This document shows positions 1-64,000 of a stretch of DNA of 64,000 bases, one piece after another. Every line of letters begins with the position of its first letter. Position 1 is the first letter of the stretch. Under the pieces are notes generated by a model, which was not told the origin of the DNA, searched no databases, and worked only from the letters and a program-made list of their open reading frames with translations. This DNA is from Rhodanobacter sp. AS-Z3 (lineage in GTDB: Bacteria > Pseudomonadota > Gammaproteobacteria > Xanthomonadales > Rhodanobacteraceae): assembly GCF_029224025.1 (NCBI RefSeq), contig NZ_CP119392.1:1015001-1079000 (forward strand), given 5' to 3'. A program made the translations under genes and the position numbers.

Positions 1-241
1 GGAACGCGAGTTGTGCGAGTTGGCCCAGTAGCGGCACGCCAACCAGATCAATGAAGCCGGGACCGTCGGGCTGCGCGGCGCGCTGGATTTGTCCGCCCAG
101 GAAGCTGCCCAGCAACAGGGTGAAGTTCCATGCCAGCCAGGCCACGGTCAGCGCCGCCAGCACCCACGCCAGTGGGCGCACCAGCAGGCGCCGCCACTCC
201 AGTCGCGCCACCGCAGCGGTATTCATCAGCAACTGACTCAT
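1..241 (-). CDS. ABC-2 type transporter permease, N-terminal part
   Basis: Only the first 80 codons lie in the window; the gene runs off the left edge. The protein starts MSQLLMNTAAVARLEWRRLL and has a hydrophobic segment at about residues 27-48, followed by a soluble stretch. This fits the first membrane helix of an ABC-2 permease that works with the ATPase encoded just upstream. The start codon overlaps the ATPase stop codon as ATGA, so the two are translationally coupled. The substrate cannot be told from this fragment. Confidence 0.7.
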   Translation of the reverse strand, partial: MSQLLMNTAAVARLEWRRLLVRPLAWVLAALTVAWLAWNFTLLLGSFLGGQIQRAAQPDGPGFIDLVGVPLLGQLAQLAF

Positions 242-999
242 GCGGCCTGCGCCTTGCTTGTGCCGCTCATCGCAATTCCGAAAAACGTCTGTTCCAGCGC
301 GGCGTGGTCATCGACAAGCACCGGGCCGTCATGGCGCAGCGTGCCCTCGTGCAGGATCGCCACGCGATCGCATACGGCGGTCACCTCCGCCAGAAGATGG
401 GTAGACAGGATCACTGCGGTGCCTGCCGCCGCCTGTTCACGGATCAGTGTGCGCAGCGAGGCGACCTGCACCGGATCGAGTGCATTGGCCGGCTCATCCA
501 GTACCAACAGTGTGGGCCGATGCACCAGCGCACAGGCCAGCCCCAGCCGCTGACGCTGTCCCTGCGACAGTACGCCGGCCAGACGGCGGGCCAGCGGCTG
601 CAATTCCAGCCGCTCGATGATCGCGGTGCGAGCGGCGCGCAGAGTGCTGCCACGGATGCCGCGCAGTCGCCCATGTGCGTCGAGATGTTCCTCGACGGTG
701 AGTTCGGCCCACACCGGCGCCCGCTCCGGCAACCAGCCGATCTGCCGGCGAGCCAGTTCCGGGTGCTCGAGGAAATCCTCGCCGTTCAGCTGGATGCCGC
801 CGCTGTCAGGGCGCAGCGCGCCGGCAATCATCGACAAGGTGGTCGACTTGCCGGCGCCGTTGACGCCCAGCAAGCCCATCACCTGGCCGCTTTTCAACGA
901 GAGGCTGAGGTCGTGTACCGCCAGACGACCGGCGCGTCGGCGACTGAGGTGGTCGAGTTGCAGAACGGTCTGGGGAGACGCAGGGAGGGTCGTTGTCAT
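238..999 (-). CDS. ABC transporter ATP-binding protein
   Basis: This is a 253-residue ATPase subunit of an ABC-2 type exporter. It shows a Walker A motif GVNGAGKST, a signature LSQGQRQRLG, a Walker B LLVLDEPANALDP and the switch histidine in STHLLAEV. An upstream in-frame ATG would add 14 residues without similarity; I chose the ATG that gives MTTTLPASPQ. The permease follows with a 4-base overlap. The closest family feel is the NosF/GldA-like group of ATPases that act in membrane-protein maturation or motility, but the substrate is unknown. Confidence 0.85.
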   Translation of the reverse strand: MTTTLPASPQTVLQLDHLSRRRAGRLAVHDLSLSLKSGQVMGLLGVNGAGKSTTLSMIAGALRPDSGGIQLNGEDFLEHPELARRQIGWLPERAPVWAELTVEEHLDAHGRLRGIRGSTLRAARTAIIERLELQPLARRLAGVLSQGQRQRLGLACALVHRPTLLVLDEPANALDPVQVASLRTLIREQAAAGTAVILSTHLLAEVTAVCDRVAILHEGTLRHDGPVLVDDHAALEQTFFGIAMSGTSKAQAA

Positions 1000-1172
1000 T
1001 GCCTGATTGTCATGGCGGTCCCACTTTGAGACAACAGGCACAGTCAGCGCTTGTGAATAACGCGCGTTTAGCTTCCAGCGCTTGACGGGCTGTTATCATT
1101 CGTGGTGTCAAATATGCTGGCGGGTAAGGACGCCCTCATTTCCCCTGACTCGTTCCCCATTTGGTGTGCCCC

Positions 1173-2366
1173 ATGCTCGACGCGGTAATCAATTTCCTCA
1201 ACGATGGTCTGACCGGCGCAAGCTGGGGCCAGATCGCCGTGTACGTGCTGGTGATGACCCAGCTGACCATCTTCACGGTGACCTTGTACCTGCATCGCAG
1301 TCAGACCCATCGTGGCGTGGACTTCCATCCGGTGCTGGCGCATTTCTTCCGCTTCTGGGGCTGGCTGACCACCGGCATGGTCACTCGCGAGTGGGTGGCG
1401 GTGCATCGCAAGCACCACGCCAAGGTCGAGACGGTGGATGACCCGCACAGCCCGATGATCCATGGCATCAAGAAGGTGTTCTGGGACGGCGTGTCGCTGT
1501 ATCGCGACGCCTGCGAGAACAAGCAGGACATGGAGCAATACGGTCGTGGCACGCCCGACGACTGGGTCGAGAGGAACGTCTACGGCGCGCATCCGTATTG
1601 GGGCCCGACCCTGATGCTGTTCATCAGCATAGCGCTGTTCGGCGTGATCGGTGCAGCGCTGTGGGCGCTGCAGATGGTCTGGATTCCGTTCTGGGCCGCC
1701 GGCTTCGTCAACGGTATCGGCCACTGGGCCGGCTACCGCAATTTCGAAAGTGCCGATACCGCGCGCAATCTGATTCCGTGGGCGTTCTGGATCGGCGGTG
1801 AAGAGCTGCACAACAATCATCATGCGTTCCCCAGTTCGGCCAAGTTCGCCCTGCGCAAGTGGGAATTCGACATTGGCTGGGCGGCGATCTGCGGCCTGCG
1901 TGCGGTCGGTCTGGCCAAGGTGATGCGCGTGGCGCCGACGCTGGATATTCGTCCGAACGTGCGTTTGCCCGACGCCGAAACGCTGCGGGCCGTACTGACC
2001 CACCGTTTCCAGGCGATGACCGACTACTACCGTGGCGTGATCCTGCCGACGTTCGCCGATGAAGCCGCGCAGGCTGGCGAGAACCTCAAGTCGATGCCGC
2101 GCCGGCTGCGCCGCGCGCTGGCCGACGGAGGCCGCTGGCTGGACAACGAAGGCCGCGACCGCATGCAAGCCGTGCTGGCCAAACGTCCGACTCTGGCCAC
2201 CGTGATCGAGTTCCGCAGCCGTCTGGTGGCGTTGATGGAACAGCGTGGTGCCGACCAGGCGCTGAAGGGTTTGCAGCAGTGGATTCACGAGGCGGAAGAA
2301 AGCGGCATCCGCGCGCTGCAGGAATTTGCCCAGCGCTTGAAGGGCTACGGCGTCGCCACGGCCTGA
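1173..2366 (+). CDS. Acyl-CoA/acyl-lipid delta-9 fatty acid desaturase
   Basis: This 397-residue membrane di-iron enzyme should introduce a cis double bond into saturated acyl chains for membrane fluidity. The three histidine boxes of the stearoyl-CoA desaturase class are present: HRSQTHR at 41-47, HRKHH at 78-82 and HNNHH at 213-217, with GHWAGYRN at 183-190. Hydrophobic segments lie near residues 20-40, 52-72 and 145-180. A TTG four codons upstream is possible but the ATG is preferred. The C-terminal ~130 residues are hydrophilic and helical, a tail typical of proteobacterial desaturases. A strong terminator follows. Confidence 0.9.
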   Translation: MLDAVINFLNDGLTGASWGQIAVYVLVMTQLTIFTVTLYLHRSQTHRGVDFHPVLAHFFRFWGWLTTGMVTREWVAVHRKHHAKVETVDDPHSPMIHGIKKVFWDGVSLYRDACENKQDMEQYGRGTPDDWVERNVYGAHPYWGPTLMLFISIALFGVIGAALWALQMVWIPFWAAGFVNGIGHWAGYRNFESADTARNLIPWAFWIGGEELHNNHHAFPSSAKFALRKWEFDIGWAAICGLRAVGLAKVMRVAPTLDIRPNVRLPDAETLRAVLTHRFQAMTDYYRGVILPTFADEAAQAGENLKSMPRRLRRALADGGRWLDNEGRDRMQAVLAKRPTLATVIEFRSRLVALMEQRGADQALKGLQQWIHEAEESGIRALQEFAQRLKGYGVATA

Positions 2367-2386
2367 TCGCATCAGCCATGATTCAA

Positions 2387-2417
2387 CAAAACCCGCCAGC
2401 TGGCGGGTTTTGTTTTT
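2387..2417 (+). terminator. Rho-independent terminator after the desaturase gene
   Basis: A perfect 26-base palindrome built on AACCCGCC/GGCGGGTT ends in a TTTT-G-TTTTTT tract. It lies 20 bases after the desaturase stop and before the next gene, so it should end desaturase transcription. Confidence 0.9.
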
Positions 2418-2441
2418 TGGGATCGTCACGAGGACGGCTAG

Positions 2442-3554
2442 ATGACCTTGCGCGTAACACTGATCGGCGCCAGCGGCGTGTTTGGCTCACGCATCGCCAG
2501 TCAGCTCGCCGGTGATCCCCGCTTCCTGCTGACTCTCGCTGGTCGCAATGTGGGAAGTCTTGCGGTGCTGCGGGACGCCTTGGGTGATGCGTCAGTGCAA
2601 CTGGCTGCGCTCGACGTGACTGCGCCTGATCTTCTGGATGCGTTTGCCGCGCTGCAGTCACAACTGGTGATCCATGCCGCCGGCCCGTTTCAGGGGCGGG
2701 ATTATCGCGTGGCCGAGGCTTGCCTGACCTGCGGCAGCGACTACATTGATCTTGCCGATGGGCGTGACTTCGTCAGTGGTTTTGGCCGTCTGGACGTCCA
2801 GGCAAAAAAGAACAATCGCCTGTTGATCAGCGGTGCGTCTACCGTGCCGGCGCTCAGCAGCGCCGTGGTGGATAGCCTGTTGCCACGCTTCGCCGAGCTT
2901 GACGTGATTGAACACGCCATCAGTCCCGGTAATCGAACTCCGCGCGGAGACGCCACGGTGGCGGCGATTCTCGGGTACTGCGGACGGCCAGTGAAGCTAT
3001 GGCGCGATGGCCGTTGGCAGCAAGGTCATGGCTGGATGTTGACGCGCCGCGCTGTGTTTCCGTTTGGCCGGCGTTGGGTTGGTCTGTGCGACGTGCCGGA
3101 TCTTGAACTGTTCCCCGTGCGCTATCCCGGAGTGCGCACGGTGGTTTTCCGTGCCGGCCTTGAGCTGAAGCTGTTGCATTTCGGCACACTGGCCGCGGCG
3201 TGGCTGGTGCGACTTGGCGTCGTGCGCAACCTCGCGCGCCACGCCACGCGGTTGCGCCGGCTCAGTGAATGGTTTCTCGCTGCGGGCAGCGATGTGGGTG
3301 GAATGCAGGTGGCGCTCAGCGGGCGCGATGCGCAGGGGCAATCGCTGACGCTACGCTGGTCGTTGCGCGCAGCGGCAGGTGACGGCCCGCAGATTCCGGC
3401 CACGCCGGCGGTTGTGCTGGCGCGCAAACTTGCCGATGGCAGCTTGTCGTCCAAAGGCGCCATGCCGTGCATGGGGCTGTTCACGCTGGAGGAGGCATTG
3501 TCCGCGCTGGATGGTTTCGCGATCGACACGCAGCTGGACAACCCTACGGGCTGA
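2442..3554 (+). CDS. Saccharopine dehydrogenase-like NAD(P)-binding oxidoreductase
   Basis: A 370-residue protein with an N-terminal Rossmann fold (VTLIGASGVFGSRIASQL, residues 4-21) and the later motif HAAGPFQGRDYRVAEACL typical of the saccharopine dehydrogenase/trans-acting enoyl reductase superfamily. Members mostly have undefined substrates, and lysine metabolism should not be assumed. The 3' end overlaps the end of the convergent DCC gene by 11 bases. The neighbouring DUF4166 gene matters because DUF4166 occurs fused to saccharopine-dehydrogenase-like domains in other bacteria, so these may form one functional unit. The superfamily call is secure; the reaction is unknown. Confidence 0.75.
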   Translation: MTLRVTLIGASGVFGSRIASQLAGDPRFLLTLAGRNVGSLAVLRDALGDASVQLAALDVTAPDLLDAFAALQSQLVIHAAGPFQGRDYRVAEACLTCGSDYIDLADGRDFVSGFGRLDVQAKKNNRLLISGASTVPALSSAVVDSLLPRFAELDVIEHAISPGNRTPRGDATVAAILGYCGRPVKLWRDGRWQQGHGWMLTRRAVFPFGRRWVGLCDVPDLELFPVRYPGVRTVVFRAGLELKLLHFGTLAAAWLVRLGVVRNLARHATRLRRLSEWFLAAGSDVGGMQVALSGRDAQGQSLTLRWSLRAAAGDGPQIPATPAVVLARKLADGSLSSKGAMPCMGLFTLEEALSALDGFAIDTQLDNPTG

Positions 3555-3960
3555 AACGCGCGCGTTGCTCCGGCGTGGGTAGGAAACAACGGCGGCTTTG
3601 CCCGAAGATCCGGTAACGGTGGCGAGCCACGAATCGGTAGGCGGGATCGCTGAGCCAGCGTGGCACGAGGCGCAAGCCATGACCGAGCCAGCGCCAGCGG
3701 CGCTGTCCAAGCCCATGCAAGATCTTCACGATGGCGCGGGTGTCGGTGTAGTCATGGCCGTCTTCGACCAGCAGAAATGACAGCGGTGAGTCGGGGTCCA
3801 GTCCATGCGTCAGCAGCAAGGCGCGGCCTTTTTCTGATTGCATCGATGCGAAGTGATAGCGCTCTGCGTGGTCGTGTTTCAGCAGGAAGCGCACCCAGCG
3901 ACTGCACAACAGGCAGATGCCGTCGAACACGATGACCGGTGGGTTGGTTTCAAGCTTCAT
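3544..3960 (-). CDS. Thiol-disulfide oxidoreductase DCC family protein (DUF393)
   Basis: The 138-residue protein has the family hallmark near its N terminus: FDGICLLCSRWVRFLL, with the DxxCxxC cysteines at 16 and 19, followed by a thioredoxin-like segment (HFASMQSEKGRALL) and a conserved RYRIFG. These proteins are predicted redox proteins of unknown substrate. Its start overlaps the end of the upstream DUF4166 gene by 11 bases, so the two are co-transcribed. Its end overlaps the convergent oxidoreductase gene. Confidence 0.82.
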   Translation of the reverse strand: MKLETNPPVIVFDGICLLCSRWVRFLLKHDHAERYHFASMQSEKGRALLLTHGLDPDSPLSFLLVEDGHDYTDTRAIVKILHGLGQRRWRWLGHGLRLVPRWLSDPAYRFVARHRYRIFGQSRRCFLPTPEQRARFSP

Positions 3961-4525
3961 CAGTGGGCGGTTCGTTGTGTGAGGGCTCCAGCCATCCTTG
4001 GTACGCAACCAGTTGTCCCAGCCACGGCAGTCGCACATCGATGCGGAAATGATAGCGCCCGTCACGGGCGGTGCTGCGCGAAAGCAGCTGGCCGCACAGC
4101 GCGCTTGGGCAGGGCAGGCCGAGGAAGTGCACGCTGCGCAGCTGCCAGTCGATCGCGTCACCGTCGCGATGCAGGGCAAAGCCCAGACGTGCCGGTCCCA
4201 ACTGCTCGTAGAGCAGGGTTGAACCAGCACGTCGTCCCAGCCGCGAACGCATCTGGCGGCCCACAAAATGACGGGTCCAGACTTCGCTGCCGCCGTGTCG
4301 CTCGATGGTCAATGTCAGTGTCTGCGCAGGACCGGGTGGCGGCAGGCCAAGCAGCCGTCGCAGCCAGCGGGCCGGCAGGCGTGGGTCGCCGGTGATATCG
4401 GCCATGCCACTGGCTTGCAATAGTTGGGCGCCACCGTGCATGGCTTGCACAGCGCGAGGCAATTGCCGCCATGTCTCGTCACCGAGCAGGTGCGGGAATA
4501 ATGCAGGAGGCGCGCTGGATGTCAT
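3950..4525 (-). CDS. DUF4166 domain protein
   Basis: This 191-residue protein (MTSSAPPALFPHLLGDETWR) has the features of DUF4166: LPRAVQAMHG near the N terminus, WTRHFVGRQMRSRL in the centre and DVRLPWLGQLVAYQGWLEP near the C terminus. The function is unknown. In other bacteria the domain is found joined to saccharopine-dehydrogenase-like proteins, one of which is encoded convergently about 0.4 kb away. The ATG used gives the conserved N terminus; a start 19 codons upstream lies in the terminator of rpmG and is unlikely. Confidence 0.7.
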   Translation of the reverse strand: MTSSAPPALFPHLLGDETWRQLPRAVQAMHGGAQLLQASGMADITGDPRLPARWLRRLLGLPPPGPAQTLTLTIERHGGSEVWTRHFVGRQMRSRLGRRAGSTLLYEQLGPARLGFALHRDGDAIDWQLRSVHFLGLPCPSALCGQLLSRSTARDGRYHFRIDVRLPWLGQLVAYQGWLEPSHNEPPTDEA

Positions 4526-4566
4526 CGGGCGATGATGCGGGCCATGTGCCTGCTCGGCAAGCGGGC

Positions 4567-4596
4567 AAAAAAAACCCGCCACAGGGGCGGGTTTTT
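4567..4596 (-). terminator. Rho-independent terminator of rpmB-rpmG
   Basis: Read on the minus strand, a CCCGCC/GGCGGG stem with A/T flanks and a five-base loop ends in eight T residues. It lies 15 bases after rpmG. Confidence 0.9.
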
Positions 4597-4611
4597 CGGG
4601 GCGGCGATCAA

Positions 4612-4779
4612 TTACTTGATCTTGCCTTCCTTGTACATCACGTGCTTGCGCACTACCGGATCGTACTTCTTGAACTCGAACTTTTCCGGCGTGTTCTTCT
4701 TGTTCTTCTGCGTGGTGTAGAAGTGGCCGGTGCCGGCCGTGGAGATCATGCGGATCTTGTCTTGGGTCTTGTTAGCCAT
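4612..4779 (-). CDS. rpmG: 50S ribosomal protein L33
   Basis: The 55-residue basic protein [20 protein letters not shown] is L33 of the large ribosomal subunit. It is a Cys-free version: the family's zinc-binding CxxC pairs are absent, as in most proteobacterial L33. It follows rpmB by 10 bases in the usual rpmB-rpmG pair and is followed by a terminator. Confidence 0.97.
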
Positions 4780-4789
4780 GGTTTGATCC

Positions 4790-5026
4790 TCAGACCTTGT
4801 CGCCGCGGGCGCGCATGTCGGCAATCACGGCCTCGATGCCATTCTTGTCGATGGTGCGCAGGGCGTTGTTGGAAACGCGCAACTTGATCCAGCGATTCTC
4901 GCTGGCCACCCAGAAACGACGCTCATGCAGGTTGGGCAACCAGCGGCGACGGGTGCGGTTGTTGGCGTGCGAGACGTTGTTACCGCTCATCACACCCTTA
5001 CCAGTGACTTGACATACACGGGCCAT
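4790..5026 (-). CDS. rpmB: 50S ribosomal protein L28
   Basis: The 78-residue protein [20 protein letters not shown] is ribosomal protein L28, with the typical [14 protein letters not shown] core. A GGAGG ribosome-binding site lies 5 bases upstream of the ATG. It is the first gene of the rpmBG operon. Its promoter must lie in the 293-base gap shared with secB. Confidence 0.97.
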
Positions 5027-5319
5027 GACGACCTCCGTAATTATTTGCTGACACCCGTTGGCCAGGGTGTGATCGGCCCAGCGGCGCCATGCGCCACGCG
5101 ATGCTGGAGGTCTTGCGTCGCATGATCATGAGGTCCGTACCGCGTGGCGGACCGCCCGGAAATACCGGGTCAACAGAGGCGAGCCGCGTATTGTTGCAGG
5201 AAAACAGGGGCCTGCGCAATCTTCGCGGCATTCTGTCATGCCCGCCGACGTGCGCGGGGCGGGGATGTATGGAACAATCGTGCTCTTTTATCCAAACGCC
5301 CCGACTCGAGGAACACCCG

Positions 5320-5826
5320 ATGGCACAAGAGATCACCAACGACCAGGCCAATGGCCAAGCCAGTCAGCCGCAGCTGGTGATGCAGAAGATCTACGTGAAG
5401 GACGTGTCCTTCGAGGCGCCGAATGCGCCGCAGATCTTTCAGGAAATCGACGAGAAGGATCAGCCGCAGGTACAGCTGAACCTGGGCCAGAAGGCTACCG
5501 ATCTGGGCAACAGCCTGTATGAAGTGGTGCTCAGCCTGACCCTGACCTGCACCATCGGTCAGCGCACCGCGTACCTGGCGGAAGTGGAGCAGGCCGGTGT
5601 GTTCGGCATTGCCGGCTTCAGCGAAGCCGACCAGGCCGGCATCATCGGCAGCTATTGCCCGAATTTGCTGTTTCCGTATGCCCGCCAGGTCATTTCGTCG
5701 CTGGTGCTGGAGGGCGGCTTCCCGCCGTTCCTGCTGCAGCCGATCAACTTCGATGCGCTGTTCGCCGAACAGCAGCGCCGTGGTGCGATGGGCGGCGATG
5801 AAGTTCCGGCCACGCTGAACAGCTGA
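5320..5826 (+). CDS. secB: Protein-export chaperone SecB
   Basis: SecB keeps exported preproteins unfolded and delivers them to SecA. The 168-residue product has the family core [19 protein letters not shown], the SecA-contacting acidic patch region and the C-terminal [17 protein letters not shown]. The start is the ATG preceded by CGAGGA; longer upstream frames have no similarity. gpsA follows by 7 bases, the common secB-gpsA order. Confidence 0.96.
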
Positions 5827-5833
5827 GTCCGGC

Positions 5834-6859
5834 ATGCCTGATCACCCGAAGCTGACCGTTCTCGGCGCCGGCTCCTGGGGCACGGCGCTGGCAGCACTGA
5901 TCGCGCGCAACGGCGTGCCCACCACGTTGTGGGGGCGCGACGGCGAAGCCCTGGCCGCGATGGCGGCCACGGGTGTCAACCAGCGCTACCTGCCGGACAT
6001 CGCGTTACCGGCCGAGCTGACCTACGAAAGCGATCTGGCTCGCGCCGTCCGTGGTGCCGGCGTGGTGTTGATCGTGGTGCCCAGTCACGCGTTCGCCAGC
6101 ATGCTGGTCGATCTGGCGCCGCTGCTCGATGCCGATACAGCGATTGCGTGGGCGACCAAGGGTTTTGAGCCGGGTACCGGCCGCTTCCTGCATGAACTGG
6201 TGGCCGAACAACTGCCCGGTCGCCCGGCGGCGGTGGTCACCGGTCCGTCGTTTGCGAAGGAAGTGGCCTCGGGCCTGCCCAGTGCGGTCACCGTGCACTC
6301 GGAAGACCCCGCATTCGCCAAACGACTGGCGACGCTGCTGCACGCGCCGAACCTGCGCGCCTACTCCGGCGGCGACGTGATCGGCGCCGAACTCGGTGGC
6401 GCGATGAAGAACGTGCTGGCGGTGGCCACCGGCATTGCCGACGGCATGGAGCTCGGCTTGAACGCGCGAGCGGGTCTGATCACGCGCGGCATGAACGAGA
6501 TGCTGCGGCTGGGTGTGGCACTGGGTGCGCGTCCGGAAACGCTGATCGGTCTTTCTGGCCTCGGCGATCTGGTGCTGACCTGCACCGGCGACCTGTCGCG
6601 CAATCGGCGGCTGGGTCTGGCGCTGGGTCAGGGCATCGCGATCGATGAAGCGGTGCGCCGGATCGGTCAGGTGGTGGAGAGCATTCTCACCGCCGACGAA
6701 GTGGCGCGACTGGCCGACAAGCATGGACTCGACTTGCCCATCAGTGCTGGCGTGCGTGCCGTGCTGCATGGCGAAGTCACTCCGGTCGATGGCCTGAAGG
6801 CCTTGATGGCCCGCGAACAGAAGCCGGAATATCCCCACGGTCTGTTCGGCAACGCCTGA
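5834..6859 (+). CDS. gpsA: Glycerol-3-phosphate dehydrogenase [NAD(P)+]
   Basis: This enzyme makes sn-glycerol 3-phosphate from dihydroxyacetone phosphate for phospholipid synthesis. The 341-residue protein shows the dinucleotide-binding motif [10 protein letters not shown] (residues 9-18), the GPSFAKEVA segment, the catalytic-lysine region [17 protein letters not shown] and the [12 protein letters not shown] motif. It is co-transcribed with secB. Confidence 0.97.
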
Positions 6860-6963
6860 GTTGTTCCTGCATTCCGGTCATCGCGGCCGGCAATGCGATC
6901 ACAACGGTCGCATCAGGCTCGTGCGCTGGTAAGCTCAGTGTTTTGGTCATCGCCACGGACCGC

Positions 6964-9900
6964 ATGCGCATGCCGCAACCGGACGAGAAACAGCACGCCG
7001 CCAACGCAACATCCGGCGACGACGAAGCCCTGCCACCTGCATGGCGACGGCTGCTGGCTGCGCCCAAACCGGCGGTTGCCGAAGAGCATGGTGTGCTCGG
7101 TTTCTTCCTCGAAGTCATGCCCGAAGAAGGTGCCGCCTTCGTACGGCTGGAAGTGGCACCCGTGCTGCTCGGCGTTGCCGAGCATGGCCGCTATGTGCGG
7201 CCGGTACCGCTGGATAGCCGTCACCTGGCGCAGTCGCCGTTGCAGCCGCATGAGCAGCGCCTCGCCGCGACCATGCTCGGTTTGCCGCAGAGCGTGCGCA
7301 AGGGCCGCAGTTACGCGCGACTTGCAGGTCATGTCGGTGACACCCTGCTCGCTGAAATTCTCGATACCGCGCCCAGCTTCCTCGGTGGTCTGGCCGGCTT
7401 GCGGTTGTCGCGTGGAAAGTCACACCAACTCAACTGGCATTGGCAGATGGAGCAGGACGGCAGTCAGCGCCTGCTGCCGGTGTTGCCGCACAGTCAGCGT
7501 CTGCTGCGCATTGATAGTCTGTGGTATCTCGATGTCGAGCGCGCGACCGTCGGTCGTTTCGATGCCGCCAGCGAAGAAACTCACTGGCTTGATCTGCCGC
7601 CGCTGAAGCACGAACACGGCCGCCGCCTACGCAGTCGCCTCAGTGGCAGTCGACTGGCCACTCGCGTGCCGCTGCCGCAGGTGTTCAACGAGGTGCGTCG
7701 TTCCGAGCTGCCGCCCAAACCCATCCTGATTTTGCACGCGCTGACCCGACATGCGCGGCTGGCCGCCGGCACGCCCCCGCTGGGTTACGCGCGGCTGACC
7801 TTCGACTACGCCGGTGAACGCCTGCCCGGGCGCGGTGGTGAACCGCTGGTGCGTCGCGTACGCAATGGGCAACTGGTCGAGATCAACCGTCGCCGTGCCG
7901 AAGAACTGACCGCGATGGAGCAACTGGAACGCGCCGGCCTCACGCCTGGCGTGGACACCGAAGGCTTGCCGTGGGATGTGGCCGAAACCCTGCCCGATGA
8001 TGCATGGCTGTTCCCCGGCACCGGCTATGCCGGCGCACTGGAGGTCAACACGCCGGCACGCTGGCTGGCACTGCGACCCAAGCTGGAGACCGAAAATTTC
8101 CAGATCGAATACGCGCCCAGTTTTCCGTTCGAGGTACTGGAAGGTCCGGTGAAGTGGTACGGCCACGCGGTGGAGGATGTCGACGATCACGCTTTCGATC
8201 TGGAAATCGGCATCGAGCTGGACGGTGAGCGGCACAACCTGTTGCCCGCCGTGGCGCAGGCGCTGGCCGAGCATCAGTTGAATTTGAGTCCGGCACCGAA
8301 CGAGCCGGAAGATGCTGTGTGGTATGCGCCCGTCGATGCGCGTCGACGCGTGCCGGTGCGGCTGAAGGAGTTGCGTGGATTGTTGGCGCCGCTGGCGGAA
8401 TACCTGGAGAAGCCGCGCAAGAAGCTCCATCTGCCGCGCGTGCAGGCCGGCCGGCTGGAAGAGCTGGCCGCAGCGATGCCCAGCGGCAGCCAGCTGGAAG
8501 CAGCCGATCCGCTATTCGGCTTCGCCAAGCGCCTGCGTGATGCCGCCGAGCGCGCCAGCGACGCGGTGCCCGAAGGCCTCACGGTCGAGATGCGCCCGTA
8601 CCAGCGCGAAGGTCTGCGCTGGTTGAACGCGCTGGCCGAAGCCGGTGTCGGCGGTGTGCTCGCCGACGACATGGGTCTGGGCAAGACGCTGCAACTGATC
8701 ACCCATTTGCTGTCGCTGAAACAGAGTGGCGCGTTGAGCCAGCCCGCGCTGATCGTGGTGCCGACCAGCCTGATCCCGAACTGGCAGTCGGAGATCGCCC
8801 GCTTCGCGCCGATGCTGCGGGTGTTGACCCTGCACGGCCCGCAACGCGCCGAAGAATTCGATCAACTGGGCGCGCAGGATATCGTGCTGACCAGCTACGC
8901 GTTATTGCCACGCGATGTAGTGGCGTTGCGTCAGCAACCGTTCGCGCTGATCGTGCTGGACGAGGCGCAGCAGGTGAAAAACCCGCGTACGCAGGCACGG
9001 CGCGCGCTGCTCAGCCTGCGCACGCCGCGTTATGTCTGCCTGACCGGCACGCCGCTGGAAAATCATCTGGGCGAGTTGTGGTCGCAGGTCGATCTGGCGG
9101 TACCGGGCCTGCTTGGTGACGAGAGTGCGTTCCGCCGTTTCTACCGCATACCGATCGAGAAGCAGCACGACGAGGAATGCCAGCAGCGCTTGAATCTGCG
9201 CATTTCGCCATTCATCCTGCGCCGGACCAAATCGCAGGTGGCGAAAGAGCTGCCGCCAAAAACCGAGATCACTCGCCGCGTAGTGCTCGACGGCCGCCAG
9301 CGCGAACTGTACGAAGGCTTGCGCCTGACACTCGCGGAGGAACTGCGCGAAGTGATCGCCCAGCGCGGCATTTCGCATTCCGGCATCGTGGTGCTGGATG
9401 CTTTGCTCAAGCTGCGTCAGGTCTGCTGCGATCCGCGTCTGGTGAAACTGGAAGCGGCGCGCGGCGTGACCGAATCGGCGAAGTTCGAATTGCTGATGGA
9501 CATGCTGCCGGCGCTGCTCGACGAAGGCCGCAAGGTGCTGCTGTTCTCGCAGTTCACCGGCATGCTGAAACTGATCGCTGCCGAACTCGATCGCCGCCGC
9601 ATTCGCTACGTCACCCTCACCGGCGACACCCGCGATCGCGCCGAGCCGGTGCAGCGGTTCCAGAACGGCGACGTACCGTTGTTCCTGCTGTCGCTGAAAG
9701 CCGGTGGCGTGGGCTTGAACCTCACCGCCGCCGACACCGTGATCCACTACGACCCATGGTGGAACCCCGCCGCCGAAGCGCAGGCCAGCGATCGCGCGCA
9801 TCGCATCGGCCAGGACAAGCCAGTGTTCGTGTTCCGTCTGATCACCTCAGGTACGGTCGAAGAGCGCATCGAGGAACTGAAAAAGCGCAAGGCCGAACTT

Positions 9901-9987
9901 GCTGCGGCGGTGCTGGAAGGCGGTGGCAGTCGGCAGAAACTCAGCTTCGACGAAGGCGATCTGGACGCGTTGCTCGCGCCAGGCTGA
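6964..9987 (+). CDS. SNF2/DEAD-box family helicase-like ATPase
   Basis: A 1007-residue superfamily 2 ATPase. The C-terminal half is a Swi2/Snf2 motor: DDMGLGKT (Walker A, near residue 570), DEAQQVKNP (motif II, near 665), LTGTPLENHLGELWS, then the helicase C lobe with LFSQFTGMLKL, SLKAGGVGLNLT and DRAHRIGQDKPV. Residues 1-500 form an N-terminal region rich in beta structure with no CxC zinc finger of the SWIM type that I can see. Such bacterial Snf2 proteins are thought to translocate on double-stranded DNA or act on RNA polymerase; no target is indicated here. The ATG gives MRMPQPDEKQ, and a second ATG lies two codons later. The ribosome-binding site is weak. Confidence 0.88.
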   Translation: MRMPQPDEKQHAANATSGDDEALPPAWRRLLAAPKPAVAEEHGVLGFFLEVMPEEGAAFVRLEVAPVLLGVAEHGRYVRPVPLDSRHLAQSPLQPHEQRLAATMLGLPQSVRKGRSYARLAGHVGDTLLAEILDTAPSFLGGLAGLRLSRGKSHQLNWHWQMEQDGSQRLLPVLPHSQRLLRIDSLWYLDVERATVGRFDAASEETHWLDLPPLKHEHGRRLRSRLSGSRLATRVPLPQVFNEVRRSELPPKPILILHALTRHARLAAGTPPLGYARLTFDYAGERLPGRGGEPLVRRVRNGQLVEINRRRAEELTAMEQLERAGLTPGVDTEGLPWDVAETLPDDAWLFPGTGYAGALEVNTPARWLALRPKLETENFQIEYAPSFPFEVLEGPVKWYGHAVEDVDDHAFDLEIGIELDGERHNLLPAVAQALAEHQLNLSPAPNEPEDAVWYAPVDARRRVPVRLKELRGLLAPLAEYLEKPRKKLHLPRVQAGRLEELAAAMPSGSQLEAADPLFGFAKRLRDAAERASDAVPEGLTVEMRPYQREGLRWLNALAEAGVGGVLADDMGLGKTLQLITHLLSLKQSGALSQPALIVVPTSLIPNWQSEIARFAPMLRVLTLHGPQRAEEFDQLGAQDIVLTSYALLPRDVVALRQQPFALIVLDEAQQVKNPRTQARRALLSLRTPRYVCLTGTPLENHLGELWSQVDLAVPGLLGDESAFRRFYRIPIEKQHDEECQQRLNLRISPFILRRTKSQVAKELPPKTEITRRVVLDGRQRELYEGLRLTLAEELREVIAQRGISHSGIVVLDALLKLRQVCCDPRLVKLEAARGVTESAKFELLMDMLPALLDEGRKVLLFSQFTGMLKLIAAELDRRRIRYVTLTGDTRDRAEPVQRFQNGDVPLFLLSLKAGGVGLNLTAADTVIHYDPWWNPAAEAQASDRAHRIGQDKPVFVFRLITSGTVEERIEELKKRKAELAAAVLEGGGSRQKLSFDEGDLDALLAPG

Positions 9988-10068
9988 GCGAGTTGGTTGC
10001 CCATGCTTGTCAAAGCAGGCATCAGCGGCAAGACTGGAGCTTCGGTGCTCGAAAAGGAAGGCGACACG

Positions 10069-10743
10069 ATGGTGCGCATGGAGGCGGTGACGCGGCATTA
10101 CCGGATCGGCGGGCAAACCATTGCCGCCTTGGATGGTGTCAACTTCGAGGTGCCACAAGGCCAGTTCATGGCCATCGTCGGGCCATCGGGGTCGGGCAAG
10201 TCCACCCTGCTCAACATGCTTGGATGCCTCGATCGACCCGACAGCGGACGCTACCTGCTCGATGACGTCGACGTGTCGACTTTCGATGACGAGCGCTCCA
10301 GCGATTTCCGCAATCGCCGCATCGGTTTCGTGTTCCAGTCGTTCCACTTGTTGCCGCGTTTGAGCGTGCTGGAAAACGCGCTGTTGCCACGGCGGTTCCT
10401 GCGCGGGTCGGATCAAGGGCTGGAAGCGCGCGCCCACGAATTGCTGGAGCGGATGGGCTTGCAACGGCATCTGGCGCATCGTCCCGGGCAGCTGTCCGGC
10501 GGCCAGATGCAGCGCGTGGCAATCGCTCGTGCGTTGTTGATGAAGCCGGCACTGTTGCTGGCCGACGAACCTACCGGCAACCTCGATTCGAAGAGCGCGG
10601 CCGACGTGTTGGCGCTGCTGGCCGAAGTGCATGCTGCAGGCCAGACCGTGGTGCTGGTTACCCACGATGCCGAGGTTGCCGCGCGTGCGCAGCGACAGAT
10701 CAGCCTGCGTGACGGGAGGATCGAACATGATTCGGCGGTTTGA
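10069..10743 (+). CDS. MacB/LolD-type ABC transporter ATP-binding protein
   Basis: A 224-residue ATPase with Walker A GPSGSGKST, the family Q-loop FVFQSFHLLPRLSVLEN, signature LSGGQMQRVAIARAL and Walker B LLLADEPTGNLDS. This is the LolD/MacB class that powers mechanotransmission permeases rather than classical flux through the membrane. The ATG is set by an AAGGAAG site 8 bases upstream, although the frame is open from further left. The next gene starts 17 bases inside this one. With the two adaptors and permease downstream it forms a complete inner-membrane export machine lacking its own TolC. Confidence 0.92.
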   Translation: MVRMEAVTRHYRIGGQTIAALDGVNFEVPQGQFMAIVGPSGSGKSTLLNMLGCLDRPDSGRYLLDDVDVSTFDDERSSDFRNRRIGFVFQSFHLLPRLSVLENALLPRRFLRGSDQGLEARAHELLERMGLQRHLAHRPGQLSGGQMQRVAIARALLMKPALLLADEPTGNLDSKSAADVLALLAEVHAAGQTVVLVTHDAEVAARAQRQISLRDGRIEHDSAV

Positions 10744-12622
10744 GGCGCTGTTGCTGGTCATGGCGCTGTTGCCGGCACCGCTGCTGGCCACGGTATTCAG
10801 CGGTGAAGTGCAAGTTGCCGGCGCGCAGGATATTTTTACGCCGCCCTCGATGAGTTCGCCGGTAGTGCTGCGTTATTACATCGCCGACGGAACGACGGTG
10901 AAGCCGGGCGACGTATTGCTGCGCATCGACGCTGGCCAGGCCGAGACCGAGCTGCGCACCTTGCAGGCGCAACTCGACCAGATGGAAGCGAAGAGCGCGA
11001 AGGAGATCGCCGAGCTGGAGCTGAAGCAGGCCGATGCCGAACTGGCGCTGGCCGATGCACAGGCCGAGCGCGACACCGCTGCGGTAGATGCGGTAATTCC
11101 GAAGTCGCTGATTTCGGCACTCGACTACGACCGTCATCAAGGCGAGATCGAGCGCACCGAGAGTGCGCTGGCACTGAAGAGGCTGCAAGTCGAACAGGCT
11201 GTCGCCGCAGTGGTGCGCCGGCGGCAAGACGGCCAGCTGGAGGTCGACAAGCAACACGCAGCGCTGAGCTTCTACCAAAAGCAGGTAGCCGGTGCCGTGG
11301 TGCGCGCCGATCACGCCGGTACGGTGGTGCATGGCTTCGACAATATGTTTGGCAGTGGCGGTCGCTATGAGGAAGGCTCGACCAGCTTTCCCGGCAGCAA
11401 GGTCGGCGAGGTGGTGGGTGAGGCCAGCGGCTACACCGTGCAGGCATGGGTTCTCGAACCCGATCGCGTGGGTTTGCGCCTGGGGCAATCGTTGCAGCTG
11501 CATGTCGATGCGCTGCCCGACAGTCTATTGCAAGGCCGTATCACCAGCATCGCCGGCGCCTCTGCCAGCCGCGAGGCCTGGGGCGATGGTCGCTATTTCG
11601 AGGTGGGCATCGCCTTGCCCGCTGGCGTGAAGCTGCCCTTGCGGCAAGGCATGAGCGTGCGTGTCGATAGCGACCTGCATGATGAGCAAGCACATGCGGG
11701 CCGGTCAGGTGCCGGTGAGTCCACTCCCTTGAAGGCCGATGGCGAGGTGTTCGCGCAGCGCAGTCTGGCGATCTCGCCGCCCTCGGTGGATGGTCTGTGG
11801 CAGATGACCGTAAGCCAGATGGCCAGCGACGGGCAGTCGGTGAAGAAGGGCGACATGCTGGTCGCTTTCGAAGCCTCCGACGTGATCAAGAACCTCACCG
11901 CCAAACGCGGCGAGCTGGCCGAGAAACGGCGCAAGCAGGAGCAACTCAAACTCGATCTCGCGGATCGTGCACGCGAAGCCGAGCTGGCCACCGCGCAGGC
12001 GCGTGCCGAGATGGAGAAGGCGCAACGCAAGGCCGATCAGCCGAAGGATTACATCGCGCGAGTCGACTACCAGAAACTGGTGGTAGCGCGGGTCAAGGCA
12101 GAGCATCGACTGAAGCTCACCGCGCATCGACAGCAGGTAGCCATACGCGAACGCAATGCCGAGCAGGCCATGGCCGATGCGGAAGTGACTGCGCTGCAGA
12201 CCGAAGTGAACAAGTTGCAGGAGTCGCTCGACGCGCTGACCGTCAAGGCACCGCGTGACGGCATCGTGGTGCACCAGGAAAGTTGGCAAGGCGGCAAGGT
12301 CGATGTCGGTTCGCAGATCTGGCGTGGCCAGTCGGTGGCACAGATGCCCGACTTGTCGACGTTGGCGGTGCGCGCCGCACTGCCCGAGCGCGAGCTCACC
12401 CGGGTGGCCACGAGTCAGCGTGTACGCGTGCTTGTTTCCGGCGGTGATCGCAGGTTGTCCGGCGTCATCGCTGAAGTGGGCGGCACCGTGCACAGCAAGT
12501 CGCGGGTAGAAGCGGTGCCGGTGGTCGATCTGATCATCCACCTGGATCAGGCCGGCTCCGGTCTCAAGCCCGGCCAACCGGTGCAGGTCGAGGTTGTCAC
12601 GCCAGCGGGAGCAAAACGATGA
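10727..12622 (+). CDS. Double-length periplasmic adaptor (two fused HlyD/MacA-like modules)
   Basis: This 631-residue protein starts with a signal peptide (MIRRFEALLLVMALLPAPLLA) and contains two successive membrane-fusion-protein modules. Module 1 (about 20-325) has lipoyl half VVLRYYIADGTTVKPGDVLL, a long Ala/Glu/Lys/Gln coiled-coil hairpin, the return half VVRADHAGTVVHGF and a beta-barrel region. Module 2 (about 335-631) repeats the plan: MTVSQMASDGQSVKKGDMLV, a longer hairpin, VKAPRDGIVVHQ and beta-barrel. Normal adaptors are 350-450 residues with one module. No frameshift or stop separates the two. The ATG has a GGGAGG site upstream and overlaps the ATPase gene. It should span the periplasm between the permease and an outer-membrane duct. 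Confidence 0.85.
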   Translation: MIRRFEALLLVMALLPAPLLATVFSGEVQVAGAQDIFTPPSMSSPVVLRYYIADGTTVKPGDVLLRIDAGQAETELRTLQAQLDQMEAKSAKEIAELELKQADAELALADAQAERDTAAVDAVIPKSLISALDYDRHQGEIERTESALALKRLQVEQAVAAVVRRRQDGQLEVDKQHAALSFYQKQVAGAVVRADHAGTVVHGFDNMFGSGGRYEEGSTSFPGSKVGEVVGEASGYTVQAWVLEPDRVGLRLGQSLQLHVDALPDSLLQGRITSIAGASASREAWGDGRYFEVGIALPAGVKLPLRQGMSVRVDSDLHDEQAHAGRSGAGESTPLKADGEVFAQRSLAISPPSVDGLWQMTVSQMASDGQSVKKGDMLVAFEASDVIKNLTAKRGELAEKRRKQEQLKLDLADRAREAELATAQARAEMEKAQRKADQPKDYIARVDYQKLVVARVKAEHRLKLTAHRQQVAIRERNAEQAMADAEVTALQTEVNKLQESLDALTVKAPRDGIVVHQESWQGGKVDVGSQIWRGQSVAQMPDLSTLAVRAALPERELTRVATSQRVRVLVSGGDRRLSGVIAEVGGTVHSKSRVEAVPVVDLIIHLDQAGSGLKPGQPVQVEVVTPAGAKR

Positions 12623-13821
12623 TGCGCCGCGGCGGATGGTTGCTGCTGATTCTGCTCGCAGGCTGCACCCAGCCGGCAACGGATCGTACGGTGCTGGAAC
12701 AGGCCCGTTCCGGCCCGCTGGAATTCAGCGTGCAGGGTGAGGGCGAGCTGCATTCGACCAAGCCGACGCCGTTGCTGGTGCCGGGTCGGCAATGGAGTTC
12801 GCGCCAGTTGAACTGGATGCTGGCCGATGGCAGCGCCGTGAAGAAGGGTGAACTGGTGGCACGCTTCTCCGCCGATCAGAGCAAGCAGGATTTGCTGGAA
12901 GCGCAGATCGACCTGCAGCGCAATGCGCTAGCGCGCGTCGGCAAGCAGGCCGAGCTTGCCGACAAGAACGGTCAGCTGGCTGTCGACCTGATCCAGGTGC
13001 GGGCGCAACATGCCATCGCCGCGCGCTATGCCAACGCGAGTCTTGACGCGATGGCACGCAACGACATTCTCGATGCCGTGCAGGACGTGCACTATCTCGA
13101 CGTGCGCCAGCACATCCTGCAGTGGCGTGAAGACCAATCCGCATCGCGCGGCGTCGCCGAGCTGGCCGTACTCGATGCACAACGAAACAGTTTCGACACG
13201 CTGGCCACGCAGAAGCAGGCCGATCTGGATGCGCTGGAGTTGCGCGCGCCGCATGCCGGCGTACTGGTACTGGAACGGGACTGGACCGACCAGGTGCCGC
13301 ATGTAGGTGGCAGCCTCTACGCCGGTAATACGTTCGCCAGCCTGCCCGATCTGGACGCGCTGGAAGTGGAGCTGAGCGTGCCGCAGATCGAAGCCCAGGG
13401 CATTCGCGTCGGCGATGTCGTTGAGCTGCATCGCTGGGGCCTTCCCGCACAAACCGTGAAATCCGCGATCAGCTGGATCGGCTCGGCGGCGCAGCCGCGC
13501 AGTCGCCAGAATCCAGTGAAGTACCTCGCCCTCAAAACCACGGTGCCGGCTGAAGTGGCTCGACGTTATGGCTGGATGCCGGGGCAGCGCTTCGTCGGCA
13601 AGATCATCCTGCTGCAGGCGGCGCAGGGCTACAGCGTGCCGAACATGGCCTTGCTGCATGACGGTGGACACGACAGCGTGCAGGTCATCGCGGGCGATGA
13701 CCTGCAAACCCGATCCTTGAAGCTGGGCGTGCGCGGTGCCACCCGCACCCAGGTGCTCGACGGATTGCACAGCGGTGACCGCATCCTGCTGCCGCCGGGC
13801 AAGGCCGGGGAGACGAAATGA
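12619..13821 (+). CDS. Lipoprotein periplasmic adaptor, HlyD/MacA-like
   Basis: A third adaptor module in the same operon, 400 residues, with a lipobox (LLLILLAGC, modified Cys at about 16), so it should be lipid-anchored. Lipoyl halves are QLNWMLADGSAVKKGELVAR and LELRAPHAGVLVLERDW, separated by a short coiled-coil hairpin. A beta-barrel follows. The start overlaps the stop of the double adaptor as ATGA, and its own stop overlaps the permease start. A lipoprotein paired with a double adaptor is unusual. The pair may assemble as a mixed ring, which is an inference. Confidence 0.87.
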   Translation: MMRRGGWLLLILLAGCTQPATDRTVLEQARSGPLEFSVQGEGELHSTKPTPLLVPGRQWSSRQLNWMLADGSAVKKGELVARFSADQSKQDLLEAQIDLQRNALARVGKQAELADKNGQLAVDLIQVRAQHAIAARYANASLDAMARNDILDAVQDVHYLDVRQHILQWREDQSASRGVAELAVLDAQRNSFDTLATQKQADLDALELRAPHAGVLVLERDWTDQVPHVGGSLYAGNTFASLPDLDALEVELSVPQIEAQGIRVGDVVELHRWGLPAQTVKSAISWIGSAAQPRSRQNPVKYLALKTTVPAEVARRYGWMPGQRFVGKIILLQAAQGYSVPNMALLHDGGHDSVQVIAGDDLQTRSLKLGVRGATRTQVLDGLHSGDRILLPPGKAGETK

Positions 13822-15050
13822 TTTCTGCATTGTGGCGCGAGGCCATCGAGGAACTGTCACGGCGCAAGCTGCGCACCTTGCTGACCCTGCTGGGCATGAT
13901 CTTCGGCGTTGGTGCGATCGTGGCGATGCAGGGTGTGGGCGAGGGCAGTCGTCGCGAGGCACTGAAACTGGTCGACAGCCTGGGCCTGCACAACCTGATC
14001 GTCGAAGCAAAAAGTCAGGACGGCGATGCCTTGAAGGAAGCTCGCGCCCGCAGTATCGGCCTGACCGTAGCCGACGCGCGCGCGGCGCTTGACGTGGTGC
14101 CTTCGGCTGAACGCTATGCGGCTGAAAAGCGCGTCAAGCGCTGGGGCGTCTACAGCGATGAAGGGCAGGCCGATGCCGAAATCAGTGGCATCAGTCCGGA
14201 CTACTTCCAGCTCGCCTCCCTGCACCTGGCCGAAGGTCGCGCGCTCAGTGCCGGCGATGACGCCAGCCTCGCGGCGGTGGCTGTGCTGGGCCATCAAGTG
14301 GCGCATGAGTTGTTCCCCGATGGCAAGCCGCTGGGACGGCTATTCAAGGTCAACCAGGTCTGGCTGCGGGTGGTGGGCGTGCTGGCCGATCGCGATCTGG
14401 GTCAGGACAAATTCGAGGGCGTGGCGCTAGGCGCCGAAAGCAACCGCGTGTTCGTGCCGCTGGCCAGTGCCCGCGCGCGCTTCCGCTTCCAGCCGATGGA
14501 GGACGAGGTCGATCGTTTCCTGTTGCGGATCAAAAACCCCGATGGCCTCGCCGCCGGCGCGCGCGTGCTGACTGTGCTGCTTGACCAGCGCCACGCTGGC
14601 GTGAGCGATTACCGGCTGATCGTGCCGCAGCAGTTGTATCAGCAGAACCAGAAAACCCAGCGTATCTTCAGTGTGGTGATGGGCTCGATCGCGGGCGTGA
14701 GTTTGCTGGTGGGCGGCATCGGCATCATGAACATCATGCTGGCCAACGTGCTGGAGCGGCGCCGCGAGATCGGGCTGTTGCGGGCTATCGGCGCGCGCCG
14801 CCAGGACATCGTGCAACGCTTCCTGCGCGAGGCGCTGGTGATCTGCCTTGCCGGTGCGCTGGCCGGCTTGCTGTTCGGTGCGCTGCTGGCCTACGCGATT
14901 GCCGCGTTCGCCGGCTGGCAGGTGGCATGGGCACCGATCGGCGTGATCGCCTCGGTGTTGGCCTGCGTGGTGATCGGATTGGCCTTCAGCATCTACCCTG
15001 CACGTCAGGCGGCAGCGCTGGATCCGATCGCCGCGATTCGCGACGAGTGA
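13818..15050 (+). CDS. MacB-type ABC transporter permease
   Basis: The 410-residue permease has one N-terminal helix (RTLLTLLGMIFGVGAIVAM), a periplasmic MacB domain of about 230 residues and three C-terminal helices (FSVVMGSIAGVSLLVGGIGI and onward) of the FtsX fold, including the conserved ERRREIGLLRAIGAR loop. This is the mechanotransmission topology of MacB, but without a fused ATPase, which is supplied by the first gene of the operon. The substrate (peptide, lipopeptide, glycolipid or drug) is unknown. Confidence 0.92.
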   Translation: MISALWREAIEELSRRKLRTLLTLLGMIFGVGAIVAMQGVGEGSRREALKLVDSLGLHNLIVEAKSQDGDALKEARARSIGLTVADARAALDVVPSAERYAAEKRVKRWGVYSDEGQADAEISGISPDYFQLASLHLAEGRALSAGDDASLAAVAVLGHQVAHELFPDGKPLGRLFKVNQVWLRVVGVLADRDLGQDKFEGVALGAESNRVFVPLASARARFRFQPMEDEVDRFLLRIKNPDGLAAGARVLTVLLDQRHAGVSDYRLIVPQQLYQQNQKTQRIFSVVMGSIAGVSLLVGGIGIMNIMLANVLERRREIGLLRAIGARRQDIVQRFLREALVICLAGALAGLLFGALLAYAIAAFAGWQVAWAPIGVIASVLACVVIGLAFSIYPARQAAALDPIAAIRDE

Positions 15051-15226
15051 TCCGCGTCGCTGAAATAAGGACGATGGCGGCAACCGCCGCATGCCCAGCC
15101 GTGGGTCGACCGATCGTTGCCATTCCGGTGAATCGCGCTGTGATGGCGGAGACTGCTTGCGCGCGAACTGCATGAAGGGCTGAGTCTTCCCCGGACGGCT
15201 CAGCGTTCAGCACACCGAAGGCTGCA

Positions 15227-15979
15227 TCAGTTTCCGGAAGACAGACCTTTGTATTTGTCGCGCAATGCCGGGCGGGGAGCGGCGACTTGCTCAAGCACAC
15301 CGACGCTGACGGTGCCTTGCAGCCCGTCGAAGTCCTTCTTGGCCTGCTCGTGTATTTTTTGGGACAAGATCAGGGCTGCCTCCGGGTAGGGCGTCAATCC
15401 GCTGATGTGAACCATGTTGCCGCCTTCGTTTGCAGCATCATCCAGCGATTTGACTTCGCGCACGAAGCGGCGTGTTGCCCGCTCGCCGGCCACGCGGTCG
15501 CCATAGACTTTCTTGAGTTCCACATACAGTGTCGACGCACTCGAGACATCGCCGGGCGAACTCTGCCGGACGGCGAGGGTGTAATCGTGCACGTACTCGG
15601 CATGCTTGCGTTCGGCTGCCAGCGCCAGCCATGCGATGCCGAGCGGGCGATTGGCCGGGATGCCTTCAATATTGCCGTTGACATAGGCTAGGCCGAGCAC
15701 GTGTTGCGCGTCCTTGTTGGCCCAGTAAGCCGCTTCCTTCAGCATCCCCAGCGCCCGCTCCGGGTGGTGGCGTTGCAGGTGATAGAGCGCGCGGCAGCCG
15801 TAATAGTCACCGGGCAGCAGCCGCTCCCAGCCCTCCAGGCAGTTGACGCGAGGTTCCTTCGCCGCAGCCGCTTGTGGCGTACCGGCCGCTGGATACTGTG
15901 CCGCGTAGGCCATTGGTGTGATCAGCGGCATCAGCGTGGCTGCCGCCATCAGGAAAACGCGGAACCATGGTTTTTCCAC
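15227..15979 (-). CDS. Secreted Sel1-like repeat protein
   Basis: The 250-residue product begins at a GTG with an AAGGA site 6 bases upstream and carries a signal peptide ending near MAYA-AQY. The mature part contains Sel1/TPR-like helical repeats (ALGMLKEAAYWANKDAQHVLGLAYVNG and LGIAWLALAAERKHAEY). The rest has no recognised domain. It is probably a periplasmic protein-interaction scaffold. It stands alone, with glk downstream on the same strand's far side about 170 bases upstream. Confidence 0.65.
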   Translation of the reverse strand: MEKPWFRVFLMAAATLMPLITPMAYAAQYPAAGTPQAAAAKEPRVNCLEGWERLLPGDYYGCRALYHLQRHHPERALGMLKEAAYWANKDAQHVLGLAYVNGNIEGIPANRPLGIAWLALAAERKHAEYVHDYTLAVRQSSPGDVSSASTLYVELKKVYGDRVAGERATRRFVREVKSLDDAANEGGNMVHISGLTPYPEAALILSQKIHEQAKKDFDGLQGTVSVGVLEQVAAPRPALRDKYKGLSSGN

Positions 15980-16151
15980 TGGGTGTCCTTTGTGGCGTCG
16001 TGGGCGGGTCGAAGTCTTGGCGCGAGGAAATTTCCCCGACATAGGTCGCGGAGGTTCAGTCAGGACGGAGCATTCAGTCAGCCTTCGTCAGTTCATGGAT
16101 GATGTCGAACAGGGCGATTCGTGGGGAGGAGTGAGTCCGATGGACTGCCGA

Positions 16152-17168
16152 TCAGGCTTTCTGCAACAAAGATCGTCCCGACTCCATCACCGCCAGCGCC
16201 GCCGCACCGAGTAATCCCGGTTCCGGGTTCATGATCGCCTGGGTCGGGACCTTTTCCATGATGTCGCGGAAGCGACCCTTCGCTTCGAAGCGTTCGCGGA
16301 AGCGGCCACGCTCCAGCCACGGCAGCAGAATCGGAATCAGCCCGCCGGTGAGGTAGACGCCATCCCACGCACCCAGCGTAAGCACCAGATCGCCAGCGAC
16401 ACTGCCGAAGATGCCGGCGAATGTTTCCACCGTACGCGTGCACAGCGGACAGCTACCGTCTTTGGCGCGGCCAGTAATGTCTTCGGGCTTCAGGTCGGCA
16501 GGTGTGGCGCCAACCATGTGGCAAATCGCATCGTACAAATTCACCAGGCCCTGGCCGCAGATCAGCCGCTCGTTGGAAACGCGACCGTACTTGTGGTTGA
16601 GGTAGTCGAGGATCGCGATGTCTTCCGGCGTATGCGCGGCAAAGCCGGCATGACCGCCCTCGGTTTGCAGCACGCTGCAATGCCCCTGGCGCACCAGCAA
16701 GCCACCCACGCCCAGACCCGTACCCGGACCGACGATCGCAAACGTCTGTTCGTTCTCGGCGCCGATCATCGGCCGCGGCGCGTTGCCCACATCGACCAGA
16801 TCCTCACCACGCAACAAGGTCACCGCCATACTTTGAGCGGCGAAATCATTGACCAGATGCACGTATTCCAGACCCAGCGCGTCGGCCGTCTGGCGTGCCG
16901 AAATCGCCCATGGATTATTGGTGACCTTGACCGTCTCGCCATCGACGATGCGGCCGGCCGCCGCCACGATGGCGCGATGCACGGTGAGCCCGGTGTCGGC
17001 CAGATACAGTTTCGCCGTCGACACCAGCGACTCATGCTCGGCGACGCGGTAGCGGCGAATGCTGTCCGGTAGCAGCGGATGCTCGAGCGAGGGATCAGCC
17101 ACACCGAAGCGGACATTGGTGCCGCCGAGATCGACAAGCAGGGTGGGGGCGCTGCGGGACTGGCTCAT
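16152..17168 (-). CDS. glk: Glucokinase
   Basis: A 338-residue ATP-dependent glucokinase of the proteobacterial Glk family, which phosphorylates glucose to glucose 6-phosphate. Motifs are DLGGTNVRFG (phosphate 1, residues 13-22), NDFAAQ with the catalytic Asp, GPGTGLGVG and TEGGHAGF. It is divergent from hemB and probably has its own promoter in the 160-base gap. Confidence 0.95.
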   Translation of the reverse strand: MSQSRSAPTLLVDLGGTNVRFGVADPSLEHPLLPDSIRRYRVAEHESLVSTAKLYLADTGLTVHRAIVAAAGRIVDGETVKVTNNPWAISARQTADALGLEYVHLVNDFAAQSMAVTLLRGEDLVDVGNAPRPMIGAENEQTFAIVGPGTGLGVGGLLVRQGHCSVLQTEGGHAGFAAHTPEDIAILDYLNHKYGRVSNERLICGQGLVNLYDAICHMVGATPADLKPEDITGRAKDGSCPLCTRTVETFAGIFGSVAGDLVLTLGAWDGVYLTGGLIPILLPWLERGRFRERFEAKGRFRDIMEKVPTQAIMNPEPGLLGAAALAVMESGRSLLQKA

Positions 17169-17210
17169 GGAGCTTCCTGACGACTTGAAGCGTCAAGCCT
17201 GCCGACATGA

Positions 17211-18323
<1,113 letters not shown>

Positions 18324-18370
18324 TTGACATAGAGCAGCAGTAGGCTATTTGGGCTTCGGAGATTATCTGC

Positions 18371-18886
18371 GTGATGAACAGTGAGGTTGTTGATCCTTCG
18401 CCATTCGGCATGCTCCGCTACGCGGAGAATTACCGAGTTGCTGCCGAACAAGTGATCGGTAATTGCAACCCACTCGAAAGCAGTTTGTTGATGCCTGCCT
18501 ACAACCTGCTTGCCCAATCGATTGAGCTGAGCTTGAAGGCTTATTTGCTTTCCCGAGGTATGGAGAACAAGCGGCTGCGTGGTCCACTACTTGGGCACAA
18601 TCTCAGTGGCCTGGTCGAAGAGTCCGACAGTCTCGGCTTCGGCGATTTGGTTTCGCTCGACGCCCTTGATCGAGAACTCATCTCTAGTTTGAGCAAGTAT
18701 TACGAGACGCACGAATTTCGTTACATACGCACGGGGGCCAAAGAACTTCCCTATTGGTCTCTGGTTTCGCCGTTGGCAAAAAGGCTCACTGACGAGCTAT
18801 GTTTCTATTGTCTGGCGCTCTTAATCGGTGAGGAGGCTGCTCGCCGACGGATTGAAACTTTCGGGAGGTTCGATCGAGGGACTTGA
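18371..18886 (+). CDS. HEPN-like domain protein, orphan
   Basis: The 171-residue protein is all-helical and carries the motifs IELSLKAYLLSRG and GHNLSGLVEE seen in HEPN-superfamily proteins. A possible R-x5-H dyad (RGPLLGH) resembles the catalytic motif of HEPN RNases. No partner nucleotidyltransferase (MNT) gene lies beside it. It starts GTG-ATG at 18371/18374. Its base composition looks lower in GC than hemB and pyrC on either side, and repeats follow it, so horizontal arrival is likely. The function is unknown; RNase toxin or abortive-infection roles are inference. Confidence 0.55.
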   Translation: MMNSEVVDPSPFGMLRYAENYRVAAEQVIGNCNPLESSLLMPAYNLLAQSIELSLKAYLLSRGMENKRLRGPLLGHNLSGLVEESDSLGFGDLVSLDALDRELISSLSKYYETHEFRYIRTGAKELPYWSLVSPLAKRLTDELCFYCLALLIGEEAARRRIETFGRFDRGT

Positions 18887-18914
18887 CTCAATTTTGCGGT
18901 GAACTCAGGCTCTT

Positions 18915-19195
18915 TCCAAGGGCCAGAGCTTTCGCCCGCCTTCGGCGCGCGAGTTACTTTCTCTTTGCGTGGCCAAAGAGAAAGATAACCAAAGAGAAAG
19001 GCCACCCCGCTTGGCGCTTGTTGGGCATCCTGCCCAGCAAGTTCGTGAGTCGGGGCCGGGCTTTTCGACAGGGCATCCTGCCCTGGCGAAAAGGAGTCGA
19101 CATCCCTGTCGACTCCCGCTACGCGGCCTGTCGTCCCCGTCTCACCGCCGCACAAGGGACCCCGGGTAGAGCAGCGGGCCATCGTGGCCCGCACT
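18915..19195 (+). repeat. Xanthomonadales-type intergenic repeat, copy 1
   Basis: Non-coding sequence with nested palindromes (CTTTCTCTTTG...CAAAGAGAAAG around the words TGGCCAAAG; GGGCATCCTGCCC; AGTCGACATCCCTGTCGACT; GCGGGCCATCGTGGCCCGC). An inverted second copy lies 150 bases downstream. The two share 30 identical bases in opposite orientation (19166-19195 versus 19344-19373) and a degenerate common plan elsewhere. The GAGCTTTCG/TTACTTTCTCTTTG words are of the kind seen in dispersed intergenic repeats of xanthomonads. Confidence 0.75.
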
Positions 19196-19220
19196 TTTTA
19201 GAACAGCTGGAGCAAGAGCG

Positions 19221-19266
19221 CCCTCTCCCCAACCCTCTCCCCCGGCGGAGCCGGGGAGAGGGAGCT
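19221..19266. repeat. Short GC-rich palindromic repeat between the two repeat copies
   Basis: The words CCCTCTCCCC and GGGGAGAGGG face each other across CGGCGGAGCC and form a strong hairpin. The sequence class is common as REP-like intergenic DNA in GC-rich gammaproteobacteria. No reading frame of interest crosses it. Confidence 0.6.
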
Positions 19267-19342
19267 AATGCGTCGCCTGCGTGACTGCAGCGTAGTCACC
19301 TGCTTCTTTGCTCTTTGCTCTTTGCACTCGCAACCGCGTACC

Positions 19343-19625
19343 GAGTGCGGGCCACGATGGCCCGCTGCTCTACCAGGGGCCCCTCTGCAGCGGCGGGCGG
19401 GTGGAGGATCAGCCCGCAGGGTGACCGGCAGGGATGCCGGTCAGTTTGGCGTCAGTCCATGGCGACGGCATGGATGCCGGAGTTGAGGCAACGCAGGAGC
19501 AGTTGCCCGATGTCCGCAAGGCGCGGAAGCGGGGTGTCGTTTTCTCTTGGGTACTTCTCTTTTGGACAAGCAAAAGAGAAGTACCTCGCCCTCCGAAGGA
19601 GGACGAAAGCTCTGCTTCCAAACGC
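19343..19625 (-). repeat. Xanthomonadales-type intergenic repeat, copy 2 (inverted)
   Basis: The reverse complement follows the plan of copy 1: GAGCTTTCGTCC, a CTTCTCTTTTG/CAAAAGAGAAG palindrome, then variable short hairpins (CCGGCATCCCTGCCGG) and finally the 30-base block shared with copy 1. The middle sections have diverged while palindromes are kept, as expected for repeats selected as hairpins. pyrC starts about 80 bases beyond. Confidence 0.7.
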
Positions 19626-19702
19626 GGCGAGCCATGCCGGAACCCCGAAGCGGGCGAGCACGATACCATTACGCGATCTGATCGCAACAAGAGTCCGCCC
19701 TC

Positions 19703-20755
19703 ATGACGCCAAACCGCCTGGAAATCACCCGCCCCGACGACTGGCACCTCCACCTCCGCGACGGCGCCGCGCTGGCTTCCGTCATCGGTCACACCGCCGA
19801 ACGCTTCGCTCGCGCCATCGTGATGCCGAACCTGAAGCCGCCGGTAACCACGGTGGTCCAGGCCGAAGACTATCGCCGACGCATCATGGCCTGCCTGCCA
19901 AAGGACTCGCGCTTCCAGCCGCTGATGACGCTCTACCTCACCGAGAGCATGTCGGTGGAGGAGATCGCGCGCGCCAAGGCCAGCGACAACGTGTTTGCGG
20001 TGAAGTACTACCCGGCCGGCGCCACCACCAATTCCGACTCTGGCGTGCGCGATCTGTCGCACGTGTATCCCGTGCTGGAGGCGATGGAGAAGCACGAACT
20101 ACCCCTGCTGCTGCATGGCGAAGTCACCGATTCGGCAATTGATATTTTCGATCGCGAACGAGTGTTCATCGAGCGCCATTTGATGCCTCTGCGCGAGCGT
20201 TTTCCCGCGCTGCGCATGGTGCTGGAACACATCACCACGCGTGACGCCGTGGAGTTCGTCACTGCAGCGCCAGCCAACGTGGCCGCCACGCTTACTGCGC
20301 ATCACCTGCTGCTCAATCGCAATGCAATCTTTGCGGGCGGTATCAACCCGCACCACTACTGCTTGCCGATCCTCAAACGCGAGACCCATCGCCTGGCGCT
20401 GCTACAGGCGGCGACCAGCGGCGATACGCATTTCTTCCTTGGCACGGACAGCGCGCCGCATGCGCGCGAGGCGAAGGAGTCGAGTTGCGGTTGCGCCGGT
20501 TTGTATACCTCGCACGCAGCGCTGGAACTGTATGCCGAGGCGTTCGATCAGGTGGGTCGACTGGATCAACTGGAAGCATTTGCCAGCTTCCACGGTCCGG
20601 ATTTCTATCGCCTTCCACGCAACACGGATCGCATCACGTTGGACCGCAAGCCGTGGATGGTGCCGGATGAATACCCGTTGGCTGCATCGACCTGCAGGCC
20701 GATGCGCGCGGGTGAATCGGTGGCGTGGTCGATGCTGGAAGCGCGCGCTTCCTGA
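19703..20755 (+). CDS. pyrC: Dihydroorotase, class II
   Basis: Catalyses ring closure of carbamoyl-aspartate to dihydroorotate in pyrimidine synthesis. The 350-residue enzyme has the metal-binding WHLHLRD (residues 14-20), the carboxylated-lysine region [25 protein letters not shown] and the FLGTDSAPH motif. The size fits the E. coli-type PyrC. Confidence 0.97.
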
Positions 20756-20762
20756 CCGGTTG

Positions 20763-20799
20763 GCAGCCTGACTGAACGGTTCGCGTTCGATCAGGCTGC
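20763..20799. terminator. Hairpin between convergent pyrC and gshA
   Basis: GCAGCCTGA pairs with TCAGGCTGC, and GAACG/CGTTC pairs inside it. It sits 7 bases after pyrC and just beyond the end of gshA. There is no T tract, so it is a weak or bidirectional terminator candidate. Confidence 0.5.
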
Positions 20800-20806
20800 G
20801 TGCACC

Positions 20807-22174
20807 TCAGTAGGCAAATTCGCGGAACACCGGGTCGACGCTGCCGTTCCACGCACCATGGAATAGTTCCAGCTTGCGTTCGGCGGGGGTCTGGTTGGCC
20901 TGCACGATTTCGATCATCGGCTCCAGGAAGATGCTCTCGTCGGCACCGTTCTTGTTGAGGCGGGCGCGTCGTTTGAGGCCATGCGCGGCGATCTTCAGTA
21001 CTTCTTCGGCCAGGTCACGCACCGTGCCGCCGCGGAACGGCAGCTTCAGTGCGTGCTTCGGTACGCCGTCGCGCAGTGCATGTCGTTCGACCGGAGTGAA
21101 GTCCTTGACCAGATCCCACGCGGCGTCCAGTGCTTCCTGGTCGTACAGCAGGCCGACCCAGAACGCAGGCAACGCGCATAGCCGGTTCCACGGGCCGCCA
21201 TCGGCGCCACGCATTTCCAGATACTGCTTCAGGCGCACTTCGGGGAACGCGGTGGTGAGATGGTCGGCGAAGTCCTTCATGGTGGCGTGCGTGCCGGGCA
21301 GCGCGGCCAGTTCACCGGTCATGAACTTCTTGAAGTCCTGTCCGGCGAGGTCCATGTACTGGCCGTTTTGCAGGCTGAAGTACATCGGCACGTCGAGGAT
21401 GTAGTCGACGTAGCGCTCATAGCCGAAACCGTCGGCGAAGACGAAATCGAGCATGCCGGTGCGATCCTTGTCGGTATCGGTCCAGATGTGCGAGCGGTAG
21501 GACAGATAGCCGTTTGGACGTCCTTCGGTGAACGGTGAATCGGCAAACAGCGCGGTGGCGATCGGCTGCAGCGCGAGGCTGGTGCGGAATTTCTTGATCA
21601 TGTCCGCTTCGGACGAGAAGTCCAGATTCACTTGCACGGTGCAGGTACGCGTCATCATGTCCAGGCCGAGCGAGCCGACCTTGGGCATGTATTCGCGCAT
21701 GATCTTGTAGCGACCCTTGGGCATCCAGGGCATTTCGTCGCGACGCCACTTCGGCTGGAAACCCATGCCGAGGAAGCCCAATCCCAGCTCGTCGGCCACG
21801 GAGCGCACGTCCTTCAAGTGCGAGTTCACCTCGCGGCAGGTCTGGTGGACCGTCTCCAGCATCGCGCCGGACAATTCAAGTTGGCCGGCCGGCTCCAGCG
21901 TGATCGAGGCGCCTTCGCGTGACAGTGCGACCGGGTTCTCGCCCTCGCGCGCCACATCCCAGCCGTAGCGGGTGGCGAGTGTTTCAAGCAAGACCTTGAT
22001 GCCGCGATCACCTTCGAAGGTGGGCGGGCGGAGGTCGTCGGTACGGAAGCCGAACTTTTCGTGCTCGGTGCCGATGCGCCACGCCTCGCGTGGCTTCTCG
22101 CCGGCGGCAAGGTAATCGGTGAGCTGCTGACGCCCGGCAATCGGGGTGCTCTTCACGGCACTGGGTATGGACAC
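20807..22174 (-). CDS. gshA: Glutamate-cysteine ligase, plant/alphaproteobacterial type
   Basis: First enzyme of glutathione synthesis, joining glutamate and cysteine. The 455-residue protein has [11 protein letters not shown] near the N terminus, [45 protein letters not shown] and [11 protein letters not shown], which match the GCS2-like class used by Xanthomonadaceae rather than E. coli GshA. A GTG start is chosen because it has a GAGG site upstream; the open frame runs another 52 codons with no similarity. Confidence 0.93.
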
Positions 22175-22313
22175 GGATGAAGCCTCGCGGGGTAGATCGA
22201 CACTATGGGGGCGGCGTGTTGCCACAAAAAGGGCGACATGGCATACGGGCCGAACGGCCCATTGGATCAGCGCGGGATGGATCGTGCCCTGAGCTGGATC
22301 AGGGCGCGTGGGT

Positions 22314-23117
22314 TCAGTGTGTCGCGGCAACGGCCGGGCAGGTCAACCGGGCTATCAGTGCGGCGGGAAGCTGGGCGTGGGTGCCGATCTGCGCCAGCGT
22401 CTGCGTCGGCATGGCGGGATGTTCGAGATGATTCCGGGCCATGTGTCGATCATCCGCGCAGGGATCGGCGCCGTGGTCGAGCAGACGCTGCACGATGAGT
22501 ACGTCGCCGTTGACGGTGGCTTCGGTCAACGCATCGGCGACATTCGGTGCTTCGCGCCGAGCGACCTGGGCGTGATGACGGAGCAAGACGTCCAGGGTCG
22601 CCACATCCCCGCATTCGGTAGCCGCCATCAAGGCCGGTCCCGTGGAGTGGCTCCGATTGCCCAGCCCGCCTGCCGCCTGCATTGCCTTGGCGGTGGCCGG
22701 GCCGCCGAGACGCGAGTCGTGCTGCAGGGCATCGATGGTCTTACCGAAGAAGCCGGGCTTGTACGGCGGAATCCAGCCCAAACCATCGACCGCTGCACCG
22801 TCGTCGAGCAAGCCATCCACCACGGCGGCCTGACCCGTCCACGCCGCGGTGAGCATCGCCGTCTGTCGCCAGTGTTTCGTGTCTTCGGGGTTCATGGCGC
22901 GCAATTGCCGGCGCGCCTTGGTCAGGTTGCCGTCGATGACGTTAATCATCAACGTGGCGACGGCAGGTGGCGCGTCATACACCGCCTTCGACCACGATTC
23001 CCGGATGGTCGGCGTGGTTTGACGGCAGCTCTCGTGCAGGTGTGGTGTCGGTGTTCCCGCGACCGCCTGCGTGGCCAGCAGCATGCCCAGTACGGTGATT
23101 GCGCTGCGCAAGGACAT
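22314..23117 (-). CDS. Secreted ankyrin-repeat protein
   Basis: The 267-residue protein begins with a signal peptide ([21 protein letters not shown]). It carries ankyrin-like repeats: [54 protein letters not shown] and [25 protein letters not shown]. Cysteines near both ends may form a disulfide in the periplasm. The partner and role are unknown. It is oriented with gshA downstream, 140 bases apart. Confidence 0.75.
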
Positions 23118-23180
23118 CGGTGTTGCTCCATGAATGACTGTTCGATTGGAGCACCGGTGATTACTTGGCGACAAGTGCAG

Positions 23181-23211
23181 AAAAGCAAAAAGGCCGGCAA
23201 GTTGCCGGCCT
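23181..23211 (-). terminator. Rho-independent terminator after rho
   Basis: On the minus strand AGGCCGGCAA/TTGCCGGCCT is a perfect 10-base-pair stem followed by TTTTGCTTTT. It lies 55 bases past the rho stop. Confidence 0.88.
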
Positions 23212-23265
23212 CCTTGTTTCGCGGCGAGAGAGCCGGGGAATCTGGCGATTCCCCGGCCCGACGCC

Positions 23266-25155
<1,890 letters not shown>

Positions 25156-25282
25156 TCCTCGCGGGGCGCCGTTGAATTACAGGAGGGAGGGTGTGCGTCG
25201 CGCGGAAGGCGCCAGGGGACAGAACTGTCCCGACGGACGCAGTGAATCTAGCACCCGTCGTGGTTCGACGTAAAGCATGGCA

Positions 25283-25309
25283 AGCCTGCCGGACGGTGTC
25301 GGGCAGGCT
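25283..25309 (-). terminator. Hairpin in the trxA-rho intergenic region
   Basis: AGCCTGCC/GGGCAGGCT can form an 8-9 base-pair stem some 30 bases after the trxA stop. No T tract follows on the minus strand. It may stabilise trxA mRNA ends or form part of the rho leader. Rho genes often control themselves in the leader, but nothing here proves it. Confidence 0.35.
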
Positions 25310-25336
25310 GCGGGTGGCGCGCGTGTCGCCGGTGGA

Positions 25337-25663
25337 TCAGAGCGCCTTGTCGATCATCTGGGTCAGCTGGCCCTTGCTGACGGCACCGATCTGGGTCGCT
25401 TCGACCTTGCCGTTCTTGAACACCATCAGGGTCGGGATGCCGCGAACGTTATAGGCGCGGGGGGTCTGCTGGTTCTGATCGATATTCACCTTGACCACGC
25501 GCAACTTGCCTTCGTACTGCTTGGCCAGCTCGTCCAGCATCGGCGCGATGGCCTTGCACGGGCCGCACCATTCCGCCCAGAAGTCGAGCAGCACGGGGGT
25601 TTCGGACTTGAGCACCTGCTCTTCGAAGGCGTCGTCATTCACATGGGTAATCAGGTCGCTCAC
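25337..25663 (-). CDS. trxA: Thioredoxin 1
   Basis: The 108-residue protein has the WCGPC redox site (residues 32-36) and the cis-proline VRGIPTL. It is the general cytoplasmic disulfide reductase. The start is GTG with GGAGA 6 bases upstream; a longer frame upstream lacks similarity. It is divergent from rhlB and upstream of rho, the same linkage seen in E. coli. Confidence 0.96.
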   Translation of the reverse strand: MSDLITHVNDDAFEEQVLKSETPVLLDFWAEWCGPCKAIAPMLDELAKQYEGKLRVVKVNIDQNQQTPRAYNVRGIPTLMVFKNGKVEATQIGAVSKGQLTQMIDKAL

Positions 25664-25946
25664 CGGGGATCTCCGTGGCTGGGGGGCCAGAACTGGCAGG
25701 TCGAGAACAATGGGGTGGTCGGGTCGGAAAAACAAGGAGTGACGACGGGCGAGGCCGTCATCGGCTACACTCAGGCGCCCACGAAGCGCGGGTTGGGCCG
25801 GAACAGAGCTTGCCGTGGAGGCAGGTCTTCATTCCAGCGCAACTCCGGGCACGATTCAAGGGCGGCTTTCCAGGCCGCCTGTCGGACCGCCGTCAAATCC
25901 GGCGTCGCAGGAGTCTGGATGGCAGCAATCCAGTGCGCGAGGCAAT

Positions 25947-26032
25947 GCAGATTTGGCCAGGTTTTTCGATCGTTTGAGGCGAATAGCCGTAGCTATTCAA
26001 CGAAAAAGAGCGGGAAAGTTGACCAAATCTGC
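25947..26032. repeat. 86-base imperfect inverted repeat between trxA and rhlB
   Basis: The outer arms GCAGATTTGG/CCAAATCTGC are perfect, TTTTTCG/CGAAAAA pair further in, and the centre is a clean hairpin GAATAGC-CGTA-GCTATTC. The element lies in a 557-base gap with no gene. It could be a mobile palindromic repeat or the structured leader of rhlB, whose start is 189 bases away. The rest of the gap shows no clear features. Confidence 0.65.
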
Positions 26033-26220
26033 GCAGCCGCAGCCACTGGTATTTCTGCTATCCAGACCCCCCACCGCGGCGCGACCTTGCCGACCCCGAG
26101 ATTGAACGCTTCAGTTGCGCCCCGCGCACCCGTCCTGCATCGCTTTCGCGCCGATCGTCGGCCGCTGGAAGAGGTGCAGAGCATCACGCCGCCGTCAGGC
26201 CAAGGTCCCGAATTCCTCCT

Positions 26221-27972
26221 ATGTCACAAACCGTACTCACCGACACCTTCTTCGCCAACTTCGATCTTCATCCGCTGTTGCAGCAGGGCCTGGACGACAG
26301 CGGCTTCACCCGCTGCACGCCGATCCAGGAAATGACCCTGCCGCTGGCACTGGCCGGCCGCGACGTCGCCGGCCAGGCGCAGACCGGCACCGGCAAGACT
26401 TGCGCCTTTTTGGTTGCGTTGATGAACCGCCTGCTGACCACGCCGGCCGTGGCTGACCGCAAAGATAGCGACCCGCGCGCGCTGATCATCGCGCCGACCC
26501 GCGAGCTGGCGATCCAGATCGACAAGGACGCGCGCAGCATCGGCCAGCACACCGGCCTGAAGACCGCCCTGATCTATGGTGGCGTCGACTATGACAAGCA
26601 GCGCCAGCAATTGAAGGATGGCTGCGACATCATCATCGCCACGCCCGGCCGCATGCTGGATTACCACAAGCAGGGCGTGTTCAACCTCGGCAGTGTCGAG
26701 GTGATGGTGATCGACGAAGCCGACCGCATGTTCGACCTCGGCTTCATCAAGGACGTGCGCTTCATCTTCCGCAAGCTGCCGCCACGCGAACAGCGCCAGG
26801 TGCTGCTGTTCTCTGCCACGCTCAGCCATCGCGTGCTGGAGCTGGCCTACGAGCACATGCACGAGGCCGAGAAGCTGGTGGTGGAAAGCGACAACGTCAC
26901 CGCCGACAAGGTGCGTCAGGTCGTCTACTTCCCGGCCAAGGAAGAAAAGATGCCGCTGCTGCTGAACCTGATCGATCAGCACAAGCCGACGCGCAGCATC
27001 ATCTTCGTCAACACCAAGGCCGCCGCCGAGCGGATCACCGAGCGGGTCAAGCGCCACGGTTGCCGCGTTGGCGCGATTTCCGGTGATGTGCCGCAGTTGA
27101 AACGGCAGAAGCTGCTGCAGCGCTTCCAGGACGGTCAGCTCGACATCCTGGTGGCTACCGATGTGGCCGCCCGCGGGTTGCACATTCCGGCGGTCAGTCA
27201 CGTTTTCAATTACGACTTGCCGCACGATGCCGAGGATTACGTGCATCGCATCGGGCGTACCGCGCGACTGGGTGCCGAAGGCGATGCGATCAGCTTCGCC
27301 TGCGACCTGTACGCCATGTCGCTGCCGGATATCGAAACCTATATCGGCCAGAGTATTCCCGTGGCCCAGATGGATGCGGCCCTGTTGGTGATGCCGAAGC
27401 CGCGTGCCGTGGATGCGGAATTTGCCGCCAATGCCGCTGCGGACAGTGCGGCGTTTGGTGACGTGGTGCCGCCGCGTCCGGGCGAAAAGCCGCGTCGCGG
27501 TGCCGACCCCAGCCGCAGCGGTGATCGCAGTCGCGGACCTCGCAGCAGCACGCCGCGTCCGCCACGCGAGCACAAGCCGGTGGTTGCCGAAGCCGCTGCT
27601 GTGAGCGAACAGCCGGTAGCGGTTGCCGTGCACAAGACCGACGCGGCACCGAATGCCGATGGCAGCATCGCGGCGGAAGGCCCGCGCAAACCGCGTCGTC
27701 GTCGTGGTGGGCGTAATCGCCACCGCGAGGGTGCGCCGGCCGATGGTGTCGAGACGAACGGTCAGCCGGCTGCAGCCACCGAAGGCGATCGTGCCCCGCG
27801 TGGCGAGCGTCGTCCGCCGCGCGAGCGCAAGACCACCCAGCCGACCGAGCCTGCCACCCACAATCGTCCTTCGCGTCAGGTTACGGTGACTTCGGGCAAG
27901 TCGGCTGACCATGCCCAGCCGAAGAAGCCGGGTCTGTTTCGTCGCCTGACCAAGCTGTTCACCGGCCGCTGA
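26221..27972 (+). CDS. rhlB: DEAD-box ATP-dependent RNA helicase RhlB
   Basis: The 583-residue protein has a full DEAD-box core in residues 1 to about 385: Q motif [46 protein letters not shown] and [10 protein letters not shown]. The order rhlB-trxA-rho is that of E. coli, which supports RhlB, a helicase of the RNA degradosome. The C-terminal ~190 residues are Arg/Pro/Ala-rich and disordered ([15 protein letters not shown]), far longer than the E. coli tail, and end in a basic amphipathic segment [13 protein letters not shown] that could bind membrane or RNA. Confidence 0.93.
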
Positions 27973-27973
27973 G

Positions 27974-28017
27974 CCTGCAAGGGAAGGGCTGTCCGGCCCT
28001 TTCCTCGGCTTTGCAGG
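27974..28017 (+). terminator. Hairpin after rhlB
   Basis: CCTGCAA/TTGCAGG at the base and GGAAGGGC/GCCCTTTCC (one bulge) further in form a long stem directly after the stop codon. There is no strong T tract. It is a likely 3' end or RNA-stabilising structure. Confidence 0.5.
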
Positions 28018-28173
28018 TGCGGTGGATTTGCAGCCGTCGCCAATTCCGGGCCTTGCGCCCGGAGCACGCGTCTGAATCAATCGCCGCTGATCGATGCGGC
28101 AAGTCGTCATCTTGATGCCGGCATCACTTATCCTTGCGTTTGATATGAAGCAACGCAGGTTCGGGGACGCTCG

Positions 28174-28851
28174 GTGATCCAATTCGATCAGGTCAGCAAG
28201 CGCTACGAGGGCGGCCATGAGGCGCTCTCGCAGCTGTCGTTCACGGTGCCGACGGGCGAGATGGCCTTCATCACCGGGCATTCTGGTGCCGGCAAAAGCA
28301 CCTTGCTGAAGTTGCTCGGGCTGATCGAGCGGCCTTCGCACGGCACCATCAGCGTGGATGGCAAGAGCCTGGCGAAGATCCGCCACAGCGGCGTACCCAA
28401 ATGGCGGCGGCACCTGGGCATGGTGTTCCAGGATCACCGGCTGTTGCTTGATCGCAGCGTGTTCGCGAATGTGGAGTTGCCGCTGGAAATTGGCGGCATC
28501 GCCAAGCCGGAGCGCGCTCGACGGGTTCGTGCGGCGCTGGAAAAGGTCGGCCTGCTGGCCTTCGAGCGGCAGTTGCCTGCCACGCTTTCCACCGGTGAAC
28601 AGCAGCGCGTCGGCATTGCCCGCGCGATTGTGGCGCGGCCCAGTCTGCTGATCGCCGACGAGCCGACCGGCAACCTCGACCCGCAACTGGCCATGGAAAT
28701 CATGGGGCTGTTCGACGAATTCCAGCAGCTGGGCACTACCGTATTGATCGCCAGCCACGATCTGCCCTTGATCAAGCGCATGAAGAAGCGGGTGATCGTG
28801 CTGGACCACGGCAGGCTGGTGGCCGATCTGTCGGCACAGGAGGTGTTGTGA
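28174..28851 (+). CDS. ftsE: Cell division ATP-binding protein FtsE
   Basis: ATPase of the FtsEX complex that activates cell-wall hydrolases at the septum through EnvC. The 225-residue protein has GHSGAGKST, LSTGEQQRVGIARA and LLIADEPTGNLD. It starts at GTG, which yields the conserved MIQFDQVSKRYEGG. ftsX follows with a 4-base overlap. An EnvC-like gene is present at 42661-43884. Confidence 0.95.
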   Translation: MIQFDQVSKRYEGGHEALSQLSFTVPTGEMAFITGHSGAGKSTLLKLLGLIERPSHGTISVDGKSLAKIRHSGVPKWRRHLGMVFQDHRLLLDRSVFANVELPLEIGGIAKPERARRVRAALEKVGLLAFERQLPATLSTGEQQRVGIARAIVARPSLLIADEPTGNLDPQLAMEIMGLFDEFQQLGTTVLIASHDLPLIKRMKKRVIVLDHGRLVADLSAQEVL

Positions 28852-29825
28852 GCGAGTCGTCCGAATCCCTGCTGGCGGCAGAGGCGTCATCACGCAATGT
28901 CCATCAGCGCAGCAACCGCTTCGGCAACTGGCAGGAACACCATCGCTGGAGCGCCGGCTCCAGCTTGCGCCGGCTGGCGGCACGGCCGCTCGGCAGCCTG
29001 TTGACGATTGCCGTGATGGGGTTGGCGCTGGCCTTGCCGTTGGCGTTCTACCTGTTGCTCGGCAACGTGCAGCAACTGGGTCATGCACTGGGCCAGAGCC
29101 AGGCCATCAGCGTATTCCTGCAGCCCGGACAAAGTGCGCCGCAGGCACAGATGCTGGCGCAACAGTTGGGTGATCGTCCCGAGCTGGCTTCGGTGATCGT
29201 GAAGACACCGCAGCAGGGCATGGACGAACTGGCGAAAATGCAGGGCTTTTCCGGCGCCTTGCAGGCACTGGAAGAGAATCCCTTGCCTTACGTGTTGCAG
29301 TTGCAGCCACGTGACGAGGCTAGTGCCCAGTCGCTGGAACAGCTGGTGACCGATGTGCGCGGCATGCAGGGCGTCGATCTGGTGCAGGACAGTGGCACGT
29401 GGCGGCAGCGGCTGGATGCGCTGCTTGGCGTGGGCAACCGGGTGGTGCTGGTGCTGGCTGCCTTGCTGGCGGTGGCCGCCTTGCTGGTGGTTGGCAATAC
29501 CGTAAGGGTCGACATTGCCAGTCGCAGCGACGAGATCGGCGTGTTGCTGGTGATCGGCGCCAGTGGCGCTTTCATCCGTCGTCCCTATCTCTATTCGGGC
29601 ATCTGGTATGGGTTGTTCAGTGGTGTGCTGGCTGGTTGCCTGGCGGTACTGATCGAGTTGACGCTGGCCACGCCGGTGGCTCAGTTGAGCCAGGCCTATG
29701 ATGGCAAACTGCAGATTGGCGGCTTGCCGGCAGGTTTGTTGCTGGCGGTGCCGCTGATCGCGGCCACGCTGGGTTGGCTGGGCGCGCGTCTGGTCAGCGC
29801 CTGGCAGTTGCGCAAGGCGGTCTAG
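28848..29825 (+). CDS. ftsX: Cell division protein FtsX
   Basis: Permease-like partner of FtsE, 325 residues. It has a cytoplasmic N-terminal tail, a first helix (LLTIAVMGLALALPLAFYLLL), a periplasmic lobe that in other species contacts EnvC, and three C-terminal helices of the FtsX fold with DIASRSDEIGVLLVIGAS between them. The GTG start overlaps the ftsE stop and has AGGAGG upstream. In many relatives rpoH follows directly; here it is 9 kb away. Confidence 0.94.
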   Translation: MSESSESLLAAEASSRNVHQRSNRFGNWQEHHRWSAGSSLRRLAARPLGSLLTIAVMGLALALPLAFYLLLGNVQQLGHALGQSQAISVFLQPGQSAPQAQMLAQQLGDRPELASVIVKTPQQGMDELAKMQGFSGALQALEENPLPYVLQLQPRDEASAQSLEQLVTDVRGMQGVDLVQDSGTWRQRLDALLGVGNRVVLVLAALLAVAALLVVGNTVRVDIASRSDEIGVLLVIGASGAFIRRPYLYSGIWYGLFSGVLAGCLAVLIELTLATPVAQLSQAYDGKLQIGGLPAGLLLAVPLIAATLGWLGARLVSAWQLRKAV

Positions 29826-29962
29826 CTATCATTCGCGCGGTGACGTGAATCGCAGCGCCGCAGAGCGACTTCGGTGCACTATGCTGGTTCACGCTGGTGC
29901 AGAGGATGCACGGGCAGGTTCTCTGGTCGGGATGGCCACGGCTTGGGTGGGTGAGTTAAGGC

Positions 29963-30805
29963 ATGACTACGAAGATCAGCAATCGTCTGCTTACCGACGC
30001 GCCGCGCGTGCTGGTAGTCGACGGTTCGCGCGTGGTGCGCCAGTTGATCACCCGCGTGCTCGTGGCCGAGCTGCCGGGGGTCGAGGTGGTGGGGTGTGGT
30101 GGTGGCGCCGAGGCACAGCAGGTGCTCGAAGACGGCCTGTTCGACTTCATCACCATCGCGTTGCGGCTGCCTGATATGGACGGGTTGGAGCTGGCCCGCT
30201 TTGTGCGCGAGTCGTCATCGCAGGCCTATATACCGATCGTGGTGGTTTCCGGCGATGTCGATGATCGCCTGCATCGTCGCTCGCTGGGCGAGCATGTCAC
30301 CGACTATTTCGACAAGGGGTTGGGTTTCCAGGCACTGGCCGAATTCATCCGTGGCTATGTCAGCCCGCAAACCAGTGCCGAAGGCACCATTCTTTACGTG
30401 GAAGACAGCCGCGTGGTGGCACTGGCGACCAGGCGCATGCTCGAAAAAATCGGTTTGACGGTACGCCACGTAGTCAGCGTGGAAGATGCCATCGCGATGT
30501 TGGAAGGTGATCGCGCGCTGGGCTGGATTGGCGCGGATGTGGTGCTTACCGATGTCAGTTTGAAGGGCGAACTGACCGGTGGCGACCTGCTCGAACATAT
30601 TCGCAACGAGTTCGGCTATGGCAAGGGTAGCCTGCCCGTACTGGTGATGACCGGTGACGAAAACCCCGCCAACCAGGCCGCGCTGATCAAGTCCGGTGCC
30701 AATGACCTGGTCGAGAAACCGGTCGAGGAAACGCTGCTGATCACCAAGGTCCTGTTCCAGTTGCGTGTGGCCAGGCATCTGCGGCAGCGCGCGGCCGAGG
30801 CATGA
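29963..30805 (+). CDS. Two-receiver protein: pseudo-receiver plus active receiver
   Basis: A 280-residue protein made only of two CheY-like receiver domains. The first (about 15-130) has VLVVDGSRVVRQ, with one acid of the usual pair replaced by Gly21, and Ala66 where the phosphorylated Asp belongs (FITIALRLPDMDG); Ser96 and Lys118 remain. The second (about 142-275) is complete: Glu147-Asp148, phospho-acceptor Asp197, Thr230 and Lys252. There is no output domain or adjacent kinase. It is likely a signalling adaptor or phosphate sink. The ung start overlaps its stop. Confidence 0.85.
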   Translation: MTTKISNRLLTDAPRVLVVDGSRVVRQLITRVLVAELPGVEVVGCGGGAEAQQVLEDGLFDFITIALRLPDMDGLELARFVRESSSQAYIPIVVVSGDVDDRLHRRSLGEHVTDYFDKGLGFQALAEFIRGYVSPQTSAEGTILYVEDSRVVALATRRMLEKIGLTVRHVVSVEDAIAMLEGDRALGWIGADVVLTDVSLKGELTGGDLLEHIRNEFGYGKGSLPVLVMTGDENPANQAALIKSGANDLVEKPVEETLLITKVLFQLRVARHLRQRAAEA

Positions 30806-31524
30806 GCGAGGCGACGGTTCGGTTGGAACCCTCGTGGATGGCGCGTATCGGTGATTACCTGCAGCGCCCCGACATGCAGGCGCTGGCAAGCTTCCTGCGG
30901 GATGAAATCCGGCACGGCAAACATGTTTATCCGCCCGGACCGGAAATTTTCTCCGCGTTCGCGCATACGCCGTTCGATGCGGTACGGGTGGTGATTCTCG
31001 GCCAGGACCCGTATCACGGTGCCGGCCAGGCACACGGTCTGTGTTTCTCGGTGCGCCCCGCCATGCGGGTGCCGCCATCGCTGAACAATATTTTCAAGGA
31101 AGTGGAACGCGATCTGGGTTTGCCGCGTCCTGATCACGGCTGTCTCATGCCGTGGGCTGATCGCGGCGTGCTGCTGCTCAACAGCGTGTTGACGGTGGAG
31201 GAGGGTCGCGCCGGTGCCCACCAAGGCAAGGGCTGGGAAGGTTTTACCGATGCCGCGATCGATGCGCTCAACCGTGAACGCGAAGGCTTGGTGTTCCTGC
31301 TGTGGGGTGCTCACGCGCAGCGCAAAGGTCAGTTGATCGATCGCAACCGTCACTGCGTGCTGACCTCCGTGCATCCCTCGCCACTATCGGCGCATCGCGG
31401 CTTCCTCGGTTGCGGGCACTTTTCCGAAACCAACCGCTACCTGGAAAGCTGCGGTCTTGCGTCCATCGACTGGTCGTTGCCACCGCGCTCGCTGTTGCCG
31501 GCAGCCGTGGCAAACGCTGGCTGA
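30802..31524 (+). CDS. ung: Uracil-DNA glycosylase, family 1
   Basis: Removes uracil from DNA to start base-excision repair. The 240-residue protein has GQDPYHGAGQAHGLCFSV with catalytic Asp69, LLNSVLTVEEGRAGAH, and the HPSPLSAHRGFLGCGHF loop. It is translated by ATGA overlap from the two-receiver gene, a coupling whose meaning is not clear. Confidence 0.97.
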   Translation: MSEATVRLEPSWMARIGDYLQRPDMQALASFLRDEIRHGKHVYPPGPEIFSAFAHTPFDAVRVVILGQDPYHGAGQAHGLCFSVRPAMRVPPSLNNIFKEVERDLGLPRPDHGCLMPWADRGVLLLNSVLTVEEGRAGAHQGKGWEGFTDAAIDALNREREGLVFLLWGAHAQRKGQLIDRNRHCVLTSVHPSPLSAHRGFLGCGHFSETNRYLESCGLASIDWSLPPRSLLPAAVANAG

Positions 31525-31527
31525 AGC

Positions 31528-32202
31528 TCAGATGTTCGCCCACATGCGCAACAGGTTCGCATGCGATTTGCTGACGATGTCGAAGGTGGCGCTCTTGCCC
31601 TCGCGACCGAAAATCTGTCGTTTGGCATTGTCCAGATCCCATAGCAGTTCGCGCTGCGCCGCATCGCGGACCTGACTCTGTACCCAGATGATGGCGGCAC
31701 GCCGGGAGCCGCGGGTCACTGGCGTCACGTGGTGCAGCGAATTCGCCGGATAGGCAATGGCTGCGCCAGCGTCCAGCTTGAAGCCGTATTCCATGCCACT
31801 GGCATCGACCACCAGATCGCCGCCGTCGTAGCTCGCCGGGTCGGACAGGAACACCGTGATCGCCACATCGGTGCGCACCGCGCTGCCCATGCCGCCCATC
31901 ACCGGCGCATCAACGTGCCGGCCGTATTGCATGCCGACGTCGTAGCGGTTGAACAGCGGCTGGGTCATTGCCACCGGCAGGACTGATGTCTGCAACAAGG
32001 CATTGCGCATGAAGGCGGCGTGCACGATATCCCGCAAGCGGTTTTGACTCTCGGTGTCGACCGCAACTTGCAGATTCTTTTTCACCTCGCGCGCCGACCA
32101 GCCGGCGGTGTCGGCCCCGTCGATAAAGGAAGCGTCACGGAGTTCGCTGCGGATCGCGTTCAGCTCGTCCGGGGTCAGCACATTGGGAGCACAAATGATC
32201 AC
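31528..32202 (-). CDS. PKHD-type Fe(II)/2-oxoglutarate-dependent hydroxylase (PiuC-like)
   Basis: A 224-residue member of the PiuC/YbiX family, linked in other bacteria to iron uptake. The facial triad is His96 and Asp98 (GRHVDAP) with distal His158 (SLHHVTPV), and the 2-oxoglutarate-binding Arg is in GSRRAAI. N-terminal LTPDELNAIRSEL and C-terminal GREGKSATFDIVSKSHANLLRMW are family-typical. No TonB receptor gene is adjacent. It ends 3 bases after the convergent ung gene. Confidence 0.9.
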   Translation of the reverse strand: MIICAPNVLTPDELNAIRSELRDASFIDGADTAGWSAREVKKNLQVAVDTESQNRLRDIVHAAFMRNALLQTSVLPVAMTQPLFNRYDVGMQYGRHVDAPVMGGMGSAVRTDVAITVFLSDPASYDGGDLVVDASGMEYGFKLDAGAAIAYPANSLHHVTPVTRGSRRAAIIWVQSQVRDAAQRELLWDLDNAKRQIFGREGKSATFDIVSKSHANLLRMWANI

Positions 32203-32306
32203 GATGATTCCGCCTGGCGAAACGTTTCTGGAGCGACCTTGCTGGATCGCGAAAAGTCATTGTATCGGTCGCGGAACCGCCTGCAAGCAGAGGGTGCAGA
32301 CGCCCC

Positions 32307-33074
32307 TCAATCACTTGCCGATACGCCTTCTGCCTGCCGCCGACTGCCGAGCAGCTCCCGCAGATGGGTTTTGGCGCGATGAACGGCGTCTGCCAGCAGG
32401 TAACCTTTGGCGACGTTTGCGGCGATACCGGCCGAAAGAATGCAGCCGGTGCCGTGCAGGTCCTTGACCGACAACCACGGTGCTGCGAAGCGGTGTGTGT
32501 CGTCGGCGGTGATCAGTAGATCGACCGCTTCGGCCAGTGCGGCGTGACCACCTTTCATGACCACCGCTGCTGGCCCAAGCGCGAGCAGGGCGTGCCCTTG
32601 CGCGATCATTTCCGCTTCGTTGCGTGCGCATGGCGTGCCCAGCAGTGCAGCGGCCTCGGCGAGATTGGGTGTGAGGCAATCACTCAGCGGCAGCAGGCGC
32701 TGACGCATGAGCCGCAGTGCGCGCGTCTCCAGCAAGCGGCGGCCCGACGTGGCGATCAGCACCGGATCGAGCACCACGAATGCCGGCCGTCGGCGAGTCA
32801 ACTGTGCGGCCACGGTGGCAACGATCTGCTCGCTGGCGAGCATGCCAAGCTTGACCGCATCGATGCTCATGCCATCGAAGACGGCATCCATTTGCGCCCG
32901 TACCATCGCCGCCGACATTCGCTGGATTGAGCGGACACCATGCGTGTTCTGGGCCGTCACTGCCGTCACCACGGTGGCGGCGTCCACGCCCAGCGCGGCG
33001 CATGTTTTCAAGTCAGCCTGGATGCCGGCACCACCGCAGGAATCGGAGCCGGCGATCGACAATACCCGCTTCAT
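32307..33074 (-). CDS. thiD: Hydroxymethylpyrimidine/phosphomethylpyrimidine kinase
   Basis: Last gene of the thiamine operon, 255 residues. It phosphorylates HMP and HMP-P to HMP-PP. Motifs are LSIAGSDSCGGAGIQADLKT, the ribokinase-like catalytic region LHGTGCILSAGIAA with the base Cys/Asp region, and VVMKGGHA. Its start overlaps the thiF stop by ATGA. The start was taken at MKRVLSIAG. Confidence 0.95.
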   Translation of the reverse strand: MKRVLSIAGSDSCGGAGIQADLKTCAALGVDAATVVTAVTAQNTHGVRSIQRMSAAMVRAQMDAVFDGMSIDAVKLGMLASEQIVATVAAQLTRRRPAFVVLDPVLIATSGRRLLETRALRLMRQRLLPLSDCLTPNLAEAAALLGTPCARNEAEMIAQGHALLALGPAAVVMKGGHAALAEAVDLLITADDTHRFAAPWLSVKDLHGTGCILSAGIAANVAKGYLLADAVHRAKTHLRELLGSRRQAEGVSASD

Positions 33075-34057
33075 GTGCGGCTGCCGGCTAGCGCGAGCAG
33101 GGCGATATTTTCGAAATGGTGTTTTTGTAGCAGGCGTGCCGCACGCCAGGCACGGACTCCGCTTGGACAGCACAGTACGACGCGATTCTTGCCCGGCGAG
33201 TAGCTGGCTGCAAACGCATCGATGTCATCTGCGGTGAAGCGCAGCGCCTGTGCCAAAGCTGGCACGGGAGCTTCCTCCAGTCCACGCAAATCCACCACCA
33301 GGTCATCGGTCGTGACATCGCCGATGTCGATGAAATGCAGCGGGTCAGCGGCCGGCTCGCTGGTGTTGTGGAAGGCGAAACCACCGAACGTGAGTCGGCG
33401 CGCGTCAAAGCTCAGCAGGCGCCCCAACGGCGACGGCGAGATACCCAGCAACAGTTGCAACACGCATTGCGCCTGCAGGCTGCCGATGATGCCGAGCAGA
33501 CTGCCAAGCACGCCGGCACTGCTGCAGTTCGCCGCGCGTTCGGGCATGTCGGGAAACACGGCACGATAGCTGGGTGCGCCGCCGCAGAACCCTCCAACGT
33601 AACCAGCCAGGCCTACGGCCGATGCACTGATCAGGGGTTTGTCGCGCTGCAGACACGCGTCGCTCAAGACGTACGTGGTGGCGAGGCTGTCCGCGGCATC
33701 GACCACGACGTCGACTGCGGTGACCAAAGCCGCAGCATTGCCGACGGCAAGTCGTTGTGCCAATGCGCTGACCAGAAGGGTCGGGTTCAGCCGCAGCAGG
33801 GCGGCACGGGCAGCGTCGACCTTGAACGCGCCGATATCGGTCATCGTGTACAGCGGCTGCCGATGCAGATTGGTTTCCTCGACCACGTCATGGTCAATCA
33901 GCACCAGCTCGCCGACCCCGGCCGCAGCCAGATACTGCAGTACCGGACAGCCAAGGCCGCCGGCGCCCACCACCAGAACCTTCGCACTGGCAAGTCGAGC
34001 CTGACCGATGTCGCCGACTTCAGGCAGGACGATCTGACGTGCATAGCGAGCGGTCAT
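33071..34057 (-). CDS. thiF: ThiF/MoeB-family adenylyltransferase with rhodanese tail
   Basis: Activates the C terminus of ThiS by adenylation for sulfur loading. The 328-residue protein has GAGGLGCP (31-38), the Arg-finger region ETNLHRQPLY, DAADSLATTYVLSDAC and the catalytic-Cys region ANCSSAGVLGSLLG (Cys178). Both CxxC zinc pairs of ThiF/MoeB are missing: the first reads PSYRAVFP (Ser163, Ala166) and the second region NTSEPAADP has no Cys. Residues 245-328 form a short rhodanese domain with CCPSGVRAWRAA (Cys296/297), which may supply the sulfur. It is coupled to thiE and thiD by ATGA overlaps. Confidence 0.9.
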   Translation of the reverse strand: MTARYARQIVLPEVGDIGQARLASAKVLVVGAGGLGCPVLQYLAAAGVGELVLIDHDVVEETNLHRQPLYTMTDIGAFKVDAARAALLRLNPTLLVSALAQRLAVGNAAALVTAVDVVVDAADSLATTYVLSDACLQRDKPLISASAVGLAGYVGGFCGGAPSYRAVFPDMPERAANCSSAGVLGSLLGIIGSLQAQCVLQLLLGISPSPLGRLLSFDARRLTFGGFAFHNTSEPAADPLHFIDIGDVTTDDLVVDLRGLEEAPVPALAQALRFTADDIDAFAASYSPGKNRVVLCCPSGVRAWRAARLLQKHHFENIALLALAGSRT

Positions 34058-34662
34058 GAGGGAACCCGGGTGGCAGCGACCCAGTCGCAAACGCGCGCGC
34101 AAGGATCGGCATGACGCGTGACGTCGCTGACCACGGCGACGCAATCCGCGCCGGCGTCGAAGCAACCGGGCGCGCGTTCCAAGGTGATGCCGCCGATGGC
34201 TACCAGGGGCCGATCACCCACCCGCCGTTTCCACTCGCTGATGCGCGACAAGCCCTGCGGTGCCCATGGCATGTGCTTGAGCGTGGTGTGGTAGACCGGA
34301 CCCAGCGCCACGTAATCGGGGTCAAGCGCCAGTGCCGCGTTCAGTTCGTGGTGATCGTGCGTGCTGATGCCGAACTTGATCCCACCTGTGCGGATTGCCC
34401 TGATGTCGGCGTCGAGCAGATCCTGCTGGCCGAGATGGATGAACTCCGCACCTTCATCGAGTGCGATCTGCCAGTGGTCGTTGACCACCAAGGTCACCGC
34501 TTGCACGCGACACATGGCCAGTGCCGCACGTACTTCGCGGCGAACGATATCGACCGGCTGTTGCTTGATGCGCAACTGCACCCAGCCGATACCCAGTGGC
34601 ATCAGTCGAGCCACCCAGTCGGCGCTGTCGACAATGGGATAGAACGCCGGAAGTGCCGTCAT
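34054..34662 (-). CDS. thiE: Thiamine-phosphate synthase
   Basis: Joins HMP-PP and thiazole phosphate to thiamine phosphate. The 202-residue TIM barrel has [58 protein letters not shown] and AIGGITLE. The ATG overlapping the thiG stop as ATGA is chosen; another ATG lies three codons upstream. Confidence 0.95.
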
Positions 34663-35429
34663 GGCAGCCATGCCTTGCCCGCTATCGGCGTCGACGGCAC
34701 GGCAAGATCGCGCGGCTCCATCGGCTGTGCTTCGAAACCGGCGCGCCCCGCTTCGATCGCGCGCGCAAACGCGCCGGCCATCGCCACCGGGTCGCCGGCC
34801 ATCGCCACGGCGGTATTCAACAACACGCCGTCGACGCCCAGTTCCATCGCCGCTGCGGCATGCGATGGTCGACCGATACCGGCGTCGACGATCAGCGGCA
34901 CTTCGGGGAAGTGGGCGCGCAGCGCGCGCAGGCCGAAGACATTGTTGAGCCCGCGGCCACTGCCGATCGGCGCACCCCATGGCATCAGTACGCGGCAACC
35001 CGCTTGCAGCAGCCGATCCGCCACGACCAGATCCTCGGTGGTGTACGGAAACACCTCGAAGCCATCGGCGCTCAGTTCGGCGGCGGCTTCGACCAGGCCA
35101 AAAACATCCGGCTGCAGCGTGTCGGCGTCACCGATCACCTCCAGCTTGATCCACCGCGTCTGGAAGATGTCGCGTGCCATTCTCGCCGTCGTCACCGCTT
35201 CCTTCACCGAATGGCAGCCGGCGGTGTTCGGAAGCACACGCACGCCAAGTTGGCGGATCAGTGACCAGAACCCTTGTCCGCTGCGCTGCCCGCCGCCCTC
35301 GCGCCGCAACGACACGGTGACCACTTCCGTACCGGATGCGCGAACCGCGTCGGCCAGCATCGCCGGTGAGGGATAGCGCGCGCTGCCCAGCAGCAAGCGG
35401 GAGTCCAATTCGATGTCATAGAGATGCAT
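34659..35429 (-). CDS. thiG: Thiazole synthase
   Basis: Builds the thiazole ring from deoxyxylulose phosphate, dehydroglycine and ThiS thiocarboxylate. The 256-residue protein has [14 protein letters not shown], the Schiff-base lysine in [30 protein letters not shown] and [15 protein letters not shown]. It follows thiS by 3 bases. Confidence 0.97.
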
Positions 35430-35432
35430 GGT

Positions 35433-35614
35433 TCACCCGCCTTGCATCGGCGCGAGAATTTCCAGCACGTCGCCCTCGGTCAGCACGGTACTGTCGCGCT
35501 GATCGACCGGTACGAACGTCGCATTCAGGGCGGTGGCGACAATGGCTTGTCGATAATTGAGTGCGTCCAGCGCCTGTGCCAGCGTGGTCGCTTGCACGTC
35601 ATGGGCGATGCCGT

Positions 35615-35630
<16 letters not shown>
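35433..35630 (-). CDS. thiS: Sulfur carrier protein ThiS
   Basis: The 65-residue ubiquitin-like protein ends in the required GlyGly (APMQGG) and has the typical LNATFVPVDQRDS and EGDVLEIL strands. It carries sulfur as a C-terminal thiocarboxylate to ThiG. Its start lies 16 bases inside the thiO end. Confidence 0.96.
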
Positions 35631-38617
<2,987 letters not shown>

Positions 38618-38805
38618 GTGCCGGAGGATGGCCGGGCATCCGCAGACTGTCAAGCTGGATGGGGGGAATGCAGCATCCATGGCGTGGCTTGTGCCGTATG
38701 CACCAGCGGGCCCCTAAAATGCTGCACAAAGGTGTCGCTCGTGACGTGCTGTGAACGTAACCGCACGCAAACTGCTACCGAATGGGAGAAGACTGGACAG
38801 TTTTC

Positions 38806-38834
38806 TTGAATATATGTACCATTCAGTTCATTAA
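38806..38834 (+). promoter_or_regulatory. Candidate sigma-70 promoter of rpoH
   Basis: TTGAAT (38806-38811) and CATTAA (38829-38834) are separated by 17 bases in an AT-rich stretch within otherwise GC-rich DNA. Transcription would start near 38841, just before the CIRCE operator. Position and spacing are good; the -10 match is only fair. Confidence 0.5.
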
Positions 38835-38856
38835 AAGCCCGGAACCAACCCCGGAC

Positions 38857-38883
38857 TTAGCACTCCAATTATCCGAGTGCTAA
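38857..38883 (+). promoter_or_regulatory. CIRCE operator (HrcA binding site) upstream of rpoH
   Basis: TTAGCACTC, nine bases, GAGTGCTAA: a perfect match to the CIRCE consensus. It lies 15 bases downstream of the expected transcription start, 17 bases before the GGAGG site and 30 bases before the rpoH ATG. HrcA bound here would repress rpoH. In the mRNA the inverted repeat could also form a hairpin near the ribosome-binding site. Confidence 0.93.
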
Positions 38884-38913
38884 ACTTTGACGTCATTGCA
38901 GGAGGTTCCACCC

Positions 38914-39774
<861 letters not shown>

Positions 39775-39815
39775 TGTGAGTCGCCGAAGTACCCGTCGCT
39801 AGACGGGTGCCTGAA

Positions 39816-39839
39816 AAACGGCCCCGCGAGGGGCCGTTT
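39816..39839. terminator. Bidirectional terminator between rpoH and ndh
   Basis: AAACGGCCCC-GCGA-GGGGCCGTTT is a perfect 10-base-pair stem with a four-base loop. It is flanked by A residues on one side and Ts on the other and lies between two convergent genes. Confidence 0.82.
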
Positions 39840-39859
39840 GCGTATGCGCCCGGAAAACG

Positions 39860-41152
39860 TCATTCATCCACGGGTGCGTCGTCATCCGGGGTGTCGTCAC
39901 CGGCGACGATGCGCGCGTGCCGCTGGTGCGTGCAATACGCCCACGCCCAATCCAGCATCACCACCAATCGGTTGCGGAAGCCGATCAGAAAATAGATGTG
40001 TGCCAGCAGCCACACAGACCAGGCGAGGAAACCGGAGAGTTTCACCCGGCCGAATTGCGCTACCGCCGCCATCCGTCCGATGGTGGCCAGCGAGCCTTCG
40101 TCGCGATAGCGGAATGGGGCTGTTTCGCTTCCGCCTTGCAGACGTGTGCGGATCAGCGTGCCGACATACCGGCCCATCTGTTTGGCGGCCGGCGCCACGC
40201 CGGGTACCGGTTTGCCAGTGGCCTGGGCGATTCCGGCGAGGTCACCGACGACAAACACTTCGGGGTGTCCGGGCAGGCTCAGATCGGGCAATACCTGCAC
40301 CCGCCCGGCATGATCGAGCGCGGTGTCGAGCATGCGTCCCACTGGCGAGGCGGCCACGCCCGCAGCCCAAAGCACCGTGCGCGCTGTCAGGCGTCGATCG
40401 CCCAGCTTCACGCCCTCTGCGTCGATGTCGGTAACGGCGGCGCCCGTATGAACTTCCACGCCGAGGTGCTCGAGTTGCTGGCGAGCCTTGTCTGACAAGA
40501 TCGAATCAAACGCCGGCAGCAGCCGTGGCCCAGCTTCGATCAGGCGTACCGAAGCGCATCGCGGGTCGCACCGACTAAACTCATGGGACAAGGTGTGTCG
40601 TGCCAGCTCGATCAAGGTCCCGGCCAGTTCGACGCCGGTGGAGCCGCCGCCGACCACGACAAAATTGAGCCAGGCCTGGCGGAGTTCCGGATCGTTCTCG
40701 CGCTCAGCGTGTTCAAACGCAAGCAGGACGCGACGACGGATCAGGAACGCGTCGTCCAGGGTTTTCAGCCCTGGCGCATGGCGCTCCCACTCGTCGTGGC
40801 CGAAGTAGGCGTGGGTAGCACCGGTGGCAACCACCAGAAAATCGTAGTCCAGCAAGCCATGGGCGCATTGCACCCGCTGAGCGGCGAGATTGACGCCGAT
40901 GACTTCGTCCAGCAGCACGCTGACGTTGTTCTGACGCCGCAGGATCTGCCGCAACGGCGCGGCGATCGACGGGGCCGCCAGGCTTGCCGTGGCGACCTGA
41001 TACAGCAGCGGCTGGAACAAGTGATGGTTGCGCCGATCCACCAGGGTGATTCTTGCCGCGGCACCAGCGAGTTGCCGGGCTGCCGCCATGCCGCCGAAAC
41101 CGCCGCCGAGAATCACGACATGCGGGTTGACGCGGTCGGCCGTGGCGGACAA
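39860..41152 (-). CDS. ndh: Type II NADH dehydrogenase
   Basis: A 430-residue single-subunit NADH:quinone oxidoreductase that does not pump protons. FAD-binding GGGFGGMAAA at the N terminus, NADH-binding VVVGGGSTGVELAG in the middle and VFVVGDLAGIAQATGKPVPGVAPAAKQMG are clear. A hydrophobic C-terminal stretch (FLAWSVWLLAHIYFLIGF) anchors it to the membrane. ctpA lies 5 bases upstream on the same strand, so the genes may be co-transcribed. Confidence 0.92.
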   Translation of the reverse strand: MSATADRVNPHVVILGGGFGGMAAARQLAGAAARITLVDRRNHHLFQPLLYQVATASLAAPSIAAPLRQILRRQNNVSVLLDEVIGVNLAAQRVQCAHGLLDYDFLVVATGATHAYFGHDEWERHAPGLKTLDDAFLIRRRVLLAFEHAERENDPELRQAWLNFVVVGGGSTGVELAGTLIELARHTLSHEFSRCDPRCASVRLIEAGPRLLPAFDSILSDKARQQLEHLGVEVHTGAAVTDIDAEGVKLGDRRLTARTVLWAAGVAASPVGRMLDTALDHAGRVQVLPDLSLPGHPEVFVVGDLAGIAQATGKPVPGVAPAAKQMGRYVGTLIRTRLQGGSETAPFRYRDEGSLATIGRMAAVAQFGRVKLSGFLAWSVWLLAHIYFLIGFRNRLVVMLDWAWAYCTHQRHARIVAGDDTPDDDAPVDE

Positions 41153-41156
41153 GGGA

Positions 41157-42527
41157 TCAGCGCCGGTCGGCGGCAGGCTGGCGCAGCGCCATGCCCTTGA
41201 GCACGTTCAAGGCCTGTGACAAGGCATAGTCACTGGTTGCCAGCTTGGCGTCGGCGGCGCTGCCATCCGCGTTGATGTCGGTGCCGGCCTTGGCGTTCTC
41301 GTTGGCGAGATGGTTGGGCAGGTCGGCTTCCGAGCTGATCAGCACGGGCCCGCTGTCCGCCTTGTTCACGGTGAGCTCGGCCAGCGCGATGTCGGGCTTG
41401 ATGCCTTCGGCCTGGATCGAGGTTCCGTTCGGCGTGTAATAGCGTGCGGTGGTGATCTTCACCGCGTGATCGGCGTCCAGTGGCAACACGGTCTGCACGA
41501 CGCCCTTGCCGAACGTGCGCTGGCCCATCGTCAGCGCGCGATGATTGTCCTTCAGCGCGCCGGCAACGATCTCGGCGGCCGAGGCTGTACCGTTGTTGGT
41601 CAGCACGATCAGCGGCGCGGCGTTGAGCTGGTCACCGGGATGCGCCTTGAAGCTCATGTTCGAATCCTGCAGGCGGCCGCGCGTGGTCACGATGGTGCCG
41701 CTGTCGAGAAAATCATCGCTGACCCCGACCGCGGCGGTCAGCAAGCCACCCGGGTTGTTGCGCAGATCCAGCACCGCGCCCTTTGCTGCGCCGTTCTTCT
41801 TGATCAGTGCGGCGAGCTTGCTTTCGAGATCACTGGCAGTGTCTGCCTGGAACTGGGTGATCCGAATATAGACATAGCCGGGTTCCAGTTCACGCACCTT
41901 GATGCTGCTGACGGAAATGCTCTCGCGCACCAGCTGCAGGTCGATCAGCTTGTCACTGTTCGCATGCGCGATGGTCAGCTCGATCTTGCTGCCGGGCTTG
42001 CCGCGCAGCTGGCGGAACATGTCGTCCACGTTTTGCGCGTCGATCAGGCTGCCGTTGATCTTGACGATGCTGTCGCCCGGCTTGATACCGGCGCGTGCAG
42101 CCGGGGTGTCGTCAATTGGCGAGACAATGCGCAGGCCGCCGTCGACCTGCAGCACCTCGATCCCCAGCCCGCTGTATTCGCCGGTGGTGTCTTCGTCGAG
42201 CTGGGTGAGCCCTTCCTTGTCCAGGTATTCGCTGTGTGGATCAAGCCCGGCCAGCATGCCGGTGATCGCTGCCTTCATCAGGGTCTTGTCGTCGACCTTC
42301 TCCACATACGCCTGGCGCACCACTTCGTAGACGCGACTGAAGTTGCGAATATCGTCGAGGTCCACGGCACTCGGCACGCTGGCGCTGCTGCTGGCAGCCG
42401 GCAGGTCAACCGGCGGCGCGACACTGGCGGCGCTGGCTGGTGCAACCTGGGCGCGGCTGCTTGGCGCCATCAGTACCAGCGGTGCGGTCAGCAGCAAGAC
42501 GAGCGGAAGACGGGAAGTTGGATGCAT
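41157..42527 (-). CDS. ctpA: Carboxyl-terminal processing protease, S41 family
   Basis: A 456-residue periplasmic serine protease with signal peptide (LPLVLLLTAPLVLMAPSSRA). It has a PDZ domain (LGIEVLQVDGGLRIVSPIDDTPAARAGIKPGD) and the catalytic Ser in NNGTASAAEIVAGAL with Lys in TFGKGVVQT. Such proteases cut cell-wall enzymes or their regulators. The gene lies after the envC-like gene, which fits a role in envelope hydrolase control. Confidence 0.93.
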   Translation of the reverse strand: MHPTSRLPLVLLLTAPLVLMAPSSRAQVAPASAASVAPPVDLPAASSSASVPSAVDLDDIRNFSRVYEVVRQAYVEKVDDKTLMKAAITGMLAGLDPHSEYLDKEGLTQLDEDTTGEYSGLGIEVLQVDGGLRIVSPIDDTPAARAGIKPGDSIVKINGSLIDAQNVDDMFRQLRGKPGSKIELTIAHANSDKLIDLQLVRESISVSSIKVRELEPGYVYIRITQFQADTASDLESKLAALIKKNGAAKGAVLDLRNNPGGLLTAAVGVSDDFLDSGTIVTTRGRLQDSNMSFKAHPGDQLNAAPLIVLTNNGTASAAEIVAGALKDNHRALTMGQRTFGKGVVQTVLPLDADHAVKITTARYYTPNGTSIQAEGIKPDIALAELTVNKADSGPVLISSEADLPNHLANENAKAGTDINADGSAADAKLATSDYALSQALNVLKGMALRQPAADRR

Positions 42528-42660
42528 GAAAGCGGACTCCGCACAACAAATGGGCCGTGCGCGCGCACGCCGTGGAAAAGGGAACAGAGCCTGAGACAAC
42601 CAAACCCCGCAGGAATTCATCGAAACTGGAAGCTAGCCTGCGTCGCCACGCCGGCTGGCG

Positions 42661-43884
42661 TCAATGATGCTGGCTGAGCCAACTGCGCGGATCGACCGGC
42701 TTGCTGTTCTTGCGCAGCTCGAAGTAAACGCCGGTATTGATGCCGGTAGGCGGGCTGGCGGTGCCGATCACCTGACCCGCTTCGACCTGGTCGCCGACGT
42801 CGCGCAACAGGCTCTCGTTGTTGCCGTACATGCTCATCCAGCCGTTGCCGTGGTTGACGATTACCAGCATGCCGTAGCCGCGCAGGAAGCCCGCGTAGAT
42901 CACCTTGCCTCGAGCCACGGCATGGATGTCACTGCCGCCGCTGGCCTTGATCAATACGCCATTGCCGTAACTGTGCACGTCACCGCTGGCAGGCCATGGC
43001 AGGTTGCCGCGGATATTGGCGCTGGCGCCGCCGACATCGATCGGCGGTGGCGGTTTGCGCCCAGGGTGCTTGCGCACGGTATTGGCCTGTTCTGCGGCAG
43101 CACGCGCAGCGGCTTCGTCGATGGCCTTCTGCAATTTGTCGAGCAGGTTGTTCAGCGATTGCGCGTTCTGCTTCAAGGCCGCCAGTTTCTGCGCCTGATC
43201 CTTGTATCTGGCATCGGCTTCGGTGGCCAGCTTCTGCTGCATTTCACGCTGTTTGCCCAGGGTGCTGGCCTGCTGTTCCCGCTTGAGTCTGGCTGCCTGC
43301 AGTGCCTGTTGCTCGACCGTGATCGAGCTTTCCAGTTGTTGCAAGGTGGCCAGATCACCCATCAACTTCTCGACGCGTTGCATGCGGTCCTGCTGGAAGT
43401 ACTTCGAATACACCAGTGCCCGTGCAATGCGCGATACGTCTTCATCGCCCAGCAACAGGCGCAGATCCGAGCCGTGGCCGAGCGCATAGGTGGCGCGCAG
43501 CAAGTCGGCGATCGCGGCACGCTGGTTGTGCAGGGTCTGGTTCAACGCGGAGCGCTGCTGCTGCAGTTGTTCGAGTTGCTGCTGTTTTGCGGCCAGTTCA
43601 GCATCGGTCTGGCGCACCGCCCGTGCTGCCGCCGCCAGTGCATTGGCTTGCCTGGCCAGTTCGGCATTCACGCTGTCGCGTCGCGTGGCCGTATCCGCCT
43701 GCTGCTTCGCCAGCGCTTCCATCTTCTGTTGCAGGTCGGCGAGCTTCTTCTTCGCTTCGGCTTGTTCGCCGAGCGTGCCGGAAACCTGATGCGCAGTGGC
43801 TGTGGGCATGCCCAGCCCGCAGGTCAGCAGTGCGACGAGCAGACTGGAAAGGAAGCGGCTGGCGACACGACGGCGATTGGGCAT
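42661..43884 (-). CDS. envC: Murein hydrolase activator EnvC-like protein
   Basis: The 407-residue protein has a signal peptide (FLSSLLVALLTCGLGMPTATA), a long coiled coil of Gln/Lys/Glu/Ala (about 35-260) and a C-terminal LytM/M23 domain (GVLIKASGGSDIHAVARGKVIYAGFLRGYGMLVIVNHGNGWMSMYG). As in E. coli EnvC the metal-binding residues of M23 are not complete, so it should activate amidases rather than cut peptidoglycan. FtsEX, its usual controller, is encoded 14 kb away. Confidence 0.92.
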   Translation of the reverse strand: MPNRRRVASRFLSSLLVALLTCGLGMPTATAHQVSGTLGEQAEAKKKLADLQQKMEALAKQQADTATRRDSVNAELARQANALAAAARAVRQTDAELAAKQQQLEQLQQQRSALNQTLHNQRAAIADLLRATYALGHGSDLRLLLGDEDVSRIARALVYSKYFQQDRMQRVEKLMGDLATLQQLESSITVEQQALQAARLKREQQASTLGKQREMQQKLATEADARYKDQAQKLAALKQNAQSLNNLLDKLQKAIDEAAARAAAEQANTVRKHPGRKPPPPIDVGGASANIRGNLPWPASGDVHSYGNGVLIKASGGSDIHAVARGKVIYAGFLRGYGMLVIVNHGNGWMSMYGNNESLLRDVGDQVEAGQVIGTASPPTGINTGVYFELRKNSKPVDPRSWLSQHH

Positions 43885-43972
43885 GGGCTGATTATCGCCG
43901 AGCCGACGGTGATTGGGCGAACGGTTCCACCCATGATGGAAACCACCGCCTTGCATGGCGTAGATTCGACCG

Positions 43973-44746
43973 ATGTGCCTGATCGCCTTTGCCTGGAATG
44001 TCCACCCGCGCTGGCGCCTGCTGCTGGCCGGCAACCGTGACGAGTTCCACGCGCGGCCCAGCCTGCCGCTGGCACGCTGGGGCGACGTACCGATCATCGG
44101 CGGGCGTGATTGCGAGGCGGGCGGAACCTGGCTGGCCGTCGGCACGGACGGGCGTTGTGGCGTGGTGACCAATGTGCGTGATCCGGCCGATCCACAACGG
44201 GGCGCCTCGCGCGGCCTGCTGGTGACCGACTATCTCGCCGGCGAAGCGGCGGCGCCCGCGCACGCACGGCAGTTGGTGTGCACGGCGGGCGACTACCGAC
44301 CCTTCAACCTGCTGACTTTCGATGCACGAGCAGCGTTCTATCTCGGCAATCGTCCGGAGCCGCGCATGCAAGTCGTGTCGGCGGGTGTGCACGGCCTGTC
44401 CAATGCCGACTTCAACACGCCGTGGCCGAAGACGCGTGCCTTGATGGAGCGACTGCAAACCTGGATCGATGCGGGTGACATGCCGGATTTCAGCGGATTA
44501 TTCGATGCACTTGCCGACGAGCAGCAGGCAGCGGATGCGCAACTGCCGGACACCGGGCTGGGGCTGGATCGTGAACGATTGCTGTCGTCGGCGTTCATTC
44601 GTGGCGAGAACTATGGCACCCGCGCCAGCACGATCGTGGCGATTGCGCATGACGGCAATGGCGTGATCGCCGAGCGGCGCTTCGGGCCGTTCGGCCGCTT
44701 CGACGGCGAGACGACGTTGCACTTCGTCGGTCCACCCTCGCGCTGA
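43973..44746 (+). CDS. NRDE-family (TANGO2-like) protein
   Basis: A 257-residue protein beginning MCLIAFAWNVHPRWRLLLAGNRDEFHARP, with Cys2 and the Asn-Arg-Asp-Glu motif at 21-24 that define the family. Ser/Thr-rich positions and GVVTNVRDP follow the usual pattern. The animal relative TANGO2 has been linked to haem or lipid handling; the bacterial role is not settled. It is divergent from the envC-like gene. Confidence 0.87.
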   Translation: MCLIAFAWNVHPRWRLLLAGNRDEFHARPSLPLARWGDVPIIGGRDCEAGGTWLAVGTDGRCGVVTNVRDPADPQRGASRGLLVTDYLAGEAAAPAHARQLVCTAGDYRPFNLLTFDARAAFYLGNRPEPRMQVVSAGVHGLSNADFNTPWPKTRALMERLQTWIDAGDMPDFSGLFDALADEQQAADAQLPDTGLGLDRERLLSSAFIRGENYGTRASTIVAIAHDGNGVIAERRFGPFGRFDGETTLHFVGPPSR

Positions 44747-44821
44747 ACCACGAGTCGCAAGCCCGTCGCCTACGCGCGACATCGGCATCCTCGGCTGCAT
44801 GTACGGCCGGCGGCTGGTTAG

Positions 44822-46546
<1,725 letters not shown>

Positions 46547-46549
46547 GCG

Positions 46550-46951
46550 TCAGCCTTTCAGTTCACCGTCGAAGTAGTACCAACGCCCTTCAGAGCGCAC
46601 AAAACGGCTGGTTTCGTGCTGGCGCTGCGCCCGGCCACCGCCAAGGCGATAGCGGGCAACGAACTCGACGCTGGCATGCTCGGCATCGACTTGCTGCGCC
46701 TGGCGCACTTCCAGACCCAGCCAGGTTGGTGGGGGCTGTTGCGCTGCCAGCCGCAGCGAAGCGGGTCGGCGGTCCGGATGCCAGGTGGCCAGCAGGTAGT
46801 CCTCGCGCTTCAGCACATAGGCGCTGTAGCGCGAACGCATCAGTTGCTCCGCCGTGGCGGCGGCAACGCCCTCGTGCAGTGATCCGCAGCAGGCGTTGTA
46901 AGCGATGGGGTTGCCGCAAGGGCAGGGGGTCAAGATATCGATCGACTTCAT
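46550..46951 (-). CDS. YchJ-family protein with SEC-C zinc motif
   Basis: The 133-residue protein has the SEC-C cysteine motif PCPCGNPIAYNACCG at its N terminus and the YchJ core AEQLMRSRYSAYVLKREDYLLATWHPD. The rest adopts an NTF2-like fold. The function is unknown. It is convergent with ligB, 3 bases apart. Confidence 0.9.
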   Translation of the reverse strand: MKSIDILTPCPCGNPIAYNACCGSLHEGVAAATAEQLMRSRYSAYVLKREDYLLATWHPDRRPASLRLAAQQPPPTWLGLEVRQAQQVDAEHASVEFVARYRLGGGRAQRQHETSRFVRSEGRWYYFDGELKG

Positions 46952-46993
46952 GCCGCCTTTGTACCCGTTTCGACGGCTTCCTGCAGGTGAGTG

Positions 46994-47590
46994 TCAGCCG
47001 GGTTGGCGCCGCCACACACGGCAGCGGTTGTTCGCCGGCATGGCGATGTCGGCGAACAATCGCAGACCCGCGCTGTTTGCCAGCGTATCTACCGCTTCTG
47101 CATCGCGGATTGCCATGTGCGCACCACGCTCCCGCAACGCCTGGTCGAACTCGGCGTTGCTCGGGCTGCTGTAGCGCCCGTCGATATTGAACGGGCCGTA
47201 GATGGTTACGGTCGCATCGCTGGCAAGAATCGTCGGCAGGCGGGCAAACAATTGCTGGACTTCATTCCAGCCCATGATGTGCAGGGTGTTGGCGCTGAAA
47301 ACGGCGTCGAACGGTCCGCGCGGCCAGCTGCCGCCGACGTCGAATTCCAGCGGTGCCGGCGTGTTCGGCAGGCCCGCTTCATCCAGCCAGGAACGAATGC
47401 CGGGCAGGTTCTCGCTACGGTCGGAAGCTTGCCAGGTCAGTTGCGGTAGCGCGGTGGCGAAATGCACCGCATGTTCGCCGGTACCGCTGCCGATCTCCAG
47501 CACATGGCGACGGTCAGCAAACTGCTCGCGCAGCACCTGAAGTATCGGGTCACGATTGCGCTCGCAAGCGGGTGAGTGTGGTTTGTCCAC
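46994..47590 (-). CDS. DUF938 family SAM-dependent methyltransferase-like protein
   Basis: A 198-residue protein with a SAM-binding motif HVLEIGSGTGEHAVHFA, then FDAVFSANTLHIMGW and YGPFNIDGRYSSPSNAEFD, all typical of DUF938. The substrate is unknown. It lies in a run of small minus-strand genes. Confidence 0.87.
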   Translation of the reverse strand: MDKPHSPACERNRDPILQVLREQFADRRHVLEIGSGTGEHAVHFATALPQLTWQASDRSENLPGIRSWLDEAGLPNTPAPLEFDVGGSWPRGPFDAVFSANTLHIMGWNEVQQLFARLPTILASDATVTIYGPFNIDGRYSSPSNAEFDQALRERGAHMAIRDAEAVDTLANSAGLRLFADIAMPANNRCRVWRRQPG

Positions 47591-47602
47591 ACCGCGAACC
47601 GC

Positions 47603-47800
47603 TCAGGCTGGCCGGCCGCGCAGTACCCGCGCCGGCAGCATCAGCAAACCACCGAGGAAGGCGAACACGGCGTTGACGGTGATGCCCACCAGTCGCAAGG
47701 GCAACAACAGCAGCCACACGATCGGATACAGCACCAGCGCCAGCAGCGCCAGCGGCCAGCAGAACACCAGCAGCAACAGCCAGAGCAGAAAAGCAGCCAT
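47603..47800 (-). CDS. Small two-helix membrane protein
   Basis: A 65-residue, very hydrophobic protein with two membrane segments (about 3-33 and 37-58) and a short basic tail (RVLRGRPA). It has no recognised family. It has a start with GAGGTTCACC upstream and lies 12 bases before the DUF938 gene, so it is probably co-transcribed. Confidence 0.6.
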   Translation of the reverse strand: MAAFLLWLLLLVFCWPLALLALVLYPIVWLLLLPLRLVGITVNAVFAFLGGLLMLPARVLRGRPA

Positions 47801-47880
47801 GAGGTGAACCTCGCCAATGGGCAGATGGTTTTCAGTCTAGCGCAGCGTCGTCGCTGACCCCAGATGACTCTCGGCACCCG

Positions 47881-48459
47881 TCAGGCCATGGGTGACACGC
47901 CTATCAGCCACAGGTGCAACCAGAACGCAAAGGCCACCCAGAGCGCGATACCGACCAACCCGGCCAGTACATCACCTTGCAGTGTGCCGGCTGGATAGCG
48001 GGTGCCGGCGGTGCGGTCGCGTCGGCGCGACACGGCGAACAGCATCACGGCCCACAGCAGAAAGGCGCCGAACATCACCACATCGTGCAGCATGCCGGTG
48101 GCCAGCAGATGTCCAAGCGCCCAACTCTTTACGCCCAACAACATCGGGTGGCCGAGTTTTGCCTTGAGATGGTTGCGTGGAATATAGGCCGCCGCCAGCA
48201 GCACGAATGCCAGCAGGGCGAACAATGCGTTGAGATGACGCAGCGCGAGCGGTGGTGCATACAGCGACACCGGTTGCTGCCGGGCCAGTCCGAAGCCCCA
48301 GCAGATCAGTACGAAGCCGATCAGCGAAACCAGTGCAAACAGACCCTTCCAGGGCATCGTGCCCCAGCGCTCACGTTGTCGGTTGCGCCAGTCATGGGCA
48401 AACACGCCCAGCGAGTGACTGCCGAGGAAGATCAGCAGACCGACGATCAGCAGGGTCAT
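47881..48459 (-). CDS. NnrU-family integral membrane protein
   Basis: The 192-residue protein has five or six hydrophobic segments and the NnrU features GLLIFLGSHS at the N terminus, IPRNHLKAKLGHPMLLGVKSWALGHLLATG in the middle. NnrU was named for a link to nitrite reduction, but most members have no assigned role and no denitrification gene is nearby. Confidence 0.85.
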   Translation of the reverse strand: MTLLIVGLLIFLGSHSLGVFAHDWRNRQRERWGTMPWKGLFALVSLIGFVLICWGFGLARQQPVSLYAPPLALRHLNALFALLAFVLLAAAYIPRNHLKAKLGHPMLLGVKSWALGHLLATGMLHDVVMFGAFLLWAVMLFAVSRRRDRTAGTRYPAGTLQGDVLAGLVGIALWVAFAFWLHLWLIGVSPMA

Positions 48460-48473
48460 GTGGCTTGCCTGGC

Positions 48474-49070
48474 TCAGGATGCTGCTGCCGAGTATACGGG
48501 TGCGGCTGCGGCTGAGGCGCCGCGCGGCTCCACCTGCACGGCCAGCGCGAGTGCGCCGTCGTGCAAGGTAGCGGCGCTGTCATGTGACGACGGCAGCCAG
48601 GCCTCACCGGCTTGCAGTGGGCCGTCGATCGTGTCGATCCGGCCTTGCACGCAAAACACCAGTGCGATGGGCGCAAAGATCTGGTGCACGGCCGGGCCAT
48701 GCCAGGCCAGCACGTCGCCTGCGACCCGGTTGCGCCGTAGCATCAGGTTGAAATCGCGGGTCGGCCCACCGAACAGGCTCACGGCAACCGTGGCTTCGCC
48801 GGGAAACGAAAACGGAACCAGTGGCTGAGTCAGCGCGTGCGTGGCCTCGTCGTCCAGTGTCATGTTGAAGCCGTCGCCGTCGATCAGCGCAATCAGCCGA
48901 TCGATGCCGGGGAAGGTCGAGAATGGCGCGGCGCTGTCTACCTCGGCGATGCTCACCCGCCATTCAAAATCCTCGCTGCCTGCCGCCGGCGGATGAATGG
49001 CCAGTTCACGGGTGCGGCCCAGTCCATTTTTCCAGGCTTTTGGCGGGCAATCCTGCAGGCGGATGATCAT
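48474..49070 (-). CDS. HutD/Ves family cupin-like protein
   Basis: A 198-residue protein with the HutD pattern: WKNGLGRTRELAIHP at the N terminus, DFEWRVSIAEVDSAAPFSTFPGIDRLIALIDG, then FGGPTRDFNLMLRR. HutD is linked to histidine utilisation in pseudomonads, but there are no hut genes here. The function is therefore open. Confidence 0.88.
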   Translation of the reverse strand: MIIRLQDCPPKAWKNGLGRTRELAIHPPAAGSEDFEWRVSIAEVDSAAPFSTFPGIDRLIALIDGDGFNMTLDDEATHALTQPLVPFSFPGEATVAVSLFGGPTRDFNLMLRRNRVAGDVLAWHGPAVHQIFAPIALVFCVQGRIDTIDGPLQAGEAWLPSSHDSAATLHDGALALAVQVEPRGASAAAAPVYSAAAS

Positions 49071-49505
49071 TTGGCGTTCCGGCGAGTGCGTGGTGGCGCG
49101 GCGATTGCCCGGAGCATAGCGCGGTCACCAGCCTCGCAGGCGTCGAGCCGGGCGTGGCGACGACGGCAGCCTGCTGAAGCGCTTCGCAAACAGCGGAGCT
49201 TCAGGGTGGTCATCATTGGACGCAGGTGGTCACCGTTGTTTGTGTACGGGCATGCCCGACGACGGCTCACCTGGGCCACCCCCGGAGCGAAGTGCTGCGG
49301 TCTTTCGCCCATGGCAGTGCGTAGGGTCGAGAATGGGCCGCGGCCCCTTCGAACGAGCGCACCGGCACGGAGATTGCAAGGTTTTCCGCAATGTGTTCGA
49401 GTTCCAGTGACGCGGCTTGAACATCGGGTGTTTCACCCTGTGCTATCTGGCTCGAGTGTGGTGGCCGGTTGTCGTGCAGTCGTGAGGATGGAGGCGGGCT
49501 TCAAC
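49071..49505. other. Gene-free stretch upstream of the leader ORF
   Basis: About 430 bases between the divergent HutD and c-di-GMP genes. I looked for a c-di-GMP riboswitch, tRNA and terminators and saw none. It probably holds the promoters of both flanking genes. Confidence 0.4.
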
Positions 49506-49622
49506 ATGAGCATGAGAGTGACCACAGCATTCAATGGCCGTCGCCGGCTGGCATCCGTCCGGTCGTGGGTACTCCGGTCTTTCGCATGGGCTGCAAGCGC
49601 TCCCTGCCGTGGCGCCGAATAA
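49506..49622 (+). CDS. Possible 38-codon leader ORF coupled to the diguanylate cyclase gene
   Basis: A short open frame beginning ATG at 49506 has a GGAGG sequence 10 bases upstream and ends in TAA that overlaps the next ATG as TAATG. The peptide is Arg-rich (NGRRRLASVRSWVLRS). The following large gene lacks a ribosome-binding site, so translation could depend on reading this leader. The 430 bases before it hold nothing I recognise. Confidence 0.3.
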   Translation: MSMRVTTAFNGRRRLASVRSWVLRSFAWAASAPCRGAE

Positions 49623-52552
49623 TGGCTGAATCGAGCGTCCCGACCGTCGACGCATCTGTTCAAGCCGCGCCTGCACTGTGGCTTGGTCGACTGATCGAGG
49701 CCAATACGCCGATGGAAGTCGGTGCCTTGATCATCGATGCCGCCGAATCCGTGCCGGGCTGCGCCGAAGTATGTCTGTTGTGGAGCGCCGACGAAGTACA
49801 TCCGTACGGTGCTTCGCCGACGGCCGCCGAAGCGATCTGGGCACGGCATACGCTGGACGATCAGCGCATGCTCATAGCCGATGACGGCTGCCTGGTGGCG
49901 TGGCGGCTGTTGTCGAGCGAAAGCTTCGTGTTGTTGCTGCGATTTACCCATGCGCAACATGCGTCGCCGCTGCGCGAGGTCCTCGAGTCGACACTGGCCC
50001 TGACCACGCGTCGCCTGCGTCACGCCATTGATCTGGCTGACCTCTATCGCTCGCACGCCTTGCTGGCCCGCTCGGAGAATTTGCAGCGCGCACTGTTTGC
50101 GATTTCCGATCTGGCCGGCTCCGAGCTTGAAATGCCCGAGCTGCTGCGTGGCATCCACGCGATTGTCGGTTCGCTGATGTATGGCGAAAACTTTTTCATT
50201 GTCCGCTACCACCCGGAGCGCGGCAGCATCCGTTTTCTGTATTTCGTCGACGCCGAAGACCTTGATGGCCCCGATACCACGCTGGAAGAGCCGCTGGAGG
50301 ATCTGCGCAACACGCTGACCTGGCATCTGCTGACTGGGGGCAAGGCCATGATGGGGCCGCTTGATCAAGTCCGTCAGCAGGTGAGCGGGCCGCTGGTGGT
50401 GAATGGTCCGGATTGCGGTGATTGGCTGGGTGTGCCGATGTTGCGCAACGGCCAGGTGTTCGGCGGCCTGGTGGTGCAAAGCTACAGCGACGGTCGCGTC
50501 TATTCCGACGAGGATCGTGCGTTGCTGGAGTTCGTCGCCAAGCACATCCTCACCGCGCTGGAACGCAAGCAGAGCAAGGCCGAGCTGGAGTTACGCGTGC
50601 GCCAGCGCACCCAGGAACTGGCCCGGGCCAACGAGGGCCTGCAGCTGGAAATCGAGGAGCGCCAGCGCGCCGAAAAACTGCAGGCGTCGTTGTTTCAACT
50701 GGCCCAGCTGGCCACCGCCGATATTGACGAGCACGAGTTCTACCAGCGCGTGCATGCGGTGGTCGGTGCGCTGATCAATGCGGAAAACTTCTTCATCGGC
50801 CTGGTCAACAAGGCCGCTGGCATGATGACCTTCACTTACGTCGTCGACGTCACCGACGAAGTGTATGTGGATCGACCGCTCGTGCGAGGTCTCAGCGAAT
50901 ACGTTGTGGCCCATGGGCCGTTGATCGCCGGCCGGGAAGCCGTGCGCCAGATGGCCCGGCGCGGACTTCTCGATCTGGAACTGGTTGGAACGCTCGCGGA
51001 ATGCTGGCTGGGCGTGCCGCTGATGGTTGGCGAGGAAGTGATCGGCCTGGTTGCCGTGCAGAACTATGCCGAAGAGGCAGCCTATGTCACGGCCGATCAG
51101 GAATTGCTCTCGTTTGCCGCACTGCAGATAGCCAACAGCATCTATCGTCGCAGCACCGCCGCCTCCCTGCATGAGGCCAATACCCAGCTGGAACGACGGG
51201 TGGAGGAGCGCACGCACGAGTTGAGGCAGCAGATTCGCCAGCGTGAAGAGATCCAGGAGCAACTCAAGCATCAGGTGATGCATGACGCGCTCACCGGGTT
51301 GCCCAACCGAAGCTTCCTGCGTGATCGCCTGGCCAGAACGCTGGCCTTGATCAAGCGTGAGCCGAATCGTCGTTTCGCCTTGCTCTATCTCGATATCGAC
51401 CGTTTCAAGGTAATCAACGACAGTCTGGGTCACCTCGCCGGCGATCAGTTCCTGCAGGAAGTGGCCCGCCGGCTGCTTAGCTGCGTGCGTGAGCCGGATC
51501 TGGTGGCGCGCCTGTCCGGCGATGAGTTCGCGATACTGTTGGAAGAAGTTCCGCATCCGGGCAGTGCCATGACTGTGGCGCAGCGGATGCTCACCGCGCT
51601 GGCTCAGCCCCTGCTGGTGGACGGAAGAGAGCTGGAGCCCTCGGCCAGCATCGGCATTGCGATCGGTGACGCCACGTATGCCGGCGCCGACGAAGTGCTG
51701 CGTGACGCCGATACCGCGCTGTATCGCGCGAAGGAAAAAGGGCGCAAGCGCTTCGAGTTGTTCGACGAGACGTTGGCGAAGAATGCCATCGACGTATTGA
51801 CCCTGGAAGGTGAGCTCCGGCATGCGCTGGTGCACGATGAATTCGAGCCTTATTTTCAGCCGATTCGCCGGCTCAGTGACAACGAAGTGGTCGGTTACGA
51901 GGCGTTGATTCGCTGGAACCATCCACAGCGCGGTCTGATTGGTCCGGATGGTTTCATCAAGATTGCCCAGGACTGCGGCATGATCGAGGCGATCGACTGG
52001 CGGATGTTCGAACTCAGTTGCCGTGCCTTGGCGCAACACGGAGCGGGTGCTTCGTACGTGACCATCAATGTCTCGGCCCTGCATCTTGGCAGTGCCGGTT
52101 TCGATACGCGCCTGCTTGAATTGGTTGAGCGCTGCGGTCTGTCACCCGGACGATTGATCGCCGAAGTGACTGAAGGTGCGTTGATCGAACACCCCGAGCG
52201 CGTGCGCGCGATGCTGGAGCGCTTGCGCAGCGTTGGCGTAGGCGCGGCGCTTGACGACTTCGGTACCGGTTACTCCTCACTCAGTTATCTGCATTCACTG
52301 CCGCTGCGCATGCTGAAGATCGACCGCGCCTTCGTGCAGGAATTGAACAAGGGCAGCAATACCAGCAGCACCCGCGTGGTGGCGGCCATTCTTGCGCTGG
52401 CCCGCGCACTGGACCTGCAAGTCGTTGCCGAAGGCATCGAAACCGAGGTCGAGCGTGATGCGCTCATTGCAATGGGCTGCGAACGTGGCCAGGGTTATTT
52501 GCTTGGCCGTCCGGCACCGGTGCGCAAGTGGCTGACACCACGTCAGGACTGA
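49622..52552 (+). CDS. GAF-GAF-GGDEF-EAL cyclic-di-GMP protein 1
   Basis: A 976-residue cytoplasmic signalling protein. Two GAF domains (about 146-312 and 353-503) are followed by a coiled coil (ERRVEERTHELRQQI), a GGDEF domain with SGDEF near 630 and an inhibitory RxxD site (REPD), and an EAL domain from about 735 with YEALIRWNHP, EVTEGAL, LDDFGTGYSS, KIDRAF and EGIETE. Both synthesis and breakdown of c-di-GMP look possible. There is no Shine-Dalgarno before the ATG; another in-frame ATG at 49586 exists. A close paralogue lies at 54960. Confidence 0.9.
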   Translation: MAESSVPTVDASVQAAPALWLGRLIEANTPMEVGALIIDAAESVPGCAEVCLLWSADEVHPYGASPTAAEAIWARHTLDDQRMLIADDGCLVAWRLLSSESFVLLLRFTHAQHASPLREVLESTLALTTRRLRHAIDLADLYRSHALLARSENLQRALFAISDLAGSELEMPELLRGIHAIVGSLMYGENFFIVRYHPERGSIRFLYFVDAEDLDGPDTTLEEPLEDLRNTLTWHLLTGGKAMMGPLDQVRQQVSGPLVVNGPDCGDWLGVPMLRNGQVFGGLVVQSYSDGRVYSDEDRALLEFVAKHILTALERKQSKAELELRVRQRTQELARANEGLQLEIEERQRAEKLQASLFQLAQLATADIDEHEFYQRVHAVVGALINAENFFIGLVNKAAGMMTFTYVVDVTDEVYVDRPLVRGLSEYVVAHGPLIAGREAVRQMARRGLLDLELVGTLAECWLGVPLMVGEEVIGLVAVQNYAEEAAYVTADQELLSFAALQIANSIYRRSTAASLHEANTQLERRVEERTHELRQQIRQREEIQEQLKHQVMHDALTGLPNRSFLRDRLARTLALIKREPNRRFALLYLDIDRFKVINDSLGHLAGDQFLQEVARRLLSCVREPDLVARLSGDEFAILLEEVPHPGSAMTVAQRMLTALAQPLLVDGRELEPSASIGIAIGDATYAGADEVLRDADTALYRAKEKGRKRFELFDETLAKNAIDVLTLEGELRHALVHDEFEPYFQPIRRLSDNEVVGYEALIRWNHPQRGLIGPDGFIKIAQDCGMIEAIDWRMFELSCRALAQHGAGASYVTINVSALHLGSAGFDTRLLELVERCGLSPGRLIAEVTEGALIEHPERVRAMLERLRSVGVGAALDDFGTGYSSLSYLHSLPLRMLKIDRAFVQELNKGSNTSSTRVVAAILALARALDLQVVAEGIETEVERDALIAMGCERGQGYLLGRPAPVRKWLTPRQD

Positions 52553-52658
52553 TTCGCCTGCACCACTGATCCAGGCATTGAAGCGAGGTCTTGTCTGATC
52601 GGTGGCGACGTGCCTGCCTGTTTGTCAGGCGCCATCGCCGGTGTCGTGCAACTTTCGC

Positions 52659-54776
52659 TCACGCCGACTTTGCGATGACGCGCTCGAACGGTGGCAATGC
52701 GCGCAACATGCCGGCACCGTAGCGTTTGGTGACCACGCGCCGATCCAGCAACACGATGCGGCCGTGATCGGTTTCATTGCGAATCAAACGGCCACAGTAC
52801 TGGGTGAGCAGGCGCGTAGCTTCGGGGATGCTCACCTCGATGAATGGATTGCGTCCGCGTGATTCCAGCCATTCGGCATAGGTTGCGCCGACCGGATCGG
52901 TGGGCACTGCAAATGGCAGTTGGGTGATTACCACCGTCTCGCAGAACTTGCCCGGCAGGTCGAGACCTTCGCCGAACGAAGCCAGGCCGAACAACGTGCT
53001 GCCCTTGCCGGCGTCGATGTCGGCGCAATGCTCGGCAATCAATTGCGACTTGCCCAGCGAGCCTTGTGCGCGCACCTTGCGCACCTGGGCGATCGGCAGC
53101 TTCTGCAGCACCCGGTCAAGTTTCACCCGCGAGGTGAACAACACCAGGTTGCCAGCGTCCCAGTCCAGGTTGGCGGCCAGCCATTCACTGATTTCTTCCG
53201 CATGCGCTTCGCGCGCGTCCGGCATCGTGCGCATCGCCGGCACTTCCAGCCGGGCCTGTGCGGTGAGGTCGAACGGCGAGGGCAGGCTCAAGGTCACCGC
53301 ATCGTCGGGCAGGCCGACCGCATCGGCGAAGCCGCGGAAATTGCCACCGGCGCTGAGCGTGGCCGAGGTCATCACCACGCCGCTGGCGTTCTCCCACAAC
53401 ACGTTGCGCAACAGGCCGGCGGCGGATACCGCCGAGGCATGGCAGACCAGTTGTTGATCGGCGCCCAGGGTGATCCAGCGCGCCAGCGGCGGTGCGTTGT
53501 CCGGATCATCGCGAGACCAGGCACGCCAGCACGCCGCCTGCTTGCCGATGCGCTCCAGCGCGATGCCCAATTCGCGCGACAAGGCTTCCTGGGTCGGGCC
53601 ACCGTCGGTCATTTCCACCACCGCGCGACGCACGGCTGCCAGCCAGCGTTGCACCTCGCCGGTCAGCACATCCAGCACGCTGGCGTGTATCACCCATGGC
53701 TCCGGCAACTGGCCGAGGGAGCCGCGATACATCGGTTCGTTCTCGGCCGGATCGGGTAGCCAGCCGAGGCGGATTTCCCGCTCCAGTTCCTCCAGCGTAT
53801 GGCTCAGTTCCTGCAGCTTTTCGTCGCCCTGGTCGAGGCTGAGCTTGCCGAGGCGCTCTTTGTCGGTGAGCGAATAGGCCGCGTGCACCTGGCGGCCGAG
53901 CCGACTCAGTTGGCGCACAGTGGCGGTCATGAAGACTTCGCTGGCGCCGCGTTCGATCGCCTTGCCGGGCACATGATGACCTTCGTCGAAGATGTACAGC
54001 GTTTCGTCCGGTCGCGGCAGGATCACGCCACCCCAGCCCTGCACGCCATCGGCGCCGCTTTCGCCCGGCATGGTCAGGTCGGCCAGCACCAGATCCTGGT
54101 TGGCCACGATGATCTCGGCATCGTCCACCGCGCGACGCGCGGCGAAGAACGGGCAGGCCATGAACTGGCCGCACTTGCGCCCGGTGCAACCCCCGGCGCT
54201 GGTGGTGATCATCGGTCGTAGCAAGTCACTGACGGGCTCTGGCGCGCTGTCCATGTCGCCGTTCCATTCGTTGTGGTCGAATGCCGCGCGCAGTTTCGCC
54301 AGGGATTGCTTGTCGCGCGCCTGCGGCGGCTTGTTCCACAGCAACAGATCCGATTCGAAACCGGCCAGGCCCATCTGCGCGTCGTGGATGCTGTTGGCCG
54401 CCATCAGCAGGTTGCGTGGGCACAGGTAGCGGCCGCGGCCCTTGGCCAGCGCCACCTTCGCCTCGATCCCGTTGAGCTGCAGATACAGCGGAATGTCCCG
54501 CTGCACCAGTTGCTCCTGCAGCGCCACCGTGGCGGTGGCAATCAGCAGCTTTTTCTTCTGGAAACGGGCCACTTCGACACCGGCGATCAAGTAAGCCATC
54601 GACTTGCCCGTGCCGGTGGGCGCTTCGATCACCGCCACGCCGCCCGTCTCGCCGAACGCCTTGGCCACCTCGGCAATCATCCGTCCCTGCGAGGCGCGCG
54701 CGCGGAAGCCCGGCAGGCCGTCCTTCAGGCGTGCGTAGGCGGCGCGAATGGCGTCTTTGGTGGTGTCGGCAAGCAT
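52659..54776 (-). CDS. dinG: ATP-dependent DNA helicase DinG
   Basis: A 705-residue XPD-like 5'-3' helicase. Walker A EAPTGTGKS, four iron-sulfur cysteines (GRYLC near 119 and GCTGRKCGQFMAC near 190), the DEGH box in YIFDEGHHVPG, and the C-terminal LFGLASFGEGLDLPG and QYCGRLIRNETDHGRI motifs are present. It resolves R-loops and other structures during repair. It lies between two paralogous c-di-GMP genes, on the opposite strand. Confidence 0.95.
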   Translation of the reverse strand: MLADTTKDAIRAAYARLKDGLPGFRARASQGRMIAEVAKAFGETGGVAVIEAPTGTGKSMAYLIAGVEVARFQKKKLLIATATVALQEQLVQRDIPLYLQLNGIEAKVALAKGRGRYLCPRNLLMAANSIHDAQMGLAGFESDLLLWNKPPQARDKQSLAKLRAAFDHNEWNGDMDSAPEPVSDLLRPMITTSAGGCTGRKCGQFMACPFFAARRAVDDAEIIVANQDLVLADLTMPGESGADGVQGWGGVILPRPDETLYIFDEGHHVPGKAIERGASEVFMTATVRQLSRLGRQVHAAYSLTDKERLGKLSLDQGDEKLQELSHTLEELEREIRLGWLPDPAENEPMYRGSLGQLPEPWVIHASVLDVLTGEVQRWLAAVRRAVVEMTDGGPTQEALSRELGIALERIGKQAACWRAWSRDDPDNAPPLARWITLGADQQLVCHASAVSAAGLLRNVLWENASGVVMTSATLSAGGNFRGFADAVGLPDDAVTLSLPSPFDLTAQARLEVPAMRTMPDAREAHAEEISEWLAANLDWDAGNLVLFTSRVKLDRVLQKLPIAQVRKVRAQGSLGKSQLIAEHCADIDAGKGSTLFGLASFGEGLDLPGKFCETVVITQLPFAVPTDPVGATYAEWLESRGRNPFIEVSIPEATRLLTQYCGRLIRNETDHGRIVLLDRRVVTKRYGAGMLRALPPFERVIAKSA

Positions 54777-54959
54777 GCATCAAACCTGTGGTGCGGCGGT
54801 GGCGTGGGCATGGGCGGCGGCGAGGCAGCGCTTGTTGCCGGCAGTCGGCAGTCATGCCTTGCAACAGTCTATCGGCATGCGTGCTTCACCGCGTTGCCGA
54901 CGCTGTTACAAGAGGTATGCTAACCGGGAACGTTCGAGGCGCTGGCATGGGGGACTCCT

Positions 54960-57917
54960 TTGACAAAAAAAGTTGATCCCGCCGCGGCGCCCCCGCCCGA
55001 TGCGACGTTGCAGTTGGCCTGGCTGGCCCGACTGACCGCTGCCGAGACGGCGAATGACATGGCCGCCGCAATTGTTGCGCTGGTGCAGGCCGTGGATGGT
55101 TGCCGCACGGCCACTGTGTTGTGGGGGCTGGATGATGAGACCTCTCGCCACCAGGTACCGGCGGTCCCGCTGGATGCAGCCGACTGGTCATGGCTGACCA
55201 GCACCCATCACGAGCAGGGGCCACACTGGCATCCGGACGGGCAGCGCGTGGCGTTGCCGCTATGCCGGAAGCCGGAACGCGCGCTGCTGCTGCTCGCCGT
55301 GCAAGCGGGTGTTGATGGCGAGGCGCTGATCGATCAGCTGGCGGTACCGCTGCAGCTGGCCAGTCAGCAATTGCAGCGGGCGCTGGAATGGGCGGAGTTG
55401 CAGCATTCCCACCAACAGCTGGCGCGTTCGGAAAGCTTGCAGCGCGCACTGTTCGCGATCTCCGATCTGGCCGGCTCCGAGCGCGACATGCCATCGATGC
55501 TGCGTGGCATCCACGCGATTTTCAGCACCTTGATGTACGCCGAAAATCTGTTCATCGTGCAGCGAAATGTCGAGCAGAACACGATCCGCTTCCTGTATTT
55601 CGTCGATGTCGAATCGGGTCCGCTGTTTGAAATCGACCGTGACATGCCGATGGAAGCGCTCGACGGTACGTTGACCTGGCAAGTGATTCATCACGGTCGC
55701 GCATTGCGCGGTGATGCGGATGAGTTGCGCCAGCAGGCCTCCGGTCCAGTAGCGCTGATTGGCGCCGACAGCTACGACTGGCTGGGTGTGCCGATGCTGC
55801 GTGATGGCCAGGCGCATGGCGCGCTGGTGGTACAGAGTTATCGGCAGGACGTGGGCTATACCGAAGAAGATCAGGCGTTGCTGCAATTCGTCGGCACCCA
55901 TGTGCTCACCGCGTTGGAGCGCAAGCAATCCAAGGCGGAGCTGGAACAGCGCGTGCAATTGCGCACCGTGCAACTGGCCGAAGCCAATCGCGGGCTGCAA
56001 CTCGAAGTGGTCGAGCGGCAACGCGCCGAGCATCTGCAGGGCGCACTGTTTCGGATAGCCGAGCTGGCCACCGCGGATATCGACCAGGCCGAGTTCTACC
56101 GGCGCGTGCATGGGGTGGTCGGCGAGCTGCTGAACGCGGAAAATTACTTCATTGCCTTGTTGTCCGAGGATCGCCTGCGACTCACTTTCCCTTATTCAGT
56201 GGATGCAGTGCTGCCCCCGCCGGCCGAGCGTCCATTGGGCCGTGGCCTGAGCGAATACGTCTTGCGTCAAGGTGCTGCCGTGCGCTTCGGTAATGCGCAA
56301 ATCGAGGAGCTTGAGCGCCTCGGCGAAGTGGCGCCCGGCCGGATGGGTTCGCCGGCGTCGAGCTGGCTGGGCGTGCCGTTGATTGTCGGTGACGAAGTGA
56401 TCGGGCTGGTCACCGTGCAGAGCTATAACTCGGACGTGGTGTACGACGCGGCCGACCAGGAACTGCTCAGCTTCGTGGCCTCGCAAATCGCCAACAGCCT
56501 CACCCGCCGTCGTGCCGCCGAATCCCTGAAGCGTGCCTATGAAGAACTGGAACATCGGGTGGAGGAGCGCACTCAGGCCTTGCGCAAGGAGATCCTCGAG
56601 CGTGAACGCATCCAGGAGCAACTGCGCCATCAGGTGATGCACGATGCACTGACGGGTCTGCCTAATCGCAGCTATCTGCGTGAGCGGATCGATCGCGCGC
56701 TGGCGCTGATCCGCGACCATCCGGAGCAGCGCTGTGCACTGCTTTACCTCGACGTGGACCGTTTCAAGATCATCAACGACAGCCTTGGCCACCTCGCTGG
56801 CGACGTGGTCCTGAAGGAAGTGGCCAACCGACTGGGCAGCTGTGTGCGTCATCCCGACCTGGTGGCACGATTGTCCGGTGATGAATTCGCGATACTGCTG
56901 GAAGACGAGGGCCTGCCGTCCATGGCGGCGGTGGTGGCGCAGCGGGTGCTGGATGCGTTTGGCCTGCCCATGCTGGTCTCCGGCAAGGAGTTGCAGGTAA
57001 CCGCCAGCATTGGCATTGCGCTGGGCGACGATCACTACGCCAGTGCTGACGAGGTGCTGCGCGACGCAGACGTCGCGCTGTACCGGGCCAAGGCACTGGG
57101 TCGCAAGCGCTACGCGATGTTCGACGAGAACCTGGCGAAGAACGTGATCGACGTGCTGGCGATGGAAGGCGAATTGCGCCAGGCACTGCGGAACGATCAG
57201 TTCGAGCCGTATTTTCAGCCCATCTGTGCGCTGGACGGCAGCGACCGTGTACTGGGTTACGAGGCGTTGATCCGCTGGAACCATCCCGCGCGGGGCGTGG
57301 TGTTGCCGGGCGACTTCCTGAAGATTGCCGAGGACAGCGGCATGATCGAGGCGATCGATTGGCGCATGTTCGAGCTCAGTTGTCAGCGCCTGCCGCAGCA
57401 CGATCCCGGCGACACCTTCATGACGATCAACGTCGCTGCATACCACCTGCGGCACGTGGATTTCGACCGCCGGTTGGTAGAGATGCTGGAACGCACCGGT
57501 CTGCCGGCGTCGCGACTGGTGGTGGAGGTCACCGAAGGTGCGTTGCTGGACGATCCCGACCATGTGCGGGCCATGCTGGATCGCCTGCGGCTGATCGGCG
57601 TGGGCGCCGCGCTCGATGATTTCGGCACCGGCTACTCATCGCTGAGCTATCTGCATTCGCTGCCGTTGCGCATCCTGAAGATTGACCGCGCCTTCGTGCA
57701 TGAGCTGGACAAGGGCGCGAACACCTCGGGCACCACGGTGGTGGCAGCCATTCTGGCATTGGCGCGCGCCTTGAATATCCAAGTGATTGCGGAAGGCATC
57801 GAGACGCGGATTCAGCGTGCCGCTCTGATCGCGATGGGTTGCGAAATGGGTCAGGGTTATCTGCTGGGCCGTCCGGCGCCTGCGACCCAGGCGCCGACGC
57901 TTGATATTGCCGGCTGA
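54960..57917 (+). CDS. GAF-GAF-GGDEF-EAL cyclic-di-GMP protein 2
   Basis: A 985-residue paralogue of the protein at 49622 with the same domain order. The first about 150 residues differ most; from the first GAF on the match is continuous (SESLQRALFAISDLAGSE; NRSYLRERIDRALALIRD). The catalytic motifs are SGDEF near 637 with RxxD (RHPD) and EAL near 767, with EVTEGAL, LDDFGTGYSS and EGIETR. It starts at a TTG with GGGGGA upstream; no other start fits the frame. Confidence 0.9.
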   Translation: MTKKVDPAAAPPPDATLQLAWLARLTAAETANDMAAAIVALVQAVDGCRTATVLWGLDDETSRHQVPAVPLDAADWSWLTSTHHEQGPHWHPDGQRVALPLCRKPERALLLLAVQAGVDGEALIDQLAVPLQLASQQLQRALEWAELQHSHQQLARSESLQRALFAISDLAGSERDMPSMLRGIHAIFSTLMYAENLFIVQRNVEQNTIRFLYFVDVESGPLFEIDRDMPMEALDGTLTWQVIHHGRALRGDADELRQQASGPVALIGADSYDWLGVPMLRDGQAHGALVVQSYRQDVGYTEEDQALLQFVGTHVLTALERKQSKAELEQRVQLRTVQLAEANRGLQLEVVERQRAEHLQGALFRIAELATADIDQAEFYRRVHGVVGELLNAENYFIALLSEDRLRLTFPYSVDAVLPPPAERPLGRGLSEYVLRQGAAVRFGNAQIEELERLGEVAPGRMGSPASSWLGVPLIVGDEVIGLVTVQSYNSDVVYDAADQELLSFVASQIANSLTRRRAAESLKRAYEELEHRVEERTQALRKEILERERIQEQLRHQVMHDALTGLPNRSYLRERIDRALALIRDHPEQRCALLYLDVDRFKIINDSLGHLAGDVVLKEVANRLGSCVRHPDLVARLSGDEFAILLEDEGLPSMAAVVAQRVLDAFGLPMLVSGKELQVTASIGIALGDDHYASADEVLRDADVALYRAKALGRKRYAMFDENLAKNVIDVLAMEGELRQALRNDQFEPYFQPICALDGSDRVLGYEALIRWNHPARGVVLPGDFLKIAEDSGMIEAIDWRMFELSCQRLPQHDPGDTFMTINVAAYHLRHVDFDRRLVEMLERTGLPASRLVVEVTEGALLDDPDHVRAMLDRLRLIGVGAALDDFGTGYSSLSYLHSLPLRILKIDRAFVHELDKGANTSGTTVVAAILALARALNIQVIAEGIETRIQRAALIAMGCEMGQGYLLGRPAPATQAPTLDIAG

Positions 57918-57927
57918 GTTGCGCGGG

Positions 57928-58581
57928 TCAGCTGCCGGCGATGATCTGCCGCAACGCTTGTTCGAACGCCTCCGGCGGCTGACCGCCTGAAATCAGGTGC
58001 TGTCCGTTGATAATCGTCGCCGGTACCGAATGGATGCCGCGCGCAGTGAAGAACTCTTCTTGCGCACGTACTTCATCGGCATACTCACTGCCGGCGAGAA
58101 TCTGTGCGGCGCGCTCGCCATCCAGCCCCGCTTCGATGGCCAGCCGCTGCAAGGTGCCGTGTGCGCTGACGTCCTCACCATCAGTGAAGTAGGCGCGCAG
58201 CAGAATCTGTTTCAGCGGTAGTTGGCGACCTTCAAGCCCGGCCCAGTGCAGCAGGCGGTGCGCATCGAACGTGTTGGAGACGCGGCTGCGCCGATCCATG
58301 TTGAAAACGAAGCCCAGCGCTGCACCGCGTTCGCGTATCGCTGCGCGGTTGGCGTCGATCTGCTCGGCATTGCTGCCGTACTTGCGCACCAGATGCTCGG
58401 TGGAGTCCTCACCTTCCGCAGCCATCTGCGGGTTCAGCTCGAATGGCTGGAAGTGAATCCTGGCGCTGACCTCGCCGTCCAGCTTCGCCAATGCCTGCTG
58501 CAGCGAAGCCAGCCCCACCGCGCACCACGGACAGGAAACGTCGGAGACGAAGTCGATGCGAAGGGGAGTAGAAGAGTTCAT
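57928..58581 (-). CDS. DsbA-family FrnE-like oxidoreductase
   Basis: A 217-residue thioredoxin-fold protein with a CPWC site at 17-20 (DFVSDVSCPWCAVGL), QPFELNPQM and the cis-proline motif SVPATIINGQHLISGGQPPEAFE. There is no signal peptide, so unlike DsbA it acts in the cytoplasm, as FrnE does. It may serve in oxidative stress responses. Confidence 0.9.
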   Translation of the reverse strand: MNSSTPLRIDFVSDVSCPWCAVGLASLQQALAKLDGEVSARIHFQPFELNPQMAAEGEDSTEHLVRKYGSNAEQIDANRAAIRERGAALGFVFNMDRRSRVSNTFDAHRLLHWAGLEGRQLPLKQILLRAYFTDGEDVSAHGTLQRLAIEAGLDGERAAQILAGSEYADEVRAQEEFFTARGIHSVPATIINGQHLISGGQPPEAFEQALRQIIAGS

Positions 58582-58862
58582 GGCGCGACCTGTGATGTGA
58601 GTGATACAGATGCAGGTTTGGGTGGATCAAGCCCGCTTCAAGTCAAGCTGCGCTGGTTTTGCGGTCGTCATGGTCATGTCGCACGCGACGAGCGGGCATC
58701 GAGCTGCACCTGAGCGCGAGCTGATGGCGCAGCATTGCAACGAAAGTTGCATGGCTTCAACAGGGGGACCAGAAAGCAGTTATGCGACGGTGGCAGTCGA
58801 GATTAATTGCGTGCAAGGCGTTGCCGCGCAGGTCTCGCCAGAGGGGCGGCAATATAGCCTAC

Positions 58863-59429
58863 TCATGCATCATGGGTAGTACCCCAGATCTGCTTGAAAG
58901 CCATCCCGCTGATGCCACATTCCGCGATTCGGTTCTCAAGCTCCGACTTTGCTGCTTCATTGACGTAAATGCTTGAGCGGACGGCTGGATCTTTGAATAC
59001 CACGGCCTGCGCAGGGATCGCGGATTCGTTGAATGCAGGCGTCTTGACGAACCCTCCAGGCACTACCTCCGACCGATCAAGATCCACGCTGGCGATGATA
59101 TGGGTGACGTTGTAGTAATACTCGACCTCACCCAACACGTCGACTTCAAGTAGTTGACCGAACTGCGCCAGGAAGTCCCCTAGCGCCTTGCGCGACTTGC
59201 CATTGAGCACCATGCACCCAGGCCGGAAGGGGCTTATGTCAGCACGTGGCTTTTGCTTCTTCCGTTTCTTGTCCACGGATGGTTGCAACTTGGGACACTG
59301 GTCCCAGTGCATGGGTGATCCGTCATCACTGAACTGATCCCAAAAATGCAAATTGAGTCGATCCGCTTCCGTCACCACCAGCATGGATACCTGGCCGATC
59401 AAGTCGTTAGTAATTTCCCAAAGTCTCAT
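58863..59429 (-). CDS. Imm11-like (DUF1629) immunity protein, orphan
   Basis: The 188-residue protein has the C-terminal layout of the Imm11/DUF1629 family: SPFRPGCMVLNGKSRKALGDFL, YYYNVTHIIASVDLDRSE, SIYVNEAAKSELENRIAECGISGMAFKQIW. Such proteins protect against polymorphic toxins delivered by type VI or contact-dependent systems. No full toxin, Rhs or VgrG gene is in the window. The gene looks lower in GC than its neighbours, suggesting horizontal arrival. The ATG giving MRLWEITNDL is used; a TTG four codons earlier is possible. Confidence 0.6.
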   Translation of the reverse strand: MRLWEITNDLIGQVSMLVVTEADRLNLHFWDQFSDDGSPMHWDQCPKLQPSVDKKRKKQKPRADISPFRPGCMVLNGKSRKALGDFLAQFGQLLEVDVLGEVEYYYNVTHIIASVDLDRSEVVPGGFVKTPAFNESAIPAQAVVFKDPAVRSSIYVNEAAKSELENRIAECGISGMAFKQIWGTTHDA

Positions 59430-59538
59430 TTCACAGCCCAATTAGTAGAGGAAGGGTAATCCCCCATTTCCGTTCATGCTGCGGGCCAGGCCGTTGGCGT
59501 GATCGGTCGCCGTAAGAAGACAATGGGCCGCAGGCCGC

Positions 59539-61185
59539 TCAGTTTCCCGTCATGCTTAGTGCCACCGCCTCGGCCACCTTGATGCCGTCCACGGCGGCGG
59601 AAAGAATGCCTCCGGCATAACCGGCGCCTTCGCCAGCCGGATACAGGCCGCGCGTGTTGAGACTCTGCAGGCTGTCGTCGCGTTTGACCCGTACCGGTGC
59701 CGAGGTGCGTGTCTCGACGCCAGTGAGGATCGCGTCGTGCATCGCGTAGCCACGGACCTGCCGTTCGAACGCGGGTAGTGCCTCGCGGATTGCCGCGATG
59801 GCGTAGTCGGGCAGGGCGCTATCCAGACTGCCCAAGGTGACGCTAGGCTTGTATGACGGCTGCACATCGCCGAATTCGCGTGAGGCGCGTCCGGCAAGGA
59901 AGTCGCCCACCAACTGCGCCGGCGCGCTGTAGTTTTCGCCGCCCAGCGTATAGGCGTGGCTTTCCAGCGCGCGCTGCAGCGCAATGCCGGCCAGCGGGCT
60001 GCCGCTATCATCGAACGGTGCGAAGTCGGCTGGGTCGATGCCGACCACCACCGCCGCGTTCGCGTTGCGCTCGTTACGCGAGTATTGGCTCATGCCGTTG
60101 GTGACCACGCGACCGGGCTCGCTGGTGGCGGCCACCACGGTGCCACCCGGACACATGCAGAAGCTGTATACCGAACGGCCGCTGCCGGCGTGGCTGCCTT
60201 TGCAGTGATGCACCAGCTTGTAGTCGGCTGCGCCCAGCACGGGATGTCCTGCCTGCGGGCCGAAACGCGCACGATCGATCACCGACTGGGGATGCTCGAT
60301 GCGGAAGCCTACCGAAAACGGTTTGGCTTCCAGATAGACGCCGCGTTGGTGCAGCATCTCGAAGGTGTCGCGCGCGCTGTGGCCGGGTGCCAGCACCACG
60401 TGATCGGAGCGAAGTTGCTCGCCGCCGGCCAGGGTGACACCGCGCACATGACGTTCGCCGCTGGCATCGGTGTCGATCAGCAAGTCATCGACGCGCTGGC
60501 TGAAGCGGATTTCGCCGCCCAGCGACTCGATCGTCTCGCGCATCTTTTCGACCATCGAGACCAGTCGGAACGTGCCGATATGCGGCTTGCTGACGTAGAG
60601 AATTTCCTCCGGTGCGCCCGCCTTGACGAATTCGGTCAGCACCTTGCGGCTGTGGTGCTGCGGATCGCGAATCTGGCTGTACAGCTTGCCGTCGGAAAAC
60701 GTACCGGCACCGCCTTCGCCGAACTGCACGTTCGACTCGGGATGCAGTTCGCGCTTGCGCCACAGGTCCCAGGTATCTTTGGTGCGTTCGCGCACCGCCT
60801 TGCCGCGATCAAGGATGATCGGCCGAAAACCCATTTGCGCCAGGATCAGTCCCACGAACAAGCCGCACGGACCGAAGCCGATCACCAATGGGCGATGGAT
60901 GAGCTGTGCGGGCGCTTTCGCCACGAAGTGGTAATCGGTATCCGGCGTGGGTTGTACGTGCGGATCATCGGCGAAGGTCTGCAGCAATTCGGCCTCGCGC
61001 GGTGTGTCCACATCCAGTGCATAGATCAGCAGGATCGCACCGCGTTTGCGTGCATCGTGGCCGCGTCGCGCCACGCTGATGCTGCGGATATCGGCAGCGT
61101 CGATGTGCAGCCGCTTGCGTACGGCGGCATGCAGAGCTGCCTCGTCGTGGTCGAGGGGCAGCTTGAGGTCGGTCAGTCGCAGCAT
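59539..61185 (-). CDS. FAD-dependent oxidoreductase, YhiN/BaiN-unlike large flavoprotein
   Basis: A 548-residue predicted flavoprotein. The nucleotide-binding motif VIGFGPCGLFVGLILAQMG follows an N-terminal alpha/beta domain (LRLTDLKLPLDHDEAALHAAVRKRL). FGEGGAGTFSDGKLYSQIRD, FCMCPGGTVVAATSEPG and YPAGEGAGYAGGILSAAVDGIKVAEA are family-typical. Many genomes call this NAD(P)/FAD-dependent oxidoreductase or uncharacterised dehydrogenase; the substrate is unknown. Confidence 0.88.
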   Translation of the reverse strand: MLRLTDLKLPLDHDEAALHAAVRKRLHIDAADIRSISVARRGHDARKRGAILLIYALDVDTPREAELLQTFADDPHVQPTPDTDYHFVAKAPAQLIHRPLVIGFGPCGLFVGLILAQMGFRPIILDRGKAVRERTKDTWDLWRKRELHPESNVQFGEGGAGTFSDGKLYSQIRDPQHHSRKVLTEFVKAGAPEEILYVSKPHIGTFRLVSMVEKMRETIESLGGEIRFSQRVDDLLIDTDASGERHVRGVTLAGGEQLRSDHVVLAPGHSARDTFEMLHQRGVYLEAKPFSVGFRIEHPQSVIDRARFGPQAGHPVLGAADYKLVHHCKGSHAGSGRSVYSFCMCPGGTVVAATSEPGRVVTNGMSQYSRNERNANAAVVVGIDPADFAPFDDSGSPLAGIALQRALESHAYTLGGENYSAPAQLVGDFLAGRASREFGDVQPSYKPSVTLGSLDSALPDYAIAAIREALPAFERQVRGYAMHDAILTGVETRTSAPVRVKRDDSLQSLNTRGLYPAGEGAGYAGGILSAAVDGIKVAEAVALSMTGN

Positions 61186-61272
61186 GGTCCAGCGTTCCGG
61201 CAAGGCTTGAAGTGCATGCGGCGATTTTCGCAGATATTGCGCCGCCGCGAGGGTCGCGGCGGCGCGGGCGGA

Positions 61273-61779
61273 TCAGGACTCGCCGATGAAATCGGATTTT
61301 CCAATGCTGGTGCCGGCCTCGCGCAGGATGTTGTACGCGGTGGTGCAGTGGAAGAACAGGTTGGGAATCAGGAAGGTCAATAGATACGTCTGGCCGTCGA
61401 AATTCAGCTCGCCACTGCGCATTTTCAGGTGGATGGCGCGGGTTTCGCTGCCGTCGATCTGATCGGCGGTGAAGCTCTTGACGTAGTCGATCGAGCGCTC
61501 GATCCGGCTGTACGCCTGAGCCAGTGTGGTTTCGTTGTCTTCGAATGCCTGTGGCTCCACGCCGGCAAGCCGGGCGCTGCCGCGGGTAGCCATGTCGCAG
61601 GCAATCTGGATCTGCTTGATCAGCGGCAGCATGTCGGGGATCAGCCGTGTCTGCAGCAGCACTTCATCACTGACGTTCTTCGCGGCGGCATGTTCCTCAC
61701 CCTTCTTCAGCACATGGGCAAGATTGCTCAGTGCGCGGACGAAGACGGGGGCTGAAGCCTGGTGCATGGAAAGTGTCAT
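61273..61779 (-). CDS. DUF1993 family protein
   Basis: The 168-residue helical protein (MTLSMHQASAPVFVRALSNLAHVLKK) matches DUF1993, a DinB-like four-helix family. Conserved elements are TRLIPDMLPLIKQIQIACD and FLIPNLFFHCTTAYNILREAG. The function is unknown. Its start overlaps the stop of the upstream MFS gene (ATGA), so they form an operon. Confidence 0.88.
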   Translation of the reverse strand: MTLSMHQASAPVFVRALSNLAHVLKKGEEHAAAKNVSDEVLLQTRLIPDMLPLIKQIQIACDMATRGSARLAGVEPQAFEDNETTLAQAYSRIERSIDYVKSFTADQIDGSETRAIHLKMRSGELNFDGQTYLLTFLIPNLFFHCTTAYNILREAGTSIGKSDFIGES

Positions 61780-63137
61780 GGTTGATCTTCCTGGGGTGGG
61801 TGGGGTGTGGCAGACGGGTGGAGCGCGGCGAACGGTGGCATGTCGCCGGGAGGGATTTCGGGAAGCGGTTCTGCAAGCGGAACGATGCTGTTGCAGCGGG
61901 TCATGCCCTGTGTGGCGCGCGCGGCGATCACCAGGCCAACCAGCATCAGCGTGGCCGAAAGCAGGAAGGCTACACCCGGCAGGTGGATCGCCGAGCCTGG
62001 CGCGATCGACAGTGCAAAGATCTGTGCAAATAGGTACGGACCGAAGATGCCGGCGAAACTGCCCAGGCTGCCGATCGCACCTTGCAGCCGACCCTGCTCC
62101 GAGGGGTCGACCTGCTGGGTCATCAGCGACTGGATCGGCGGCATCGCCAGCCCCCACAGCGCCAGCAGCGGAATGCCGAACAGGAAAGCCCAGCCGACAT
62201 CAGCCAGGCCCATCACCAGAAACGCGCCGACGCCAAAAAACATGCCGGCCAGCAGTACGCGGCGTTCGCCGAAGCGCGGTGCCAGCTTGCCAGTCAGCAC
62301 CGCCTGCACGAAGCCATCGCAGGCACCCACCAGCATCAAGGCATAGCCGACCGCCTGCGGACCCCAGCTGTAGCGGTAGTCTGTATACAGCACGAACACC
62401 GTTTGCAATACGTAGTGCGCCAGATAGACCAGAAACAGCACGATGGCCAGCTGGAACACCTGCGGCTGGCGACGCAACAGTTTCAGCGAGCCGAACGGAT
62501 GTGCGCTGTGCAGTTCGATGCGCGCGGTGCGGCGCTCTTTCGGCAGCGACTCGGGAAGGATGAAAAAGCCGTAAAGGAAATTGCACAAGGCCATGACGGC
62601 GGCAACCCAGAACGGCAGGCGCAGCGCGATGCCGCCGAGGAAGCCGCCCAGTCCGGGACCGATGATGAAGCCCAGACCGAATGCGCTGCCGAGCAGGCCA
62701 AATGCCGCCGCGCGCTTCTCGGCGGGGATGATGTCGGCGACATAGGCATTCGCGGTGCTGAAGCTGGCTGCCGTCATGCCCAGCAGGATGCGCGCCACGA
62801 ACAACAGCCACAGCGTCGGTGCCAGCGCCAGGAGCACGAAGTCCAGCGCCAGCCCCAGGTTGGAGATCAGGATCACCGGCCGCCGACCGTAGCGATCGGA
62901 CAGCGCCCCCTGTATCGGCGCGAACACGAACTGCACGATGGCAAACACCGTGCTGAAAATGCCCACCCACCATGCGGCCTTCGCGATGCCACCGCCGGCC
63001 AGTTGCTCGATCAGGTGCGGCAGCACCGGAATGATGATGCCGAACGCCAGCATGTCCAGCAGCACGGTGACGTAGATGAAAGCCAGTGCAGCGCGGTGGC
63101 GTGGGGCGGTGGAGTCAGCTGGCGAGTCCATGGGCAT
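61776..63137 (-). CDS. MFS transporter, TCR/Tet family
   Basis: A 453-residue transporter with about twelve hydrophobic segments. The family motif A GALSDRYGRRPVILISN follows the second helix and motif C-like GLGFIIGPGLGGFLGG is in the fifth. TetA-like proteins export drugs by proton antiport, but chromosomal copies often have unknown substrates. Start options are ATG at 63137 or two codons later. The Pro-rich C terminus overlaps the DUF1993 gene. Confidence 0.9.
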   Translation of the reverse strand: MPMDSPADSTAPRHRAALAFIYVTVLLDMLAFGIIIPVLPHLIEQLAGGGIAKAAWWVGIFSTVFAIVQFVFAPIQGALSDRYGRRPVILISNLGLALDFVLLALAPTLWLLFVARILLGMTAASFSTANAYVADIIPAEKRAAAFGLLGSAFGLGFIIGPGLGGFLGGIALRLPFWVAAVMALCNFLYGFFILPESLPKERRTARIELHSAHPFGSLKLLRRQPQVFQLAIVLFLVYLAHYVLQTVFVLYTDYRYSWGPQAVGYALMLVGACDGFVQAVLTGKLAPRFGERRVLLAGMFFGVGAFLVMGLADVGWAFLFGIPLLALWGLAMPPIQSLMTQQVDPSEQGRLQGAIGSLGSFAGIFGPYLFAQIFALSIAPGSAIHLPGVAFLLSATLMLVGLVIAARATQGMTRCNSIVPLAEPLPEIPPGDMPPFAALHPSATPHPPQEDQP

Positions 63138-63257
63138 GGCGAGGCGAGGGGAGTGCGACGATAGCGCGAAGCGCGGCGGCGCGGCATGTGCACCCACTCA
63201 GCTGGCATCGTCGCGTGAGCGCGATACCATGGAGCATTCTCCTGCCAGGACATCATC

Positions 63258-64000
63258 ATGGTTCGACGTCTGCTTCCCGTCTGTCTGCTGCTGGCGCTTG
63301 CCGGCTGCTCATCCCATCAGGATGCACCGGCGCAAGCGCCAGTGTCGAAAGAGGAGCTGGCGCCGGCGCCCTCTGTCAGCGCTGCAACGGCGACGCCCGC
63401 TGCGGTCGAGAGTGCGGCAGCAGTGAAGCAGCACGTCGGTGACTACGCCACGGTAAAGCTCACTGCGGACTTGTCGAAGTTCGACGCCAAGCAGAAGCAG
63501 ATGATCGCGCTGCTGATCGAAGCCGCCGACAGCACCAATGCGCTGTACTGGCAACAGGGTTGGGGCGACAAGAATGCATTGATGCAGAAGATCAGCGACC
63601 CGGCCACGCGCGAATTCGCCGAGATCAATTACGGTCCGTGGGACCGGTTGAACAATGACCAGTCGTTCGTCGACGGCATCGGCGCACGGCCGGCGGGCGC
63701 ACAGTTTTATCCGGCCGACATGACCAAGGCCGAGTTCGAGCAGTCACCGCTGACCGACAAGACCGGTCTGTATACCTTGCTGCGCCGGGACGACAAGGGT
63801 CAGCTGATCACGGTGCCCTATCATCAGGCGTACAAGGCCGAGCTGGACAAGAGCGCCGGTCTGCTGCGTGAGGCGGCCAAACTGGCCGGCGATGCGGGCT
63901 TCCGCAAGTATCTGACCATGCGCGCCGACGCCTTGCAGAATGACGACTACCAGCCCAGCGATTTCGCCTGGATGGAGATGAAGACGAACCCGGTCGACAT
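63258..64000 (+). CDS. Lipoprotein, M49 dipeptidyl-peptidase III-like, N-terminal part
   Basis: The open frame begins at the ATG after CAGGACATCATC and runs off the right edge with no stop (247 codons). The signal sequence MVRRLLPVCLLLALAGC has a lipobox, so Cys17 would be lipidated. An Ala/Pro/Ser-rich linker follows, then a helical region (DAKQKQMIALLIEAADSTNALYWQQ, INYGPWDRLNNDQSFV, RPAGAQFYPADMTKAEFE) typical of peptidase M49 relatives. The zinc motif HExxxH lies beyond the window, so the peptidase call is not confirmed. Confidence 0.7.
   Translation, partial: MVRRLLPVCLLLALAGCSSHQDAPAQAPVSKEELAPAPSVSAATATPAAVESAAAVKQHVGDYATVKLTADLSKFDAKQKQMIALLIEAADSTNALYWQQGWGDKNALMQKISDPATREFAEINYGPWDRLNNDQSFVDGIGARPAGAQFYPADMTKAEFEQSPLTDKTGLYTLLRRDDKGQLITVPYHQAYKAELDKSAGLLREAAKLAGDAGFRKYLTMRADALQNDDYQPSDFAWMEMKTNPVD

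Follow-up and report, generated by a model that had tools for sequence, protein, structure and literature searches.

The window described here is the whole stretch of DNA analysed, 64 kb of the genome of Rhodanobacter sp. AS-Z3. It contains rpoH, the gene for sigma-32, on the forward strand at 38914..39774. The open reading frame that starts with the ATG at 38914 matches the RpoH profile TIGR02392 with 403.6 bits (cut-off 323.1), and it also matches NF005143. A Shine-Dalgarno sequence, AGGAGG, can be read on the same strand at 38900..38905. Ahead of it, at 38857..38883 and again on the forward strand, lies a CIRCE element, TTAGCACTC-N9-GAGTGCTAA, the predicted operator of the repressor HrcA. 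A pattern scan finds it identical to the consensus (0 mismatches, spacing matched), and 30 bases separate it from the rpoH ATG. An earlier sequence-only reading of this DNA had claimed a perfect CIRCE at this place and at this distance from rpoH, and it is borne out in both respects. Nowhere else in the window is there a CIRCE match at up to 3 mismatches, and shuffled sequence gives a mean of 0.02.

On the other side of this region, thiC lies divergent from rpoH, and further open reading frames downstream resemble thiamine genes. A TPP riboswitch (RF00059, 72.8 bits) can be found on the minus strand ahead of thiC, at 38521-38621.

Several promoter-like sequences, all on the forward strand, precede or enter the CIRCE. 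The first is TGGACA-N17-TACCAT at 38794..38822, a sigma-70-like promoter by motif score (9/12), which the same reading had already picked out as a candidate. The second is a sigmaE-type promoter. Its putative -35, GGAACCA at 38841..38847, agrees with GGAACTT at 5/7 positions, and its putative -10, TCCAA at 38864..38868, follows after 16 bases and falls inside the CIRCE. The third is TGC-TAAACT at 38878..38886, which is made up of the right arm of the CIRCE and the next three bases, and which fits the extended -10 pattern TGn-TAnnnT of sigma-70-type promoters. Both sigmaE-type parts were recognized from a class-wide footprint and its association with rpoE, the position of the -35 being taken from the window sequence. 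The extended -10 was recognized by comparing the CIRCEs of rpoH with those of groES.

HrcA and CIRCE are known to control groESL and hrcA-grpE-dnaK. Both an hrcA gene elsewhere in the genome and a CIRCE at groES had been proposed as checks on the early reading, and both are present. The genome has one hrcA (HrcA C-terminal domain, 213 bits, no stops), followed by genes that read as grpE and dnaK in their translations. Over its 4.09 Mb, CIRCE occurs twice at up to 3 mismatches, once at rpoH (0 mismatches) and once upstream of groESL (1 mismatch); the whole-genome scan found none at hrcA at this threshold. The operator and the repressor family are the same at rpoH as in the known systems. The difference is that here HrcA would act on the gene for the opposing positive regulator, and that the operator itself would supply -10 elements. 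The genome (G000) also encodes RpoE (TIGR02939, 319.3 bits, above the cut-off).

A reverse connection, from sigma-32 to hrcA, was looked for in 20 hrcA upstream stretches. No sigma-32 sites above shuffles were found in these stretches, which are mostly coding sequence because PF01628 is the C-terminal domain, and which do not reach the promoters. The scan of the hrcA region in the AS-Z3 genome likewise covered coding sequence.

CIRCE is a regular companion of rpoH within the genus. Thirty-six same-genus genomes were compared, that of AS-Z3 included, and 33 of them have a full rpoH (two have none, and in one it is cut by a contig end). A CIRCE with at most 1 mismatch lies directly upstream of rpoH in 32 of the 33, and in the lone exception (G034) a contig end falls inside the CIRCE. 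Genome contigs were also scanned for a perfect CIRCE followed by RpoH codons, which gave at least 117 stretches, 80 of them listed. Among the matches listed are Dyella, Rhodanobacter, Pinirhizobacter, Silanimonas, Arenimonas, Halieaceae, Woeseiaceae, Rheinheimera, Alishewanella, Alcanivorax, Ketobacter, Kangiella, Thiohalobacter and others. Among the 80 named loci listed, Rhodanobacter glycinis has the nearest RpoH (93.7%). A record titled Klebsiella pneumoniae MAG (L130) also has CIRCE at rpoH and may be a misassigned bin.

The same question can be asked across the class. A survey of 149 genomes, nearly one per family, gave an rpoH match in 139 and an hrcA match in 110. With the AS-Z3 genome excluded, 139 rpoH upstream regions of about 420 bases each were taken from 138 genomes; two rpoH copies were counted in G088, and a second, weak match in G135 (175 bits) was dropped. 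CIRCE at up to 3 mismatches is present in 94 of the 103 regions from genomes with hrcA, and in 5 of the 36 from genomes with no hrcA match (Fisher p 7.6e-18, kinship ignored). In 49 of the 94 the match is perfect. Best matches at 4 or 5 mismatches do not occur in any region, while a reversed-pattern control gives one at 4 and four at 5. Conservation upstream of rpoH, which had been suggested as a further check, is therefore found at genus and at class level, in step with hrcA. Of the outcomes that would have counted against the early reading, neither of the two that genomes can show, a missing hrcA or an element not conserved in relatives, has come about.

Among the nine regions that lack CIRCE in spite of hrcA, G155 carries a variant whose spacer is 8 bases long, and G088 has a CIRCE at its other rpoH copy. 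In G072, where CIRCE stands without an hrcA match, the gene was possibly missed, since a genome of the same genus has hrcA.

A search over 80 genomes of the phylum provided 30 rpoH loci. In twelve further genomes of the class, outside the survey, rpoH is not preceded by CIRCE, and hrcA is absent from all twelve, as the rule predicts. In another class of the phylum, hrcA is found in 10/10 genomes and CIRCE at rpoH in 0/10, the best CIRCE match at these loci having 6 to 9 mismatches. Because these ten genomes have hrcA and no CIRCE at rpoH, hrcA alone does not predict the element. At least in this sample, the wiring of rpoH to CIRCE is a property of the class to which Rhodanobacter belongs; ten loci from the other class are too few for a rule, and Geobacter, discussed below, is an exception in print.

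When the 99 CIRCEs found at rpoH in the survey are aligned, three parts are conserved besides the arms, and the remaining flanks are near random. The first part, positions -15 to -9, reads G53 G60 A71 A65 C69 T56 T46 (in per cent). The second lies in the spacer, with T at position 10 (69%) and A at position 12 (76%). The third follows the right arm at positions 28-30 (A68 A76 T89%), so that TAAAAT spans 25-30. Together with the end of the right arm it forms TGC-TAAAAT, which we take to be an extended -10. A -35 of the form TTRGCA is indistinguishable from the operator arm. At positions 37-38, where transcription would start, A is mildly enriched (42 and 48%). The first two parts, read together with T8 and C9, give GGAACTT-N16-TCTNA, a sigmaE-type promoter; canonical sigmaE sequences are GGAACTT and TCAAA (PMC4890791).

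The presence of these parts follows the regulators in different ways. A GGAACTT box (at least 5/7) is found in 66 of the 85 rpoH CIRCE regions from genomes with an RpoE match over the cut-off, leaving 19 of the 85 without it, and in 1 of the 14 from genomes lacking one (p 6e-7). The background is 4 of 40 groES regions and 5.5% of shuffled flanks. Of the 67 boxes, 54 stand at the identical offset, and at rpoH both the box and the extended -10 keep a fixed register with the operator. When the complete sigmaE promoter is scored with a higher threshold (9/10), 53/85 regions with rpoE and 1/14 without it reach that level. A12 also follows rpoE (70/85 vs 5/14). T10 does not track rpoE (58/85 with it, 10/14 without), and neither does T30 (75/85 and 13/14). 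In the 80 named loci listed, some of which may duplicate survey genomes, the box is present in 62, T30 in 78, T10 in 47 and A12 in 67.

The sigmaE box is absent from five loci of Rheinheimera, Alishewanella and look-alikes (L076, L090, L111, L118, L135), though both CIRCE and the extended -10 precede rpoH there. In Kangiella (L128) and in G067, G106, G182 and G200, a second, partial CIRCE-like repeat of the GTGCTAA or GAGTGCTA type lies near the rpoH CIRCE, possibly making a double operator.

The CIRCEs of groESL serve as a control. Forty groES regions (L320-L359), mostly on long contigs, were chosen from genomes that have hrcA and a CIRCE at rpoH. All forty have CIRCE upstream of groES, with 0 mismatches in 28, 1 in 9 and 2 in 3. 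Their flanks differ from those at rpoH in all 40 cases, with a TTGAC-type -35 and TATTA just ahead of the CIRCE, and in all 40 genomes examined the CIRCE comes after a separate promoter. T30 is present in 6 of the 40, against 88 of the 99 at rpoH (p 6.7e-17), and the extended -10 pattern in 6 of the 40, against 87 of the 99. The groESL -10 (TATTA) overlaps the first base of the CIRCE, and a conserved C ahead of TTGAC might also suit sigma-32.

One could suppose that T10, A12 and T30 reflect a preference of HrcA at the rpoH site and are not promoter elements at all. That T10 is not tied to rpoE would agree with this. The groES CIRCEs in the same genomes, however, do without all three bases, and A12 tracks rpoE. 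In addition, three genomes with no hrcA match (G203, G125 and G047) have arms that are partly erased and still keep the -35, the sigmaE -10 and TGnTAAnnT. An HrcA preference is accordingly a quite improbable source of these bases, and they are better read as parts of promoters.

In the window itself the parts differ in quality. Where a sigmaE promoter has GGAACTT and TCNNA 15-17 bases apart, the window has GGAACCA-N16-TCCAA; its -35, at 5/7, is weaker than the class consensus, which agrees well with the sigmaE pattern. Same-genus copies of the -35 vary between GGAACC, GGAACT, CGAACC and TGAACC, and GGAACTT itself occurs in two of them (L060, L063); it is also present in several Dyella rpoH loci among the matches listed. 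Since the window's -35 is imperfect and the copies in the genus vary, the putative sigmaE promoter is the weaker claim for this genome, while the CIRCE and the predicted extended -10 are the stronger one.

The weak sigmaE -35 of the window would suit a different scheme. Here the CIRCE would lie in the rpoH leader, and HrcA would be a roadblock acting only on the upstream promoter at 38794-38822, the elements within the CIRCE being due to chance or mere relics. The upstream promoter is conserved in the genus alignment (29 sequences, with the short L035, which ends with its contig, omitted), which also speaks for such a scheme. Across the class, on the other hand, the 99 rpoH sites conserve the embedded elements and show no conserved promoter-like block upstream of -16, and the difference in T30 between rpoH and groES would be hard to place. 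The roadblock as the sole mode of control is for these reasons unlikely. The sequence-only reading, which had placed the CIRCE in a leader behind a sigma-70 promoter, is right about the promoter in this genus; its leader fits poorly with the class-wide conservation in and around the CIRCE. Our estimate, drawn from the position of these elements, is that rpoH transcription would start inside or just past the CIRCE.

A further alternative places the action of the inverted repeat in the mRNA, where it would govern stability or serve as a heat switch. The rpoH mRNA of E. coli has a thermosensor, transcription from the upstream promoter would take in the whole repeat, and the leader with CIRCE folds somewhat better than shuffled versions (z -2.04; 7/200 as good), while the fold without CIRCE does not (z -0.41). 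The CIRCE hairpin nevertheless stops 16 bases short of AGGAGG and forms no pairs with it. Early codons are the pairing partner of AGGAGG in the lowest-energy fold, both in the presence and in the absence of CIRCE, and in the three leader stretches folded no CIRCE structure hides the Shine-Dalgarno sequence or the start. Of the 65 arm pairs that have changed among the 99 sites, 24 are broken and 38 have turned into G-U, with Watson-Crick double changes in 3, so compensation is rare. The presence of CIRCE also tracks hrcA, which encodes a DNA-binding repressor. A role in RNA is therefore highly improbable, and the switch near the Shine-Dalgarno sequence that had been suggested for this locus finds no support.

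The reading preferred here is that the core promoter of rpoH contains a built-in HrcA operator, and that HrcA would gate rpoH by covering the core promoters. We give this a probability of roughly 70%. What the genomes show is the elements themselves, the constant register between them, how well they are conserved and how they track hrcA and rpoE; from this we infer the binding of HrcA, repression, use of the promoters and the logic of control.

Under this gating by HrcA, the repressor, activated by GroE and seated on CIRCE, would cover both the sigmaE-type promoter and the extended -10, and it would also block RNA polymerase arriving from the upstream promoter. When unfolded protein draws off GroE, or when heat inactivates HrcA, rpoH and groESL would be freed at the same time, and rpoH would become open to sigmaE. 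As GroE accumulates, HrcA would shut both again. GroE is reported to keep HrcA active, and to release it when GroE is drawn off, in B. subtilis, C. trachomatis and H. pylori, and in the last of these an overlap of HrcA sites with core promoters is described as well (PMC6032397). The activation by GroE in the present scheme is taken from these other bacteria and would have to hold here as well. Both hrcA and rpoH are reported to rise when Xylella is starved of nitrogen (PMC3224663), which is a poor simple fit with the model.

The survey also gives a view of rpoH promoters without CIRCE. Among the 40 rpoH upstream regions that lack CIRCE, a sigmaE promoter (at least 9/10) is found in 8 of 15 with rpoE and in 1 of 25 without (shuffles 2.5%), and 5 of those 8 have no hrcA match. 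TGnTAnnnT is in place in 4 of these 9 regions with a good sigmaE promoter and absent in 5 (shuffles 1%); one of the 4 is the G155 variant, where hrcA is still present.

No HrcA match was found in E. coli K-12, and its rpoH upstream region has GAACTT-N16-TCTGA, with the same N16 spacing as here. This site is on our reading P3, the E. coli rpoH promoter driven by sigmaE (PMC8103513). The difference is that there is no CIRCE there, whereas at the locus described here the candidate -10 lies inside a CIRCE.

These observations lead to a broader proposal, to which we would give even odds as a whole. A three-input rpoH promoter may be the default in the Gammaproteobacteria that keep hrcA: about 46 bp would serve at once as promoter for sigmaE, as housekeeping promoter and as operator for HrcA, and HrcA would veto both the envelope-stress and the housekeeping input unless GroE is overloaded. 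As part of the same proposal, the E. coli scheme, sigmaE at P3 and no veto, would be what remained once hrcA had been lost and the operator had eroded.

A CIRCE near rpoH has been predicted before, in Geobacter sulfurreducens in 2004, at -51 of rpoH (PMC545781). Both are perfect CIRCEs near the rpoH start, the first base here being at -57. In the available part of that source the element is listed for one species, without a promoter overlap or a class-wide rule. In the literature searched, as far as the accessible text of each source extends, this is the only paper found to place CIRCE at rpoH, and an overlap of CIRCE with a sigmaE promoter was not found. Novelty is claimed only for the composite promoter, against that literature; who first placed CIRCE at rpoH in this class is uncertain, as earlier surveys may list rpoH.

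The HrcA repressor and the sigma-32 activator belong to two well-known heat-shock circuits that are usually treated in parallel. Should the prediction prove correct, the two circuits would be wired in series in most members of the class that carry hrcA, and sigmaE, the factor for envelope stress, would feed into the same short piece of DNA. That would make E. coli a derived case, and the series of eroded operators would illustrate how a lineage may lose HrcA and yet keep a working rpoH promoter.
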